Assembly: GCA_009912175.1 (NCBI GenBank)
Contig: WNDQ01000016.1
Location: forward strand, 1 to 64,000
Direction of reading: 5' to 3'
Length of the DNA stretch: 64,000 bases
Source: Paracidovorax wautersii
GTDB lineage: Bacteria; Pseudomonadota; Gammaproteobacteria; Burkholderiales; Burkholderiaceae_C
Made by a program: the position numbers and the translations under genes. Position 1 is the stretch's first letter; each line of letters starts with the position of its first letter. Under the pieces are notes generated by a model. It was not told where the DNA came from and did no database searches. It saw only the letters and a program-made list of their open reading frames with translations. Shown piece after piece: positions 1 through 64,000 of the stretch.

Positions 1-129
1 ACCAAACCGTTCACCGACGCCGGCCTGGAGATCGTGGCCAACTCGCCCGAGGAGTTCAAGAAGTTCCAGGCCCGCGAGTACGCCCGCTGGAAGCAGGTCA
101 TCGAGACCGGCGGCATCACCGCCCAGTGA
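1..129 (+). CDS. C-terminal fragment of a Bug-family (TctC-like) solute-binding receptor
   Basis: The window opens inside this gene; 42 codons are readable before a TGA. The fragment holds the end typical of Bug/TctC periplasmic receptors: a 'GLEIVANSPEEFKKF' segment followed by a helix with 'YARWKQVIETGGI'. The second Bug protein in this window ends the same way ('ESPEQFAAFMRSETAKWAEVV'). Bug proteins bind small carboxylates in the periplasm for tripartite tricarboxylate transporters or for signalling. The ligand cannot be judged from this tail. The next gene on the strand starts 165 bases downstream, so operon membership is uncertain. Confidence 0.85.
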   Translation, partial: TKPFTDAGLEIVANSPEEFKKFQAREYARWKQVIETGGITAQ

Positions 130-294
130 CCGCCCACGCAAAGCAAGGGCTTTGCATCACCTGACCACCAACGGCTCCGCTCGCACCGAGCAGGCCGCTC
201 ATTGCCCGCCCCTGCGACCCAGCCGCGCGCGCCGCGCCATGCCGGTTGAAAGCCATCGCGCCTCAGGCCATCCCTTTCACACACTGGAGACGAC

Positions 295-2648
295 ATGAAC
301 AATCGCATCGACACCGCGTGGCACGCCTGCGCGACCGCGCTGGTTGCCACGACCTTGGTGGCGTGTGGTGGCGGCGGGACTGGCGATGCCGGTGCGAATC
401 CCGATCCGACAACCCCACCCGCGGCCAAATCGTTTCGCGCCGCCGGCCTGGTCTACGGCGCCCCGTCCGTGCTGTCGGATGCCGCGGGCGGGCAGGTTCT
501 CACCGTCCCGCTGCTGACCGCCAAGGGCGTTGAATTCCTGTCGACCGGATCGCTGTCGGCCGACGCCGCCGCGGCCATTCAGGCCAGCCTGGCACCCGGC
601 AACCTCGTTGACTGGCTGCCCCGCGACAACGGCCGGATCGCCGTCACGGAGGATGCGGCGCAGACATTCAACGTCGTGCTGCGCAAAGGCACGTCGGCCA
701 ACGCCCAGTTCAACCTGCAGAAGTATGGCGCCGCGGTGACGCGCCACGAAGACACCCCTGGACCGATGGTTGCCGCCGGCTGGGTGTATGGCAAGACGGA
801 CACGACGCTGACGGTGGGCGATGGATCGTCCGTCACCACCGACCAGTCGGGCAGGCCCTACGAGCAGGCCATCCGCCGCTACCAGGAGACCTATACCGTT
901 TCGCCGGACGTCCAGGTGTTCAACGTCGACACCTCCGACTACACCAAGAGCCGGGTCTCGACCTTCGCGGACATCCCCGTGACGGCCAGCTATGACTACG
1001 CCACCACCTCGCGGCAAGCGGTCTACGTCCTCTTCGACGACAACTACGAGAACGCGGCCCATGCCAAAGTGACGGCCATCTGGTACTTCACGCCGCAGTC
1101 CACCAGCGACGGCAAGCCGGTCTGGGAAGTCCCGTCGCAAAGCCCGATGCTCAACGACAAGGGCGCGGACCCCGTCTCGGGCCAGCCTTATGCCAGCATC
1201 AACGCCACCTCACCGACCAGCGCTCCCTACACCCGCAGCACCGAACCCTTCGAGATCATCAAGAACACGATGTACTACGTGGGCGACAACGAAGTGGCCT
1301 CCTATGTCCTGAAAGCCGACATGGGGACACCCGACGACCTGTCCGACGACAAGATCATCAAGATCGACGCCGGCTGGCCCAACAGCGGCTATCAGTACTG
1401 GCGCAACCTGGAGCTGATGGGCATCGACCCTCGCTCGGTCACCGACCTGTGGCTCACGCACGGCCACGTCGACCACTACGGAACAGTGGCCGAGCAGCTC
1501 AAGATGATGGACAACGCGGGCAAGCCATTGGCGCTATGGGCATCCAAGGAAGACGTGCTGGGCGTGACCTCGGACCTGCAGGGCAATGCCTGGAACATCA
1601 CCGGCGCGCTCCCGGCGTCGGAGACCGTCATCCGCGCGCGCACCTCGAACTTCTACTACTATGACCACTGGTATGACTACGGCAACGTCAAGATCATGGT
1701 GATCTGGTCGCCCTGCCACACCCCCGGCACGACCAACATGCTCTTCAAGGTCAAGAACCCCGACGATGGCCGGTTCTATACCTTCGGCTACCACGGCGGC
1801 TATGGCTTCAACGGCCTGCAAAAGCCGACCGCGGCCAACGGGTGGTTGCGCCTGTCCTTCCAGCACGGCTTGGCTTCAGCTACCTGCAGAACACCGTGGA
1901 TGTCGACTTCGTCTCGCCCCAGCACACCAACCAGTTCCCCATCGTCGAGGTCTATCAGGCGCTCAAGGCCTACAACCGCGACCCGGCCAACGCGGGCAAA
2001 CCGCTCACGATGCTCGAGGCCCTCAACGCCAAGGTGTTCGACTCTCCCACCCTCGATGGCGGCAAGATCACGGGCGAGTTTTCCAACCAGCTGGAAAAGC
2101 GCCGCTCCGTGGCTTCCTACAAGGCCAGCGATGCCGCCAACTCGGCCTATGCCAGCATCGAGACGTCCGGCCCCTTCAAGCCCGGCCGCGAGAGTGGACT
2201 GGACAACGTCCGCGCCGTGATCCTCGATGAGGGCAAGATCATCCAGGGCTTCGTCGGCGCCCAGAACAAGAACCCGGCGATTCCCTTGCTGGCCAACGGC
2301 ATCCAGACCGCGACCGACCAGTATGTGGACGACCCGGGCGGCTTTTTTGTCCAGGTCGCCATCGACGTGCAGGACGCCGGCTACAAGGGCTACCTGCCCG
2401 AAGGCTATACCCAGTACAGCCCGGGCATCAATGCGTCCGTCACCTACCGGGGCGGCCCCATCGAATCGGTGCATGCGGCCACGGGAACCTTCCATCCGCC
2501 CGAATACCTGCGCACACAACGGCTGGCCACGCTGGCGGACGCGCAGCGGGTTCTGGCGACCATCCGGCGCGGCAGCACGGTGACCCTCTCGCTGACACCG
2601 GCCAGCGAAATCGTGGTTCCCCCGGACGCCACGCAGACCTTCCGCTGA
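295..2648 (+). pseudogene. Secreted metallo-beta-lactamase-fold lipoprotein, broken by a frameshift near 1869
   Basis: Two ORFs in different frames (295-2220 and 1842-2648) together make one protein of about 784 residues. The N-terminus is a lipoprotein signal (LVAC lipobox near residue 23, then a Gly-rich linker). The hydrolase core has the HxHxDH metal motif as 'THGHVDHYGT', a later 'SPCHTPGTTNM' His, and a third segment 'FGYHGGYGF'. Frame 1 reads to about 'LSFQHG' and homologous-looking sequence resumes one frame away at 'LGFSYLQNTVDVDF'; one missing base around 1860-1872 explains this. An SD-like 'ctggagacgac' precedes the ATG. Likely an exported or outer-membrane-anchored hydrolase; the substrate is unknown. 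The lesion may be a sequencing error, and then the gene is intact. Confidence 0.75.
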
Positions 2649-2714
2649 ACCGCCACCGCAGCCGGCGTATTCAGACTGGCTGCATTCATCGCCCCCTGCC
2701 CTGCGCTCGGTTCC

Positions 2715-3476
2715 ATGTGCATTGCCACCCGCTCTCGTCTGCCCGCAACATTGCTGCTGCTCGCAGCCTTGGCCGGCCCCCTGGCGGGCCACGCGGGTGC
2801 AACGCCCGCCGCGCAGAGCCTGACGACGCTTGAGTCCGCGACCCAGCAAGGCCAGGCCCGCAGCGACTACGAACTGGCCCGGTATTTCAGCGGCGCGACC
2901 GGCGACCGCATCGATCCACCACGTGCCATGCACCATCTGAAGCGGGCGGCCGAGGGCGGCCTGACCCAGGCGCAGGTGGACCTCGCCTTTGTGCACTACA
3001 ACGGCCAGGGCGCCCAGGGGCGGGACTACGCCCAGTCGTTTCACTGGTTCAAGCGCGCGGCCGACGCGGGCAGCGGTATCGCGCAATGCATGCTGGGCGA
3101 CTTCTACCGCGAAGGCTGGGGTGGCACCCCCAGAAATCCGCGCGAGGCCGTGCGTTTGTATCGCCTGACCGCGGCTGCGCCACTGCCTTGCGCGTCGCGC
3201 TCGCAATACCAGCTTTACCTCAGCCACACCCAGGGGCTGGGCGTCGAGCAGAATATCCCGGTCGCAATGCAATGGCTGCGCAAGGCCGCCCGCGCCGGCA
3301 ACCCCCAGGCCCAGCGGACGCTGGGCATCGCCTATCTGCGGGGACAGGGCGTTCCCCCGGATCTCGAGCGCGCCGACCATTGGCTACGGCTATCCAGGCA
3401 AGGCGTTGCCCCGCACGACGACCACGAACACGACGATCCCGCGCACGACGGCCTTGACGGCGATCATCGCCATTGA
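2715..3476 (+). CDS. Secreted Sel1-repeat (tetratricopeptide-like) protein with a His/Asp-rich tail
   Basis: The 253-residue protein has a Sec signal peptide (hydrophobic 'LPATLLLLAALAG', cleavage probably after residues 28-32). Sel1-like alpha-hairpin repeats follow from about residue 50 to 230, seen as recurring 'A...G...AQ..LG..Y..G.G...D...A..W...AA..G' units such as 'GNPQAQRTLGIAYLRGQGV'. Such repeats are protein-protein interaction scaffolds in the periplasm or at the envelope. The last 20 or so residues are almost all His, Asp and Glu ('HDDHEHDDPAHDGLDGDHRH'), which suggests divalent-metal binding; this is inference. It follows the MBL-fold gene by 66 bases and precedes the RND operon on the same strand. 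The role is not recognisable. Confidence 0.85.
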   Translation: MCIATRSRLPATLLLLAALAGPLAGHAGATPAAQSLTTLESATQQGQARSDYELARYFSGATGDRIDPPRAMHHLKRAAEGGLTQAQVDLAFVHYNGQGAQGRDYAQSFHWFKRAADAGSGIAQCMLGDFYREGWGGTPRNPREAVRLYRLTAAAPLPCASRSQYQLYLSHTQGLGVEQNIPVAMQWLRKAARAGNPQAQRTLGIAYLRGQGVPPDLERADHWLRLSRQGVAPHDDHEHDDPAHDGLDGDHRH

Positions 3477-3505
3477 GGGTTGCAGCCCGTCGCGTCTGTC
3501 AGCGT

Positions 3506-3522
3506 CTTAAGGCAGACTTAAA
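3506..3522 (+). promoter_or_regulatory. PmrA/QseB-like box upstream of the RND efflux operon
   Basis: CTTAAG-N5-CTTAAA stands alone in very GC-rich DNA between the Sel1 gene and mdtA. Two half sites repeat directly with an 11-base period. This matches the direct-repeat form (YTTAAK-N5-YTTAAK) known for PmrA/QseB-type OmpR-family regulators. A TATGAT -10-like hexamer lies at 3569-3574, before the chosen mdtA start. The assignment rests on pattern only. Confidence 0.45.
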
Positions 3523-3604
3523 CGGCGCGCCGCACGCGCCATCGATCCCCAATCGCCCCCCCGGTGGCTATGATGCAAGCCGACTCGGCTCTGCACTCCA
3601 GCCC

Positions 3605-4915
3605 ATGCCCACGCGCCCGCTCTTTTCCCTCCGTTTGCGGCCGTGGCCGCTGTCCCGGCAAACGGGGGCCCTGCGCTGGCGCAGGCTGCTGGTCTGGTTG
3701 ATTTTGCTGGCGCTGGCGGCTGGCGCGGCCGGGTGGTGGTGGTGGAGCCACCGCGCGGCCAGCCCGGCGCCCACGGCCGGGCGGCCGGGCGCCAACCAGG
3801 CCCAGCCGGTGTCGGCCGGCGCCGTCACGCGGCAGGACATGCGGGTGCTGGTCGATGCGATTGGCACGCTGGCGGCGCACAGCACGGCCGTCGTTCGGCC
3901 CCAGGTGGGCGGCAAGATCAAGGCCATTCTGTTCAAGGAAGGCGACGTGGTGCGCGCTGGCCAGGTGCTGGCCGAAATCGATGCGCGCAGCTACCAGGCG
4001 GCGCTGGACCAGGCCCAGGGCACGCTCGAACGCGACCAGGCGCTGCTGCGCAATGCCGAGCTGGACCTCAAACGCTACCGCGACCTGCTGGCCCAGGATT
4101 CGATCCCCAGCCAGCAGGTCGACACGCAGCAGGCGCTGGTGCAGCAGTACCGCGGCACCGTGCGCACCGACCAGGGCCAGGTCGCGCAGGCGCGCCTGAA
4201 CCTGTCGTACACGCGCGTGACCGCGCCCATTGCCGGCCGGCTCGGCCTGCGCCAGGTCGACCTGGGCAACATCGTGGCCACGACCGACGCCATCGTCTCC
4301 ATCACCCAGGTGCAGCCCATCGAGGTGGTGTTTCCGTTGCCCGAATCCAGCCTGCCGCCCGTGGCCGCGCGCCTGGCCACGGGCGCGCGCCTGCCGGTCG
4401 AGCTGTGGAGCCGCGACCAGAGCCGGCAGCTGGGTGCCAGCGAATTGCTGTCGCTGGACAACGCCATCGACGTGACCACCGGCACCATCAAGGGCAAGGC
4501 GCTGTTCGCCAACACCGACGGCCAGCTGTTTCCCAACCAGTTCGTCAACGTGCGGCTGCAGGCCGACGTGCTGCCGCAGGCGCTGACAGTGCCGTCCACG
4601 GCCATTCAGCGCGGCAGTGTTGGAACTTATGTCTACGCCGTGCGCGAGGACGGCACCGTCAACGTGCGGCCCGTGCGGCTGGGCACCACCGACAACGGCC
4701 GCGTGGTGGTGCAGGGCCAGCTCGAAGCCGGCGAGCAGGTCGTGCGCGACGCGGCCATGCGCCCGCGCAACGGCGGCGGCCGCCATGGCGGTCAAGGTCA
4801 AGGTCAGGGCCAGCATGAACGGGGACAGCGACCCGATCCGGCGTCCCCCGGCCAGCCCGCGACCACGCCCGCCTCGCCCTCGCCCGCGGCCCCGGCCACC
4901 GGCGCCACGCGCTGA
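3605..4915 (+). CDS. mdtA: RND efflux periplasmic adaptor subunit (MdtA/HlyD family)
   Basis: The membrane fusion protein of an MdtABC-like tripartite efflux system links the inner-membrane pump to the outer-membrane channel. The ORF is open from 3473, but the ATG at 3605 gives the expected short cytoplasmic head followed by one membrane anchor ('LLVWLILLALAAGAAGWWWW', about residues 27-48). Then come the biotinyl-lipoyl half ('VRPQVGGKIKAILFKEGDVV'), the coiled-coil hairpin rich in Gln/Leu/Arg (about 130-185), the second lipoyl half ('TAPIAGRLGLRQVDLGNIV') and the beta-barrel domain. It is 436 aa, usual for the family. The C-terminal 55 or so residues are a low-complexity Gly/His/Gln then Pro/Ala/Thr tail. 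The mdtB start lies 18 bases downstream. Confidence 0.9.
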   Translation: MPTRPLFSLRLRPWPLSRQTGALRWRRLLVWLILLALAAGAAGWWWWSHRAASPAPTAGRPGANQAQPVSAGAVTRQDMRVLVDAIGTLAAHSTAVVRPQVGGKIKAILFKEGDVVRAGQVLAEIDARSYQAALDQAQGTLERDQALLRNAELDLKRYRDLLAQDSIPSQQVDTQQALVQQYRGTVRTDQGQVAQARLNLSYTRVTAPIAGRLGLRQVDLGNIVATTDAIVSITQVQPIEVVFPLPESSLPPVAARLATGARLPVELWSRDQSRQLGASELLSLDNAIDVTTGTIKGKALFANTDGQLFPNQFVNVRLQADVLPQALTVPSTAIQRGSVGTYVYAVREDGTVNVRPVRLGTTDNGRVVVQGQLEAGEQVVRDAAMRPRNGGGRHGGQGQGQGQHERGQRPDPASPGQPATTPASPSPAAPATGATR

Positions 4916-4933
4916 CCGACTTCGGCCGCCGCC

Positions 4934-7900
4934 ATGAACCTGTCGCGCCTCTTCATCCTGCGCCCCATCGCCACGTCGCTGCTCATGGTGGCGGTGCTGA
5001 TCGCGGGCGCCCTGGCCTACCGGCTGCTGCCGATCTCGGCCCTGCCCGAGGTCGACTACCCCACCATCCAGGTCATCACGCTCTACCCCGGTGCCAGCCC
5101 GGACGTGATGACGGGCTCGGTCACCGCGCCGCTGGAGCGCCAGTTCGGGCAGATGGCGGGGCTGGAGCAGATGTCCTCGACCAGCTCGGACGGGGCCTCG
5201 GTCATCACGCTGCGTTTTGCGCTCGACGTCAGCCTGGACGTGGCCGGGCAGGAGGTGCAGGCGTCCATCAACGCGGCCGGCAGCCTGCTGCCCTCGGACC
5301 TGCCGATGCCGCCGATCTACAACAAGGTCAACCCGGCCGACGCGCCCGTGCTCACGCTGGCCGTGACCTCGCCGTCGCTGCCGGTCACGCGTGTGCACGA
5401 CCTGGTCGAGAACCGGCTCGCGCCCAAGCTGTCGCAAGTGCCCGGCGTGGGGCTGGTGGGCATTGCCGGCGGCGCGCGCCCGGCCGTGCGTATCCAGGCC
5501 GACCCGCGCGCGCTGGCCTCGGCCGGGCTCACGCTCGAAGACGTGCGCACCGCCATCGCCGCGGCCAACGTGCGCCAGTCCAAGGGCAGCTTCGACGGGC
5601 CGGCACGCGCCTCCAACATCGACGCCAACGACCAGCTGCAGTCGGCCGACGGCTACCGTGACCTGATCATTGCCTACAAGAACGGCAGCCCGATCCGGCT
5701 GCGCGACATCGCGCAGGCCGTGGACGCGGCCGAGAACGCGCGACTGGCGGCCTGGGCCGGCACGCCTGCCGACGGCCTGCACGCGGGCGTGGTGCTCAAC
5801 ATCCAGCGCCAGCCCGGCTCCAACGTGATCGAGACGGTCGACCGCCTCAAGGCCGTGCTGCCCGGCCTGCAGGCCTCGCTGCCGGCCTCGGTCGACGTGC
5901 GCATCCTGTCGGACCGCACCGAGACCATCCGCGCCTCGGTGCGCGACGTGCAGTTCGAGCTGGCGCTGGCCGTGGCGCTGGTGGTGATGGTGATCTTCCT
6001 GTTCCTGCGCAGCGCCAGCGCCACGCTGATCCCGGCGCTGGCCGTGCCGCTGTCGCTGGTGGGCACCTTTGGCGTGATGTACCTGTGCGGCTTCTCGGTC
6101 AACAACCTCACGCTCATGGCGCTGACGATTTCGACCGGCTTCGTGGTCGACGACGCCATCGTCATGATCGAGAACATCGCGCGCCACGCCGAGTCGGGCA
6201 AGAGCCCGATGGCCGCCGCGCTCGACGGCAGCCGGCAGATCGGCTTCACCATCGTCTCGCTCACGGTCTCGCTGGTCGCCGTGCTGATTCCGCTGCTGTT
6301 CATGGGCGACGTGGTCGGGCGCCTGTTCCGTGAATTCGCGGTCACGCTGGCCGTGGCGATTCTGATCTCGGCCGTGGTCTCGCTCACCCTCACGCCCATG
6401 CTGTGCGCGCGGCTGCTGCGCCGCCAGGACTTCCAGGCCGCTCACCACGCCGGCCCGCGCAACGGCCAGAGCGGCCCCTTCGCACGGCTGCACCATGCCA
6501 CGGGCGCGGCGCTGGAGCGGCTGACCGCGCGCTACCTGCGTGCGCTGGACTGGGTGCTCGTGCACCGCACCATCACGCTGGCGGTGTTTGCCCTGACCCT
6601 GGCGCTGACGGCGCTGCTTTACGCGGTCTCGCCCAAGGGACTGTTTCCGCAGCAGGACACCGGGCTGCTGCAGGCCACCACCGAGGCCGAGCAGTCGATC
6701 TCGTTCGCCGCCATGGCCGACCGCCAGCAGGCGCTGGCCGAGCGTGTGCTGCACGACCCGGCCGTGGCCAGCATCTCGTCCTTCATCGGCGTGGACGGCA
6801 CCAACGCCACGCCCAACACGGGGCGCCTGCTGATCAGCCTGCGCCCGCACGGCGAACGCGACGCCATCGACACGGTGATGCGCCGCCTGGCCGAATCCAC
6901 GCACGACCTGCCCGGCATCCGGCTGTACCTGCAGCCGGTGCAGGACCTGACCATCGAAGACCGTGTGGCCCGCACCCAATACCAGTTGCTGCTGTCCTCG
7001 CCCGACAGCGCGCAGATGCAGTCGGCCGCCACGCGCCTGCTGGCACGCATGCGCACACTGCCCGAGCTGGCCAAGGCTGCCAGCGACCTGCAGGACCAGG
7101 GCCTGCAGGCCTGGGTCGAGATCGACCGCACGCAGGCCAGCCGCCTGGGCGTGACGGTGACCAACATCGACGCCACGCTCAACGACGCCTTCGGCCAGCG
7201 GCTGATCTCCACCATCTACACCCAGTCCAACCAGTACCGCGTGGTGCTCGAAACCCCGCCCCGCCTGCGCGAAGGCCCGCAGGCGCTGGCCGCGCTGTAC
7301 GTGCCGTCGTCCAACGGCGTGCCGGTGCCGCTGTCGGCCGTGGCGCACGTGACGGAGCGGCCCACGCTGCTGGCGATCAACCACGTCGGGCAGATGCCGG
7401 CGGCCACGCTGTCCTTCGACACCGCGCCGGGCGTGGCGCTGAGCGACGCGGTCGCGGCCATCGCGCGCGCGCACCGAGCTGGGCCTGCCGGCCGCGGTCG
7501 ACCTGCGGTTCCAGGGCGCGGCGCAGGCTTTCCAGTCGTCGCTGTCGAGCACGCTGCTGCTGATCCTGGCCGCGGTGGTGACCATGTACATCGTGCTGGG
7601 CGTGCTCTATGAAAGCACCATCCACCCCATCACCATCTTGTCCACCCTGCCCTCGGCCGGCCTGGGCGCGCTGCTGGCCTTGATGGCGCTGCGGCTGGAG
7701 CTGGACATCATCGCGGTGATCGGCATCATCTTGCTGATCGGCATCGTCAAGAAGAACGCGATCATGATGATCGACTTCGCGCTCGACGCGCAGCGCCACC
7801 AGGGCCTGACGCCGCACGCGGCCATCCGCCAGGCCTGCGAGCAGCGGCTGCGCCCCATCCTGATGACCACCCTGGCGGCGCTGCTGGGTGCCCTGCCCAT

Positions 7901-8072
7901 GATGCTGGGCACCGGCGTGGGCAGCGAGCTGCGCCACCCGCTGGGCGTGACCATGGTGGGCGGCCTGCTGCTGAGCCAGTTGCTCACGCTGTTCACCACG
8001 CCGGTGATCTACCTCGGCTTCGAGGACCTCAAGCGCCGCCGCGCCGAGCGGCGCCCGGCGGCACCGGCCTAG
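4934..8072 (+). pseudogene. mdtB: RND multidrug pump subunit MdtB, frameshifted near 7470
   Basis: Inner-membrane proton-driven pump of the HAE1/MdtBC group. The N-terminal '[20 protein letters not shown]' TM1 is canonical and TM4 carries the paired aspartates in '[16 protein letters not shown]'. The first ORF runs to 7612 but leaves homology at '[12 protein letters not shown]'; the last 165 residues (TM10-12, '[19 protein letters not shown]') are in another frame from about 7475. Deleting one C in the 'cgcgcgcgcaccgagctg' run restores '[18 protein letters not shown]' and a protein of about 1045 aa, the family length. A CG dinucleotide tract is a classic place for an assembly error, so the gene may be intact in the cell. 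If real, the pump is truncated before TM11. Confidence 0.85.
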
Positions 8073-8112
8073 GCCGCGCCATGACGCCGGCGCCTACACC
8101 CACGGGCCTGCC

Positions 8113-11100
8113 ATGAGCCTGTCCGCCCCTTTCATCGCGCGGCCCATCGCCACCAGCCTGCTGACGCTGGCGGTGGCGCTGGTGGGCGTGGTCTCGTTCT
8201 TTCTGCTGCCGGTTGCGCCGCTGCCGCAGGTCGACTACCCGACCATCTCCGTCAATGCCGGCCTGCCCGGCGCCAGCCCCGACACCATGGCTGCCACCAT
8301 CGCCACGCCGCTGGAGCGCGCGCTGGGCAGCATCGCCGGCGTCAACGAGGATCACCTCCTACTCCACGCAGGGCAGCACGCGCATCACGCTGCAGTTCGA
8401 CCTCTCGCGCGACATCGACGGCGCCGCGCGCGACGTGCAGGCCGCCATCAACGCCGCGCGTGCGCTGCTGCCCACGGGCATGCCCAGCAACCCGACCTAC
8501 CGCAAGATCAACCCGTCCGATGCGCCCATGCTGATCGTGTCGCTGACCTCGGCCACGCTCACGCGCGGGCAGATGTACGACGCGGCCTCCACCGTGCTGG
8601 CGCAGAGCCTGTCGCAGGTCGAGGGCGTGGGCCAGGTCACGCTGGGCGGCGGCGCGCTGCCGGCCGTGCGCATCGAGCTCGACCCGCGCCGCCTGGCCGC
8701 GCAGGGCATCAGCCTGGAGACGGTGCGCAGCGCGGTGGTCGCCACCAACGCCAGCCGGCCACTGGGCACGCTCGAAGACAGTCAGCGCCAGTGGCAGGTC
8801 GGCGCCAACGACCAGGCGCGCACCGCGGCCGATTACCGCCCGCTGGTGCTGCGCTGGCAGGCCGACGGCCACGCGGTGCAGTTGCAGGACGTGGCCGACG
8901 TGGTCGATTCGGTGCAGGACGTGCGCAACTACGGCGTGGCCAACGGCCGCCCGGCCATCCTGCTGCAGATCTACCGCCAGCCCGGCAGTAACGTGCTGGA
9001 GACCACCGAGCGTGTGCGCGCGCTGCTGCCGCAGCTGCAGGCCGCGATTCCGGCGGCCATCGAGCTGGCGGTGATCTCGGACCGCACGCCCACGCTGCGC
9101 GCCTCCATGCGCGAAGTGGGCCGCGCGCTGGCGGTGTCGATCGCGCTGGTGATCCTGGTCGTGCTGCTGTTCCTGCGCGAACACCGCGCCGCGCTGATTC
9201 CGGCCGTGGCCGTGCCGGTGTCGCTGCTGGGCACGCTGGGCGTGATGGTGGTCTGCGGCTACACGCTGGACAACCTGTCGCTGATGGCGCTGACGGTGGC
9301 CACCGGTTTTGTCGTCGACGACGCGGTGGTCGTGCTGGAAAACATCGTGCGCCACCTCAAGCAGGGCCGCAGCCCGCGCGAGGCGGCGCTGGACGGCACA
9401 CGCAAGATCGCCTTCACCGTGGTCTCGATGAGCCTGTCGCTGGTGGCCGTCTTCATCCCCATCCTGTTCATGGGCGACGTGGCCGGCCGGCTGTTTCGCG
9501 AGTTCGCCGTGGTCATGGCCGCGGCCATCGGCGTGTCGCTGGTGGTCTCGCTCACGACCACGCCCATGATGTGCGCCGCGCTGCTGCGCCCGCCCGAGCC
9601 CGACGCCCGGCGCGCGCGCCTACCGCCGCTCGCTGGCCTGGGTGCTGCGCCACCAGCCGCTGGCGCTGCTGGCGCTGGCCGGCGTGGTGGCGCTCAACGT
9701 GACGCTGTACACGGCCATCGACAAGGGCTTCATCCCCGAGCAGGACACCGGCCGCATCAGCGGCGTGATCCGGGCCGACCAGGCGACCTCGTTCCAGGCC
9801 ATGCAGCAGCGCCTGCAGCGTTTTCTGGCGGTGGTGCACGAGGACCCGGCGGTCGACGTCGTCACCGGCTACACCGGCGGCGGCCAGCGCAACATCGCGC
9901 AGATCTTCATGACGCTCAAGCCGTTGGCCGAGCGCGGCGGCGTGTCGTCCGACCAGGTCATCGACCGCCTGCGCATCCGGCTGCAGAACGAGCCCGGCGC
10001 GCGCCTGTTCCTGAGCCCGCAGCGCGACATCCGCATCGGCGGACGGCAGGCCAACGCCGCCTACCAGTACACGCTGCAGGCCGACGACGTGGGCGACCTG
10101 CGCACCTGGGAGCCGCGCGTGCGCCAGGCGCTGATGGCCCTGCCCGAGCTGGCCGACGTCAACAGCGACCAGCAGGACAACGGCCTGCAGACCTCGCTGG
10201 TGATCGACCGCGACACGGCCACGCGGCTGGGCCTGACCATGAGCGCCATCGACGCCACACTCAACGACGCCTTCGGCCAGCGCCAGGTCGGCGTGATCTA
10301 CAACCCGCTCAACCAGTACCGCGTGGTGATGGAGGCCGCACCGGCCTTCTGGCAGGACCCCAAGACGCTCGAAGACTTCTTCTTCGTCAACAACCAGGGC
10401 CTGTCGGTGCCGCTGGCCGCGTTCGCGCGGCTGGAGCTGACCGCCGCGCCACTGGCCGTCAACCACCAAAGCGGCACGCCCGCAGCCACCATCAGCTTCA
10501 ACCTGCCCGACGGCGTGCCGCTGTCGCAGGCCACCGACGCCGTCAACACGGCCGTTGCGCAACTGGGCATTCCGGTGTCGGTGCGCGGCTCCTTCGGTGG
10601 CACGGCCGGCGCCTTCCAGGGCGCGCTGGCCAACCAGCCGCTGCTCATCCTGGCGGCGCTGGTCACCATCTATCTGGTGCTGGGCATGCTGTACGAAGAC
10701 CTGCTGCACCCGCTGACGATTCTTTCGACCCTGCCCTCGGCCGGCGTGGGCGCGCTGCTGGCGCTGATGCTGTGCAAGACCCAGTTCACGCTGATCGCCT
10801 TGATCGGCGTCATCCTGCTGGTGGGCATCGTCAAGAAGAACGCGATCATGGTGGTCGACTTCGCCGTCAGTCGTGAACGCGCCTCGCGTTCGGCCACGCC
10901 GGCCCAGTCCATCTTCCGCGCCGCGCAACTGCGCCTGCGCCCCATCCTCATGACCACCGCCGCCGCGCTGTTCGGCGCGCTGCCGCTGGCGCTGGGCCGC
11001 GGCGACGGCGCCGAGCTGCGCCAGCCGCTGGGCATCGCGGTGGTCGGCGGCCTGCTGGCCAGCCAGCTGCTCACGCTCTACACCACGCCGGTGGTCTACG

Positions 11101-11186
11101 TGGTGCTGGCGCGATGGCACCGGCGCCGGCGTGCGAGCCACCAGCCAGCGGCCCTGGCCGCCGAACCGTCCCTGAACCGCCCTTGA
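8113..11186 (+). pseudogene. mdtC: RND multidrug pump subunit MdtC, two frameshifts (near 8350 and 9615)
   Basis: Second pump subunit of the MdtBC pair, spread over three ORFs in three frames. '[20 protein letters not shown]' is the first TM. Reading leaves frame after 'GVNE', where one extra G ('gaggatcacc' for gagatcacc) separates it from '[16 protein letters not shown]'. The middle part has the TM4 aspartates in '[16 protein letters not shown]'. A second +1 shift sits in 'cggcgcgcgcgcctaccg', after which '[19 protein letters not shown]' follows to the end. The corrected length is about 1023 aa. Downstream, the stop overlaps the outer-membrane gene as TGATG, so the operon design is preserved. 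Lesions in G/C runs suggest sequence error, but three shifts in two adjacent pump genes also fit real loss of function. Confidence 0.85.
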
Positions 11187-12673
11187 TGGAGCCCCTCATG
11201 CCTGCGCCCTCCAACGCGGTCCACGCCCGTCCATTCCGCCTGCGGCCCCTGGCCCTGAGCAGCACCCTGGCAGCGGCCAGCCTGCTGGCCGCCTGCAGCA
11301 GCGCACCGCCCTACGAACGCCCGGCGCTGGCCGTGCCCGACCACTACCGCGAAGCCCCGGCCGCCGGCAGCGACGCGTCGACGTGGCAGCCCGCGCAACC
11401 ACTGCCGCTGGCCGACGGCTGGTGGTCGGTGTTTGGCGATGCCACGCTCGACCGGCTGCAGCACGAAGCCACCGCCGGCAATCCGGGCATCGCGCAATCG
11501 CTGGCCAAGCTGCGCGCCGCACGTGCCGCGCTGGCCTCCAGCGACGCCGCGCGCTGGCCCACTCTGGGGCTGTCGGCCGGCCAGACGCGCAGCGCGGGCC
11601 CCTCGTCGAACAGCAGCAGCTCGGACGGCTCCAGCAGCAGCTCGCGCGCGCGCACCCAGTATTCGCTGGGCGCCACGGCCAGTTGGGAGCTCGACCTGTG
11701 GGGCCGGTTGTCGGACGCGGCCGAGTCCTCGCGCGCCAGCCTCCAGGCCAGCGTCGCCCAGACCTATTTCTCGCTGCGCGCGGCCGAGGCACAAAGCCAG
11801 TTGCTGGCGCGCACCGAAGAGGCCTACGCCCGCTCGCTGGCCCTCACGCGCAACCGGCTGGCCGCCGGTGTGGTTTCGCCCGCCGACGTGGCGCAAGCCG
11901 AATCGCAACTGCTGACCGTGCAGGCCCAGCGCAGCGAATCGGCCACCACACGCGCGCAGCTCGAACACGCATTGGCCGTGCTGACCGGCGTGGCGCCAGC
12001 GGCCTTCGCCCTGCCACCGACGGCCGAGCTGCCCTTGCCGCCCGCCGTGCCCCTCGCCCTGCCTTCACAACTGCTGCAGCGCCGCCCCGACATCGTCGCG
12101 GCCGAACGGCGCGTGGCCGCGGCCAACGCGCAGATCGGCGTGGCGCGCGCCGCCTACTTCCCGGCGTTGACCTTGTCGGCCTCGGGCGGCTACCGCAACG
12201 ACACGCTGGCCAACCTGATTTCAGCGCCCAACCTGTTCTGGTCGCTGGGCCCGTCGCTGGCGCTGTCGCTGTTCGACGGCGGCGCCCGGCGCGCAGCGGT
12301 CGAGTCCGCACGCGCCGACACCGACCAGGCCGCCGCCAGCTACCGCCAGACCGTGCTGGCCGCGCTGCAGGAAGTCGAGGACAACCTCGTCGCCAGCGCC
12401 AATCTGCGCGGCGAAGAATCGCTGCAGCGCCAGGCCGTCGACGCCGCCCGCCGCGCCCAGACCATCACCGAGAACCAATACCGCGCCGGCACCGTCGCCT
12501 ACCTCAACGTACTCAGCGCCCAAACCACCACCCTCAGCGCCGAACGCAGCCTGCTCACCGTGCGCGCCAACCGGCTCACGGCCGCCGTGGTGCTGCTGCG
12601 CAATCTGGCAGGAACCTGGGAGCCGGTGCCGGGCGAGCCGCCACCGCAGCCCGTCGCCGAAGCGGGCGGCTGA
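11186..12673 (+). CDS. RND efflux outer-membrane lipoprotein (NodT/OprM family)
   Basis: TolC-like channel that completes the MdtABC system. The ATG at 11186 overlaps the mdtC stop by one base (TGATG), which implies translational coupling; a second in-frame ATG lies at 11198. A lipoprotein signal with a 'LLAAC' lipobox is followed by the 'YERPALAVPDHYRE' start common to the family. Later family landmarks are 'WWSVFGDATLDRLQ', 'SWELDLWGRL', 'AQTYFSLRAAEAQ', 'LLQRRPDIVAAERR' and 'AGTVAYLNVLSAQTTTLSAE'. At about 495 aa it is nearly usual length. Between 'WGRLSDAAESSRAS' and 'VAQTYFSLRA' it lacks roughly 12-15 residues of the coiled-coil hairpin that homologues carry there (from memory of the family). 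This could alter channel packing. Confidence 0.9.
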   Translation: MEPLMPAPSNAVHARPFRLRPLALSSTLAAASLLAACSSAPPYERPALAVPDHYREAPAAGSDASTWQPAQPLPLADGWWSVFGDATLDRLQHEATAGNPGIAQSLAKLRAARAALASSDAARWPTLGLSAGQTRSAGPSSNSSSSDGSSSSSRARTQYSLGATASWELDLWGRLSDAAESSRASLQASVAQTYFSLRAAEAQSQLLARTEEAYARSLALTRNRLAAGVVSPADVAQAESQLLTVQAQRSESATTRAQLEHALAVLTGVAPAAFALPPTAELPLPPAVPLALPSQLLQRRPDIVAAERRVAAANAQIGVARAAYFPALTLSASGGYRNDTLANLISAPNLFWSLGPSLALSLFDGGARRAAVESARADTDQAAASYRQTVLAALQEVEDNLVASANLRGEESLQRQAVDAARRAQTITENQYRAGTVAYLNVLSAQTTTLSAERSLLTVRANRLTAAVVLLRNLAGTWEPVPGEPPPQPVAEAGG

Positions 12674-12712
12674 GATAATTCGCGCCCTGTTCCTTGTGAT
12701 CGCCACGCCGAC

Positions 12713-13222
12713 ATGTCCCTCAGCCTCATCTACGCCCAGGCCGCCAACGGCGTCATCGGGCGCGACAACGCCCTGCCCTGGCATCTACCCGAAGACCTCG
12801 CGCACTTCAAGCGCTGCACCAGCGGCCATCCGGTCGTCATGGGGCGCAAGACCTGGGATTCACTGCCGCCAGCTTTCCGGCCGTTGCCGGGGCGGCTGAA
12901 CATCGTGGTCACGCGCCAGGCCGGCTGGTTGGCCGAAGGGGCGTCCGTGGCCGGCAGCCTGGCGGCGGCGGTTGAGCTGGCGCGCGAGCATGCGGGTGCT
13001 GATGCGCAGGTGTGGGTGATCGGTGGCGCGCAGATTTACGCGGCGGCGCTGCCGCTGGCCGACCAGGTGGTGGTGACCGAGCTGGAACAGGCTTTCGAGG
13101 GCGATGCGCACGCGCCCGTGCTGGACGCGGCCTGGACTGTGGCCGAGCAGGACCCGCCCGCGGGCTGGCACACCGCGCGTAACGGCCTGCGTTACCGCTT
13201 CAGGACGCTGCGCCGCGCCTGA
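12713..13222 (+). CDS. folA: Dihydrofolate reductase
   Basis: NADPH-dependent reduction of dihydrofolate to tetrahydrofolate in the cytoplasm; trimethoprim target. At 169 aa it is full length. Typical features are 'LIYAQAANGVIGRDNALPWHLPEDL' (substrate pocket with the usual Asp in 'LPEDLAHFK'), 'VVMGRKTWDSLP' (cofactor loop), 'LPGRLNIVVTRQ' and 'VWVIGGAQIYAAALPLAD'. The gene starts 39 bases after the outer-membrane efflux gene and converges on the SCO1 gene with only 6 bases between stop codons. There is therefore no room for a conventional terminator between them. Confidence 0.97.
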   Translation: MSLSLIYAQAANGVIGRDNALPWHLPEDLAHFKRCTSGHPVVMGRKTWDSLPPAFRPLPGRLNIVVTRQAGWLAEGASVAGSLAAAVELAREHAGADAQVWVIGGAQIYAAALPLADQVVVTELEQAFEGDAHAPVLDAAWTVAEQDPPAGWHTARNGLRYRFRTLRRA

Positions 13223-13228
13223 CGGATT

Positions 13229-13891
13229 TCAGGATTCAGACAGCAGGATCTTGAGGTCATCGGCCAGCGCCTGGGCGCCGCTGCCGTAGCGCGTGAACAG
13301 GCGCAGCCGGCCGTTCGTGTCGTAGATGAAGCTGCCGGCCGTGTGGTCCATGGTGTAGGTCTCGGGCGTGCTGCCGGGGACCTTTTTGTAATAGACCTTG
13401 TAGGCCTTGGCGACCTCGGCCAGTTCTTCGAGCGTGGGGCGGAAGGCCACGAAGCTCGGGTCGAAGTTGCCGACGTAGGCCTGCAGGATCTCGGGCGTGT
13501 CGCGTTCGGGGTCGACGCTCACGAACACGCCCTGCAGTTTGTCGCCATCGGCGCCCAGCAGTTGCTTGACCTCGGCCAGTTCGGCCAGCGTGGTCGGGCA
13601 CACGTCCGGGCACTGGGTGAAGCCGAAGAACACCACGACGAGCTTGCCCTTGAAGTCGGCCAGGCTGCGGCGCTGGCCGCTGGCGTCAGTGAGCGTGAAG
13701 CCCTGCGCGTAGCTGGCGCCCGTCACATCGACCGCCTTGAAGTCGGGCTTGGTGAGCTTGCAGCCCGCCAGCAGCGCTGCGCCCACGATGCCCGCCAGGC
13801 CCAGCGCCATCCCGCGCAAGCCGGCGCGGCGCGAGAACGGCACGGACTCGGTGCCGATTGCGGTCTGCTCGGAAATCGTCGGGCGATGCAT
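13229..13891 (-). CDS. SCO1/SenC-family copper chaperone for cytochrome c oxidase
   Basis: Periplasmic membrane-tethered thioredoxin-fold protein that delivers copper to the CuA site of cytochrome oxidase. The copper/redox motif CxxxC is 'CPDVC' in 'GFTQCPDVCPTTLAEL', and the distal His is in 'YTMDHTAGSFI'. The start was set at the ATG at 13891, giving 220 aa, because a GAGGAG Shine-Dalgarno sits just before it. The ORF stays open further upstream into ctaB sequence, without homology. The N-terminus has a lipoprotein-like signal ('GIVGAALLAGC'). It is the third gene of a ctaA-ctaB-SCO run, all co-directional, which makes haem A and copper supply one transcription unit. Confidence 0.92.
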   Translation of the reverse strand: MHRPTISEQTAIGTESVPFSRRAGLRGMALGLAGIVGAALLAGCKLTKPDFKAVDVTGASYAQGFTLTDASGQRRSLADFKGKLVVVFFGFTQCPDVCPTTLAELAEVKQLLGADGDKLQGVFVSVDPERDTPEILQAYVGNFDPSFVAFRPTLEELAEVAKAYKVYYKKVPGSTPETYTMDHTAGSFIYDTNGRLRLFTRYGSGAQALADDLKILLSES

Positions 13892-13938
13892 GCGGGGCTC
13901 CTCTTCAAACAACAAACGGGGGCGGCTCGAAAATGGAC

Positions 13939-14835
13939 TCAGAACAGGTAATGGTCCAGCAGCAGCGCGGCGAACAGCACGCTCAGGTGCACCAGCGAGA
14001 ACCGGAAGGTCTTGCGCGCCAGCGCCTCTGAATACGCGCCCCACAGCGCCCAGGCGTAGGCAAAGAAGCCCGCGCTGAGCACCACGGCGGCGGCCAGGTA
14101 GAGCCACGAGCTCATGCCGTAGGCAAAGGGCAGCAGGCAGGCGGCGAACAGCAGCACGGTGTAGAGCAGGATCTGCAGCCGCGTGAAACGGTTGCCGTGC
14201 GTGACCGGCAGCATAGGCAGGCCGGCCTTGCGATAGTCCTCGACGCGGTAGAGCGACAGCGCCCAGAAGTGCGGCGGCGTCCACACAAAGATGATGAGGA
14301 ACAGCAGCAGCGCCTCGGGGCCCACGTGGTTGGTCAGCGCCGCCCAGCCCAGCACCGGCGGCATGGCGCCCGAGGCGCCGCCGATCACGATGTTCTGCGG
14401 CGTCAGCGGCTTGAGCACCAGCGTGTAGATGACGGCATAGCCCACGAAGGTGGCAAACGTCAGCCACATGGTCAGCGGGTTGACCCACCAGTACAGGATC
14501 ATCGAACCGATGCCGCACAGCACGGCCGAAAAGCCCAGCGCCTGCCAGTCGCTGAGCTCGCCGCGCGCGGTCGGGCGCCAGGCGGTGCGCTTCATGTTGG
14601 CGTCGATGGTTTTTTCGACCAGGCAGTTGAAGGCGGCGGCGGCGCCCGCCACCAGCCAGATGCCCAGGCAGGCAATCACCATGCGCTGCAGCTCGGCCAG
14701 TGTGGGCAGGCCGGGCACGGCCAGCACCATGCCGATGAAGGCGCAGAAGACGATGAGCTGCAGCACCTTGGGCTTGGTCAGCGCGTAGTACTGCTGCCAG
14801 CGGCTCATGTCGGTCAAGGTCTTGGTGGGGTTCAT
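13939..14835 (-). CDS. ctaB: Protohaem IX farnesyltransferase (haem O synthase)
   Basis: UbiA-family membrane prenyltransferase that adds a farnesyl group to haem B, giving haem O for terminal oxidases. Start at 14835: GGAGG precedes the ATG and the product is 298 aa, the normal size. The characteristic motif is present as '[21 protein letters not shown]' (family NxxxDxxxD region with N and D residues). A second loop motif is '[20 protein letters not shown]', and about eight or nine hydrophobic segments are visible. It overlaps the upstream ctaA stop as ATGA, so translation is coupled, and is followed by the SCO gene after 47 bases. Confidence 0.95.
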
Positions 14836-15962
14836 GTAGAAAGTCCTCCGCGAACGCGGGCGGGGCGCGAGCCGCAGATCATGCCCGTGAGCACGATGGT
14901 CAGGCCCGCGGCGCCGGCCGTGTGCAGCGCGGCCGCCAGCAGCGGCCAGTCGAGCACGACGTTGCTCACGCCGGTGACCACCTGCAGCGCCAGCAGCGCG
15001 GCCAGCGCGCGCGCATGGCCGGCCAGGCCGGGCGTGCGCCAGGTGCGCCACGCCAGCGCGGCCAGCAGCGCAGCGGCCAGGTAGGCGAACAGGCGGTGCG
15101 AGTAGTGAATGGCGGTCAGCGCCTCGAAGCCGATGTAGTTGCCGTCGTGCGTCATGCCCAGCTCGCGCCACAGGCGAAAGCCCTGCGCGAAGTCCATGCT
15201 GGGCCACCAGCTGCCGTGGCACATCGGGAAATCCGTGCAGGCCAGCACGGCGTAATTGGTGCTGACCCAGCCGCCCAGCGCGATCTGCAGGGCCAGCGCG
15301 GCCGCGCCCGCCCACAGCAAGGCGCGCGTGGCCGGCGCCAGGCCCACGGGTTTTGCGCCGTCGTGCGCCTGCGCAAAACGCGCGGCCTGCACACGCAGCA
15401 GCACCAGCAGCACCAGGCCGCCGATCAGGTGAGCGGTGACGATCAGCGGGAACAGCTTCATGGTGACGGTCAGCGCGCCAAAAGCGCCCTGCAGCAGCAC
15501 CCAGAACAACGTGAACGTGGGCCACCAGGGCGACACGCCGGTGCGGCGGCGCTCCAGCCAGCCGCCGATGGTCATGGTCAGGATCAGCACGCCCACGCCG
15601 GTGGCCAGGTAGCGGTGGACCATCTCGATCCAGGCCTTGCTGTGCGTGACCGGCCCCTCGGGCAGGGCCGCCTGCGCGGCGCTGATGTGGTGCACCGCGC
15701 CGACCGGGCTGCCAAAGCCGTAGCAGCCCGGCCAGTCCGGGCAGCCCAGGCCCGAGTCGGTCAGGCGCGTGAAGGCGCCGAAGACGACCAGGTCGAAGGT
15801 CAGGAACAGCGTCATGAGCGTGAGCAGCCTCAGGCGGCGCGCCGGCAGGGCTTGGCGGTTGCGCAGCCAGATCCAGGCCAGCGGCCCGACGGCCACGATG
15901 ATGCCCATCAGCATCACACGCAGCACGGGCGCCCAGTTGTAGAGGTCTTGCACGTCGTTCAT
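14832..15962 (-). CDS. ctaA: Haem A synthase (COX15/CtaA)
   Basis: Membrane monooxygenase that converts haem O to haem A for aa3-type oxidases. The 376 aa product has about eight TM segments. The exposed Cys-containing loop is '[19 protein letters not shown]', and His ligands lie in '[12 protein letters not shown]', '[10 protein letters not shown]', '[15 protein letters not shown]' and '[10 protein letters not shown]'. The Met at 15962 ('[16 protein letters not shown]') was chosen over the ORF's earlier codon. It heads the ctaA-ctaB-SCO transcription unit. Its 5' side is a 334-base gene-free stretch with an AT-rich island that probably holds the promoter. Confidence 0.95.
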
Positions 15963-16296
15963 CGAAAGGCCGGCGAAAAAATCCCGCCGCAAGTGCACAA
16001 GACGCAATGCGAGGCAGGCGGACAGGTCGGTGTGGCAGGCGGCTGGCTCGTGGCGGGCATGGCCCGCCGCCGCCGCGCCCTCGCGATCCCGCCGCGAAGC
16101 GCCAACCCGCTATTTTGCCGGAACCGCTTCAGGACAGCACGCGGGTGGCGGCAACGGCCCCGCGTGCGCAGCGAATGCCACCCAAGAATGGGGCATCGAT
16201 TCCTTTGAAATTAATGACTTATAAAAATCATTGATTTCAAAAATCACAAAAATTCAAGAAAAATCCGACAACCGGGCACGGGCAAACGCCCGCCCT
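15963..16296. other. Gene-free stretch between the COX2-like gene and ctaA
   Basis: No ORF here has recognisable similarity; short frames such as 16007-16234 are Arg-rich GC shadows. The half next to ctaA is GC-rich with a small hairpin (ggcgggc-atg-gcccgcc, 16052-16068). The half next to the COX2-like stop is an abrupt AT-rich island (about 16195-16265) holding a long inverted repeat. It probably carries the ctaA promoter. It could also be a scar, because many relatives keep cytochrome oxidase genes at this spot (from memory). Confidence 0.6.
16204..16241. repeat. AT-rich inverted repeat, 14-bp arms
   Basis: Arms TTTGAAATTAATGA and TCATTGATTTCAAA differ at one pair and flank a 10-base A/T loop (cttataaaaa). 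In a 70% GC background this is a strong local anomaly. It could be a transcription-factor operator for the ctaA promoter, a hairpin in the ctaA leader, or the edge of a past insertion. It has no flanking U-run typical of an intrinsic terminator directly after the stem on either strand. Confidence 0.6.
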
Positions 16297-16602
16297 TCAT
16301 TCGGTCAGCAGTCGGAACACGGGCCAGGCCGCGCCGGCCACGATGAGGATGGGGATGAGCGTCCAGCACAGCTCGACCCAGCCCGGCTCGCCCATCGATT
16401 CGCCCCGGCGCTTGACCTGCCGGCGATGGCGCCAGATGGCCAGCAGCATGGCCACGAACACGGCCACGAACAGCGCCGCGCACAGCCACAGCAGACCCGG
16501 ATGGGCCGCGCCCGCCGTCCCGGCCTGGGCGTGCGCCGATCCTGCCAGCAGCGCAGCGCAGGCAGGCAAGACCGAGGGAAGAAGGCGCGAACGAATGGCC
16601 AT
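16297..16602 (-). CDS. Orphan cytochrome oxidase subunit II transmembrane-domain protein
   Basis: A 101-aa protein (ATG at 16602; a TTG at 16653 is also possible) with a signal peptide ('LLPSVLPACAALLAGSAHAQ') and two TM segments. The sequence 'ALFVAVFVAMLLAIWRHRR' then 'EPGWVELCWTLIPILIVAGA' follows the pattern of the COX2 membrane domain ('...VFVAVF..M...I..HR' and '..EI.WT.IPF.I.....WP'). It stops after TM2 at 'WPVFRLLTE', with no CuA domain. It sits between bioC and ctaA, where relatives often keep the coxB-led oxidase operon (from memory). It could be a remnant of coxB or a genuine small oxidase-assembly protein. No TM lesion is visible, so it may be functional. Confidence 0.65.
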   Translation of the reverse strand: MAIRSRLLPSVLPACAALLAGSAHAQAGTAGAAHPGLLWLCAALFVAVFVAMLLAIWRHRRQVKRRGESMGEPGWVELCWTLIPILIVAGAAWPVFRLLTE

Positions 16603-16649
16603 GGGAAGAAAAATCAAAGGCCCGGATTGTAGGCGGTCGACATCGTGCC

Positions 16650-17582
16650 TCAAGGCCGCACGGGCTTCTTGCCCGAGCGCAGCAGGCTGCGCATGTCGTC
16701 CAGCGCGATCCGGCTGTCGCTGGCCACGGGCATGCGCGGCGGCGCCTTGAAGGCGTGGCCGTAGATCACCTCGAAGGTCAGCGCCAGCCGGCCGTCGGAT
16801 TCGGGCGTGGCCAGTTGCTCGCCGATGGCGTCTTCAAGCCGTGCACGCCAGCCCCGGCCGCGCAGCGCGGGGAAACGCCCCGGGTGCAGATTGCGCCCCA
16901 GTTCGCGCAGTTCCTGCAGCAGGCGCGCCGGGCTGTCGTAGGTCAGCACGATGCGCTCCATGTCCATCACCGGCTCGGCAAAGCCTGCCTGCACCAGCAT
17001 GTCGCCCCAGTCGTGCATGTCGGTGAATTCATGCCCCGCCACGGGCCAGCCCAGGCGCTGGTAGAGCGCGCGCAGTTCGCGCACGGTGTCCGGCCCCAGA
17101 CAGGAAAACATCAGGAAACCGTCGGCCACCAGGCTGTCGCACCACTGGCGCATCAGGCGCTGCGGCTGGCCGGCGGCATGCAGCTGCATGTTGGACCAGA
17201 CCATGTCGACCTGCAGCCCCTGCCCATCGGCCGACCAGGCCGGCGGATCGCCACCGGCGCGGCGCAGGCGCTGCCACCAGGGCTGGCGCGGCGCCAGTGC
17301 GGCCAACGCGGCCTCGGCGTGGGCGGCGCCCGGCTCGACCAGGTGCACGCGGGCCTCGGGGTAACGCTCGGCCACTTCGGCGTGCGTGCGCAGCCCACCG
17401 CGCAAGGGCGACCAGTTGGCCCAGGCCGCGGGCTGGCGCTTGATCCACTGCAGCCGCGCCTGCATACGCTGGCCGACCTCCTCGTGCAGCCAGGGCGAGA
17501 GCGCCGGCGCGTGCAGGCGCCAGCGTTCGGCGGCGCGGGCATCGATGGTGGGTGGCGCGGGTAAATCGTTCGAATCGGTCAT
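16650..17582 (-). CDS. bioC: BioC-like malonyl-ACP O-methyltransferase / class I SAM methyltransferase
   Basis: The 310-aa protein starts with 'MTDSNDLPAPPTIDARAAERW' at 17582, followed by a Rossmann methyltransferase region: 'EARVHLVEPGAAHAEAAL' (motif I/II area) and 'QVDMVWSNMQLHAAGQPQRLM' (the 'D.V.SN..LHW' BioC hallmark with partner helix). After these come 'ADGFLMFSCLGPDTVRELR' and 'HDWGDMLVQAGFAEPVMDME'. BioC methylates malonyl-ACP to start pimelate synthesis for biotin. The usual glycine-rich 'D.GCGTG' loop before the first motif is not clear; the region reads 'WSPLRGGLRTHAEVAERYPE'. Activity may therefore be degenerate, or the family is a divergent BioC group. It is divergent from comF with 49 bases between starts. 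Confidence 0.65.
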   Translation of the reverse strand: MTDSNDLPAPPTIDARAAERWRLHAPALSPWLHEEVGQRMQARLQWIKRQPAAWANWSPLRGGLRTHAEVAERYPEARVHLVEPGAAHAEAALAALAPRQPWWQRLRRAGGDPPAWSADGQGLQVDMVWSNMQLHAAGQPQRLMRQWCDSLVADGFLMFSCLGPDTVRELRALYQRLGWPVAGHEFTDMHDWGDMLVQAGFAEPVMDMERIVLTYDSPARLLQELRELGRNLHPGRFPALRGRGWRARLEDAIGEQLATPESDGRLALTFEVIYGHAFKAPPRMPVASDSRIALDDMRSLLRSGKKPVRP

Positions 17583-17631
17583 GGGGCCAGCCAGTATATT
17601 GAGCCGACAAAAACCGAGCCGGAGGGAGGCC

Positions 17632-18405
17632 ATGCAACCCAATACGCACCCAGATGCGCGTCAGGACACGCGCGCCACCACGCCCGCGACCACCCTGCGG
17701 TGGGCCAGCCGTGCGCTGACCCGCCTTTGGCCCGCGCGCTGCCGCATCTGCCAGAGCTGGCCCTGCCAGACGCTGTGCGACCCCTGCGTGGCCACATTCG
17801 GCCAGGCCCCTGCACGCTGCCCGCGCTGCGCCGAACGGCTGCCCGCCGCGGCGCCAGTCAGCCTGTGCACCGACTGTCGCCAGCAGCCACCGCCGCAGGC
17901 CTGGACCCTGGCCTGGGGCGACTACGGCTACCCCTGGTCCTTTCTGCTGGGCCGCCTGAAATTCGGCGACGACGTGGGTCTGGCGCGCGCCCTGGGCCGG
18001 CTGCTGGCGCAGACCCCGGGCCTGGCCGCGCGGCTCGATGCCGTGGACCTCATCGTCGCCCTGCCCCTGTCGCCCCAGCGCCTGGCCCGGCGTGGCTACA
18101 ACCAGTCGCAGCTGTTGGCGGCCGCATTGGCCGCCCACCTGCCGCCTGCGCACCGCCGCAAGCTGCGGCCCGGCCTGCTCGACAAGCCGCGCCACACACC
18201 CGCCCAGCACGAACTGCCGCGCGCGCAGCGCCTGGCCAATGTGCGCCACGCTTACCGTGTACGAGACGCGCAAGCCGTCGACGGCCGCCGCGTGCTGCTG
18301 GTCGACGATGTCATGACCACGGGCGCCACCCTGCAGTCGGCCGCCCGCACCCTGCTGGCGGCCGGCGCGCGCGAAGTGGGGGCGCTGGTGCTGGCGCGGG
18401 CGTGA
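17632..18405 (+). CDS. comF: ComF-family phosphoribosyltransferase (competence protein F-like)
   Basis: Putative double-zinc phosphoribosyltransferase linked to DNA uptake and recombination. The GGAGGGAGG Shine-Dalgarno before the ATG at 17632 fixes the start; the longer ORF is not needed. The N-terminal Cys-rich zinc finger is 'CRICQSWPCQTLCDPC' plus 'CPRCAERL' and 'LCTDCRQ'. The PRPP-binding motif is 'RVLLVDDVMTTGATLQSAAR', and 'LARRGYNQSQLLA' is the conserved ComF segment. At 257 aa it has the usual length. The gene is divergent from bioC. Confidence 0.92.
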   Translation: MQPNTHPDARQDTRATTPATTLRWASRALTRLWPARCRICQSWPCQTLCDPCVATFGQAPARCPRCAERLPAAAPVSLCTDCRQQPPPQAWTLAWGDYGYPWSFLLGRLKFGDDVGLARALGRLLAQTPGLAARLDAVDLIVALPLSPQRLARRGYNQSQLLAAALAAHLPPAHRRKLRPGLLDKPRHTPAQHELPRAQRLANVRHAYRVRDAQAVDGRRVLLVDDVMTTGATLQSAARTLLAAGAREVGALVLARA

Positions 18406-18486
18406 GCCGCCATGGCTCTGCGTCTGCCATCGGCAACAGCCATGTGCACCGGGAAACGGTTGCCAAGGAGCCAGCCTGCAGCCGCT

Positions 18487-19770
18487 TTACGCGTAGCGGC
18501 CCGGCACCTTTTCTTGCTGCCCGGTCTTGACTGATGGGGGGCTCATCAGCTCGGACCGCTTCCTCAGAACGGCCATCAAGCCGCAGGCCACCAGAAGACC
18601 GACCAAGGAGGCCATCAGAAACGGCGCATAGCCACCGGTGAGGCGATAAGCCTGACCCATCAAGAATGGCCCCAGACCCGAACCCAGCATGAAGATCGCG
18701 AAAAAGTAACCGTAGATTTCGCCGAAGGCCCTCTGGCCGAAGTAGCGGGACTGCATGAATGCGATCAGGTCCACCTCGGCGCCCAAGCCCAGACCGACCA
18801 GAACCGCCGCGGCAAGCCCGAGATGGGCGCTGCCATCCACCAGCAGCAGTGCCACCCCGATCAGCGGCAGGCAGAAAAACAGAATGGCCACATAAGGCGC
18901 CGGGTAGCGGCCCAGCATCCATCCGGCAAAGATCCGACCAACCAGCAAAGACAGACCGGCAACACTGATCGCCACGGCAGCCGACCCCGGCGACACGCCC
19001 CGGTCCACCAGCAGCGGCACGATGTGGGCGATGACGCCAGAGACCGCCAGCGCCACCAGGAAAAATGAGCCGGCCATGACCCAGAAGACACTGCTGCTGC
19101 GCGCCTGTCTGGCAGACCAGCCCTGCAAGACCGGGGAGCCCGCAGGGTTGCCCAGGACCTGTGGCCTCCCACCCGCCGTTGCCCGAGGCGCAACCAGTAT
19201 CGTCAAGGCCGGCAAAGCGAGCAGGACCGTGATCAGACCGAGCCCGACATAGGTGCCCCGCCAGCCGAACTGGCTGAGCAGCGCGCTGGCAACCATGGGC
19301 ATGAGCATGGTCCCGATCCCGACGCCGGCCGTCGCTACGCCCAGCGCCAGGCCGCGCCTGCGGTCAAATGCGACCGCGATCGCCTTGCTGTAAGGCAGCG
19401 GCGTCTGTCCGGCCGCGAACACGCCACAAATGCCGTACAGCAGGATCAACAGGGTCACCGACTGGGCCAGCCACCCGCAGGCGGCCATGAGCAGCGCGAA
19501 CGCCAGGATGCAGACGATGCCGATGCGACGCACCCCATGCCGGTCCATCAAGCGGCCGATCCACGGCGTGGCCAGCCCCGTGGTGACCAGCCCGACCATC
19601 AGCGCGGTCGAAACCGTGCCGCGATCGGTGCCGAAGGCCTGGCTCAAGGGAATGATCAGGACGCCGAACGTGAACTGCATGACAGGGCCGTTTCCGACGA
19701 TCAGCGCCAGCAGCGCGCCGATGGCAATTCGCCAGGGAACGGGACTTTGGACTTGCGATGGGGTGTTCAT
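18487..19770 (-). CDS. MFS transporter, monocarboxylate/OFA-like
   Basis: The 427 aa protein has about twelve hydrophobic segments. The loop 2-3 signature appears as 'GRLMDRHGVRRIGIV' after 'TPWI' and again in the second half as 'GRIFAGWMLGRYPAP'. The overall pattern is like MCT/OFA-type carboxylate carriers widespread in Burkholderiales. It is the promoter-distal gene of a minus-strand catabolic run (SDR, ligase, amidohydrolase, thiolase, ECH), so it probably imports the acid that the ligase activates. That substrate is inference. The spacing to the ECH gene is 70 bases. Confidence 0.85.
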   Translation of the reverse strand: MNTPSQVQSPVPWRIAIGALLALIVGNGPVMQFTFGVLIIPLSQAFGTDRGTVSTALMVGLVTTGLATPWIGRLMDRHGVRRIGIVCILAFALLMAACGWLAQSVTLLILLYGICGVFAAGQTPLPYSKAIAVAFDRRRGLALGVATAGVGIGTMLMPMVASALLSQFGWRGTYVGLGLITVLLALPALTILVAPRATAGGRPQVLGNPAGSPVLQGWSARQARSSSVFWVMAGSFFLVALAVSGVIAHIVPLLVDRGVSPGSAAVAISVAGLSLLVGRIFAGWMLGRYPAPYVAILFFCLPLIGVALLLVDGSAHLGLAAAVLVGLGLGAEVDLIAFMQSRYFGQRAFGEIYGYFFAIFMLGSGLGPFLMGQAYRLTGGYAPFLMASLVGLLVACGLMAVLRKRSELMSPPSVKTGQQEKVPGRYA

Positions 19771-19840
19771 GAGTGTCTCCGGGTTATCGAGATCGGGATT
19801 CCGTCTCTTTCGTTCTTGAATGGGCTGGCCCGCCCTGGGG

Positions 19841-20620
19841 TCAATCGAATGCGGCGGTCGTCTTCTCCAGTCTCGCGAGGATGCCGCGCCGCTTGTCGTC
19901 GGTCGCGAACAGCAGTTGAAAGCTCTTGCGCTCGAAGGCCAGCCCGAGCGCCAACGGGCTGCTCATGCTCTCGAGCACGGCTTCCTTGATGAACTGCAGC
20001 GCCAGGCGCGGGCCTTGCGCCAGTTGGTCGGCCAGCGCGAGCGCACGCGCCTCCAGTGCCGCGTCGGGCACGACCTCGCTGGCCAGGCCCATGGCAAGCG
20101 CCTGGTCCGCCCCGAAACGCTCGCCGGTCAGCAGCAGCTTCATGGCACGGAACTTCCCGATGGCCCGGCTCAGCCGCTGCGTGGCGCCGCCCCCGGGCAT
20201 CAGGCCCAGCAGCACCTCGGGCTGGCCGAACCCCGCCGTGTCCGCCGCCAGCAGGATGTCGGCGTGCATGGCCAATTCGCAACCGCCGCCCAGCGCATGG
20301 CCGCGCACCGCCGCGATCACGGGCTTGCGGCAGGCGGCAATGGCATCCCACAGCCGGTCCATCTGGCGCTCGATGATGTCCGGCGCGGTGGCGTCGAGGT
20401 ACTAGTTGAGATCAGCGCCGGCGCAGAACGCGCGCGCACTGCCGGCCAGCACGACCACGCGCACGGTGGCATCCGCATCCAGATGGACAAAGGCCTCGGC
20501 CAGGGCGCGGCGCAACGCCAGGTTCAAGGCATTGAGCACCTCGGGCCGGTTCAGGCGCAGCACCGCCACGCCGGGGCGGGGATGCTCAAGCAGCAGGATG
20601 GGCTCATAGGGATCGCGCAT
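19841..20620 (-). pseudogene. Enoyl-CoA hydratase/isomerase, interrupted by an in-frame TAG
   Basis: Crotonase-fold enzyme (about 259 aa corrected). The N-part 'ILLLEHPRPGVAVLRLNRPE' to 'FCAGADLN' ends at TAG (20402-20404), and the same frame continues 'YLDATAPDIIERQMDRLWDA' to the end. The oxyanion-hole segments 'ARAFCAGADLN' and 'GHALGGGCELAMHADI' are both present, as is the 'FGQPEVLLGLMPGGGATQRL' acid/base helix. Start at the ATG at 20620, with GAAAGG upstream, 10 bases after the thiolase stop. TAG sits where an acidic or polar residue would follow 'GADLN' and is one substitution from a sense codon. It is either a point nonsense mutation or a sequence error. The reaction in the cluster is probably hydration or ring-opening of a CoA ester. 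Confidence 0.8.
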
Positions 20621-20630
20621 GGCCGGCCTT

Positions 20631-21836
20631 TCAGACACGCTCGATCGCCAGTGCGATGCCCTGCCCCACGCCGATGCACATGGTGCACAGCGCGCGGCGC
20701 CCGCCCGTGCGCTGCAGTTGGCGCAGCGCTGTCAGGGCCAAGCGCACACCCGACATGCCCAGCGGATGGCCAAACGCAATCGCGCCTCCGTTGGGATTCA
20801 CATGCGCGGCGTCATCGGGCAGTCCCAGCTGGCGCAGCACGGCCAGGCCCTGCGCCGCAAACGCTTCGTTGAGTTCGACCACATCGAAGTCGGCAATATG
20901 AAGGCCGGTCTGCGCCAGCAGCTTGCGCACGGCGGGCACCGGGCCGATGCCCATCACACGCGGCGCCACGCCGGCCGTGGCAACGCCGATCACACGGGCC
21001 AGCGGCACGAGGCCCGCACGGGCGGCCCCCGCTTCGCTGGCCATCAGCAAGGCGGCCGCGCCGTCGTTCACGCCGGAGGCGTTGCCGGCCGTGACAGTGC
21101 CATGGGGGCGGAAGGCCGGCCTGAGCTTGGCCAGCGTCTCCAAGGTGGTGTCGGGACGCGGATGCTCGTCCTGGCTGAACAGGCGCATCTCGCCCTTCTT
21201 GGCAATGTCGGGCACGGGCACGATCTCGGTGTCGAACAAGCCGGCCGCCATCGCCCTGGCCGCACGCTGCTGGCTGCGCAGCGCGAAGGCATCCTGGTCG
21301 GCGCGGGAGATGCCGTGCTCGTCGGCCACGTTCTCGGCCGTTTCGCCCATCGCGTCGATGCCGTAGAGCTGCGCCATCCGTGGGTTGACGAAGCGCCAGC
21401 CGATGGTGGAGTCATGGACCTCGGCATGGCGGCTGAAGGCAGCGCTGGCCTTGGGCATGACCAGCGGCGCGCGGCTCATGCTTTCCACTCCGCCGGCGAT
21501 CGCCAGGTCCAGCTGGCCCAGGGCGATGCCGCGTGCCGCGCTGGCAATGGCCTCCAGGCCCGAGCCGCACAGCCGGTTCACCGTGGCCGCCGCCGCCGTG
21601 ACGGGCAGGCCGGCCAGCAGCGCGCTCATGCGGGCCACGTTGCGGTTATCTTCACCCGCCTGGTTCACGCAGCCGAAAAAGACCTCTTCGAGTTGGCCCC
21701 AATCCAGGCGCGGGTGGCGCGCCATCAGCGCCTGCAGCGGGATCGCGCCCAGGTCGTCGGTACGGATGCCCGAAAGCGCGCCGCCATAGCGGCCGATGGG
21801 CGTGCGCAGCCCGTCGCAGATGTAGGCGTGGCCCAT
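20631..21836 (-). CDS. Beta-ketoadipyl-CoA thiolase-like acetyl-CoA acyltransferase (PcaF family)
   Basis: The 401-aa thiolase has the full set of residues: Cys nucleophile in '[13 protein letters not shown]', His in '[14 protein letters not shown]' and the C-terminal acid/base Cys in '[11 protein letters not shown]'. The N-terminus '[19 protein letters not shown]' and the '[21 protein letters not shown]' block match PcaF. This predicts cleavage of 3-oxoadipyl-CoA to succinyl-CoA plus acetyl-CoA. Its ATG overlaps the amidohydrolase stop by one base (TGATG). A close paralogue lies at 29178-30380 with pcaI/J. The copy here has no CoA-transferase beside it, but it has a CoA ligase, so its substrate is probably made as a CoA ester from the start. 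Confidence 0.9.
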
Positions 21837-22678
21837 CACAGCCCCAGCACCCGCTCGGCGTTGCCGTGCATGACTTTCTCCATCACCGCGTCGCTGTAGC
21901 CCAGCTCGGCCCATTCGCGCAGGATGCGCTCGTAGGGCAGGCTGGGATAGTCGCTGCCGAACATGATCTTGTCCTGCAGGCGGCCACGGATGTCGACCTT
22001 GAGGTTGCCTGGAAAGTACTTGGGCGCCCAGCCCGACATCTCCCAATACACATTGCCCTTGTGCAACGCCACGGCCGTGGTCTCGTCCACCCACGGCCAG
22101 CCCGGGTGGGCCATGATGATCTTCAGGTGCGGGAAGTCCGCCGCCAGATCGTCGATGGCGCCGGGGTGGGCATGGCGGATGCGCGCGCCATGGCCGCCGG
22201 GCATGCCGGCGCCCATGCCGGTCGTGCCTACGTCGATCATCACCGTCGCGCCCAGCGCATTGATCTCCTCGAACAGCGGGTAGTAGCGCCGGTCGTTGAC
22301 CGCGAAGTGCTGCATGATCGGATGGAAGTGAAAGCCGATGAAGCCCAGTTCGGTGACAGCCTTCTTCACCTGGCGGATCGCGATCTCGCCCTTGGCCGGC
22401 TCCACCGCGCCCCAGCATTGCAGGATGCGGTCGGGGTGGCGCTGCCAGATGCCGTGCACGTACTCGTTGGTGCAGGGCGGGCTGGCCACGGTGGTCTCCA
22501 GGTCGAGCGCCACCAGGCAGGCCTGGACGCCAGCCGTGGCGAACTCCTGGATGACCTCGTCCTCGGACTTGCCCACCCAGTCCCGTTTCCAGTAGGTGGC
22601 CAGCGCCTCGGGATAGGGGCCCTGGGATTCGATCCAGGTGGATGTTCCGGGATAGCAGTGCAGATCGATGATGCGCAT
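21836..22678 (-). CDS. Amidohydrolase-2 (ACMSD-like TIM-barrel) hydrolase/decarboxylase
   Basis: The 280-aa TIM-barrel of the amidohydrolase-2 family includes decarboxylases such as ACMSD and gamma-resorcylate decarboxylase, and lactone or ring hydrolases. Seen: 'IIDLHCYPG' at the N-terminus, '[15 protein letters not shown]' in the middle, '[16 protein letters not shown]' (metal His) and '[16 protein letters not shown]' (catalytic Asp region). In most members the first motif is HxH; here it reads HxY. Metal binding may therefore be altered. The gene is inside the catabolic cluster between the ligase and the thiolase. A ring- or C-C-cleaving or decarboxylating role in the pathway is inferred. 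Confidence 0.85.
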
Positions 22679-22716
22679 GGCGCGCGTCGCTTTCGTGGTC
22701 AGAAATGGAACGGGGT

Positions 22717-24390
22717 TCAGGCGGCCCTGGCAACGCGAGCCTCGTCGGCCAGTTGAGCGGCGATCCGCTCGCCCAACGCCTTCTTGGACACCTTGCCGAA
22801 GGTCGAAACCGGAAAGTCCTCCATGACCTCCAGCCGCTCGGGCAGCTTGAACCGGGCGATCTCGTGCGTCTGCAGAAAGGCCACCAGCCCGGGCAGATCC
22901 AGCGCGGCGCCGCGCTTGAGCACCACGAAGGCGCACATCTTTTCGCCCATCGCGGCATCGGGCATGGGCACACAGGCCACGTTCTGCACGGCCGGGTGCA
23001 TGAGGATGAGGTTCTCGACCTCCTCGGCGCTGATCTTCTCGCCGCCACGGTTGATCAAGTCCTTCTTGCGGCCTTCGACGATGTAGTTGCCCGACGCATG
23101 CCGGCGCATCAGGTCGCCCGAGCGGTAGAAGCCGTCCGGCGTGAACTGGCGCGCGTTGTATTCGGGGACGCCGAAGTAGCCGCGCAAGGTGTAGGGCCCC
23201 CGGCAGGCCAGTTCGCCAACCTCGCCCTCAGGCACCTCGCGGCCCTCGTCGTCGATCAGCCTGACCTCGTCGTCCTCGCAGACTGGACGCCCGCAGGTCT
23301 CCAGCTGGACCGTTTCGTCGTCGCCACGGCGCACGAACATCAACAGGCCCTCGCTCATGCCGAAGTTCTCCTGCACGAAAGCGTTGCGGAACAGCTCGCG
23401 CGTGCGCAGACGCACTTCGGGCTGCATGCGCTGGCCGCCGCTCTGGATCTGGCGCACCGAGTCGAGCCGGGCGCTGCCGATGGCCGGGTCATGGATCAGG
23501 CGGATCAGCAGCGCGGGAACGACCTTGATGTGCGTCACGCCGTGCTGCTCGATCAGCGCAAACATCTCGGCCGGGCGTGTGTTGGCGTGCAGCACCACGG
23601 TCGCCCCGTTGAACAGAAACCCCTGGATGCCCGGGCAGGCCAGCGGCAGGTTGTGCGCGATGGGCAGCACCAGCAGCAGGACCGAATCGCCGTCCACCCC
23701 CGCCACCTCGGCCGCCACCTTGGAGTTGTAGGCATAGTCGTTGTTGGTGCGCGGAATCAGCTTGGGAATGCCCGTGGTGCCGCCCGAGAGCTGGAAGATG
23801 CACGGGTCGGTGGGCTTGATGTTCAGCTCGCGCAATCTGGACAGCGGCAGCTTCGCGGGACTGGCAATCAGTTCGGTCAGCGAATGCTCGCCGGGGCCGG
23901 CCTCGCCCAGCACCAGGCGCAGCTGCAAACAGGGCTGCTCGGCCTGCACACGGTCGATGACGGGCGCGAAGCGGAACTCGCCACCTTGCTCGCGCACCGA
24001 GGCCGGGTACACCACGCAGCGGGCCTGCGACAGGCGCACGAACTGGCTCAGTTCCGCATAGCGGTGCGTGACCAGCGCCGCGATGGGGATACAACCCAGC
24101 TTTTGCAGCGCGAAGTACAGCACCACGAACTCGGCCACATTGGGCAAGGTGGGCACGACACGGTCCAGCGGCTTGAGGCCCAGCGCCAGCAGGTTGAGCG
24201 CCAGGTTGTCGCTCAGCGCGTCGAGCTGCGCGTAGGTGTAGCGGCGCGCGCCGTCGATCAGCGCCGTGCGTGGCCCGTAGCGCTCGAACACCGCCGCAAA
24301 CTCCTGCGCCAGTGACTGGCCGCGCCAGTAGCCCCGCTCACGGTAGCGCTGGGCGAACGACTCGGGGAATGGGACGAATCCTTCCAGCAT
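22717..24390 (-). CDS. EntE/DhbE-like aryl-acid adenylating enzyme (probable aryl-CoA ligase)
   Basis: ANL-superfamily adenylating enzyme. '[19 protein letters not shown]' matches the opening of DhbE/EntE-type 2,3-dihydroxybenzoate-AMP ligases. The P-loop is '[17 protein letters not shown]', the aryl-binding segment is '[16 protein letters not shown]' (AHN as in EntE), A8 is 'YRSGDL' and the A10 Lys is in 'GKVSKKAL'. The ATG at 24390 with AAAGGAAC before it is preferred over the ATG at 24408, which overlaps the SDR stop. No aryl carrier protein, isochorismatase or NRPS gene is near, and the neighbours are catabolic. It most likely forms a CoA thioester of an aromatic or cyclic acid. It is about 557 aa, the normal length. 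Confidence 0.88.
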
Positions 24391-24407
24391 GGTCTGTTCC
24401 TTTCCCA

Positions 24408-25168
24408 TCAGGTCGATGCCGTGAAACCGCCGTCGATCACCACCACTTCGCCCGTGACGAAGCGGTTGGCCGTCAGCAGATTGACCATCACCTCGGCCAC
24501 GTCATCGGCGGTCACGCAGCGGCGCAGCGACGTGAGCTTGGCGCGCTTGCCCATCAGGTCCTCGTACTTGTCGCCCAGCATGCGCTCCATCCATTCGCCC
24601 TCCATCCAGCCGGGGGCGACGGCATTCACGCGGATCTCCGGTCCCAGATTCCAGGCCAGGGTCTTGGTCAGGTTGACGACGGCGGCCTTGCTGGCGGCAT
24701 AGGGCAGCGGCTGCGGACCGGGGCGCAGGCCCACAATGCTGGCCGTGTTGACGATGGCCGGCTCCACGCCCTTGCGCAGCAGGGGAACGGCGGCACGGGC
24801 CACCTGGAAAGTGCCGCGCACATTGACGGCGAAGGTGCGGTCCCACTCGGCCATGTCCAGGCTTTCAAGGTCCCGGACCTTCCAGGTGGCGGTCGTTCCG
24901 GCGTTGTTGACCAGCGCGTCGAGGCGGCCAAAAACCTCGCCGATGGCGGCCAGCGTGCGCCGCACCGCCGCATCGTCGGCGACGTCGCACTGGAGCACCA
25001 GCGTCCTGGCGCCCAGGGCTTCGGCCTCGCCGGCCACGGCCTGCGCGGCCGCCGCGCTGGAGCCATAGACGATGGCCACGTCGAAATTGGCGCGGGCCAG
25101 CGCCAGGACCGCGCTGCGGCCAATGCCGGTGGCACCACCGGTGACGAGGGCTTTTTCCGGTCGGTCAT
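24408..25168 (-). CDS. EntA-like SDR dehydrogenase; start codon out of frame by one base
   Basis: Short-chain dehydrogenase with cofactor loop 'VTGGATGIGRSAVLALARA', 'NNAGTT', catalytic Ser in 'VNTASIVG' and YxxxK in 'LPYAASKAAV'. The expected start is the ATG at 25168 behind a GGGGGAGG Shine-Dalgarno, reading MTDRKK. The body is in another frame from that point. One additional A in the A-run at 25152-25156 (five present) gives 'MTDRKKALVTGGATGIG', exactly the family opening. The body can be read upstream to 25271, but those 44 residues have no similarity. The lesion therefore removes only the first codons, unless it is a sequencing error. Partner of the EntE-like ligase; it possibly oxidises a cyclic hydroxy-acid or dihydrodiol CoA ester. 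Confidence 0.8.
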
Positions 25169-25203
25169 CACTGGCCTCCCCCGTTGCGCGAAAAGCGGTG
25201 CAT
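25168..25203 (-). CDS. Possible 11-codon leader ORF coupled to the SDR start
   Basis: An ATG at 25203 follows 'aaggagacattc', a strong Shine-Dalgarno. It encodes MHRFSRNGGGQ and ends in TGA, whose last base is the first base of the SDR ATG (TGATG). The arrangement is that of a coupled leader peptide. It may be a real upstream ORF controlling the cluster, or simply the original start of a longer SDR reading frame. Confidence 0.35.
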   Translation of the reverse strand: MHRFSRNGGGQ

Positions 25204-25298
25204 GAATGTCTCCTTGGTTTCGGGTTGTGCGTCCAATGTAGGAAGCGCCCCTTGCCGGCAGAAGATGGCAAAAAACCGCCGCTGATTCGCTTTTGATA

Positions 25299-25310
25299 TC
25301 TCCCTGGAGA
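25299..25310. promoter_or_regulatory. Candidate LysR operator between SDR and LysR genes
   Basis: TCTCC-CT-GGAGA is a perfect interrupted palindrome in the divergent intergenic region and satisfies a T-N11-A spacing. It lies 68 bases before the LysR start and 131 bases before the SDR ATG, which fits a regulator that controls itself and the divergent cluster. Pattern evidence only. Confidence 0.35.
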
Positions 25311-25377
25311 AAACCCCTATGCCTGGTTATCGCCGGACAGGGAAGATCAGGCCGGTCCAACCTGCGCGCCTGCCACC

Positions 25378-26271
25378 ATGAAACTGAGCCAACTTCGTGA
25401 CCTGACCTGCATCGTCGAGACAGGAAGCCTGCGGGCCGCGGCGCGGCGGCTGGACGTGGCCCAGCCCTTGCTGACGCGCAGCATCCGGAGCCTGGAGAAG
25501 GAGTTGGGGACTCCGCTGTTCGAGCGGCAGTCGACGGGCATGGTGCTGACGCCGCTGGGCCAGCGCTTCTACGAGCGGGCCCGCGTCGTGACCAATGAGC
25601 TGCGCCGCGCCGGGGAAGAGTTGCTGCAGGCGCAAGGCAATGCCACGGGAACGGTGACAGCCGGGCTGTCGATCATGCCCCACATGGGCATGCTGCCCCG
25701 GGCGCTGCCCGCGTTTCGCAAACGTTTTCCAGCGGTTCGCCTGCAGCTGGTCGAAGGCCTGTTTCCCGATCTCGAAGAGGACTTGAGAAAAGGCGACATT
25801 GACTTCTACATGGGCGTCACGCCCACGGTCGTGCCCCCCGGCTTTGTGCGCGAACGCCTGTCCGGCAACACCCGGGTGGTGATGGCGCGCAAGGGGCACG
25901 CGCTCGGCGGTGCACGTTCGTTCGCCGAGCTGGTCCAGGCCGAATGGGCCTTGCCGGCCGTGGACTACCACAGCGAGCAGGACCTGATTTCGATCTTCGA
26001 GAAACGGGGGCTGCCGCCGCCGCGGGTCGCCCTGCAGGCCCGCACCGCGCTGTCGATGATGGTGACCCTCACGAGCACGGATCTGCTGGCGCTGCTGCCC
26101 ATGCAATGGGTGGGATTCGCCCAGTTGCGCGCGAGCGTTCAGCCCATCTTGCTGGATGAACAGCTCGCCGCACCCGACATCGTGCTCATCCGGCGCAGCG
26201 GCCTGCCGATGACGCTGGCCGCCGAGCACCTGTGCGATCTGCTGCGCCGGGAGATCGGCCCGGCCGGATGA
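25378..26271 (+). CDS. LysR-family transcriptional regulator of the adjacent ring-acid cluster
   Basis: The 297-aa regulator has an N-terminal winged HTH ('LCIVETGSLRAAARRLDVAQ'-like region, then 'PLLTRSIRSLEKELGTPLFERQ') and a C-terminal LysR substrate-binding domain (about residues 90-295). It is divergent from the SDR-ligase-amidohydrolase-thiolase-ECH-MFS run with 209 bases between the SDR and regulator starts. That is the usual geometry of a pathway-specific activator. The inducer is unknown and would be the substrate acid or its CoA ester. It is followed on the same strand by trmL 29 bases later, which is unrelated. Confidence 0.88.
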   Translation: MKLSQLRDLTCIVETGSLRAAARRLDVAQPLLTRSIRSLEKELGTPLFERQSTGMVLTPLGQRFYERARVVTNELRRAGEELLQAQGNATGTVTAGLSIMPHMGMLPRALPAFRKRFPAVRLQLVEGLFPDLEEDLRKGDIDFYMGVTPTVVPPGFVRERLSGNTRVVMARKGHALGGARSFAELVQAEWALPAVDYHSEQDLISIFEKRGLPPPRVALQARTALSMMVTLTSTDLLALLPMQWVGFAQLRASVQPILLDEQLAAPDIVLIRRSGLPMTLAAEHLCDLLRREIGPAG

Positions 26272-26300
26272 GGGATCGGAACACGCGACAATACTGCCCC

Positions 26301-26804
26301 ATGTTCAACATCGTCCTGGTCCACCCCGAGATCCCGCCCAACACGGGTAACGTCATCCGCCTGGCCGCCAACACGGGCTGCCGGCTGCATCTGGTCGAGC
26401 CGCTGGGCTTTTCCATGGACGACAAACACATGCGCCGTGCGGGTCTCGACTATCACGAATACGCCGACCTGCAGCGGCACGCCAGTTGGGACGCCTTTCT
26501 GGCGCGCGAACAGCCCGACGCCGGCCGTGTCTTTGCGCTGACCACGCGCGGCACGCAGGCCGTGCACGGCCAGGCCTTTCAGCCTGGCGACTGGCTGGTG
26601 TTCGGCTCCGAAACCGCCGGTCTGCCGCCGGCCATTCGCGAGACCATCGCCGCCGCGCAATGGCTGCGGCTGCCCATGCGTGCGGGCCAGCGCAGCCTGA
26701 ACCTGTCCAACGCGGTCGCGGTGACGGTGTTCGAGGCCTGGCGCCAGAACGGCTTTGCGCAGGCGGCGACGACAGCGGGCACGTCGCCCGCATCCGCTCA
26801 GTAA
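26301..26804 (+). CDS. trmL: tRNA (cytidine(34)-2'-O)-methyltransferase
   Basis: SPOUT-fold methyltransferase modifying the wobble base of tRNA-Leu. The ATG at 26301 opens 'MFNIVLVHPEIPPNTGNVIRL', the family signature. The knot region is 'PGDWLVFGSETAGLPPAIRE', followed by 'RSLNLSNAVAVTVFEAWRQ'. At 167 aa it is full length. It converges on and overlaps the MaoC gene by 7 bases at its 3' end. Confidence 0.95.
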   Translation: MFNIVLVHPEIPPNTGNVIRLAANTGCRLHLVEPLGFSMDDKHMRRAGLDYHEYADLQRHASWDAFLAREQPDAGRVFALTTRGTQAVHGQAFQPGDWLVFGSETAGLPPAIRETIAAAQWLRLPMRAGQRSLNLSNAVAVTVFEAWRQNGFAQAATTAGTSPASAQ

Positions 26805-27250
26805 TAACGGATCAAGGACTCGGCCACGCACACGGGCTTGGCATGGCCTTCACGTTCGAAGGTCGCCTCCCAAGTCAGTTGCAGGCCCTGCGTGCCAGCG
26901 GGCTCCGTGGCCAGCAGCTTAAAGTGCGCGCGCACGCGGCTGCCGGCCGGCACCGGGGCCGGAAACCGAACCCGATCCAGCCCGTAGTTGACGGCCATGC
27001 GCGGCTCGGTCAACACCACGGCCTGCGACATCAGGCTGGGCAGCAGCGACAGCGTCAGAAAACCGTGCGCGATGGTGCCGCCAAAAGGCCCGGCCTTGGC
27101 GCGTTCGGGGTCGACGTGGATCCACTGGCGGTCGCCCGTGGCGTCGGCAAAGGCGTTGATCTGCGGCTGCGTCACCGTGACCCAGTCGCTGCTCGCCACA
27201 TCCTGGCCGACGCGGGCTGCAAGATCGGCCAGGGTCTGGAAAGTTGCCAT
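26798..27250 (-). CDS. MaoC-family (R)-specific enoyl-CoA hydratase
   Basis: The 150-aa hot-dog-fold protein has the Asp/His dyad of MaoC hydratases in 'FADATGDRQWIHVDPERA', followed by 'FGGTIAHGFLTLSLLPSL', the family's second motif. It hydrates trans-2-enoyl-CoA to (R)-3-hydroxyacyl-CoA. Size and sequence match NodN/PhaJ-type proteins common in Burkholderiales. It is not tightly coupled to the Bug/SDR/thiolase genes upstream on the strand; the gap to the Bug gene is 87 bases. Whether it serves that cluster is uncertain. Confidence 0.88.
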   Translation of the reverse strand: MATFQTLADLAARVGQDVASSDWVTVTQPQINAFADATGDRQWIHVDPERAKAGPFGGTIAHGFLTLSLLPSLMSQAVVLTEPRMAVNYGLDRVRFPAPVPAGSRVRAHFKLLATEPAGTQGLQLTWEATFEREGHAKPVCVAESLIRYY

Positions 27251-27337
27251 GTCGTTCTCCTGCCATCAAATATGGTGGCAGTCTGCCCGATCCCCGCGCA
27301 GCGTGCGCAACACGCCTGTCACCCGGTCGACAAAAAA

Positions 27338-28351
27338 TCAATCCACGCGGGCGCCCGAGGCCTTGACCACCTCGGCCCACTTGGCCGTTTCGCTGCGCAT
27401 GAAGGCGGCGAACTGCTCGGGGGATTCAGGGTGCGCCTCGGCGCCTTGCTCGGCAAACTTCTTGACGACAGCCGGGTCATTCAAGCCCTTGACGATGGCC
27501 GCGTTCAGGCGGGTAACCACGGCGGGCGGCGTGCCGGCCGTCGTGTACAGGCCGAACCACGAAGTCGCCTCGTAGCCGGGCACGCCAGCTTCGGCGATGG
27601 TGGGCACATCCGGCAGTTCAGGCGAACGTTTGGCCGAGGTCACGGCCAGCGGCACCAACTTGCCGGCGCGCACGTGGGCAATCGCCGAGGGCATGTTGTC
27701 GAACATCACGGCGATCTGGTTGCCCAGCAGGTCGGCCACGGCCGGCGCGCTGCCGCGGTAGGGCACGTGCTGCATGTCGACCTTGGCCAGGCTCTTGAAC
27801 AGTTCGCCCGACAGGTGGATGGAGCTGCCGCTGCCCGACGAACCGAAGGTGACGGCGCCCGGATGCGCCTTGGCGTAGGTGATGAGCTGCGGCACGGTCT
27901 TGAACGGCTGCTGCGGATTGGCCACCAGCAGATTGGGCACCATGGCCACGCGCGAGAGCGGAACGAAGTCCTTGACCGGGTCGTAGGGCAGCTTGCTGTA
28001 GAGCGAAGCATTGATCGCGTGCGTGCCCACCGTGCCCATGAACAACGTGTAGCCGTCGGCCGGCGCGCGCGAAGCCGCCTGCGCGCCGATGTTGCCGCCC
28101 GCGCCCGCGCGGTTGTCGACCACCACGGGCTGGCCCAGCTCGGTGCCCAGGTACTGGCCCATCACACGCGCCAGGATGTCGGTGGTGCCACCGGCCGAGA
28201 ACGGCACGATCAGCGTGATCGGCTTGCCCGGGTAGGCCGCCTGCGCCGAGGCAGTGGTGGGCGCCAAGGCCGCCACGGACAGCGCGGCGGCGGCGGCCAG
28301 CCACGCGCGGCGCGGGAAGGTGGTGGTGAAGAAGGGTTGTGTCGCGGTCAT
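27338..28351 (-). CDS. Bug-family tripartite tricarboxylate transporter solute-binding receptor
   Basis: The 337-aa periplasmic receptor carries a signal peptide ('LAAAAALSVAALAPTTASAQ') and 'YPGKPITLIVPFSAGGTTDIL', the N-terminal Bug motif. Later landmarks are 'VVDNRAGAGGNIGAQ', 'SSGSGSSIHLSGELFK' and 'VPTIAEAGVPGYEATSWFGL'. The start at 28351 gives an optimal signal. No TctA/TctB membrane genes are adjacent, as is typical of orphan Bug receptors in this order. It sits distal in a minus-strand run with an SDR and the PcaF/J/I genes, so the ligand may be a dicarboxylate or aromatic-derived acid. Confidence 0.92.
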   Translation of the reverse strand: MTATQPFFTTTFPRRAWLAAAAALSVAALAPTTASAQAAYPGKPITLIVPFSAGGTTDILARVMGQYLGTELGQPVVVDNRAGAGGNIGAQAASRAPADGYTLFMGTVGTHAINASLYSKLPYDPVKDFVPLSRVAMVPNLLVANPQQPFKTVPQLITYAKAHPGAVTFGSSGSGSSIHLSGELFKSLAKVDMQHVPYRGSAPAVADLLGNQIAVMFDNMPSAIAHVRAGKLVPLAVTSAKRSPELPDVPTIAEAGVPGYEATSWFGLYTTAGTPPAVVTRLNAAIVKGLNDPAVVKKFAEQGAEAHPESPEQFAAFMRSETAKWAEVVKASGARVD

Positions 28352-28428
28352 GCTTGTCTCCAGGTCGGAAATGAAGGGGGGCACCGGTTCTGCGCCGGTG
28401 TTGGTCAAAAGAAAAAACAGCAAAAAAA

Positions 28429-29181
28429 TCAGACGCCGGCCACGCCCACGGTCATGCCGCCGCACACGTACAGCACCTGCCCGGTGACAAAGCCGCTGCG
28501 CGCATCCAGCAGGTAGGCGGCGGCATGCGCCACGTCGTCGGGCGTGCCCACACGGCGCACTGGCACTGACTCGATGATGGCGCGCGTGCGCGGTGCGTCG
28601 GGCGGGTTGGCGCGGTCGAACAGCTCGGTGCGGATCGGGCCGGGGCCGATGGCGTTGGCCGTGATGCCCAGCGGGCCCAGCTCCAGCGCCCACACGCGCG
28701 TCATGCCCAACAGCCCGGCCTTGGTCGCGGCATAGGCCGTGCGCAATTCCTTGCCCAATGCCGCGCGTGAGGCCATGTTGACGATGCGCCCGAAGCCCGC
28801 CGCCTTCATGCCCGGCAGCAGGCCCTGCATGCACAAAAAGGCGCAGCGCAGATTGAGCGAGACGGCCAGGTCGAACTCTTCGAGCGTCTGGCTGGCCGCA
28901 TCGGCCGGGCACACCACGCCCACGTTGTTGACCAGGCGTGTGATCGGGCCGCCGGCCAGCGCTTCATCGAGCGCCCGCCGCACCTGCGCGGCATCGGACA
29001 GGTCGGCCTGAATGGCGCCCGCGATGCCTTCGACCTGGCGGTCGATCACCACGGGCTCGTAGCCCTCGTCGCGGCAGCGCTGGGCAATCGCCGCGCCGAT
29101 GCCGGCGGCGCCGCCGGTGATCAGCACACGCTCGGCGTGCTCGCCCCGGTGGTGTGTCGAGGGGGAAACGGTGCCCGTCAT
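28429..29181 (-). CDS. SDR-family oxidoreductase (FabG/3-hydroxybutyrate-dehydrogenase-like)
   Basis: The 250-aa dehydrogenase has 'VLITGGAAGIGAAIAQRC' (nucleotide loop), 'RLVNNVGVV', a catalytic Ser region 'RIVNMASRAALG' and YxxxK in 'TAYAATKAGLLGM'. The ATG at 29181 overlaps the upstream thiolase stop in an ATGA. It therefore belongs to the pcaI-pcaJ-pcaF unit. Its job beside beta-ketoadipate genes is unclear; it may oxidise a hydroxy-acyl-CoA or a ring alcohol feeding the thiolase. There is no internal lesion. Confidence 0.88.
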   Translation of the reverse strand: MTGTVSPSTHHRGEHAERVLITGGAAGIGAAIAQRCRDEGYEPVVIDRQVEGIAGAIQADLSDAAQVRRALDEALAGGPITRLVNNVGVVCPADAASQTLEEFDLAVSLNLRCAFLCMQGLLPGMKAAGFGRIVNMASRAALGKELRTAYAATKAGLLGMTRVWALELGPLGITANAIGPGPIRTELFDRANPPDAPRTRAIIESVPVRRVGTPDDVAHAAAYLLDARSGFVTGQVLYVCGGMTVGVAGV

Positions 29182-30380
29182 ACGCGCTCCAGAATCACGG
29201 CGATGCCCTGCCCCACGCCGATGCACATGGTGCACAGCGCATAACGCCCGCCCGTGCGATGCAACTGGTTGACGGCCGTGGTCGCCAGCCGCGCGCCGCT
29301 GGCGCCCAGCGGGTGGCCCAGCGCGATCGCGCCGCCGTTGGGGTTGACACGCGCATCATCGTCGTCCAGACCGAGCTGGCGCAGCACCGCCAGCCCCTGC
29401 GCGGCGAAGGCTTCGTTGAGTTCAATCACGTCGATCTGGTCGAGCGTGAGACCCGTCAGCGCCAGCACCTTGCGTGTCGCCGGCTCCGGGTCGATGCCCA
29501 TGATGCGTGGTGCCACACCGGCCGTGGCCATGCCGACCACGCGGGCGCGCGGCGTCAGGCCGTGCTGGCGCGCGGCCTCGGCGCTGGCCAGCACCAGCGC
29601 GCAGGCGCCGTCGTTGACGCCGCTGGCGTTGCCGGCCGTGACGCTGCCGTCGGGCTTGACCACGGGCTTGAGGCGGGCCAGCGCTTCGAGCGTGGTCTCG
29701 CGCGGATGTTCGTCGCGGTCGACCACGATGGGTTCGCCCTTTTTCTGGGGCACGCTCACGGGCACGATCTCGGCGTCGAACACGCCGGCCTGCTGCGCCG
29801 CCAGCGCCTTGGCCTGGCTGGCCAGCGCCATGCGGTCCTGCGCCTCGCGCTCGATGCCGTAGTCGGCCGCGACGTTCTCGGCGGTCTCGGGCATGGCGTC
29901 CACGCCGTACTGCGCCTTCATGAGCTTGTTGACGAAGCGCCAGCCGATGGTGGTGTCGTAGACCGCGTTGCTGCGCGAGAAGGCCGACTCGGCCTTGGGC
30001 AAGACGAAAGGCGCGCGGCTCATGCTCTCGACGCCGCCGGCGATCATGAAACGCGTCTCGCCGCTGCGGATGGCGCGCGCGGCCGTGCCCAGCGCGTCCA
30101 GGCCCGAACCGCACAGGCGGTTGACGGTGGAGCCCGGCACGCCAACGGGCAGGCCGGCCAGCAGCGCCGACATGCGCGCGACGTTGCGGTTGTCCTCGCC
30201 GGCTTGGTTGGCGCAGCCGAAGATCACGTCGTCCAGCGCCTGCCAGTCGGCCTGCGCGTTGCGCTGAATGAGGGCACGGATGACGTGTGCGCCCAGGTCG
30301 TCAGGGCGGATGCTGGACAGCGCGCCGCCGTAGCGGCCAAAGGGGGTGCGAACGGCATCGCAGATGAAGGCGTCTTGCAT
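29178..30380 (-). CDS. pcaF: 3-oxoadipyl-CoA thiolase
   Basis: The 400-aa thiolase has the nucleophile in '[16 protein letters not shown]', '[17 protein letters not shown]' and the C-terminal '[11 protein letters not shown]'. The PcaF-specific opening is '[20 protein letters not shown]', followed by '[21 protein letters not shown]'. Directly downstream of pcaIJ (15 bases), it completes the last two steps of the beta-ketoadipate route: CoA transfer to 3-oxoadipate, then thiolysis to succinyl-CoA and acetyl-CoA. A paralogue of the same family lies at 20631-21836. Confidence 0.93.
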   Translation of the reverse strand: MQDAFICDAVRTPFGRYGGALSSIRPDDLGAHVIRALIQRNAQADWQALDDVIFGCANQAGEDNRNVARMSALLAGLPVGVPGSTVNRLCGSGLDALGTAARAIRSGETRFMIAGGVESMSRAPFVLPKAESAFSRSNAVYDTTIGWRFVNKLMKAQYGVDAMPETAENVAADYGIEREAQDRMALASQAKALAAQQAGVFDAEIVPVSVPQKKGEPIVVDRDEHPRETTLEALARLKPVVKPDGSVTAGNASGVNDGACALVLASAEAARQHGLTPRARVVGMATAGVAPRIMGIDPEPATRKVLALTGLTLDQIDVIELNEAFAAQGLAVLRQLGLDDDDARVNPNGGAIALGHPLGASGARLATTAVNQLHRTGGRYALCTMCIGVGQGIAVILERV

Positions 30381-30395
30381 GGTGTCTCTCTGGAA

Positions 30396-31067
30396 TTAAG
30401 AAGCGGGTGGCGTGAGTGGTGCGATCGGCAGACCCACGATGTCTTCGAGCGCCGCCAGCGACAGCCCCTCGACCGTGTCGATCAGTTGCAGGCCCTGCGG
30501 CGTGCAGGCGAAGGTGGCCAGGTCGGTGTAGACACGCTTGACGCAGCCGATGCCGGTCAGCGGATAGGTGCAGCGTTCAACCAGCTTGCTGGCGCCCTGC
30601 TTGGTCAGCAGGTCCATCATGATCCAGGTCTGCTTGGCGCCGATGGCCAGGTCCATGGCCCCGCCCACGGCCGGGATGGCACCGGGCTCGCCCGTGCTCC
30701 AGTTGGCCAGATCGCCCGTGGCCGAGACCTGGAAGGCCCCCAGCACGCAGATGTCCAGGTGGCCGCCGCGCATCATGGCGAAGCTGTCGGCGTGGTGAAA
30801 GAAGGCGCCGCCCGGCAGCAGCGTCACGGGCTGCTTGCCGGCGTTGGTGAGGTCGTAGTCCTCGTGGCCAGCCTCGGGCGCCGGGCCCATGCCCAGGATG
30901 CCGTTCTCGCTGTGCAGCACCACTTCCAGCCCGGGCGGCAGGTGGTTGGCCACCAGCGTCGGCATGCCGATGCCCAGGTTGACGTAGGCGCCATCGTGAA
31001 TGTCCTGCGCCACGCGCCGGGCCAGTTCGTCCTTGCCGCGCTTGCGGTAGGTGGGTTGTTCAGCCAT
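30396..31067 (-). CDS. pcaJ: 3-oxoacid (3-oxoadipate) CoA-transferase subunit B
   Basis: The 223-aa beta subunit of a class I CoA-transferase has the catalytic Glu in 'LEVVLHSENGILGMGP' and the family's opening 'RRVAQDIHDGAYVNLGIGMP'. The start is at the ATG at 31067 because 'aaggaga' precedes it by 8 or so bases. An in-frame ATG at 31085 overlaps the pcaI stop (ATGA) and is an alternative. With pcaI it moves CoA from succinyl-CoA to 3-oxoadipate; acetoacetate transfer (AtoA-like) cannot be excluded from sequence. The PcaF neighbour and PcaR-type regulator favour oxoadipate. Confidence 0.92.
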   Translation of the reverse strand: MAEQPTYRKRGKDELARRVAQDIHDGAYVNLGIGMPTLVANHLPPGLEVVLHSENGILGMGPAPEAGHEDYDLTNAGKQPVTLLPGGAFFHHADSFAMMRGGHLDICVLGAFQVSATGDLANWSTGEPGAIPAVGGAMDLAIGAKQTWIMMDLLTKQGASKLVERCTYPLTGIGCVKRVYTDLATFACTPQGLQLIDTVEGLSLAALEDIVGLPIAPLTPPAS

Positions 31068-31081
31068 GTCCGTTGTCTCCT

Positions 31082-31732
31082 TCATGCCTTGAAGCCGCCC
31101 GCGCGTGTGGCCACGCGCGCCACCTGCACCACACGCTGGACGTGGATGCCCGGCGTGACGATGGCTTCGGGGTCGAGCGCACCCAGCTCGCAGACCTCGT
31201 GCACCGTCGCGATGGTGGTGCGCGCGGCGGTCGCCATCACCGGCCCGAAGTTGCGCGCCGACATGCGGTAGGTCAGGTTGCCCCAGCGGTCGCCGCGCTC
31301 GGCCTTGATCAGCGCGACGTCGCCGTGGATCGGGTACTCCAGCACGTAATGGCGGCCGTCGATCTCGCGTGTTTCCTTGCCGCGCGCCAGCTCGGTCCCA
31401 TAGGCCGTCGGGCAGAAGAAAGCGCCGATGCCGGCCCCGGCGGCGCGCAGACGCTCGGCCAGGTTGCCCTGGGGCACCAGTTCGAGCTCGACGCGGCCGC
31501 TGCGGTAGAGCGCGTCGAACACGTGCGAGTCGACCTGGCGCGGAAAGCTGCAGATCACCTTGCGCACCTGGCCGACCGCCAGCAGCGCGGCCAGGCCGTG
31601 GTCGCCGTTGCCGGCGTTGTTGTTGACCACCGTCAGGTCGCGCGCGCCCTGCGCGATGAGGCCGTCGATGAGCTCGGCCGGAATGCCGGACGTGCCGAAT
31701 CCGCCGATCAGCACGGTCGAGCCGTCGCGCAC
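31082..31732 (-). CDS. pcaI: 3-oxoadipate CoA-transferase subunit A, N-terminus cut by an in-frame stop
   Basis: The alpha subunit has 'DGSTVLIGGFGTSGIPAELI' (CoA-binding loop), 'VVNNNAGNGDHGLAALL' and 'PTAYGTELARGKETREIDG'. The natural start appears to be the ATG at 31777 (MINKLVPSVA). Codon 11 is then TAA (31745-31747), after which the same frame continues 'ALRDVRDGSTVL' to the end. The stop is one base from GAA or CAA. A GTG at 31732 could restart translation with 15 residues missing. The gene should therefore be 31082-31777 (231 aa) if the stop is a sequence error. pcaI leads the pcaI-J-F-SDR-Bug unit and is divergent from the IclR regulator. Confidence 0.85.
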   Translation of the reverse strand: MRDGSTVLIGGFGTSGIPAELIDGLIAQGARDLTVVNNNAGNGDHGLAALLAVGQVRKVICSFPRQVDSHVFDALYRSGRVELELVPQGNLAERLRAAGAGIGAFFCPTAYGTELARGKETREIDGRHYVLEYPIHGDVALIKAERGDRWGNLTYRMSARNFGPVMATAARTTIATVHEVCELGALDPEAIVTPGIHVQRVVQVARVATRAGGFKA

Positions 31733-31833
31733 GTCGCGCAGGGCTTAGGCCACGCTGGGCACCAGTTTGTTGATCATGCCGGGGGTCTCCATCGATCCAG
31801 GGTTTGCCCTGGAACTTGTCGGGGATGATTTTG

Positions 31834-31874
31834 CGATAATGTTCGATATACGAATAAATGTTCATGGAAAGAAC
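31834..31874. promoter_or_regulatory. Candidate PcaR/IclR operator between pcaI and its regulator
   Basis: AT-rich patch in the 99-base divergent gap. CGATA repeats directly with a 10-base period (31834 and 31844). GTTCGATATACGAA (31841-31854) carries TTCG/CGAA arms and resembles, from memory, the GTTCGATAATCGCAC site of PcaR. GTTC-N7-GAAC follows at 31860-31874. IclR-family PcaU/PcaR bind such 10-base repeats near the pca promoter. It probably contains both divergent promoters. Confidence 0.5.
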
Positions 31875-31876
31875 GA

Positions 31877-32707
31877 ATGGATTCTAAAGACGACCCCCAT
31901 CCAGCGCCAGACACGCCATCTCATGGATTACCCGCACCCGGCGACAGCTATGTGCAGTCCTTCGCGCGCGGGCTGGCGGTGATCCGCTCCTTCTCGGCCG
32001 AGGCGCCGCAGCAGACGCTGTCCGAGGTCGCGCAGCGCGCGGGCCTGACGCGCGCGGGCGCACGCCGCATCCTGCTGACGCTGCAGACGCTGGGTTATGT
32101 GAACTCCGACGGCCGGCACTTCCGGCTCACGCCGCGCATCCTCGCCCTGGGTTTTGCCTACCTCTCGTCCACGCCCGTGTGGGACCTGGCCGAGCCGGTC
32201 ATGGCCGACCTGGTGGACGAGGTCAAGGAATCGTGCTCGATCGCCGCGCTGGACGGCACCGACATCGTCTACGTGCTGCGTGTGCCCACGCAGCACAAGA
32301 TCATGCGCATCTCGCTGGCCGTGGGCTCGCGCCTGCCGGCGGCCTACACCTCCATGGGCCGCGTGCTGCTGGCCCACCTGCCACCCGCCGAGGCCCGCGC
32401 CGTGCTGCAGGCCTGCGACCTGCGCGCGCGCACGCGCCATTCGCTGACCGACGTCGACGCGCTGTGCGAACAGCTGGCCCAGATCCGCAAGCAGGGCTGG
32501 GCGCTGGTCAACCAGGAGCTGGAAGAAGGTTTGATCTCGGTGGCCGCGCCCCTCACCAACGCGCGCGGCGAAGTGCGCGCGGCCATCAACGTCAGCGGCC
32601 AGGCCAACCGCACCAGCGCGCGGGCGATGCAGCAGACCCTCCTGCCGCCGCTGCGCGCGGCCGCCAGGAAGATCTCGCAACTGCTGCAAAGCAGCGGCGC
32701 CTACTGA
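31877..32707 (+). CDS. pcaR: IclR-family regulator of the beta-ketoadipate genes (PcaR/PobR type)
   Basis: The 276-aa regulator has an N-terminal winged HTH ('LSEVAQRAGLTRAGARRILLTLQTLGYVNSDG', about residues 50-85) and an IclR effector-binding domain after 'FRLTPRILALGFAYLSS'. That opening of the effector domain is typical of PcaR/PcaU/PobR/CatR members. It is divergent from pcaI with repeats in the 99-base gap. In relatives the effector is beta-ketoadipate or a protocatechuate-type acid. The ATG at 31877 is the only good start. The gene leaves 31 bases to the DUF1841 gene. Confidence 0.88.
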   Translation: MDSKDDPHPAPDTPSHGLPAPGDSYVQSFARGLAVIRSFSAEAPQQTLSEVAQRAGLTRAGARRILLTLQTLGYVNSDGRHFRLTPRILALGFAYLSSTPVWDLAEPVMADLVDEVKESCSIAALDGTDIVYVLRVPTQHKIMRISLAVGSRLPAAYTSMGRVLLAHLPPAEARAVLQACDLRARTRHSLTDVDALCEQLAQIRKQGWALVNQELEEGLISVAAPLTNARGEVRAAINVSGQANRTSARAMQQTLLPPLRAAARKISQLLQSSGAY

Positions 32708-32738
32708 TTCCGTTGAAGTTTGGTACGCTGCCGCCCAT

Positions 32739-33209
32739 ATGTTCAATCCCTCCCAAGACGACGTCCGCCGCTTTTTCTGCGCGGTCTATGCCAAGGCGCG
32801 CGCCGGCAGCCCCATGGAGGCCATCGAGACGCTGGCCTCGCTCTGGATCGACGAGCACCCCGAATACCACGCCGATCTGGCCGACGTCGATGCCGCGCTG
32901 CTGCGCCAGTACGACGAGAGCCAGGGCCGCGCCAACCCCTTCCTGCATCTGTCCATGCATCTGTCGATCAGCGAACAATGCTCGATCGACCAGCCGCGCG
33001 GCATCCGGCAGGCGGTCGAGTTGCTGGCCGCGCGCCTGGATTCGCTGCACGACGCCCACCATGCCGCCATGGACTGCCTTGGCACCATGCTGTGGGAGAG
33101 CCAGCGCTCGGGCCGCCCGCCCGACGGCGATGCCTACATCGCCTGCGTGCAGCGCAAGGCCACGCGTGGCAGCGCGGCGCCGGGCGTGCCTGGCGGAACG
33201 ACCGCCTGA
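32739..33209 (+). CDS. DUF1841 family protein
   Basis: A 156-aa cytoplasmic protein of the conserved proteobacterial DUF1841 family ('MFNPSQDDVRRFFCAVYAKA' at the start, 'NPFLHLSMHLSISEQCSIDQ' in the middle). The function is unknown. There is no signal peptide or TM segment; it is rich in Asp, His and Ala. It precedes the MoxR ATPase by 34 bases and lies on the same strand. Confidence 0.88.
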   Translation: MFNPSQDDVRRFFCAVYAKARAGSPMEAIETLASLWIDEHPEYHADLADVDAALLRQYDESQGRANPFLHLSMHLSISEQCSIDQPRGIRQAVELLAARLDSLHDAHHAAMDCLGTMLWESQRSGRPPDGDAYIACVQRKATRGSAAPGVPGGTTA

Positions 33210-33243
33210 CGCCTTCCCTCTTCATTTCCCTGCCCCGACGACC

Positions 33244-34131
<888 letters not shown>

Positions 34132-34144
34132 ACGCCAGCCCAAC

Positions 34145-34825
34145 TCAGAACGCGCCGCGCAGCAGGCCGGCCGCCAGCGCAAACATCATGGCGCCCGTCG
34201 CGCCGTCCAGCACACGCCAGGCATGGGGGCTGGCGAACACCGCGCGCAGCCGGCGCCCCGCCACGGCCAGCAGCACAAACCACAGCGTGCTCGCGCAGGC
34301 CGCGCCGGCAACGAACACGCCGCGCAAATCGGCCGGCTGCTGGGCCCCGATCGAGCCGACCAGCACCACCGTGTCCAGGTACACATGCGGGTTGAGCAGC
34401 GTGAGCGCCACCAGCCCGGCCAGCACCCGGCCCACGCCGGGCATTGCCGCCACGCCGCCGATCGCCAGGCTGGCGCCGCCGCGCCACGCACGCCGCCAAG
34501 CATACACGCCATACGCCAGCAAAAAGGCCGCGCCGCCCACGGCCAGCAACTGCCCGGCCAGCGGCGCCTGCTGGATCAGCCGGCCCATGCCGGCCACGCC
34601 CAGGCCGATCAGCACCAGGTCGCTGGCGATGCACCAGGCCACGCAGGCGCCCACGTGCCGGCCCTGCACGGCCTGGCGCAGCACATACAGGTTCTGGGCG
34701 CCGATGGTGGCCACCAGCGACAGGCAGACGCCAAAACCAGTCAGCCACACGGCCAGGCCGGCCGCGCCAGGCAGGACGGACGCCTGCAGAAAAGGAAGTT
34801 CGAACGACAGCATGGCGCGCATCAT
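34145..34825 (-). CDS. LysE/ArgO-family basic amino acid exporter
   Basis: The 226-aa inner-membrane exporter has about six TM segments. The LysE family's N-terminal motif is 'GFGVCLSLVATIGAQNLYVLRQ' and the second half has 'LLNPHVYLDTVVLVG'. It exports arginine or lysine. Start at the ATG at 34825 (GTG at 34828 and ATG at 34822 are alternatives). It is divergent from argP with a 57-base AT-rich gap, the standard argO/argP geometry. The pair sits between the moxR-like ATPase and its VWA partner. Confidence 0.9.
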   Translation of the reverse strand: MMRAMLSFELPFLQASVLPGAAGLAVWLTGFGVCLSLVATIGAQNLYVLRQAVQGRHVGACVAWCIASDLVLIGLGVAGMGRLIQQAPLAGQLLAVGGAAFLLAYGVYAWRRAWRGGASLAIGGVAAMPGVGRVLAGLVALTLLNPHVYLDTVVLVGSIGAQQPADLRGVFVAGAACASTLWFVLLAVAGRRLRAVFASPHAWRVLDGATGAMMFALAAGLLRGAF

Positions 34826-34842
34826 CACGACTTCGCTTGATT

Positions 34843-34862
34843 CAGTAAAATTAAAAATACTG
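34843..34862. promoter_or_regulatory. Candidate ArgP operator in the lysE-argP gap
   Basis: CAGTA-N10-TACTG is an inverted repeat in a short AT-rich gap between the divergent genes (CAGTAAAATTAAAAATACTG). The A/T spacer and the location between an ArgP-like regulator and its exporter suggest the ArgP site plus the overlapping divergent promoters. Confidence 0.5.
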
Positions 34863-34882
34863 CTTCGTCTTCAGTTTTTCTA

Positions 34883-35806
34883 ATGCTCGACTACGCCGCC
34901 CTGCAAGCCCTGGCGACGGTGGTGCGCGAAGGCAGTTTCGAGCGCGCCGCCCACCGCCTGCACATCACTCCTTCGGCCGTCTCGCAGCGCATCAAGCTGC
35001 TGGAAGAGCGCGTCGGCCAGACCCTGGTGGTGCGCGGCGTGCCCTGCACCGGCACCGAGGCCGGGCGCCGCCTGTGCCTGCATGTCGAGCAGGTCGCGCT
35101 GCTCGAAAACGAACTGCGCCGCGCCAACCCCACGCTGGTGCCCGACCCGCAGGCTCTGCCGCCCACGCTCAAGCTCGCCGTCAACGGCGACTCACTGGCG
35201 ACCTGGTTCATGGGCGCGCTGGCCGCCTTCACCGCCAGCGGCGACGAGCTGCTCGACATCCGCATCGACGACCAGGACCACACCGCGCAGTTCATCAAGG
35301 AAGGCGACGTGCTGGCCGCCGTCACCGCCACGGCCGGGGCCATCGCCGGCTGCGACACCGTGCCGCTGGGCACCATGACCTATGTGGCCGCGGCTTCGCC
35401 CGCCTTCGTGGCGCGCCACCTGCCCGCCGGGGCCGATGCGCCGTCGCTGGCCCGCGCCCCGCAGATGACCTTCGACCGCCGCGACCGGCTGCAGGACAAC
35501 TGGCTGCGCCAGGAAGGGCTGCTGTCCAGCCGGGCGCTGGCGCCGCGGCATTTTTTGCCCTCGGTGGCCGGCTACGTGCGCGGCTGCGAGATCGGCATGG
35601 GCTGGGGCATGCACCCGCTGGCCCTGGTGCAGGGCCAACTGGACCAGGGGCTGCTGGTGGAGATCAAACCCGGCGCGCGCCTGGACGTGCCGCTCTACTG
35701 GGTCTACGCGCGCTCGGCCAAGGCCAGCCTGGCCCGGCTGACCCGGTGCGTGCTGGCGGCCGCTCCCCAGGGCCTGCACTCGCCCCCAGGCGCGACATCG
35801 GCCTGA
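34883..35806 (+). CDS. argP: ArgP/IciA-like LysR-family regulator of the adjacent exporter
   Basis: The 307-aa regulator has the LysR HTH 'MLDYAALQALATVVREGSFERAAHRLHITPSAVSQRIKLLEERVG' region (about residues 1-45) and a substrate-binding domain. The variant 'LDYAALQALATVVREGSFE' is typical of ArgP (chromosome initiation inhibitor IciA). ArgP in relatives senses lysine/arginine and activates the exporter. It is divergent from the lysE gene with a palindrome in the gap and is followed by the VWA gene after 88 bases. Confidence 0.9.
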   Translation: MLDYAALQALATVVREGSFERAAHRLHITPSAVSQRIKLLEERVGQTLVVRGVPCTGTEAGRRLCLHVEQVALLENELRRANPTLVPDPQALPPTLKLAVNGDSLATWFMGALAAFTASGDELLDIRIDDQDHTAQFIKEGDVLAAVTATAGAIAGCDTVPLGTMTYVAAASPAFVARHLPAGADAPSLARAPQMTFDRRDRLQDNWLRQEGLLSSRALAPRHFLPSVAGYVRGCEIGMGWGMHPLALVQGQLDQGLLVEIKPGARLDVPLYWVYARSAKASLARLTRCVLAAAPQGLHSPPGATSA

Positions 35807-35894
35807 TCCACGGCTGCCTCATGGCCGACAGCCCCGCCCGGGCCGAGCAGGCACAATCGGACACGCTCCTCCTTCCGTGCCCTGACAACGCCGC

Positions 35895-37082
35895 ATGCTG
35901 ATCGACTTCTTCTACGCCCTGCGCTCGGCCCGACTGCCGGTGTCGGTGCGCGAGTACCTGACGCTGCTGGAGGCGCTCGACGCCGGCGTCACCGGCCCGC
36001 GCTCGCACAAATCGGTCTCGCTCGACGACTTCTACTACGTCAGCCGCGCCGCCCTGGTCAAGGACGAACGCCTGTACGACCGCTTCGACCGCGCATTCGG
36101 CACCTTCTTCAAGGGCCTGGCGCGGCACGACGAGCCGCTGCAGGCCATTCCGGCCGACTGGCTGCGCCAGTCGCTGCTGCGCGAGCTCACGCCCGAGCAG
36201 CGCGCCGCCCTCGAGGCCATGGACTGGGACACGCTCATGCAGACCCTGCGCCAGCGCCTGGCGGAACAAAAGGAACGCCACGAAGGCGGCAACAAGTGGA
36301 TCGGCACCGGCGGCACCAGTCCCTACGGCAACGGCGGCGTCAACCCGCGCGGCATCCGCATTGGCGGGCCCGGGGGCAACAAGAGCGCGGTCAAGGTCTG
36401 GGAACAGCGCGCCTGGCGCGACTACGACGACAACCAGGAACTGGGCACCCGCAACCTCAAGGTCGCGCTGCGCCGCCTGCGCAAGTTCGCCCGCCAGGGC
36501 GCGGCCGAGGAACTGGACCTGGACGACACCGTGCGCGCCACCGCCGCCAACGCCGGCTGGCTCGACATCAAGATGGTGCCCGAGCGCCACAACCAGGTGA
36601 AGGTGCTGCTGCTCATGGACGTGGGCGGCACCATGGACGAACACGTCGCGCGCGTGGAGGAACTGTTCTCGGCCGCGCGCGCCGAATTCAAGCACCTGGA
36701 CTTCTACTACTTCCACAACTGCCCCTACGACCACCTCTGGAAGAACAACCGCCGCCGCGCCACCGAAAAATTCGACACCTGGGACGTGCTGCGCAAGTAC
36801 AACCGCGACTACAAGCTGATCTTCATCGGCGACGCCACCATGAGCCCCTACGAGGTGCTGCAGCCCGGTGGCAGCGTCGAGTACAACAACGCCGAGGCCG
36901 GCGCCGAATGGCTGCGCCGCCTGGTGCAGACCTTCCCCGATCACGCCTGGATCAATCCCGAACCCCAAGGGGTGTGGCAGTATCGGCAAAGCATCGCCCT
37001 GATCCAGGAACTGGTGGGCGGGCGCATGTATCCGATGACACTCGCCGGCCTGGAGCAGGCCATGCGGGTGCTGACACGCTGA
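35895..37082 (+). CDS. VWA domain (CoxE-like) protein, partner of the MoxR ATPase
   Basis: The 395-aa cytoplasmic protein has an N-terminal 'MLIDFFYALRSARLPVSVREYL' region and a C-terminal VWA domain. The MIDAS reads 'VLLLMDVGGTMDEHVARVEE', that is DxGxT in place of the canonical DxSxS, as in CoxE-type proteins. A Gly-rich linker 'GGTSPYGNGGVNPRGIRIGG' lies near residue 135-160. Together with the MoxR ATPase (33244-34131) it likely forms an ATPase/VWA activation machine for an unidentified metalloenzyme. The two genes are normally neighbours; here lysE/argP lie between them. tamA starts 22 bases downstream. Confidence 0.9.
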   Translation: MLIDFFYALRSARLPVSVREYLTLLEALDAGVTGPRSHKSVSLDDFYYVSRAALVKDERLYDRFDRAFGTFFKGLARHDEPLQAIPADWLRQSLLRELTPEQRAALEAMDWDTLMQTLRQRLAEQKERHEGGNKWIGTGGTSPYGNGGVNPRGIRIGGPGGNKSAVKVWEQRAWRDYDDNQELGTRNLKVALRRLRKFARQGAAEELDLDDTVRATAANAGWLDIKMVPERHNQVKVLLLMDVGGTMDEHVARVEELFSAARAEFKHLDFYYFHNCPYDHLWKNNRRRATEKFDTWDVLRKYNRDYKLIFIGDATMSPYEVLQPGGSVEYNNAEAGAEWLRRLVQTFPDHAWINPEPQGVWQYRQSIALIQELVGGRMYPMTLAGLEQAMRVLTR

Positions 37083-37104
37083 ACCCCATCCAACCAAAGA
37101 CCCA

Positions 37105-38916
37105 ATGCCCTTGAAAGACCAAGGACACCTGCTCCGACTCGTCATGCTCGCCCTGGCCGTGGCCCTCACCGGCTGCCAGACCCTCCAGGAAGAACACAAG
37201 CCGCCGGCCAAGCCGGCCTTCGCACTGGAAGTCGAGGGCCCCGACGACGTGCGCGAGCTGCTGCAGCAGCACCTGGAGCTGCAGCGCTTTCGCGAATTCC
37301 AGGGCCTGCGCGACCTGGAGATCAACCGCCTGATCGGCATGGCGCCCGACAACATCCGCGAGCTGCTGGCCACGCTGGGCTATTTTTCGCCCGACATCGA
37401 GATCGAGCGCGAGAACCGCCCCGGCCAGATCCCCGTCGTGCGCGTGAAGGTGCAGCCCGGCCCGGCCACCCACGTCACCGACGTCGAATGGCGCTTCCAG
37501 GGCGACATCGCCACCAACCCGGACGCCGACGTGGCACGCCAGCGCACGCAGATCCAGCGCGACTGGCTGCTCGAGCCCGGCAAACGTTTTCGCCAGTCCG
37601 ACTGGGCCAGCGCCAAGACCGAGGCCGTGCGCGGCCTGACCGCGCGCCGCTACCTGGCCGGCAAGCTCGCCGACAGCCAGGCCGACGTCGACCCCTTCAA
37701 GCAAGGCGCGCGGCTGGGGCTGACGCTGGACTCGGGCCCGGTCTACCGATTCGGCGGCCTGCAGGTCCAGGGCCTCAGGCGCTACGACCAGACGCTCATG
37801 GTCGAGCGCTTCGCGCGCATCGAACGCGGCAGCGAATACGACCGCGACACCCTGCTCGCCGCCCAGCAGCGGCTGGCCGACAGCGGCTACTTCGACTCGG
37901 TGTTCCTGTATGTCGACCCGGCCAGCGACCCGCAGGACGCGCCCGTCCAGGTGCAGGTCTCCGAAGCCAAGATGCAGAAGGTGGTGCTGGGCGTGGGCTA
38001 CAGCACCGACGAGCGCGCGCGGCTGTCGGCCCAGCACACCTACCTGCGCATCCCGGGGCTGGACTGGAAAGCCACCACCAAGCTCTCCATCAGCCAGGAG
38101 GACCGGACCGCCTCGATCGACCTGCTCTCGCCGCCCAACGAACACTACTGGCGCAACTCGATCTCGGCGGCGCTGAGCAACACCGACTACGCCGACCTCA
38201 ACGTCAAGGGCCAGTCGTTCAAGGTGGGCCGCACGCGCACCAGCGACGACGGCCACGACGACCTGAGCTACTTCGTGCAGCTCGAGCGCAACCAGGAAAG
38301 CAGCAGCCTGGGCAGCCAGCTCACCTCGGCCACCATGCTGGGCGGCAGCTGGGTGCGCCGGCGCTTCGACAACGACAGTTTTCCCACGCGCGGCTGGGGC
38401 CTGGGGCTGGACGCCGGCGCGGGTTTCACCATGAGCGGCAAGCAGTACCCCTTCACGCGCGTCGGCGCGCGCGCGCTCGGCTTCGTGCCGCTGCCGACCG
38501 GCGCCGGCCGCATCGCGCTGCGCGCGCAAGGCGCGGCCGTCACCGCGCGCACCGAAGCGCCCGTGCCCGCCTCGCTCAAGTTCCTGACCGGCGGCGACGC
38601 CACCGTGCGCGGCTACAGCTACCGCAGCATCGGCGTGACCACCGACGGCGTGACCGTGCCCGGCCGCTACCTGGCGCTGGGCAGCATCGAATGGCAGCGG
38701 CCCATCGTGCTGGACGGCCGCCCCAGCGCCTGGGAGTCGCTGGTCTTCGTCGACAGCGGCTCGGTCGCCGACAAGCCGCAGAACCTGAGCTTTTCAACCG
38801 GCGTGGGCGTGGGCGCACGCTGGCGCAGCCCCATCGGCCCTTTCCAGATCAGCACCGCATACGGGCTGAAAGACAAAAAAATGCGCCTGCACCTCGCCGT
38901 CGGCTTCGTGTTCTGA
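37105..38916 (+). CDS. tamA: Outer-membrane translocation and assembly protein TamA
   Basis: The 603-aa Omp85-family protein works with TamB to insert autotransporters and other beta-barrel proteins and in phospholipid transport. The N-terminus is a lipoprotein-like signal ('LALAVALTGC'). POTRA domains follow (about residues 45-300), then the 16-strand barrel with 'FLTGGDATVRGYSYRSIGV' (the RGY lid-lock motif). It ends in aromatic Phe ('HLAVGFVF'), the barrel sorting signal. The ATG at 37105 lies 22 bases after the VWA stop, and tamB follows 16 bases downstream. Confidence 0.94.
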   Translation: MPLKDQGHLLRLVMLALAVALTGCQTLQEEHKPPAKPAFALEVEGPDDVRELLQQHLELQRFREFQGLRDLEINRLIGMAPDNIRELLATLGYFSPDIEIERENRPGQIPVVRVKVQPGPATHVTDVEWRFQGDIATNPDADVARQRTQIQRDWLLEPGKRFRQSDWASAKTEAVRGLTARRYLAGKLADSQADVDPFKQGARLGLTLDSGPVYRFGGLQVQGLRRYDQTLMVERFARIERGSEYDRDTLLAAQQRLADSGYFDSVFLYVDPASDPQDAPVQVQVSEAKMQKVVLGVGYSTDERARLSAQHTYLRIPGLDWKATTKLSISQEDRTASIDLLSPPNEHYWRNSISAALSNTDYADLNVKGQSFKVGRTRTSDDGHDDLSYFVQLERNQESSSLGSQLTSATMLGGSWVRRRFDNDSFPTRGWGLGLDAGAGFTMSGKQYPFTRVGARALGFVPLPTGAGRIALRAQGAAVTARTEAPVPASLKFLTGGDATVRGYSYRSIGVTTDGVTVPGRYLALGSIEWQRPIVLDGRPSAWESLVFVDSGSVADKPQNLSFSTGVGVGARWRSPIGPFQISTAYGLKDKKMRLHLAVGFVF

Positions 38917-38932
38917 GGCGGGATGATTTGAC

Positions 38933-41900
38933 ATGACCGATCCCGTTGATCCCCCCATCACCGACCCCGCCATCCAGGCGCTGCGCGAGCGCCCGCTCGC
39001 GCCTCCGTCGCCCGGCCGCCGGCGCCACCGCCACGAAGAGCCGCCCGAGGAAACACCCGATGGCATCGGCCACCGCATCCTGCGCGCGCTGATGTGGGTC
39101 GTGCCCATCCTGCTGCTGCTGCTCGTGGTCGTGGTGCTGGGCCTGTGGATCTGGACCGGCAGCCAGCGCTCGCTGGCCCAGGCCATCACACTGGCGCAGC
39201 GCTTCGTGCCGGCCGCCAGCGCCCTGCAGGCCACCGGCGTGGAAGGCAGCCTGCGCCACGGCGGGCGCATCGCCAGCCTGCGCTGGACGCAGCCCGACGG
39301 CGTGAGCGTGGCCGCCGACGGCCTGCAGATCGCCTGGCAGCCGCTGGCCCTGCTGACCGGCACCGTGCGCGTGAACACGCTGGCGGCCGAACGTGTGCAG
39401 GTCGTCGACCGCACGCCCGCCCCCGCCAACCCCGAGCCCAGCCAGCCACTCAAGAGCCTGGTGCTGCCGGTGCGCATCGAGGTGCCGCAGATCCGCCTGG
39501 GCCACTTCGGCTGGGACGAGCCCGAGTCCTTCGCCTTCGACACCCTGGAAGCCGGCTACACCTTCAACGGCCTCACGCACGAACTCAAGATCGACCAGAT
39601 CAACCTGGCCAACGGCCAGTACAGCCTGCATGCACGCATGGCCTCGCAAGCGCCCATGGCGCTGGCCGCCGAGCTGCAGGGCCGGCTGCAGGCGCCCATG
39701 CCCGAGGGCGAGCCGCCGCTGCCCCTGGTGCTGCAGGCCAAGGTCGACGGCCCGCTGGAGCTGCTGCAGATCACCGCGCAGGCCGAAGCCGAACTGAAGG
39801 AACGCGCCGCCGCCGACACGGGCGTTGGCAGCGCCGCGCCGCCATCCGGCACGGCCCCGCCCTCGCCCGCCCCTGCCCCCGCGCTGGGGACGCTGCCGCG
39901 CGCCGTCGTCCACGCGCGCGTCGCCCCCTGGCAGGCCGGCCTGCCCGTGCAGCAGGCCGACGTGGCGCTCTCGCACATCAACCTGCGCGCCTTCCTGCCC
40001 TCGCTGCCCACCACCCTGCTCGACGGCCAGGCCAGCATCACGCCGCGTGCCAGCGACCCGGCTGCCGCCACGCCCGCGCCGGGCGCCACCGAGCCGGCCG
40101 CCGCAGGCCAGCAGCTCGACATCGTGGCCGACATCCGCAACAGCGAACCCGGCCCCTGGGACCGCCAGCGCCTGCCGCTGGCGCGCATCCAGGTCCAGGG
40201 CGACTGGCGCCACGGCCCCGACGGCCAGGCCGCCAACGTGCAGCAATTGCTGCTGGCCCTGGGCGGCGGCGAATTGAGCGGCAGCGGCCGCTTCAGCCTG
40301 GCCCCGGCCGCGGCAACCCCGCCGCCGCAGACACCGCCCACCGCCGCCCCATCCGCAGCCGAGGCAACGCCGCCCGCCGCGCCCCCCGCCGTGTGGCAGG
40401 CCCAGGCCGACCTGCGGCTGCACAACGTCAACCCGCAGGCGCTTCACAGCACGCTGGCGGCCGCGCCGCTCAGCGGCACGCTGGCCGCGCACTCGCGGCC
40501 GGCCACGGCTGCCGCAACCCAGCCCGGCGTGGACTTCGACGTCAACATCACCGGCAAGCCGCCCGCGCGCGGCGGCAACCTGCTGTGGATCCAGCAACTG
40601 GTGGCGCGCGGCGCCTGGGCCGACGACGCCGTGACGCTGCAGCGGCTGCGCCTGGCCAGCAACCAGGCCCGCGTCGAAGGCAGCGGCAGCTACCGCCTGG
40701 CGGCCCAGACGGCCGCCGCCAAGCTGGACCTGTCGATTCCCGGCGCGCAGGGCCGCATCGACGGCAGCATCGGCCCCAGCCAGGGCAAGGGTGACGCCCG
40801 CATCACCCTGGCCAACGCCAGCCAGACCCTGGCCTGGGCACGCCGCCTGCCGGGCATGGCCCGCCTGCTCAACGGCCAGCAGTTGCGCGGCAACGCGCGG
40901 CTCGACGCGCAATGGCAAGGCGGCTGGCAGCGCCCCACCGTCAACGCCGCGCTCGACGTGCCGCAGCTCGCGCTCACCCAGAACGGCCAGCCGCCGATGG
41001 CGCTCAGCGGCGTGCAGGCCCGCCTGCAAGGCCGCCTGGACCAGGCCAGCCTGAGCCTGCAGGGCCGTGCCCAGGGCGCGGGCCAGACCATCGACCTGCT
41101 CACGCAGCTCAGCGGCGGCAACAAGGCCGCCAGCGGCCAGCCCGCACGCTGGGTGGCCGACGTGCAGACCCTGCGCGTGCGCGCCGACGACCCGACCGCG
41201 CCCGCCGGCGCCGCGCCGAGTCCGTGGACGCTGGAGACCACGCAGCCGCTCAACCTGAGCTGGCAGAACCAGACGCTGCAGGCCAGCGCGGGCAGCGCCC
41301 GGCTGCTGCCGCCGACCCGCATCGTGGCCAACTCGCGCGAGAGCCTGCCCATCACCTGGGACCCCGTGCGCCTGCGCACCACCGCCCAGGGCCTGGCCGA
41401 GCTGCGCACCGCCGGCCGCATCCAGGGCCTGCCCTTCGCCTGGGCCAACGCGCTGTCGGGCGGCAAGCTGGCGGCCAGCGGCATCAGCGGCGACCTGGCG
41501 CTGGACGCCGACTGGAACGTGCAGCTCGACCAGAACCTGCAGGCCCGCATCGCCGTCGGCCGCGCCTCGGGCGACCTCGACCTGCTGTCGCAGGACGCCA
41601 TGGGCGATGCCTTTGCGCTGTCGGCCGACCAGGTCAAGACGCCGCCCGGGCGGGGCACGACCAAGATCACCGTGATCGACCCGCAAGGCGGCTCGGGCAC
41701 GGCCTCGTCGACCGCGCCAGCGGCCGCCAGCGCCGCGCCCGCGGGCCGCCGGATCACCGCCGGCATCAAGACCATGAGCCTGGTGGTGACGGCCAACAAC
41801 ACGCAGCTCGACGCCCAGCTCGCCTGGGACACCGAGCGGCTGGGCCAGGCCAACGGCCAGCTGCGCAGCCCGCTCACCCGCGCGGGCGGCGCCTGGCAAT

Positions 41901-43195
41901 GGGCGCCCGACGCGCCGCTGACCGGCCAGTTGAAGGCCAGCCTGACGCGGCTGGGCATCTGGTCGGTGCTGGCGCCGCCCGGCTGGCGCATGCGCGGCCA
42001 GCTCGAAGCCGACGCCACCTTCGCGGGCACGCGCAGCGCGCCGCTGCTCAACGGCACGCTGCGCGGCAGCGGCCTGGCGCTGCGTTCGGTGCTCGACGGC
42101 GTGGAGCTGGCCAACGGCCAGTTCCAGGCCACGCTGGCCGGCACGCGGCTGGTGCTCGACCGCTTCTCGCTGGACGGCGCGGCCGGCGGCAACGTCACCG
42201 CGCAGGGCCAGGCCGACTGGAGCAGCGGCCAGCCCGACATGCGCATCGAGGCGCGCATCAACCAGTTGCGCGTGACCAACCGCGCCGACCGCCAAGTCAC
42301 CGTGTCCGGCGATCTGCTGTCCACGCTGCGCGGCCAGGACCTGGCGCTCACGGGCACCGTCAACGTCGACCGCGCGCTCATCATCCTGCCCGAGTCGAGC
42401 ACGCCCACGCTGGGCGACGACGTGCACGTCATCGACCCCACCGAGGCTGAAGCCCAGGCCGCCGCCCGCCAGCCCGGCACCCAGGCCATCCAGCCGCGCG
42501 TGGACGTGACACTGGACCTGGGCCGCGACTTCAAGCTGCAGGGCTACGGCATCAACACCCAACTGCGCGGGCGCCTGCGCGCCGTCCTGGAAGGCGGCAC
42601 GCCACGCGTGACGGGCGACATCAACACCGTCGACGGCGAGTACCGCGCCTACGGCCAGTGGCTGGACATCACGCGCGGCGTGATCCGCTTCTCGGGGCCT
42701 TACGACAACCCGTCGCTGGACGTGCTGGCGATCCGCCCGCGCCTGACCGAGCGCGTGGGCGTGCAGGTGACCGGGCCGGCAATCTCGCCCGTCATCCGGC
42801 TGTATTCGGAGTCGGCCATGACCGACAGCGAAAAGCTCTCGTGGCTGCTGCTGGGCCGCTCGGGCGCTTCGGGCGGCGCGGAAGCCGCCATGCTGCAGCA
42901 GGCCGCGGCGGCCATGCTCAGCGGCGGCGCGGGGGGCGCGGGCATCGCCGGCGTGTTCGGCCTGGACCAGTTGTCGGTGGGCGGCAGCAAGAACGAGGCC
43001 GGCGAGACCGAGGCCTCGGTCACCGTCGGCAAGCAACTCGCACGCGACCTGTACGTGACGTACGAGCGCACACTCTCGGGTGCGCTGGGCACGCTCTATG
43101 TGTTCTACGAACTGTCGCGCCGCTGGACACTGCGCGGCCAGAGCGGCGGCGAGGACCAGGCGGTGGATCTGATCTTCACACTGCCCTACGACTGA
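38933..43195 (+). CDS. tamB: Translocation and assembly protein TamB (DUF490, AsmA-like)
   Basis: The 1420-aa inner-membrane-anchored protein has one N-terminal TM ('RALMWVVPILLLLLVVVVLGLWIWTG', about residues 48-75) and a long periplasmic beta-helical groove that shuttles lipids. The C-terminal DUF490 region is recognisable at 'RLRAVLEGGTPRVTGDINTV' and 'ITRGVIRFSGPYDNPSLDVLAIRP', ending 'IFTLPYD'. An Ala/Pro/Thr-rich low-complexity stretch interrupts it near residues 380-480. It is complete, with no lesion. A 1492-aa antisense ORF over it is a GC shadow. It follows tamA after 16 bases, as expected for the TAM operon. Confidence 0.93.
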   Translation: MTDPVDPPITDPAIQALRERPLAPPSPGRRRHRHEEPPEETPDGIGHRILRALMWVVPILLLLLVVVVLGLWIWTGSQRSLAQAITLAQRFVPAASALQATGVEGSLRHGGRIASLRWTQPDGVSVAADGLQIAWQPLALLTGTVRVNTLAAERVQVVDRTPAPANPEPSQPLKSLVLPVRIEVPQIRLGHFGWDEPESFAFDTLEAGYTFNGLTHELKIDQINLANGQYSLHARMASQAPMALAAELQGRLQAPMPEGEPPLPLVLQAKVDGPLELLQITAQAEAELKERAAADTGVGSAAPPSGTAPPSPAPAPALGTLPRAVVHARVAPWQAGLPVQQADVALSHINLRAFLPSLPTTLLDGQASITPRASDPAAATPAPGATEPAAAGQQLDIVADIRNSEPGPWDRQRLPLARIQVQGDWRHGPDGQAANVQQLLLALGGGELSGSGRFSLAPAAATPPPQTPPTAAPSAAEATPPAAPPAVWQAQADLRLHNVNPQALHSTLAAAPLSGTLAAHSRPATAAATQPGVDFDVNITGKPPARGGNLLWIQQLVARGAWADDAVTLQRLRLASNQARVEGSGSYRLAAQTAAAKLDLSIPGAQGRIDGSIGPSQGKGDARITLANASQTLAWARRLPGMARLLNGQQLRGNARLDAQWQGGWQRPTVNAALDVPQLALTQNGQPPMALSGVQARLQGRLDQASLSLQGRAQGAGQTIDLLTQLSGGNKAASGQPARWVADVQTLRVRADDPTAPAGAAPSPWTLETTQPLNLSWQNQTLQASAGSARLLPPTRIVANSRESLPITWDPVRLRTTAQGLAELRTAGRIQGLPFAWANALSGGKLAASGISGDLALDADWNVQLDQNLQARIAVGRASGDLDLLSQDAMGDAFALSADQVKTPPGRGTTKITVIDPQGGSGTASSTAPAAASAAPAGRRITAGIKTMSLVVTANNTQLDAQLAWDTERLGQANGQLRSPLTRAGGAWQWAPDAPLTGQLKASLTRLGIWSVLAPPGWRMRGQLEADATFAGTRSAPLLNGTLRGSGLALRSVLDGVELANGQFQATLAGTRLVLDRFSLDGAAGGNVTAQGQADWSSGQPDMRIEARINQLRVTNRADRQVTVSGDLLSTLRGQDLALTGTVNVDRALIILPESSTPTLGDDVHVIDPTEAEAQAAARQPGTQAIQPRVDVTLDLGRDFKLQGYGINTQLRGRLRAVLEGGTPRVTGDINTVDGEYRAYGQWLDITRGVIRFSGPYDNPSLDVLAIRPRLTERVGVQVTGPAISPVIRLYSESAMTDSEKLSWLLLGRSGASGGAEAAMLQQAAAAMLSGGAGGAGIAGVFGLDQLSVGGSKNEAGETEASVTVGKQLARDLYVTYERTLSGALGTLYVFYELSRRWTLRGQSGGEDQAVDLIFTLPYD

Positions 43196-43229
43196 CATCC
43201 AAACAACAAGCCACGGAGACAAACAAGCC

Positions 43230-44282
43230 ATGACAACACCCAGATTGGCAGTAGCGGGCGCGGGCCTGATCGGGCGCCGCCACATCGAGCTGGTGCAGGC
43301 CAGCGACGCGGTCCACCTGCAGGCCATCGTCGACCCCTCGCCCGACGCCCGGGCCGTGGCCGACGCCGCCGGCGTCGCGCTCTACCCGGACCTGGCGCAG
43401 CTGTTCACGGCCGAAGCGGTGGACGGTGTGATCCTGGCCACGCCCAACGCCCTGCACGTCGAGCAGGCGCTGCAGTGCATCGAACACGGCGTCGTGGCCC
43501 TGATCGAAAAACCCGTGGCGCACACGCTCGAAGCGGGCGAGCGCCTGCTGCAGGCGGCAACGGCCGCCCAGGCACGGCTGCTGGTGGGCCACCACCGCGC
43601 GCACAGCCCCATCCTGGCGCGGGCGCGCGAGGTGATCGCCCAGGGCACGCTCGGGCGCATCGTGGCCGTCAGCGGCAGCGCGACCTTCTACAAACCCACC
43701 GACTACTTCGAGTCCGCGCCCTGGCGACGCCAGCCCGGCGGCGGCCCGATCCTGATCAACCTGATCCACGAGATCGGCAACCTGCGCGCGCTCTGCGGCG
43801 AAATCACCGCCGTGCAGGCCATGGCCTCCAACGCCACACGCGGTTTTGCGGTGGAAGACACGGCCGCCATCCTGCTGCGTTTTGCCGGCGGGGCGCTGGG
43901 CACCTTTGTGCTGTCGGACACGGCCGCGTCGGCGCGCAGCTGGGAGCAGACCTCGCAGGAAAACGCGAGCTACCCGAGCTACGCCGACGAGGACTGCTAC
44001 GTCATCGCCGGCACGCACGGCTCATTGGCCGTGCCGACGATGCGGCTCAAGACCTATGCCAGCGACGACGCGCGCTCGTGGTTCAAGCCCTTTCAGCTGG
44101 GCCAGGCGAGCGTGGAACGGGCCGACCCGCTGGCGCTGCAGCTCGCCCATTTCGCCGACGTGATCCAGGGGCGCGCGCAGCCGCTGGTCAGCGTGCGCGA
44201 CGGCGTGCAGAACCTGCGCGTGGTCGAGGCCATCGCCACGGCCATCCAGACGCAGGCGCAGGTGGCCGTGGCCACCGATTGA
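43230..44282 (+). CDS. Gfo/Idh/MocA-family NAD(P)-dependent oxidoreductase
   Basis: The 350-aa protein has 'VAGAGLIGRRHIELVQASD' (Rossmann loop), 'ALIEKPVAHTLEAGERLL' (EKP motif with catalytic Lys) and a His/Asp-containing substrate helix in 'GGPILINLIHEIGNLRALCG'. Members oxidise or isomerise sugars, sugar acids and inositols. The exact substrate is not deducible. It follows tamB after 34 bases but converges with the AfuA/FbpA-like ABC operon (13 bases between stop codons). Neighbouring transporter genes that may handle phosphorylated sugars make a shared substrate possible, but they are on the opposite strand. Confidence 0.9.
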   Translation: MTTPRLAVAGAGLIGRRHIELVQASDAVHLQAIVDPSPDARAVADAAGVALYPDLAQLFTAEAVDGVILATPNALHVEQALQCIEHGVVALIEKPVAHTLEAGERLLQAATAAQARLLVGHHRAHSPILARAREVIAQGTLGRIVAVSGSATFYKPTDYFESAPWRRQPGGGPILINLIHEIGNLRALCGEITAVQAMASNATRGFAVEDTAAILLRFAGGALGTFVLSDTAASARSWEQTSQENASYPSYADEDCYVIAGTHGSLAVPTMRLKTYASDDARSWFKPFQLGQASVERADPLALQLAHFADVIQGRAQPLVSVRDGVQNLRVVEAIATAIQTQAQVAVATD

Positions 44283-44295
44283 TGCGCCGCGGCGA

Positions 44296-45378
44296 TCAGG
44301 CCGCTGCCGGGTAGATCCAGAGCTGCTCGGGCGGCACGTGGAGCTGGTAGCCGGCCGGTGCGGCCGGGCCGCTGCTGTAGGCACGGATGCGGCCTTCGTG
44401 GCCGCCCGCGCCCTGGGCCACGTACACGCATTCCCAGCGGTCGCCCAGGTACATGGAGGTCTGCAGCGCCGCCGGCAGCGTGTTGTCGCCCGGCTGGTCG
44501 CGCTGCACGGTCTGCTCCACACGCGCCACGCCGACGGCGGCCGAGCCCACCTCGCCCGGGCCGAACACGCGGCCCCACAGCGACCAGCCCGGTCCTTCCA
44601 GCCGCGCCAGCTCGCCCCGCCGCTCGGCGATGCGGCCCTCGAAGCGGTTGTTGCTGCCCATGAACTCGGCCGTGAACAGCGTGCGCGGCGCGCCATACAT
44701 TTCCTGCGGCGTGCCCTCCTGCTCGATGCGCCCGTTGGAGAGCAGCAGGATGCGGTCGGACATGGCCATGGCCTCGGACTGGTCGTGCGTGACCATCAGC
44801 GCCGACAGCCCGAGCTTGACGATCAGCTCGCGCAGGAAGGCGCGCGCCTCCTCGCGCAGCTTGGCGTCGAGGTTGGACAGCGGCTCGTCGAGCAGCAGCA
44901 CCGGCGGGTTGTAGACCAGCGCGCGCGCAATCGCCACACGCTGCTGCTGACCGCCCGAGAGCTGGAAGGGAAAGCGCTCGCCCAGATGCCCCAGGCCAAG
45001 CTGGCCCAGCACGTCGGCCACACGCCGCGCGATCTCGGCGCGCGCGACGCGGCGCAACTGCAGCGGATAGGCCACGTTGTCGTACACCGTCTTGTGCGGC
45101 CACAGCGCATAGGACTGGAACACCAGGCCCAGGTTGCGTTCCTCGGCCGGCACCTCGATGCCACCAGCGCCGTCGTAGACCACGCGCTCGCCGATGGCGA
45201 TGCGCCCGTCGCTGGCCTGCTCCAGGCCCGCGATGGCACGCAGCAGCGTGGTCTTGCCGCTGCCCGACGGGCCCAGCAGCGAAACCACCTCGCCGCGCCG
45301 CAGTTGCATCGACACGCCCTTGAGCACGGCATTGCCGCCGTAGTTCAGGCAAACCTCTTGTGCGGAAAGTTCAATCAT
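44296..45378 (-). CDS. ABC transporter ATP-binding protein (FbpC/AfuC-like)
   Basis: The 360-aa importer ATPase has Walker A 'LLGPSGSGKTTLLRAIAG', signature 'FQLSGGQQQRVAIARAL', Walker B 'VLLLDEPLSNLDAKL' and a Q-loop in 'GLVFQSYALWPHKT'. It also has a C-terminal TOBE-like regulatory domain ('SLWGRVFGPGEVGSAAVGVA'). The start overlaps the permease stop by 8 bases, so translation is coupled. It energises the double permease and receptor encoded upstream on the minus strand. The family is that of iron, phosphonate and sugar-phosphate importers. Confidence 0.92.
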   Translation of the reverse strand: MIELSAQEVCLNYGGNAVLKGVSMQLRRGEVVSLLGPSGSGKTTLLRAIAGLEQASDGRIAIGERVVYDGAGGIEVPAEERNLGLVFQSYALWPHKTVYDNVAYPLQLRRVARAEIARRVADVLGQLGLGHLGERFPFQLSGGQQQRVAIARALVYNPPVLLLDEPLSNLDAKLREEARAFLRELIVKLGLSALMVTHDQSEAMAMSDRILLLSNGRIEQEGTPQEMYGAPRTLFTAEFMGSNNRFEGRIAERRGELARLEGPGWSLWGRVFGPGEVGSAAVGVARVEQTVQRDQPGDNTLPAALQTSMYLGDRWECVYVAQGAGGHEGRIRAYSSGPAAPAGYQLHVPPEQLWIYPAAA

Positions 45379-47143
45379 GGAGCTTCACCCCGAAACGCAG
45401 CGCCAGGCCTAGGCCCACGACCACCAGCGCGATATTGATGAAAGACAGGGCCGCGACGATGTCGATCGCGCCAGCCGCCCACAGCGACACCAGCATCGAG
45501 CCGATGGTCTCGGTGCCCGGCGACAGCAGGTAGACGCCGGTCGAGTACTCGCGCTCGAAGATCAGAAACATCAGCAGCCACGAACCGATCAGGCCAAAAC
45601 GCGCCAGCGGCACCGTGATGTGGCGCGTGACCTGCCCGCGCATGGCGCCGGCCGTGCGCGCGGCTTCTTCCAGCTCGGGGCCGACCTGCAGCAGCGTGGT
45701 CGAGATCAGCCGCAGGCCGTAGGCCACCCAGACCACCGTGTAGGCCAGCCACACGCTGAAGATGGTGCTGCGCAGGCTGCGCAGCGCCTCGACCAAGTGC
45801 TCGTTGAGCCACTCGGCACCGGGCAGCACGCTCAGCCAGCCGTCGGTCAGCGACTGCTCCAGCCACATCGGCACGAACAGAAAGACCCACAGGAAAGCCA
45901 GGCCGGCCAGCAGGCCCGGCACGGCGCGCGGCACCAGCACGCTGTAGTCCAGAAAACGCGTGATGCCGTCCGGGCGCCGGTGCATGGCCAGGCCCAGTGC
46001 GGTGTAGCAGCCCACCGCCAGCGCCCCGCCCAGCACGCCGATGGCGACCGAGTTGACGATGGCGCGCATCAGGTTGGCCTGCCCCAGCACCTGTCGGAAG
46101 GCATCCATCGAGAACGCGTCGATCATGCTCACGCCCACGCCCCAGTGCGACATGAAGGCACGCATGCAGATGCCCAGCAGCGGCAGCACCACCGCCAGCG
46201 CCAGCCACAGGCCGACCACGCCGCCCGCGGCCCAGCGCCAGCGGCCCAGCGGCAGCGGCCGCGCGTGCGAGGCCTTGCCCTTGAGCGTGACGAAGCGGTT
46301 GGCCGTGCGCATGAGGTGGCGCTGCAGCATGACCAGCGGCACGGTGAAGGCGATCAGCACCACGGCCACGGCGGCCATCAGGTGGTAGGACGGAATGCCC
46401 AGCTTGTTGGTGAGCTTGTAGAGGTAGGTGGCCAGCACCAGGTTGCCCTCGGGGTCGCCCAGCACCAGCACCAGGCCGAACACCTCCAGCCCCAGGAAGA
46501 ACAGCAGCACGCTGGCGTACAGCAGGGCCGGCCGCACCATGGGCAGGCTGACCGAGCGCATCACCTGCCAGGGCGAGGCGCCGGCCACGCGCGCGGCCTC
46601 TTCCACGTCCGAGCCCATGCTGCGCAGGGCCGAAGAAACGTAGAGGTAGGCGTGCGGCACGTGCGTCAGGCCCGCGATCACGACGATGCTGCTCAGCGAA
46701 TACACGTTCCAGGGCACGAAGCCCAGCAGGTTGCGCGCCAGCTCGCTGAACACGCCCACGGGCCCGGCCGCCACCACGTAGCCAAAGCCCAGCACCATGG
46801 GCGAAACAAACACCGGCACCAGGATGAGCGGCTCCAGCCAGCGTTTGCCCGGCAGGTCGGTGCGGATCATCAGGAAGGCGAGCACGGCGCCCAGCGGCAC
46901 GGCGATCACGAACAGGCCGATGGCCAGCACGAAGCCGGTGCGCAGCGCGACGTAGAAGTCGGGGTCGTCGAAGATGAAGCGGAAGGCCTCGAAGCCCCAC
47001 TGCCGGTCCGGGTCGAAGAACGGCGCATTGAGAAAGCTCTGCAGCACGATCAGCAGCAGCGGCGTGTAGATCGCCAGCGCCGCCAGCGCCACGACCACGC
47101 CGCGCGGCACACCGCGCCACAAGGCTCGCAAGGAAGTAGACAT
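45371..47143 (-). CDS. ABC transporter permease, two fused permease domains (FbpB/AfuB-like)
   Basis: The 590-aa membrane protein has two homologous halves, each ending in an EAA loop: 'GSDVEEAARVAGASPWQVMRSVSLP' and 'GPELEEAARTAGAMRGQVTRH'. About 12 TM segments are visible. Fusion of the two permease domains is the rule for ferric-ion and AfuB-type sugar-phosphate importers. The ATG at 47143 leaves 76 bases to the receptor gene stop at 47220. Confidence 0.92.
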   Translation of the reverse strand: MSTSLRALWRGVPRGVVVALAALAIYTPLLLIVLQSFLNAPFFDPDRQWGFEAFRFIFDDPDFYVALRTGFVLAIGLFVIAVPLGAVLAFLMIRTDLPGKRWLEPLILVPVFVSPMVLGFGYVVAAGPVGVFSELARNLLGFVPWNVYSLSSIVVIAGLTHVPHAYLYVSSALRSMGSDVEEAARVAGASPWQVMRSVSLPMVRPALLYASVLLFFLGLEVFGLVLVLGDPEGNLVLATYLYKLTNKLGIPSYHLMAAVAVVLIAFTVPLVMLQRHLMRTANRFVTLKGKASHARPLPLGRWRWAAGGVVGLWLALAVVLPLLGICMRAFMSHWGVGVSMIDAFSMDAFRQVLGQANLMRAIVNSVAIGVLGGALAVGCYTALGLAMHRRPDGITRFLDYSVLVPRAVPGLLAGLAFLWVFLFVPMWLEQSLTDGWLSVLPGAEWLNEHLVEALRSLRSTIFSVWLAYTVVWVAYGLRLISTTLLQVGPELEEAARTAGAMRGQVTRHITVPLARFGLIGSWLLMFLIFEREYSTGVYLLSPGTETIGSMLVSLWAAGAIDIVAALSFINIALVVVGLGLALRFGVKLHD

Positions 47144-47219
47144 GGGTCACCCCCGGCCCGGCGCCTGGCGCCGGACCTGTTCGTGAGAGCGAAAGGGAGA
47201 AACGGAAGGCGTCAGCCGT

Positions 47220-48341
47220 TTATTTGCCGGCCGATTCGCGCCACTGCTTGATGAAGGCCAGGCGCTTGTTCTGCTCCAGGTAGTCGAGCAGCGACTCGTC
47301 GACCGGAATCGGGTGCAGCGCCTTGCCCAGCTTCTTGGTCATGCCGTCGACGTCGTTGTCGCCTTCGATGTCATTGCGCACCGACACCAGCTCGGCCTGG
47401 TGCGCGATCACTTCCTGGCCGCGCTTGGACAGCAGGTAGTCCAGCCACAGCTTGGCCGCGTTGGGGTTCTTGGCCCGGCGGCTGATGAAGGCCACACGCG
47501 AGAGCACCAGCGCGTGGTCCGTCGGATAGGCGATACCCAGCGAAGGGTCTTTCTTGGCCTTGGCCTCGGCGTAGGGGCCCAGGATGTTGTAGCCCAGCAG
47601 GTTCTCGCCCGAGGAAACCCGCTCGAGCATGGTGCCGGTCGAGGACTGCACCAGCACGCCGGCCGCGCCCACGGCCTTGATGAAGTCCCAGTACTTGGGA
47701 TCGACCTTGGCATCCTGCGCGGCCAGCATGAAGCCCACGGCCGACTTCTCGATGTCGTAGCTGGTCACCTTGCCCTTGTACTTGGGGTCGGCCACCAGCT
47801 TGGCGAAGGCTTCGTGCGTACGCGGCACCTCGGCCTCGCTCACCAGGCGTTTGTTGTAGACAAAGACGGCCGGCTCGAACGTCGTGCCATAAGCCTTGTT
47901 CTGCCACGACGCCCAGTCCGGCAGCTTGGCGCGCTCGGGGCTGTCGTACTGCAGCGCGAACTGCTTGGCCAGCTTCAGCGCCGAGTCCATGGACGAGTTC
48001 CACACCGTGTCGCCGCTGTTGCCGCCGGCGGCCTGCTCGCTCAGGTAGCGGTTGTAGAGCTCGGTGCTGTTCATGTCGTTGTATTCGACCTGGATCCAGG
48101 GGTAGAGCGCCTGGAAGTCCTTGACCAGCGGGTCGGCCGCCTTGCTGTCGGTGGTCGAATACACCACCAGGCGGGCTTCCTTCTTGGAGCCGTCGATCAC
48201 CTGCGCATAGCTGGCCGGGTAGCCGGCCGGCGCCTGGGCCTGGGCTGCGCCCGCCACCGCGGCCAGTGCGGCGACCGTGGCCACGCGCCGCCACAGCCGG
48301 CCGAGCGTCGCGCGATTACTGCTGCTGTTGTTGCCGTGCAT
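47220..48341 (-). CDS. Periplasmic substrate-binding protein of the AfuA/FbpA (extracellular type 1) group
   Basis: A 373-aa receptor with a Sec signal ('VATVAALAAVAGAAQAQ'). The lobe pattern is 'ARLVVYSTTDSKAADPLVKD' at the N-terminus, 'GDTVWNSSMDSALKLAKQF' and 'SSGENLLGYNILGPYAEAKA'. It lacks the paired tyrosines that FbpA-type ferric receptors use, so Fe3+ is not clearly the ligand. A segment 'YPTDHALVLSRVAFISRR' recalls AfuA-type hexose-phosphate receptors (from memory). The start at 48341 is chosen for the GGAG in 'cacaggagacagga' before it; an ATG at 48359 is also in frame. An 11-bp-spaced direct repeat lies upstream, next to the two-component genes. Confidence 0.9.
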   Translation of the reverse strand: MHGNNSSSNRATLGRLWRRVATVAALAAVAGAAQAQAPAGYPASYAQVIDGSKKEARLVVYSTTDSKAADPLVKDFQALYPWIQVEYNDMNSTELYNRYLSEQAAGGNSGDTVWNSSMDSALKLAKQFALQYDSPERAKLPDWASWQNKAYGTTFEPAVFVYNKRLVSEAEVPRTHEAFAKLVADPKYKGKVTSYDIEKSAVGFMLAAQDAKVDPKYWDFIKAVGAAGVLVQSSTGTMLERVSSGENLLGYNILGPYAEAKAKKDPSLGIAYPTDHALVLSRVAFISRRAKNPNAAKLWLDYLLSKRGQEVIAHQAELVSVRNDIEGDNDVDGMTKKLGKALHPIPVDESLLDYLEQNKRLAFIKQWRESAGK

Positions 48342-48413
48342 TCCTGTCTCCTGTGTCATGGTTGTCGGGTCGCCGCAGTCGCAGCACGCCCGGCAGCCAG
48401 TCTAGGAAGACGC

Positions 48414-48431
48414 TCTTTCAAAGTTCTTTCA
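48414..48431. promoter_or_regulatory. OmpR-family direct-repeat site upstream of the receptor gene
   Basis: TCTTTCA repeats directly at 48414-48420 and 48425-48431, an 11-base period, as bound by tandem OmpR/PhoB-type regulators. It lies 73 bases before the receptor start and 56 bases after the histidine kinase stop. The neighbouring response regulator is of that family. The site is AT-rich compared with its surroundings. Confidence 0.55.
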
Positions 48432-48486
48432 TTCGCACGCCTTTGGTCCCGTTTACGGGTTAACACCGAAGAAAAGCCCGCAACAC

Positions 48487-50001
48487 TCAGCCCAGCAGCG
48501 GCAGCCGCAGATAGGCGCACACGCCCTGTGCGGGGCTGGGGCCCAGCCACACTTCGCCGCCGTAGCGCTGCGCGAGGCTGCGCGAAATGGCCAGCCCCAG
48601 CCCGCTGCCGCCGGGCGTGCCGCTGCCGCGCACGAAGTGGCCAAAAAGCCGGTCGCGCAGGTCGGGCGCGATGCCCGGCCCGTTGTCCTGCACGGTCACC
48701 AGGGCCCAGGCCGCGGCCGCGTCCTGCGCGCGCGGCACCTGCACCTCGCAGCCCACGGTGATGGTGCCGCCGGGCTGCGTGTAGGCGATGGCGTTGTGGA
48801 CCAGGTTGGCCATCGCCTCGCGCACAAAGGCCGCGTTGCCGCGCACGCGCAGCCCCTCGGCCGCGCCGATCCAGCCCAGGTCCTGGCCGCGTGCGTGCGC
48901 CAGCGGCAGCTCGTCGATCATCACCTGCTGGGCGCAGGCGGCCAGGTCAAAGGTCTCCAGCGGCTCGTGCTGGTCCTGATGCTGGGCGCGCGCCAGCAGC
49001 AGCAGTTGCGCGGTCAGCCGGTGGGCCTGCTGCAACTGGGCGACCATGGCGCGCAGGCTTTCCTGCACACGCGCCAGGTCGGATTCGCGCAGGGCGTACT
49101 CGGCCTGCGTCAGCAGCACGGCCAGCGGCGTGCGCAACTGGTGCGAGGCGCCGTCCAGAAACCGCGTCTGTTCATCCAGCAGCCGCTGGTGCTGCTCGAC
49201 GTGGTGGTTGATGGCCAACACCAGCGGCCGCACTTCGGCCGGCACCGCCTGCGGCGCCAGCGGCCGCAGGTCGCGCGGGCCACGCGCCAGCACCTGCCGG
49301 CGCAGGCTGGCCAGCGGCCGCAGCGCCCAGCTCACAGCCAGCCACAGCAGCAGACTGGCCACAACGGTGACCAGCAGGCCGCGCCACAGCGTGCCCTGCC
49401 ACAGCGCGCGCAGCAGGTCGCGCCGCTCGCCCGTGGTCTCGGCCACCCGCAGCGTCACGCTGGCCACGCCAGGCTCCTGCGTGGGCACGCACAGGGCGCC
49501 GATGCGCACCGGCTCGGTCGCCAGCACGCCGTCGTAGAACACCGGCACGTCGGGCGGCAGCGCGCCGGGCGCGGCCGGGATGCCCGACTGCCCCGCCAGC
49601 AGGCGCTCGTTCGCGTCCGTCCAGCCACAGGGCCGCGCGCTGGCCGTCATGCTGAAGTACACGCCCGAACCCGCCGTCTCGGTCAGCGCGTGCAACAAGG
49701 CGTCGGTGGCGCCCGGCTGCTGCCCGCTGCCGGCCGCGGCGGCGGCCTCCTGCCGCAACAGCAGCGCCACCATGCGCAGCGAGCGGTCGTAGGCCTGATC
49801 GGTGGCACGCTGCATGGTCTTGTAGTCGGCCAACTGGTCGGCGTTGATGAGCAGCGCCAGCCCCGGCAGCATCAGCACCAGCAGCGCGCCCTTGATGGAG
49901 ATGCGGTGCGGACTGGCCAGCCAGCGGCGCGCGCGCGACCCCATCGCCCGCAGGCCGACCGGGCGCCGGCCGCCCTCAGGCTTCGGGCGCGGGCTGGCCA
50001 T
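48487..50001 (-). CDS. Sensor histidine kinase, TctE/QseC type
   Basis: The membrane kinase (about 504 aa from 50001) has a TM near residues 35-55 ('ISIKGALLVLMLPGLALL'), a periplasmic domain and a second TM ('LLVTVVASLLLWLAVSWALRP'). The H-box is 'RFLDGASHQLRTPLAVLLTQ', the N-box 'NLVHNAIAYTQPGG', G1 'VQDNGPGIAPDL' and G2 'GGSGLGLAISRS'. It overlaps the response regulator 3' end by about 26 bases. An in-frame Met at 49944 is an alternative start. It probably senses the substrate of the adjoining ABC importer. Confidence 0.9.
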   Translation of the reverse strand: MASPRPKPEGGRRPVGLRAMGSRARRWLASPHRISIKGALLVLMLPGLALLINADQLADYKTMQRATDQAYDRSLRMVALLLRQEAAAAAGSGQQPGATDALLHALTETAGSGVYFSMTASARPCGWTDANERLLAGQSGIPAAPGALPPDVPVFYDGVLATEPVRIGALCVPTQEPGVASVTLRVAETTGERRDLLRALWQGTLWRGLLVTVVASLLLWLAVSWALRPLASLRRQVLARGPRDLRPLAPQAVPAEVRPLVLAINHHVEQHQRLLDEQTRFLDGASHQLRTPLAVLLTQAEYALRESDLARVQESLRAMVAQLQQAHRLTAQLLLLARAQHQDQHEPLETFDLAACAQQVMIDELPLAHARGQDLGWIGAAEGLRVRGNAAFVREAMANLVHNAIAYTQPGGTITVGCEVQVPRAQDAAAAWALVTVQDNGPGIAPDLRDRLFGHFVRGSGTPGGSGLGLAISRSLAQRYGGEVWLGPSPAQGVCAYLRLPLLG

Positions 50002-50668
50002 CGCCGGCGGCCTTGAGCATGTAGCCGACGCCGCGCACGGTGACCACCTCGACACCGCGGGCGGCCAGCTTCTTGCGCAGGCGGTGCAGCACCACGTCGA
50101 CCGCGTCGGCCTGGGCCTCGCTGTCGGCGTCGAACACCAGGTCAAACAACTGGGCCTTGCTCACAGGCCGGCTGCCACGGCGCACCAGCGCCGACAGGGC
50201 CGCATGCTCGCGCGGGGTGAGCGGCAGCGGCTCGCCGCCCAGCCAGAACGCGCGCGTGGCCACGTCGAAGGACAGCGGGCCGACCTGCAGGCGCGGCTGG
50301 TCCTTGCCCTGGCTGCGGCGGATCAGCGCGAACAGGCGCGCTTCCAGCTCGGCCAGCGCAAAGGGCTTGGCCAGGAAGTCATCGGCGCCCTGCTGCAGGC
50401 CGCGCACGCGGTCCTCGAGCGCGCCCTGGGCGGTCAGCATCAGCACGGGCGTGCGGTCGTCGCGCGCACGCATGCCCGCCAGCACCGCAAAACCGTCCTT
50501 GCCCGGCAGTTGCACGTCGAGCACGACGGCGTCGTACTCATGCGTCTTGAGAAAACGTTCGGCCACCAGGCCGTCCTGTGCCAGTTCGACCAGGAAACGG
50601 CTCTGCCCCAGCGCCCGCGCCAGCCAGGCCGCCAGTTCTGCCTCGTCTTCGACCAGCAGGATTTTCAT
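49976..50668 (-). CDS. OmpR-family response regulator (TctD/QseB type)
   Basis: The 230-aa regulator has an N-terminal receiver ('MKILLVEDEAELAAWLARAL', phospho-Asp in 'VVLDVQLPGKDGFAVL') and a C-terminal winged helix ending in 'LHRLRKKLAARGVEVVTVRGVGYM'. With the coupled kinase it forms a TctDE-like pair. The most likely target is the direct repeat in front of the importer receptor gene just downstream. It is preceded by a strong hairpin. Confidence 0.92.
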   Translation of the reverse strand: MKILLVEDEAELAAWLARALGQSRFLVELAQDGLVAERFLKTHEYDAVVLDVQLPGKDGFAVLAGMRARDDRTPVLMLTAQGALEDRVRGLQQGADDFLAKPFALAELEARLFALIRRSQGKDQPRLQVGPLSFDVATRAFWLGGEPLPLTPREHAALSALVRRGSRPVSKAQLFDLVFDADSEAQADAVDVVLHRLRKKLAARGVEVVTVRGVGYMLKAAGDGQPAPEA

Positions 50669-50715
50669 AGGCGCGCATCATGCCACGCAGGGCCGCGCCG
50701 CCGTGGCGGGTCAAC

Positions 50716-50739
50716 CCGTGCCCCGGTATCGGGGCACGG
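50716..50739 (-). terminator. GC-rich hairpin between the M20 gene and the response regulator
   Basis: CCGTGCCCCG-GTAT-CGGGGCACGG is a perfect 10-bp stem with a 4-base loop, placed between the M20 stop (50750) and the response-regulator start (50668). It likely ends or attenuates transcription of the long peptide-importer operon before the two-component genes. No U-run follows on the minus strand, so it is not a textbook intrinsic terminator; RNA polymerase pausing or a rho-linked site is possible. Confidence 0.5.
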
Positions 50740-50749
50740 CATGGGCGCG

Positions 50750-51955
50750 TCAGGCCGCGCGCTGGAAAAACGCCTGCACCAGCCGCACCCAGTAGGTCGC
50801 GCCGATGGGCAGCAGCGCGTCGTTGAAGTCGTAGCTGGGGTTGTGCAGCTCGCACGGGCCCGGGCCGCGCTCGGGCGCACGGTGGTCGCCCAGGCCATTG
50901 CCCAGGAACAGGTAGCTGCCGGGCACGCTTTGCAGGAAGAAGGAAAAGTCCTCCGAGCCGCTCATCGGATGCACCTGGCGGTTGACCTTGGCCTGGCCGA
51001 AGGCGGCTTCGGCCACGTCGGCGGCGAAGGTGGTCTGCGCGGCGTGGTTGACCAGCGGCGGGTAGGCGCGGATGAATTTGAGTTCGCCCGTGGCGCCGTA
51101 GACCTGGGGCAGTGTGGTGGCCACGCGGCGCAGGTTGGCCTCCATCTGGTCGAGCACCTCGGTGGTGAAGGTGCGCACCGTGCCCTTGATGACCGCCTCA
51201 TCCGGGATGACGTTGTAGGCATCGCCCGCGTGCACCTGCGTGACCGACAGCACGGCCGTGTCGAAGGCCGACTTGTTGCGCGAAATCAGCGTCTGCAGCA
51301 CGCCGATCATCTCGGCCGCGATCACGATCGGGTCCACCGCCTTCTCGGGCGTGGCCGCGTGGCCGCCCGTGCCCTTGATGACGATGTCGAAGCGGTTGCT
51401 CGACGCCATCATGGGCCCGGCACAAAAACCGAACTGGCCGACCGGGATGCCGGGCATGTTGTGGATGCCGTAGACCTCGTCGCAAGGGAATTTCTCGAAC
51501 AGGCCGTCGACCATCATGGCGCGCGCGCCGGCGTTGCCGCCCTCTTCGGCCGGCTGGAAGATGAAGTTGACGGTGCCGTCGAAGTCGCGGTGCTGCGCCA
51601 GGTACTGGGCCGCGCCCAGCAGCATGGTGGTGTGGCCGTCGTGGCCGCAGCCGTGCATACGCCCCGGGTTGGTCGAGGCGTGGGCGAAGCGGTTGTATTC
51701 GGGCATGGGCAGCGCGTCCATGTCGGCGCGCAGGCCGATGGCGCGGCCGCTGTCGCCGCCGGTGCCGCGCAACACGCCAACCAGGCCGGTCTTGCCCAGG
51801 CCCCGGTGCACCTCGATGCCCCACTGGCCCAGCAACTCGGCCACGCGGGCGGAGGTGCGCACCTCTTCGAACGCGATTTCGGGGTGGGCGTGAAAGTCGT
51901 GGCGGATGGCTTCGAGCGCCGTTTTTTCGGTGGCGATTTCCTGAAGGATGGTCAT
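50750..51955 (-). CDS. M20-family amidohydrolase (hippurate hydrolase/N-acyl amino acid deacylase type)
   Basis: The 401-aa metallo-amidohydrolase has 'IGLRADMDALPM', 'HGCGHDGHTTMLLGAAQYL', 'FQPAEEGGNAGARAMM' and 'SGSEDFSFFLQSVPGSYLFLG' (metal and catalytic residues). M20D members cleave N-acyl or N-benzoyl amino acids and related amides. The start at 51955 overlaps the N-formylglutamate-family stop (ATGA), so it is coupled to the peptide importer operon. It is the last gene of the operon and probably processes an imported N-acylated amino acid or peptide. It is cytoplasmic, without a signal peptide. Confidence 0.9.
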   Translation of the reverse strand: MTILQEIATEKTALEAIRHDFHAHPEIAFEEVRTSARVAELLGQWGIEVHRGLGKTGLVGVLRGTGGDSGRAIGLRADMDALPMPEYNRFAHASTNPGRMHGCGHDGHTTMLLGAAQYLAQHRDFDGTVNFIFQPAEEGGNAGARAMMVDGLFEKFPCDEVYGIHNMPGIPVGQFGFCAGPMMASSNRFDIVIKGTGGHAATPEKAVDPIVIAAEMIGVLQTLISRNKSAFDTAVLSVTQVHAGDAYNVIPDEAVIKGTVRTFTTEVLDQMEANLRRVATTLPQVYGATGELKFIRAYPPLVNHAAQTTFAADVAEAAFGQAKVNRQVHPMSGSEDFSFFLQSVPGSYLFLGNGLGDHRAPERGPGPCELHNPSYDFNDALLPIGATYWVRLVQAFFQRAA

Positions 51956-52838
51956 GCAATTTGCTCCTGAATGTAGCGGGCGATGTCGCGTGAGACATCG
52001 CCCAGATCGGCCTGCAGGGACGCGAAGCCGCTGCTGCGTTCGCGCGTCAGCTCGTCCATGTAGAGGCCCCGGTGAATTTCGACCTGAATGCTGTGGCGAT
52101 TTTCCGCCGGCCGGCCCAGCCGGGCAATCAGCGCCACGCCCTTGAACGGGTCGTTGATCGCCACGCTGTAGCCGCGCTGGCGCAGCGCGTCGGCCACGAC
52201 CTGCAGAAACTCGGGCGAGCATGTCGTGCCGTCGCGGTCGCCCAGTACGAAGTCGGCCAGCGGACGGTCGGACTGGATCTTCAGCCCCTCGTACGAATTG
52301 GCGGGCATGGAATGCAGGTTCAGGTGCCACACCGCGCCGAAACGCGCGTACAACGATTCGATCTGCTCACGCATGGCCGCATGGTAGGGCGCGTGGTAGG
52401 TGGCGATGCGTGCCTGCACCTCGGCGGGCGCCAGCTGCCGTTGGTAGATGGGCTGGCGCCCGTTCTGGCCCGATTCGCGCCAGATGAGGCCGATGCCCAG
52501 CCGCGTCTTTTCGGTCGGCCGCGCCACGCCCGGCCAGGGTGCCGAGAGCATGGACTCGTCGATGTCGTCGGCGTCGCGGTTGGGGTCGATGTAGCTGCGC
52601 GGGAACTCGGCGGCCAGCAAGGTCGCGCCCTGCGCGGGCAGGCTTTGCCAGAGTTCGTGCACGTGGGTGTCCTCACCCGCGCGCAACATCTCGAAGGGCA
52701 AGGCATGGCCGAAGTCGTCGGGGTACTTTGTGCCGCTGTGGGGCGAATCGGCCAGCAGCGGAATGGCCGGGCCCTGGGGCAGGCTCAGCGTGTAGGGCGC
52801 GAATGGTGTTCGGGCCTGGGGAAGGACGGCGGGATCGG

Positions 52839-52842
<4 letters not shown>
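51952..52842 (-). CDS. N-formylglutamate amidohydrolase family protein (HutG-like)
   Basis: The 296-aa protein has 'LLADSPHSGTKYPDDFGHAL', 'LAAEFPRSYIDPNRDADDID', 'NLHSMPANSYEGLKIQSD' and 'SIQVEIHRGLYMDE', which match the FGase family. The prototype hydrolyses N-formyl-L-glutamate to formate and glutamate in histidine breakdown. There are no hutHUI genes nearby; instead it is coupled by ATGA to the DppF-like ATPase upstream and to the M20 gene downstream. A role in removing formyl or other short acyl groups from imported compounds is inferred. Confidence 0.88.
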
Positions 52843-53927
<1,085 letters not shown>

Positions 53928-53943
53928 GCGAGGCGTCCTTCTC

Positions 53944-54957
53944 TCAAGCCATGGCGTGCCAGCAGCGCACCGCGCGGGCCGGGTCGGCGTTGGCTGGATG
54001 GCTCGACTGCGGCACCTCCAGGCACTGCTCGCTGGCGCGGCCGCAGCGCGGACGGAAAGCACAGCCGCGCGGCAGGTTCAGCAGCGACGGCGTCATGCCC
54101 GGGATCTGGCGCAGCGCGCTGCCGTGGGTTTCGCGCGTGGGGATGGAGTCGATCAGCCCGCGCGTGTAGGGATGCGACGGGTGGTGGATCACGTCGGCCG
54201 TCTTGCCGGTTTCGACGATGCGCCCCGCGTACATGACGGCGATGCGGTCGGCCAGGCCCGAGACCACCGCCAGGTCGTGCGTGATCCAGATCATGGCCGT
54301 GCCGGTTTCGCGGCAAAGCTTTTGCACCTCGTACAGGATCTGGGCCTGGATGGTCACGTCCAGCGCCGTCGTGGGCTCGTCGGCGATCAGCAGCTTGGGG
54401 CCGTTGAGCAGTGCAATGGCAATCGCCACGCGCTGGCGCATGCCGCCCGACAGCTGGTGCGGATAGGCCAGCAACCGCTCCTCGGGCGCCGGAATGCCGA
54501 CCTGGGCCAGCGCCTGGCGCGCCCGCTCGCGCGCGGCCGTGGCCGAGACCTTGCGGTCGTGCGCGAGGATGGTCTCGGTCATCTGCGTGTCGATGCGCAA
54601 CACCGGGTTGAGCGTCATCATCGGGTCCTGGAAGATCATGGCGATCTCGTTGCCGCGCAGATGGCGCAGCGCCGCCTCGTCCAGGCCTGCCAGGTCGCGC
54701 CCCTGGTAGCGGATGTGGCCGCCCACGATGCGGCCGGGCGCATCGATCAAGCCCATGATGGAAAAGCCCGTGATGCTTTTGCCCGAGCCGGACTCGCCGA
54801 CCAGGCCCAGCACCTCGCCGGCACCCACGCGCAGGTCGACGCCATCGACGGCCTTGACCACGCCGGCCCGCGTGAAGAAATGGGTCTGCAGGCCCTGCAC
54901 GTCGAGCACGGGGACGTCGCCAGGGGCGCAAGCAGCAGTGTGTATCGCTTGTTGCAT
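53944..54957 (-). CDS. Oligopeptide/dipeptide ABC transporter ATP-binding protein (DppD/OppD type)
   Basis: The 337-aa ATPase has Walker A '[17 protein letters not shown]', Q-loop '[16 protein letters not shown]', signature '[17 protein letters not shown]', Walker B '[18 protein letters not shown]' and a C-terminal Cys cluster '[17 protein letters not shown]'. It is the first ATPase of the importer, 17 bases after the DppC-like permease and 16 bases before the DppF-like one. It sits in the same operon as the FGase and M20 enzymes. Confidence 0.93.
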
Positions 54958-54974
54958 GGTTGCCGCGCACCCGG

Positions 54975-55916
54975 TCAGTGCACGTTGTGCGGGTTGAGCA
55001 CGTCGCGCAGGTGGTCGCCCACCAGGTTCAGGCCGATGATGGTCAGCGCCAGCGCGATGCCGGGGAAGAAGGAAATCCAGTACGAACCCGAGAGCAGGAA
55101 CTCGAAGCCGTTGGCGATCAGCATGCCCAGCGAGGGCTCGGTCACCGGCACGCCCACGCCCAGAAAGGACAGCGTGGACTCCAGCGCAATGGCGTGCGCC
55201 AGGTCGATGGTGGCGATCACGATGAGCGGCGGCATGCAGTTGGGCAGCATGTGACGCAGCATGACGCGTGTCGATGACAGTCCCATGCAGCGCGCCGCCT
55301 CCACGTATTCCTTGGCACGCTCGACCAGCGCCGCGCCGCGCGCCGCCCGCGCGAAGTAGGCCCACTGCACGATGATGAGCGCGATGATCACCTTGTCCAC
55401 GCCCTTGCCCAGCGCGGCCAGCAGCACCAGCGCGACCAGGATGGAGGGCAGCGAAAGCTGGATGTCGACGATGCGCATGAGCACCGCGTCGACCCAGCCG
55501 CCGAAGTAGGCGGCCATCAGCCCCACGAAGGCGCCGATGGCCAGCGCCGCCACCACCGACACGCCGCCCACGACCAGGCTGGTGCGCATGCCGTAGAAGA
55601 TGGCCGACAGCAGGTCGCGCGCCTGCCCGTCCGTGCCCAGCCAGTAGGTCATGGTGCCGTCGGCGTTGGCGCTGCCCGGCGGCAGCTTGGAGTCGAAGAT
55701 GTCCAGATTGCCGATGTCGTAGGGGTTCTGCGGCGCGATCCAGGGCGCCAGCACCGCCACCCCGATGGCCAGCAGCAGCAGGACCAAGCCCAGCACGGCG
55801 AGCCGGCTCGCGAAGAAGTCCTTGCACACGCGCTGCAGCGGTGTCTCGGCGCGGGGCGCGCGTGGGACCGGGGCGGCGTCGTGGCTAGGCGCGGAAGAAG
55901 TCGGAACACTGCTCAT
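54975..55916 (-). CDS. Peptide ABC transporter permease (DppC/OppC type)
   Basis: The 313-aa protein has an N-terminal cytoplasmic segment, a first TM ('LAVLGLVLLLLAIGVAVLAP'), about six TM segments and the EAA-like loop 'YVEAARCMGLSSTRVMLRHMLPN'. The periplasmic loop carries the usual OppC 'YWLGTDGQARDLLSAIFYG' signature. Its start overlaps the DppB-like stop (ATGA), so the two permeases are translationally coupled. Confidence 0.93.
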   Translation of the reverse strand: MSSVPTSSAPSHDAAPVPRAPRAETPLQRVCKDFFASRLAVLGLVLLLLAIGVAVLAPWIAPQNPYDIGNLDIFDSKLPPGSANADGTMTYWLGTDGQARDLLSAIFYGMRTSLVVGGVSVVAALAIGAFVGLMAAYFGGWVDAVLMRIVDIQLSLPSILVALVLLAALGKGVDKVIIALIIVQWAYFARAARGAALVERAKEYVEAARCMGLSSTRVMLRHMLPNCMPPLIVIATIDLAHAIALESTLSFLGVGVPVTEPSLGMLIANGFEFLLSGSYWISFFPGIALALTIIGLNLVGDHLRDVLNPHNVH

Positions 55917-56890
55917 GCCTTGGCTCCTTGCAGGCGCACGCGCGGGTCGAGCACCGAATAAAGAATGTCCACCAGCAGGTTGAGCATCACCAGGAAGAAC
56001 ACGATCAGCATCAGGTAGGCCACGACCACCGGGCGGCCCAGCGTGATGATGGAATCGAGCAGCAGCTTGCCCATACCGGGCCAGGCGAAGATGGTTTCGG
56101 TGACCACGGCGAAGGCCACCACGTGGCCGAACTCCAGCCCGCTGATGGTGACGATGGGGATCATGATGTTCTTGAGCAGGTGCACGCGCAGGATACGGCT
56201 CCAGGCCAGGCCCTTGGCGCGCGCGAACTTGATGTAGTCCATGGGCAGAGCCTCGCTCGTGGCCGCGCGTGTGACGCGGATGATCAGCGCTGCCTTGGTC
56301 AGGCCGATGGTGACGGCCGGCAGCACGATCTTCTGCAGCCCGTCGAGCGTGAACACGCTCAACGCCAGCGGCCCGATCGTCACCGTCTGCCCGCGCCCGC
56401 CGGCCGGCAGCCAGCCCAGGTACACGGCGAACACCATGATGAGCATCAGCCCGACCCAGAAGTTGGGCAGCGACAGGCCCAGCACCGAGCCCGTCATCAC
56501 CGCGCGCGAGCTGACCGCCTGGGGTTTGAGGCCCGCCCAGATGCCCAGCGGCACGCCCACCAGCAGCGCCAGCAGCATGGCCGACACGGCCAGCTCCAGC
56601 GTGGCGGGCATGCGCTCCAGGATGAGCGACATGGCCGGCTGACCGGTCAGAAAACTCTTGCCGAAGTCGAACTGCACCGCGTGCGCGATGAAGGTGAAGT
56701 ACTGCGTCCACAGCGGCTGGTCCAGGCCGAAGGACGCGCGGATGGCCTCGCGCTCAAGCTCGGTGGCCTCTGGGCTGGCCATCATGGAGACCGGGTCGCC
56801 GACGACGAACAGGCCGACGAAGACCAGGCCCGACATCACGACCATGACCAGCAGGGCCTGGAGCACGCGGCGGATGATGAATGCAAGCAT
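55913..56890 (-). CDS. Peptide ABC transporter permease (DppB/OppB type)
   Basis: The 325-aa permease begins 'MLAFIIRRVLQALLVMVVMS', the OppB opening, and has about six TM segments. The EAA loop is 'DYIKFARAKGLAWSRILRVHLLKN'. The Met at 56890 is chosen; an earlier codon at 56908 is weaker. It is preceded by two hairpins in the gap after the receptor gene. Confidence 0.93.
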   Translation of the reverse strand: MLAFIIRRVLQALLVMVVMSGLVFVGLFVVGDPVSMMASPEATELEREAIRASFGLDQPLWTQYFTFIAHAVQFDFGKSFLTGQPAMSLILERMPATLELAVSAMLLALLVGVPLGIWAGLKPQAVSSRAVMTGSVLGLSLPNFWVGLMLIMVFAVYLGWLPAGGRGQTVTIGPLALSVFTLDGLQKIVLPAVTIGLTKAALIIRVTRAATSEALPMDYIKFARAKGLAWSRILRVHLLKNIMIPIVTISGLEFGHVVAFAVVTETIFAWPGMGKLLLDSIITLGRPVVVAYLMLIVFFLVMLNLLVDILYSVLDPRVRLQGAKA

Positions 56891-56944
56891 GTGGGGAAAT
56901 AGTGGCAATCAGGAAAACCCGGCGCGCCGCCGCCTGCGGCAAAC

Positions 56945-56995
56945 CGGCCCCCCCGCACATGGCGGGGGCCGAATCGCCCGGCGAGTCCGCCGGGC
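56945..56995 (-). terminator. Twin GC-rich hairpins after the peptide-receptor gene
   Basis: Two stem-loops lie between the receptor stop (57007) and the DppB start. GCCCGGCG-AGTC-CGCCGGGC (56976-56995) has an 8-bp perfect stem. CGGCCCCC...GGGGGCCG (56945-56971) has an 8-bp stem with an 11-base loop. No U-run follows. Such 3' hairpins usually protect receptor mRNA or reduce read-through, giving more receptor than permease. Intrinsic termination is less likely. Confidence 0.5.
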
Positions 56996-57006
56996 GCCCG
57001 TGCGGC

Positions 57007-58608
57007 CTACTTGGCCTCGGTCGCGTACTGCACCATGGTCTGCTGGTCGGCGCGTCCGGCAAAACGCACGTCCTTCTTCATGGCCCAGACTGAGTGCTCG
57101 TAGTGGATGGGCAGCATGGCGTAGTCGGCCATCGCCACTTCGCTGGCCTTGGCCAGCAGCGCCGCGCGCTGCGTGTCGTCCATGGTGAGCCCGGCCTGCG
57201 CCACCAGTTTGTCCATCTCGGGGTTGGAATAGCGGCTGCGGTTGGTCGTGCCCAGGCCCTTGTCCTTGTCGGGTGTGACCAGCAGCGAGGTCAGCGTGTT
57301 GGACATCTCGCCCGTCGCCGTGCCCCAGCCCGCCAGATAGGCGCTGTAGGAATAGCTGTCGCGGTTCTTGAAGAACACGGCCGGCGCGGTGGCGTCCACC
57401 GAGGTCTTGACGCCGATGCGCGACCACATCGAGGCCACCGTCTGCGCGACCTTGCTGTCGTTGATGTAGCGGCCGTTGGGCGTGCCCAGCGTGATCGAAA
57501 AACCGTTGGGGTAGCCGGCTTCGGCCAGCAACTGCTTGGCGCGCGCCGGGTCGGCCTTCTCGGCCTTCACCAGGTTCTTGCTGGTGCCGAACATGGGCGG
57601 CGGCAGCAGTTGCGCGGCCGGCGTGGCCACGCCGCCCATGATGCGGTCGACCAGCGCCTGCCGGTCAATCGCCAGCGACAGCGCCTGGCGCACACGCCGG
57701 TCGAGCAGCGGATTCTTGCCGCCCGCGTCCTGCAACGTCGAGGTCTGCTCGCCGTTCTGGTCGAGCGCAACGTAGATCACGCGGTTGGACGACTTGGTGA
57801 CGACGCTGAGCTTGCTGTCCTTCTTCAGACGCTCGAGGTCGTCGGTCGGCGGGTCTTCGATCAGGTCGACGTCGCCCGACAGCAGCGAGGCCACGCGCGC
57901 GGCCGGGTTGCTGATCGGCCGGTAGATCACCTTGTCCCAGGCGGGCTTGGGGCCCCAGTAGTGCGGGTTGCGCTCGAACACGATCTCGGCGCCGCGCTTC
58001 CACGACGCGAACTTGTAAGGGCCGGTGCCGACCAGGCCGTTGCCGGCGTTGAGCTCGGTCGTGGTCTTGCCTTCAGGCGCGGGACCGGCGGCGGCCTTGG
58101 CCGACAGGATGGGCAGGCCCACCAGGTTGTTGGGCAGCAGCGGATACGGCTGGGCGGTGGTGATGCGCACGGTCAGTGGGTCGATCGCCTCGACCTTGGT
58201 CACCTGCTGCAGGTAGATCTTGAAGGACGAGGGGCTGTTGGGTACCTTGGGTGCGCGGTCGTAGGTGAACACCACGTCCTCGGCCGTGAAGGGCGAGCCG
58301 TCGGAGAACTTGACGTTGGGGCGCAGCTTGAGCGTCCAGGTGTTGCCGTCGGACGTCCAGGACTCGGCCAGGCCGGGCTTGAGCGCGAGGTTGTCATCGG
58401 ACAGCACCAGCGACTCGAACAGCGTCTGCGACAGCTGGATGTTGGGCGTGAGGGCGTGGTACTGCGGATCCATGGACGTGGGCTCAGTCTTGAGCGCCAC
58501 CACCAAGTCGCGCGCCATGGCAGATCCGCCCCAGGCCATGGCCACCGCCAGGGCGCACGCGACCCAGGCCTGCGGCCGCGACGGGATTCGGATATGTCGT
58601 GCTTGCAT
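57007..58608 (-). CDS. ABC transporter substrate-binding protein, family 5 (DppA/OppA type)
   Basis: The 533-aa periplasmic receptor has a signal peptide ('WVACALAVAMAWGGSAMA') and the family 5 pattern 'LVVALKTEPTSMDPQYHALTPN'. Further landmarks are 'LALKPGLAESWTSDGNTWTLKLRPNVKFSDG', 'DVVFTYDRA' and 'RPISNPAARVASLLSGDVDL'. The ATG at 58608 follows 'ttgaggagtattt', a strong Shine-Dalgarno. It heads the operon receptor-B-C-D-F-FGase-M20. The ligand is likely a short peptide or acylated amino acid, given the terminal enzymes. Confidence 0.93.
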   Translation of the reverse strand: MQARHIRIPSRPQAWVACALAVAMAWGGSAMARDLVVALKTEPTSMDPQYHALTPNIQLSQTLFESLVLSDDNLALKPGLAESWTSDGNTWTLKLRPNVKFSDGSPFTAEDVVFTYDRAPKVPNSPSSFKIYLQQVTKVEAIDPLTVRITTAQPYPLLPNNLVGLPILSAKAAAGPAPEGKTTTELNAGNGLVGTGPYKFASWKRGAEIVFERNPHYWGPKPAWDKVIYRPISNPAARVASLLSGDVDLIEDPPTDDLERLKKDSKLSVVTKSSNRVIYVALDQNGEQTSTLQDAGGKNPLLDRRVRQALSLAIDRQALVDRIMGGVATPAAQLLPPPMFGTSKNLVKAEKADPARAKQLLAEAGYPNGFSITLGTPNGRYINDSKVAQTVASMWSRIGVKTSVDATAPAVFFKNRDSYSYSAYLAGWGTATGEMSNTLTSLLVTPDKDKGLGTTNRSRYSNPEMDKLVAQAGLTMDDTQRAALLAKASEVAMADYAMLPIHYEHSVWAMKKDVRFAGRADQQTMVQYATEAK

Positions 58609-58782
58609 AAATACTCCTCAAATTGGTGCATACAAGATGACGGGGTTCACCTGCTTTGCCCATCAGGAGAACCCTGAAGGAACAGTTACGCAAGTTACGA
58701 ACCAACCCGGCAACGACGCACCCGTGCCCTGCGCCAAGGGCGCATTCATCACAAACAGCACGAGGAGAAAAAAGAACGAAAA

Positions 58783-59463
58783 CTAAAGCGCCGCCCAGCC
58801 ATCGCCGGCATCGGGCAGCGTGAACAGCCAGCGCTTTTGCGCGGCCAGCACGGCGTCGGGATAGACGGCCTGGCCACGGCTGCCGTTGTAGCGGCCCAGG
58901 GCCAGGAACAGGTCGCCACGCTCGAGCGCGAGGTAGTGCCGCAGGATGACGCAGCCAAAACGGATGTTGGTCTGCATGTGAAACAACTTGCCGTCGTCAC
59001 CGTCGCCAATGGCGTGTGTCCAGAACGGCATGACCTGCATGTAGCCGCGCGCGCTGGCGCTGGCGCTGGAAATGGCGAACTTGCGAAACCCGCTTTCGAC
59101 CTCGATCAGGCCCAGCACCAGCGACACCTGCAGCGCGGCGCGATGGCTTTCGTACCAGACGGTCTTGAGCAGGTCTTCACGCACCAGCGCCTCGGGCAGG
59201 CGGCGCGCCAGCCGCTGGCTCATGGCGGCCAGCCAGGCGTCGAAGCGGCGGCGCTCGGCGTCGCTGCCGAACACCGGCACGGGCGGCGCCTGGGCGGCCA
59301 CGGCGGCCGACAGCGCGGTGCGCACCGAGTCGGCCAGGTCTTCCTCGCGCTGAGCGCCGGCGCGCGCGGCCGCGGGCCAGATGCCGGGCAGCGCAACAAC
59401 GGCCGCGCCCCAGGCCAGCGCACGGCGCCGGGTAGGAACAAGACGCGTCGGGTGAGGCGCCAT
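58783..59463 (-). CDS. Lytic transglycosylase (SLT domain)
   Basis: The 226-aa exported muramidase has an N-terminal Arg-rich Tat-like or Sec signal ('RRRALAWGAAVVALPGIWPAAARA'). The catalytic Glu is in 'LGLIEVESGFRKFAISSASA' and the SLT 'GYMQVMPFWTHAIGDGDDGK' region follows. It cleaves peptidoglycan glycan strands in the periplasm with 1,6-anhydro product. It lies 27 bases from proS on the same strand. Confidence 0.93.
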   Translation of the reverse strand: MAPHPTRLVPTRRRALAWGAAVVALPGIWPAAARAGAQREEDLADSVRTALSAAVAAQAPPVPVFGSDAERRRFDAWLAAMSQRLARRLPEALVREDLLKTVWYESHRAALQVSLVLGLIEVESGFRKFAISSASASARGYMQVMPFWTHAIGDGDDGKLFHMQTNIRFGCVILRHYLALERGDLFLALGRYNGSRGQAVYPDAVLAAQKRWLFTLPDAGDGWAAL

Positions 59464-59490
59464 GGCCGTGAACCGCCTGGGTCCTGGGTA

Positions 59491-61233
<1,743 letters not shown>

Positions 61234-61361
61234 GGGAATCCGCCCCGCGCGGGGGCGTTCTGCAGTGAAGGCTGGGTCCGATCATTTGTGCCGGTTTTTC
61301 CCCTGGCACGCACGCTGGCGGCGTGCATAATGGACTCAGTTAAAAGATTAGGGGTTTGATT

Positions 61362-62021
61362 ATGCTCGACCGGGACGGCTTCAGGCCTAACGTCGGCATC
61401 ATCCTGCTCAACCAGAACAACCAGGTCTTCTGGGGCAAACGCATCCGTACCCACTCCTGGCAGTTCCCGCAGGGCGGCATCGACCGGGGCGAGAACCCCG
61501 AGCAGGCCATGTACCGCGAGCTGCACGAGGAAGTCGGGCTCAAACCGGAGCATGTCCACATCCTGGCCCGCACACGCGACTGGTTGCGCTACGAGGTGCC
61601 TGACTGGTATATCCGCCGCGATGCGCGTGGCCATTACAAGGGCCAGAAGCAGATCTGGTACCTGCTGCAGCTCATCGGCAACGACTGGGATCTGAACCTG
61701 CGCGCCACCGACCACCCCGAGTTCGACGCCTGGCGCTGGAACGACTACTGGGTGCCGCTGGACGTGGTGGTCGAATTCAAGCGCGGCGTCTACCAGATGG
61801 CGCTCAACGAGCTCGCACGCTACCTGCCGCGCACCGACGCCCGCAACCGCTACCTGCGCGGCAACCTGCGCCATCGTGACGAAGGCCCGCATTCGCCAGC
61901 AGCCCCCATGGCTGGCGGCGGTCCACGCCGCCCGGCCACACCGCCCGAGTTGCCGCCCGGCGCCACCTTCGAGGCCCCGCCGGCCACGCGCCAGCCGCGC
62001 CGCACGCCGTCGGACAACTGA
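61362..62021 (+). CDS. rppH: RNA 5'-pyrophosphohydrolase
   Basis: Nudix hydrolase that removes pyrophosphate from mRNA 5' ends, triggering decay. The ATG at 61362 opens '[20 protein letters not shown]'. The Nudix box is '[20 protein letters not shown]'. A C-terminal Pro/Ala/Arg-rich tail of about 60 residues extends beyond the E. coli enzyme, giving 219 aa, as seen in other Burkholderiales. The stop codon lies at the start of a tandem hairpin repeat. Confidence 0.95.
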
Positions 62022-62077
62022 ACCGCCCACGCCCGTGGGCGGTATGCCTGAACCGCCCACGCCCGTGGGCGGTATGC
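62019..62077. repeat. Two tandem 29-base hairpin repeats beginning at the rppH stop
   Basis: TGAACCGCCCACGCCCGTGG... is repeated with a 30-base period (62019-62047 and 62049-62077). Each copy contains the palindrome ACCGCCCACG-CC-CGTGGGCGGT (10-bp stem; 62022-62043 and 62052-62073). The first copy contains the rppH TGA itself. It is probably a duplicated rppH terminator or mRNA-stabilising hairpin. Only two copies were found, so it is not a CRISPR array. Confidence 0.7.
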
Positions 62078-62242
62078 GCACGCGCCGACCGATGAACCAA
62101 AGCACGGCGGGCAACTCTGTTCCACCAGGGCCTGCGTGACGCACGCCCATGCCGCGCCGGACATTCGCCGCGGCACCACGGCCAGTCCCGGGCTTCATGC
62201 GAAGATGGCCCTTCGCCCTCTCCCTATTCAGACGTTCTCGCC

Positions 62243-62773
62243 ATGACATCCAAGGCTTACGCGCTCGCCTCCCTGTTGCTGCTGGCCCCCGCCTGCGGCG
62301 TTTTTGCGCAGGAATTGCCGCCGCCCGACGACTACGAATCCCGCCAGTGGGTGGAAAGCGAAGCGCCGCCGCCCCCGGCTTTCGATCTTGATCGGCTCAT
62401 CCCCATCGACGTCGGCCCGCGCTCCAACCTGCACTACGGCATCGACCCCAAGACCATCCAGATCACGCACCAGGACGGCCTGGTCCGCTACGTGCTGGTC
62501 GCGCGCAGCAACAGCGGCACGATCAACGTCCGCTACGACGCCATCCGTTGCGCCACGAGCGAGATCAAGACCTACGCCTACGCCAACAGCGCCGACGGCG
62601 GCTGGCAGCGCCAGGACAACCCGCCATGGCGACCGCTCGAAGGCCGGCTCAGCGCCAGCTACGCTCAGGCCCTGGTCGACGGCGGCATGTGCGTGGGCAA
62701 ATCGGTCAACGGCCCGGTCCCCCACATGATCGACGCGCTCAAGCGCGGCGGCATTCCCACGCAGCAAAGCTGA
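62243..62773 (+). CDS. CNP1-like family secreted protein
   Basis: The 176-aa protein has a Sec signal ('YALASLLLLAPACGVFAQE') and a CNP1-like domain ('DYESRQWVESEAPPPPAFDL' then 'LVRYVLVARSNSGTINVRYDAIRC'). Two Cys residues (in 'IRCATSE' and 'GGMCVGK') may form a disulphide. This family is found next to rppH and proB in many Burkholderiales; the function is unknown. It is periplasmic or exported, with no TM beyond the signal. Confidence 0.9.
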   Translation: MTSKAYALASLLLLAPACGVFAQELPPPDDYESRQWVESEAPPPPAFDLDRLIPIDVGPRSNLHYGIDPKTIQITHQDGLVRYVLVARSNSGTINVRYDAIRCATSEIKTYAYANSADGGWQRQDNPPWRPLEGRLSASYAQALVDGGMCVGKSVNGPVPHMIDALKRGGIPTQQS

Positions 62774-62822
62774 GCACGGCGGCCGGCGCACGCGCCGCCC
62801 TGCCAGCGCCTTGCGGGCCGCG

Positions 62823-63959
62823 TCAGACCAGCGTCATGTTGGAGCGGTGGATCATCTCGGGCTCGGCCACGTAGCCCAGCACCTTCTCGATGTCGATGGA
62901 GGCCACGCGGCACAGTTGCTGGGCCTCGGTGGCCGAGTAGTTGGCCAGGCCGCGCGCGATCTCGCGTCCTGAAAGATCACGCACGGCGATCACGTCGCCG
63001 CGCGAGAACGCGCCACTCACGCCCGTCATGCCGATGGGCAGCAGGCTCTTGCCGTCGGTCAGCAGCTTGTGGGCAGCGCCGTCGTCCACCGTCACATAGC
63101 CCACGAGCTGCAGGTGGTCGGCGATCCAGCGCTTGCGCGCGTGCGATTTGCGGGTCTGCGCCACCAGGTGGGTGCCGACGCCCTCGCCTTCCAGGATGAG
63201 GCGCATCAGCACGTCGTGCTCGCGCCCCCAGGCAATCACCGTGGACGCCCCCGAGCGCGCCGCGCGTTTGGCCGCCAGGATCTTGGTGAGCATGCCGCCG
63301 CGGCCGATGGCCGAGCCGGCGCCACCCGCCATCAGCTCCAGTTGCGGCTCGCCCGCGCGGGCCTCGTGCACGAAGGTGGCGTCGGGGTTCTTGCGCGGGT
63401 CGGCCGTGTACAGGCCCGGCTGGTCGGTCAGGATGATGAGCGCGTCGGCCTCGATCAGGTTGGCCACGAGCGCGCCCAGCGTGTCGTTGTCGCCGAACTT
63501 GATCTCGTCGTTGACGACCGTGTCGTTCTCGTTGATGACCGGCACCACGCCCAGCTCCAGCAGCGTCAGCAGCGTGCTGCGCGCGTTGAGATAGCGCTCG
63601 CGATCGGCCAGATCGGCGTGGGTCAGCAGCACCTGGGCGCTGCCGATGCCGTTCTCACGCAGCTTGGTCTCGTACATCTGCGCCAGGCCCATCTGGCCCA
63701 CGGCGGCGGCGGCCTGCAGCTCGTGCAACTGGCGCGGGCGCGTGGCCCAGCCCAGGCGTTTCATGCCCTCGGCCACGGCGCCGCTGGAGACCATCACCAC
63801 CTCGCGCCCGTCGCGCACCAGCGCGGTGAGCTGGCGGCTCCACTCGCCGATCGCCTTCTCGTCCAGCCCCCGGCCATCGTTGGTGACCAGGCTGGAGCCC
63901 ACTTTCACCACGACACGGCGAGCCTGGCGCAGGTCATGTCCTTCAACCTTGTGAACCAT
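62823..63959 (-). CDS. proB: Glutamate 5-kinase
   Basis: The 378-aa enzyme catalyses the first step of proline synthesis: ATP-dependent phosphorylation of glutamate. The N-terminal kinase starts with '[19 protein letters not shown]'. Nucleotide and substrate sites are visible as '[23 protein letters not shown]' and '[20 protein letters not shown]', with a C-terminal PUA domain ('[15 protein letters not shown]') after about residue 290. The ATG at 63959 follows 'ggaggaccgac'. Only 41 bases of upstream DNA remain, with no gene visible in them. Confidence 0.96.
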
Positions 63960-64000
63960 GTCGGTCCTCCAAACCCATGAATACGGTGCTCCCGCGCGGC

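Follow-up and report, generated by a model that had tools for sequence, protein, structure and literature searches.

The cluster described here occupies positions 18487 to 26271 of the window, i.e. the whole 64,000-nucleotide stretch of DNA that was analysed. On the reverse strand it contains genes for an MFS carboxylate-type carrier (18487-19770, MFS_1), a PRK08138-like enoyl-CoA hydratase (ECHb, 19841-20620), a PcaF-like 3-oxoadipyl-CoA thiolase (20631-21836), an amidohydrolase-2 protein (AHS, 21836-22678, PF04909), an EntE/DhbE-like acid-CoA (or AMP) ligase (22717-24390, TIGR02275) and an SDR oxidoreductase (24408-25168, Pfam adh_short_C2), with a divergent LysR-type regulator gene on the forward strand (25378-26271, HTH_1 and LysR_substrate). 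The amidohydrolase and ligase genes form the core. Five of the genes named in the initial annotation, i.e. those for the carrier, thiolase, amidohydrolase, ligase and regulator, were confirmed as intact.

In the intergenic region between the SDR and LysR genes, a candidate operator, GATATCTCCCTGGAGA (25295-25310, no strand assigned), includes a 12-bp palindrome at 25299-25310 and lies within a block conserved in the orthologous Comamonas and Castellaniella loci. The sequence has its sole match in the window at this site, with a chance expectation of 0.20 when up to one mismatch is allowed.

Two lesions absent from the initial annotation, a nonsense codon and a frameshift, were found in the cluster. 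The hydratase reported there is present, but its reading frame is not intact: codon 73 of ECHb (20402-20404) is TAG, where 42 of 42 homologues carry Glu. The dN/dS ratio of ECHb against locus L049 was 0.20, and those of the other five genes compared ranged from 0.07 to 0.14. For the SDR, the likely start is the ATG at 25168, preceded by a Shine-Dalgarno-like sequence; translation from this codon gives MTDRKK and then loses the frame relative to the conserved RKKALVTGG, which relatives keep in frame. The break falls in the A run at 25151-25156, with five A here against six in the related locus L048, i.e. a one-base frameshift at codon 7. A second hydratase, ECHa, common in many relatives, is missing from the window's cluster. 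Because of the frameshifted SDR, the interrupted ECHb and the missing ECHa, the module is probably impaired in the host genome, and this copy may be decaying unless the lesions are assembly errors.

Orthologous clusters were found in seven further genomes of the family, and 80 loci were retrieved in total, of which 54 betaproteobacterial loci had enough flanking sequence for co-occurrence to be counted. Every one of the 54 has the ligase next to the amidohydrolase, and 51 have the SDR close to this core. Around the core the extras vary, and comprise the PcaF-like thiolase (near the amidohydrolase in 28 of 54), two enoyl-CoA hydratases (a hydratase in at least 34 of 54), the LysR orthologue (33 of 54), and a carrier of the MFS or TTT (Bug) type; the thiolase and hydratases are missing near the core in many loci. 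An orthologue of the MFS carrier occurs in the Comamonas, Castellaniella and Aquabacterium loci, and a carboxylesterase gene lies within some clusters. Relatives whose cluster is intact include Comamonas sp. BIGb0124 (L049) and Castellaniella defragrans (L052). A sparse phylum-wide sample of 399 genomes, searched at a strict cut-off (E≤1e-110), returned no orthologue beyond the window's own genome. The gene set is real and conserved, not a product of chance, and the operon is spread over many Burkholderiales and other betaproteobacteria, freshwater and soil lineages among them.

The thiolase scored 679.9 bits against the pcaF model TIGR02430, over the cut-off of 597, and retains the catalytic motifs CGSG, GHP and CIG. 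The SDR carries the motifs TGxxxGIG, NNAG and YxxxK and is a predicted beta-hydroxyacyl-CoA dehydrogenase. It had been described as EntA-like, which did not hold: its 25 best NCBIfam matches were all generic SDR models, led by glucose 1-dehydrogenase and FabG subfamilies, with no EntA/DhbA model among them. Its identity to the SDR of hydroxycinnamate degradation is only about 29%, a level that unrelated SDRs also reach. The best matches of the MFS carrier, all weak, were lactate, bile-salt and oxalate/formate carriers.

The amidohydrolase is 35% identical over its full length (288 residues compared) to an annotated 4-hydroxyphenyl-beta-ketoacyl-CoA hydrolase (E-value 1e-58 in a small local set, 9e-41 in a plasmid search), the gene for which sits in a cluster with a feruloyl-CoA synthase, a hydratase and an SDR. 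Among the next-nearest relatives of the same family (loci L012-L033), the best match of the amidohydrolase was of the beta-ketoacyl-CoA hydrolase type in 21 of 22 cases, and in 13 of them a hydratase and a feruloyl-CoA synthase were seen within about 1.5 kb. Related amidohydrolases accompanied by an SDR and other ligase types were also observed in Variovorax SRS16 and Rhodococcus opacus. The hydroxycinnamate-type metal ligand set (HxH, the His149 column, His191 and Asp243) is not matched by the cluster amidohydrolases. H7, H191 and D243 are kept; His9, the second His of HxH, is Tyr and the His149 column is Asp in 81 of 81 cluster sequences, where all 26 sequences on the comparison side have His. 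Further invariant His residues stand at positions 117, 169 and 171 of the cluster proteins. The enzyme is accordingly best described as a predicted beta-ketoacyl-CoA C-C hydrolase with an apparently remodelled metal site, and because ligands are replaced and new invariant His residues have appeared, its reaction may differ from that of the beta-ketoacyl-CoA hydrolases.

On balance, and with moderate confidence, the operon is interpreted as a module that would degrade a small carboxylic acid, apparently one that is ring-shaped or hydroxylated, by steps resembling beta-oxidation. Its best reading is hydroxycinnamate-type chemistry, related to the breakdown of phenolic acids from plants, in which an acid is converted to an acyl-CoA, a beta-hydroxyl to a beta-ketone and a C-C bond is then cleaved, with the ligase swapped. 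The acid would be taken up by the MFS carrier, or with the TTT binding protein in relatives, and the DhbE-like ligase would convert it to the CoA thioester. The SDR would oxidise a beta-hydroxyl, either present on the substrate already or supplied by the hydratases, to the beta-ketone, and the amidohydrolase would cut the C-C bond of the resulting beta-ketoacyl-CoA; if the ketone lies inside a ring, this step would open the ring. The PcaF-like thiolase and hydratases would convert the acyl-CoA formed to central CoA esters, and LysR would control the operon via the divergent intergenic region. The substrate, the step order and the use of CoA by the ligase are points that we infer, as is ring opening. 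A CoA-dependent acid-degradation operon, as opposed to siderophore synthesis, had been proposed in the initial annotation. Three observations support it: the amidohydrolase homology, the conserved loci devoid of siderophore genes, and a distinct siderophore ligase that the genome carries together with an NRPS.

For its core chemistry the operon has precedents that already bear names, in Cou of Rhodococcus jostii, Atu1415-1421 of Agrobacterium fabrum and Pip of Rhodococcus ruber. As in the Atu system, with the step order Atu1416-1417-1415-1421 (PMC7797058), and in Cou of R. jostii RHA1, where the amidohydrolase CouO carries out the final deacetylation step (PMC4737184), a single cluster encodes a CoA ligase, an SDR and a hydratase together with an amidohydrolase-family beta-ketoacyl-CoA hydrolase, the hydrolases being homologous. 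Unlike these hydroxycinnamate pathways, the present set has a DhbE-like ligase, unrelated hydratase subfamilies, LysR in place of MarR, an added PcaF-like thiolase and changed amidohydrolase metal ligands. Likened by description, PipUVWX of piperine degradation in R. ruber is also a four-enzyme beta-oxidation-like module with CoA ligation and hydroxycinnamate-like enzymes, of which PipU, PipV, PipW and PipX are all required in vitro for an analogous conversion (PMC12753220); unlike those of the cluster, these enzymes come from actinobacteria and act on piperic and cinnamic acids. No match came up in literature titles and abstracts, whether the search was for the gene set itself, SdgA-type salicylyl-CoA pathways or monoterpene degradation in Castellaniella. 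The earlier statement that no named pathway has this gene set thus holds in the literature searched, but the core chemistry has the precedents given above; the set is a distinct variant without a name in the literature found, and not categorically new. Once its substrate is found, genes labelled by generic family names only would gain a named pathway, and labels assigned automatically, 2,3-dihydroxybenzoate-AMP ligase among them, would be corrected. The operon also seems to offer a C-C hydrolase of the amidohydrolase family in which the metal site has been altered.

One narrower version of the favoured explanation, which we put forward tentatively, takes the substrate to be an alicyclic 2-hydroxy (salicylate-shaped) acid. 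The amidohydrolase would then open a 2-oxocycloalkanecarboxyl-CoA ring, performing the task of BadI with an unrelated fold (BadI has the crotonase fold, the cluster's hydrolase being AHS). In the ligase pocket, Asn (DhbE 235) and Cys (240) are retained as in salicylate-AMP ligases, and DhbE position 236 is Leu and not an aromatic residue in 72 of 72 cluster ligases; the roles of these residues are presumably those in the DhbE structure. In a salicylate-shaped acid the 2-hydroxyl is at the beta position for SDR oxidation, and a pcaF-type thiolase fits a dicarboxylyl-CoA. The bad-ali cyclohexanecarboxylate pathway (AliA, AliB, BadK, BadH, BadI) likewise has a ligase, hydratase, SDR and hydrolytic beta-ketoacyl-CoA cleavage, in the same order of hydration, oxidation and hydrolytic cleavage (PMC9795900). 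Against this version, and in contrast to that pathway, the cluster lacks an acyl-CoA dehydrogenase, and its ligase is not AliA, with 234.4 bits against model TIGR03208, far under the cut-off of 792.3.

Alternatively, the substrate could be an arylpropenoic (cinnamate-type) or aryl-beta-hydroxy acid whose side chain the cluster shortens, leaving an aromatic acid and acetyl-CoA, as in hydroxycinnamate degradation. Consistent with such a role, the amidohydrolase has its nearest functional homologues among hydroxycinnamate enzymes, many clusters carry hydratases and some the carboxylesterase. It is nevertheless unlikely, as the ligase falls into the DhbE group for acids of benzoate or salicylate size and not into the feruloyl-CoA synthase type, the hydratases share only about 33% identity with their hydroxycinnamate counterpart, and the amidohydrolase active site is altered. 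Bolder, and rather unlikely, is the proposal of a new catalytic type in the superfamily: the amidohydrolase, its metal site rewired (Tyr for His9, Asp for His149, and His newly at 117, 169 and 171), would open the 2-oxocycloalkanecarboxyl-CoA ring after a CoA ligase derived from salicylate ligases and an SDR, in a widespread betaproteobacterial pathway for an alicyclic hydroxy acid without a crotonase-type BadI.

The amidohydrolase could instead be a decarboxylase or lyase on an aromatic acid, like 2,6-dihydroxybenzoate decarboxylase, LigW or ACMSD, with the CoA genes acting on the product. Modelled with AlphaFold2 from 33 close homologues, the protein came out at low confidence (pLDDT 65.5); a Foldseek search with this model put it with LigJ, ACMSD and decarboxylase-type amidohydrolases, a shared fold group that speaks for the proposal. 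Given the low model confidence and this broad placement, the structure search does not decide the reaction. In sequence searches of the PDB, strong significance was obtained only for the uncharacterised BB4693, and no decarboxylase was matched at E≤0.001; LigJ-type similarity was weak, and the full-length match was instead to beta-ketoacyl-CoA hydrolases. This alternative is therefore improbable. Of the two reactions, cutting a C-C bond in a beta-ketoacyl-CoA is the likelier one; the decarboxylation step of the initial annotation is less probable, though a metal site unlike that of the hydrolases gives it some weight.

As to the ligase itself, its scores of 497.3 bits against TIGR02275 and 471.4 bits against NF008192 fell under the curated cut-offs of 723.55 and 783, respectively. 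Among solved structures it is closest to salicylate- and DHB-AMP ligases, and it shares the fold and most core motifs of EntE, DhbE, PchD and MbtA; unlike these, the cluster ligases form their own clade, the sister group of the siderophore aryl-AMP ligases, and differ at DhbE positions 236, 305, 308, 329, 333, 338 and 339. The clade is distinct and its acyl pocket changed, and a siderophore-type ligase has apparently been recruited into catabolism. Despite this sister-group position, work of the ligase and SDR in siderophore or other aryl-peptide synthesis is very improbable and was rejected: the SDR is not EntA-like, the genome has its own, separate siderophore ligase beside an NRPS, and, unlike siderophore aryl-acid systems, the window's cluster showed neither a carrier protein nor a gene for an NRPS or isochorismatase, as first reported, with no PP-binding or condensation motif among 1,249 ORFs from the 80 neighbourhoods. 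The oxygenases near the cluster, considered as a pointer to the substrate, differ by lineage, being of the Rieske type in loci L034 and L087 and AndA-like in uncultured Burkholderiales.

The cluster at 18487-26271 comprises six minus-strand genes, in the order SDR, AMP ligase, amidohydrolase, PcaF-like thiolase, enoyl-CoA hydratase (ECHb, PRK08138-like, 19841-20620) and MFS carrier, and a divergent LysR gene on the plus strand. Control by LysR is probably exerted through a conserved intergenic block containing a 12-bp palindrome (25299-25310), a candidate operator. The initial annotation had located the cluster correctly and had read it as a possible ring-acid CoA degradation pathway built on an EntE/EntA-like pair; the gene cluster is real, and that reading is right in part only. 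The cluster is best read as a distinct variant of already known chemistry. No paper naming the gene set was found in the titles and abstracts searched, and one may still exist.

The EntA likeness did not hold, as the SDR matched only generic SDR models and EntA was absent from the best 25. The EntE/DhbE-like ligase did match the 2,3-dihydroxybenzoyl-adenylate synthase model, yet its 497 bits fell short of the curated threshold of 724; salicylate- and DHB-AMP ligases were its closest relatives of solved structure. In the ligase tree, the root of which is unsure owing to long outgroup branches, cluster ligases and siderophore enzymes formed separate clades divided by a strongly supported branch. 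The position of DhbE Tyr236 was Leu in 72/72 cluster ligases, with Asn235 retained in 71/72 and Cys240, as in salicylate enzymes, in all 72; further invariant changes in the same region were 305 V to S, 329 V to N and 339 Y to F, and we take these positions, following the DhbE structure, to line the acyl pocket. The genome of the window has a separate true siderophore-type ligase, an aryl-AMP ligase adjoining a 1330-aa NRPS with condensation, adenylation, carrier and thioesterase domains (L041, G000:C37:65000-84000). One other locus carries a second DhbE-like ligase (L108:14519-16156) close to its cluster copy, 46% identical to that of the window and branching outside both clades.

Whether the gene set recurs elsewhere had been raised in the initial annotation, and it does: querying 251 genomes of the family with the amidohydrolase returned close orthologues in seven further genomes, each with ligase and SDR adjoining. 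Among 80 loci gathered from named genomes, 54 had at least 4.5 kb on either side; these contained the ligase in 54/54 and the SDR in 51/54, and less often the TTT (Bug) carrier binding protein (39), ECHb (34), LysR (33), a second hydratase, ECHa (28), and the thiolase (28), so that ligase, SDR and amidohydrolase constitute the core. Castellaniella has thiolase and MFS without a hydratase, Pigmentiphaga kullae the core with neither thiolase nor hydratases, and Sphaerotilus and Acidovorax plasmids an inserted carboxylesterase. None of the 1,249 ORFs in the 80 neighbourhoods had a carrier-protein or condensation motif.

Accompanying genes varied. In Pelomonas sp. KK5 (L034:1708-6554) the SDR is preceded by co-directional genes for a Rieske oxygenase and a YCII-domain protein, and L087 has near-identical genes ca. 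8-10 kb away from its cluster. In Burkholderiales MAGs (L066, L067, L085, L100) the flanks hold AndAc/AndAd-like ring-hydroxylating oxygenase, luciferase-like monooxygenase, fumarylacetoacetate-hydrolase-family and glutamine-synthetase-like genes. In deeper betaproteobacteria (L103, L112, L118, L124) ligase and amidohydrolase are joined by at least one of M24 creatinase-like, D-2-hydroxyacid-dehydrogenase-like and second amidohydrolase genes, as named by eye; those tested returned no NCBIfam match.

The decisive clue to the putative role of the amidohydrolase was an annotated relative, the "4-hydroxyphenyl-beta-ketoacyl-CoA hydrolase" of Rhizobium sp. Q54 (35% identity, full length), whose cluster includes feruloyl-CoA synthase, SDR and hydratase; the same set occurs on two more alphaproteobacterial plasmids. 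This annotation presumably denotes the Atu1421 type. In A. fabrum the steps run from ligase Atu1416 through hydratase Atu1417 and dehydrogenase Atu1415 to Atu1421 (PMC7797058), and in RHA1 CouO, a member of the amidohydrolase superfamily, carries out the final deacetylation (PMC4737184). Among looser relatives within the family (L012-L033), the amidohydrolase was nearest the hydroxycinnamate type in 21/22, with hydratase and feruloyl-CoA synthase within ca. 1.5 kb in 13. In Variovorax SRS16 and Rhodococcus opacus, similar amidohydrolases accompany an SDR and still other types of ligase, a pattern suggesting that the module can exchange its ligase.

The predicted metal site is, however, rewired. 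His7, His119, His191 and Asp243 are common to both types, whereas in 81/81 cluster amidohydrolases Tyr9 takes the place of the second HxH His and Asp that of the column-149 His, both being His in 26/26 hydroxycinnamate-type enzymes; in the cluster enzymes, Lys117, Tyr169 and Asn171 have each been replaced by His. This rewiring limits the analogy and leaves hydrolysis of a beta-ketoacyl-CoA as the best guess; the structure model was too poor in quality to inform the reaction.

The acid would be taken up by the MFS or TTT carrier and ligated to CoA, the SDR would oxidise a beta-hydroxyl, the amidohydrolase would cleave a C-C bond, and the PcaF-like thiolase and hydratases would perform thiolysis and beta-oxidation. 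A salicylate-shaped alicyclic 2-hydroxy acid would suit the ligase, and with it the C-C cleavage would itself be a ring opening like the BadI step of the bad pathway (PMC9795900); a cinnamate-type substrate has about the same likelihood.

The copy in the genome of the window is probably damaged. An in-frame TAG interrupts the hydratase at 20402-20404 (codon 73 from 20620), where 42/42 aligned homologues have Glu, so that a single G-to-T change accounts for it; the only other flagged hydratase stop (L062) lies ahead of that gene's start. The SDR has an ATG at 25168 with a Shine-Dalgarno-like sequence; from there it reads MTDRKK like its relatives, but it loses frame at AAAAAG (25151-25156), where relatives continue with KKALVTGG. 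A -1 slip at this site (CGG AAA AAG) would restore the frame, which does not in itself point to programmed frameshifting. Assembly error may instead have caused the lesions, most of all the SDR A-run indel. Against a same-genus genome, the hydratase had a dN/dS of 0.20 and the five other genes in the comparison had values of 0.07-0.14, indicating that inactivation, if any, was recent. The PRK09245-type ECHa of relatives is missing from the window, as from several other loci.

Next to the cluster, at 26798-32707, lies a second catabolic set with a MaoC dehydratase, a TctC/Bug binding protein, another SDR, a second PcaF (724.9 bits to PRK09050), two PcaIJ-like CoA-transferase subunits and a divergent IclR regulator.
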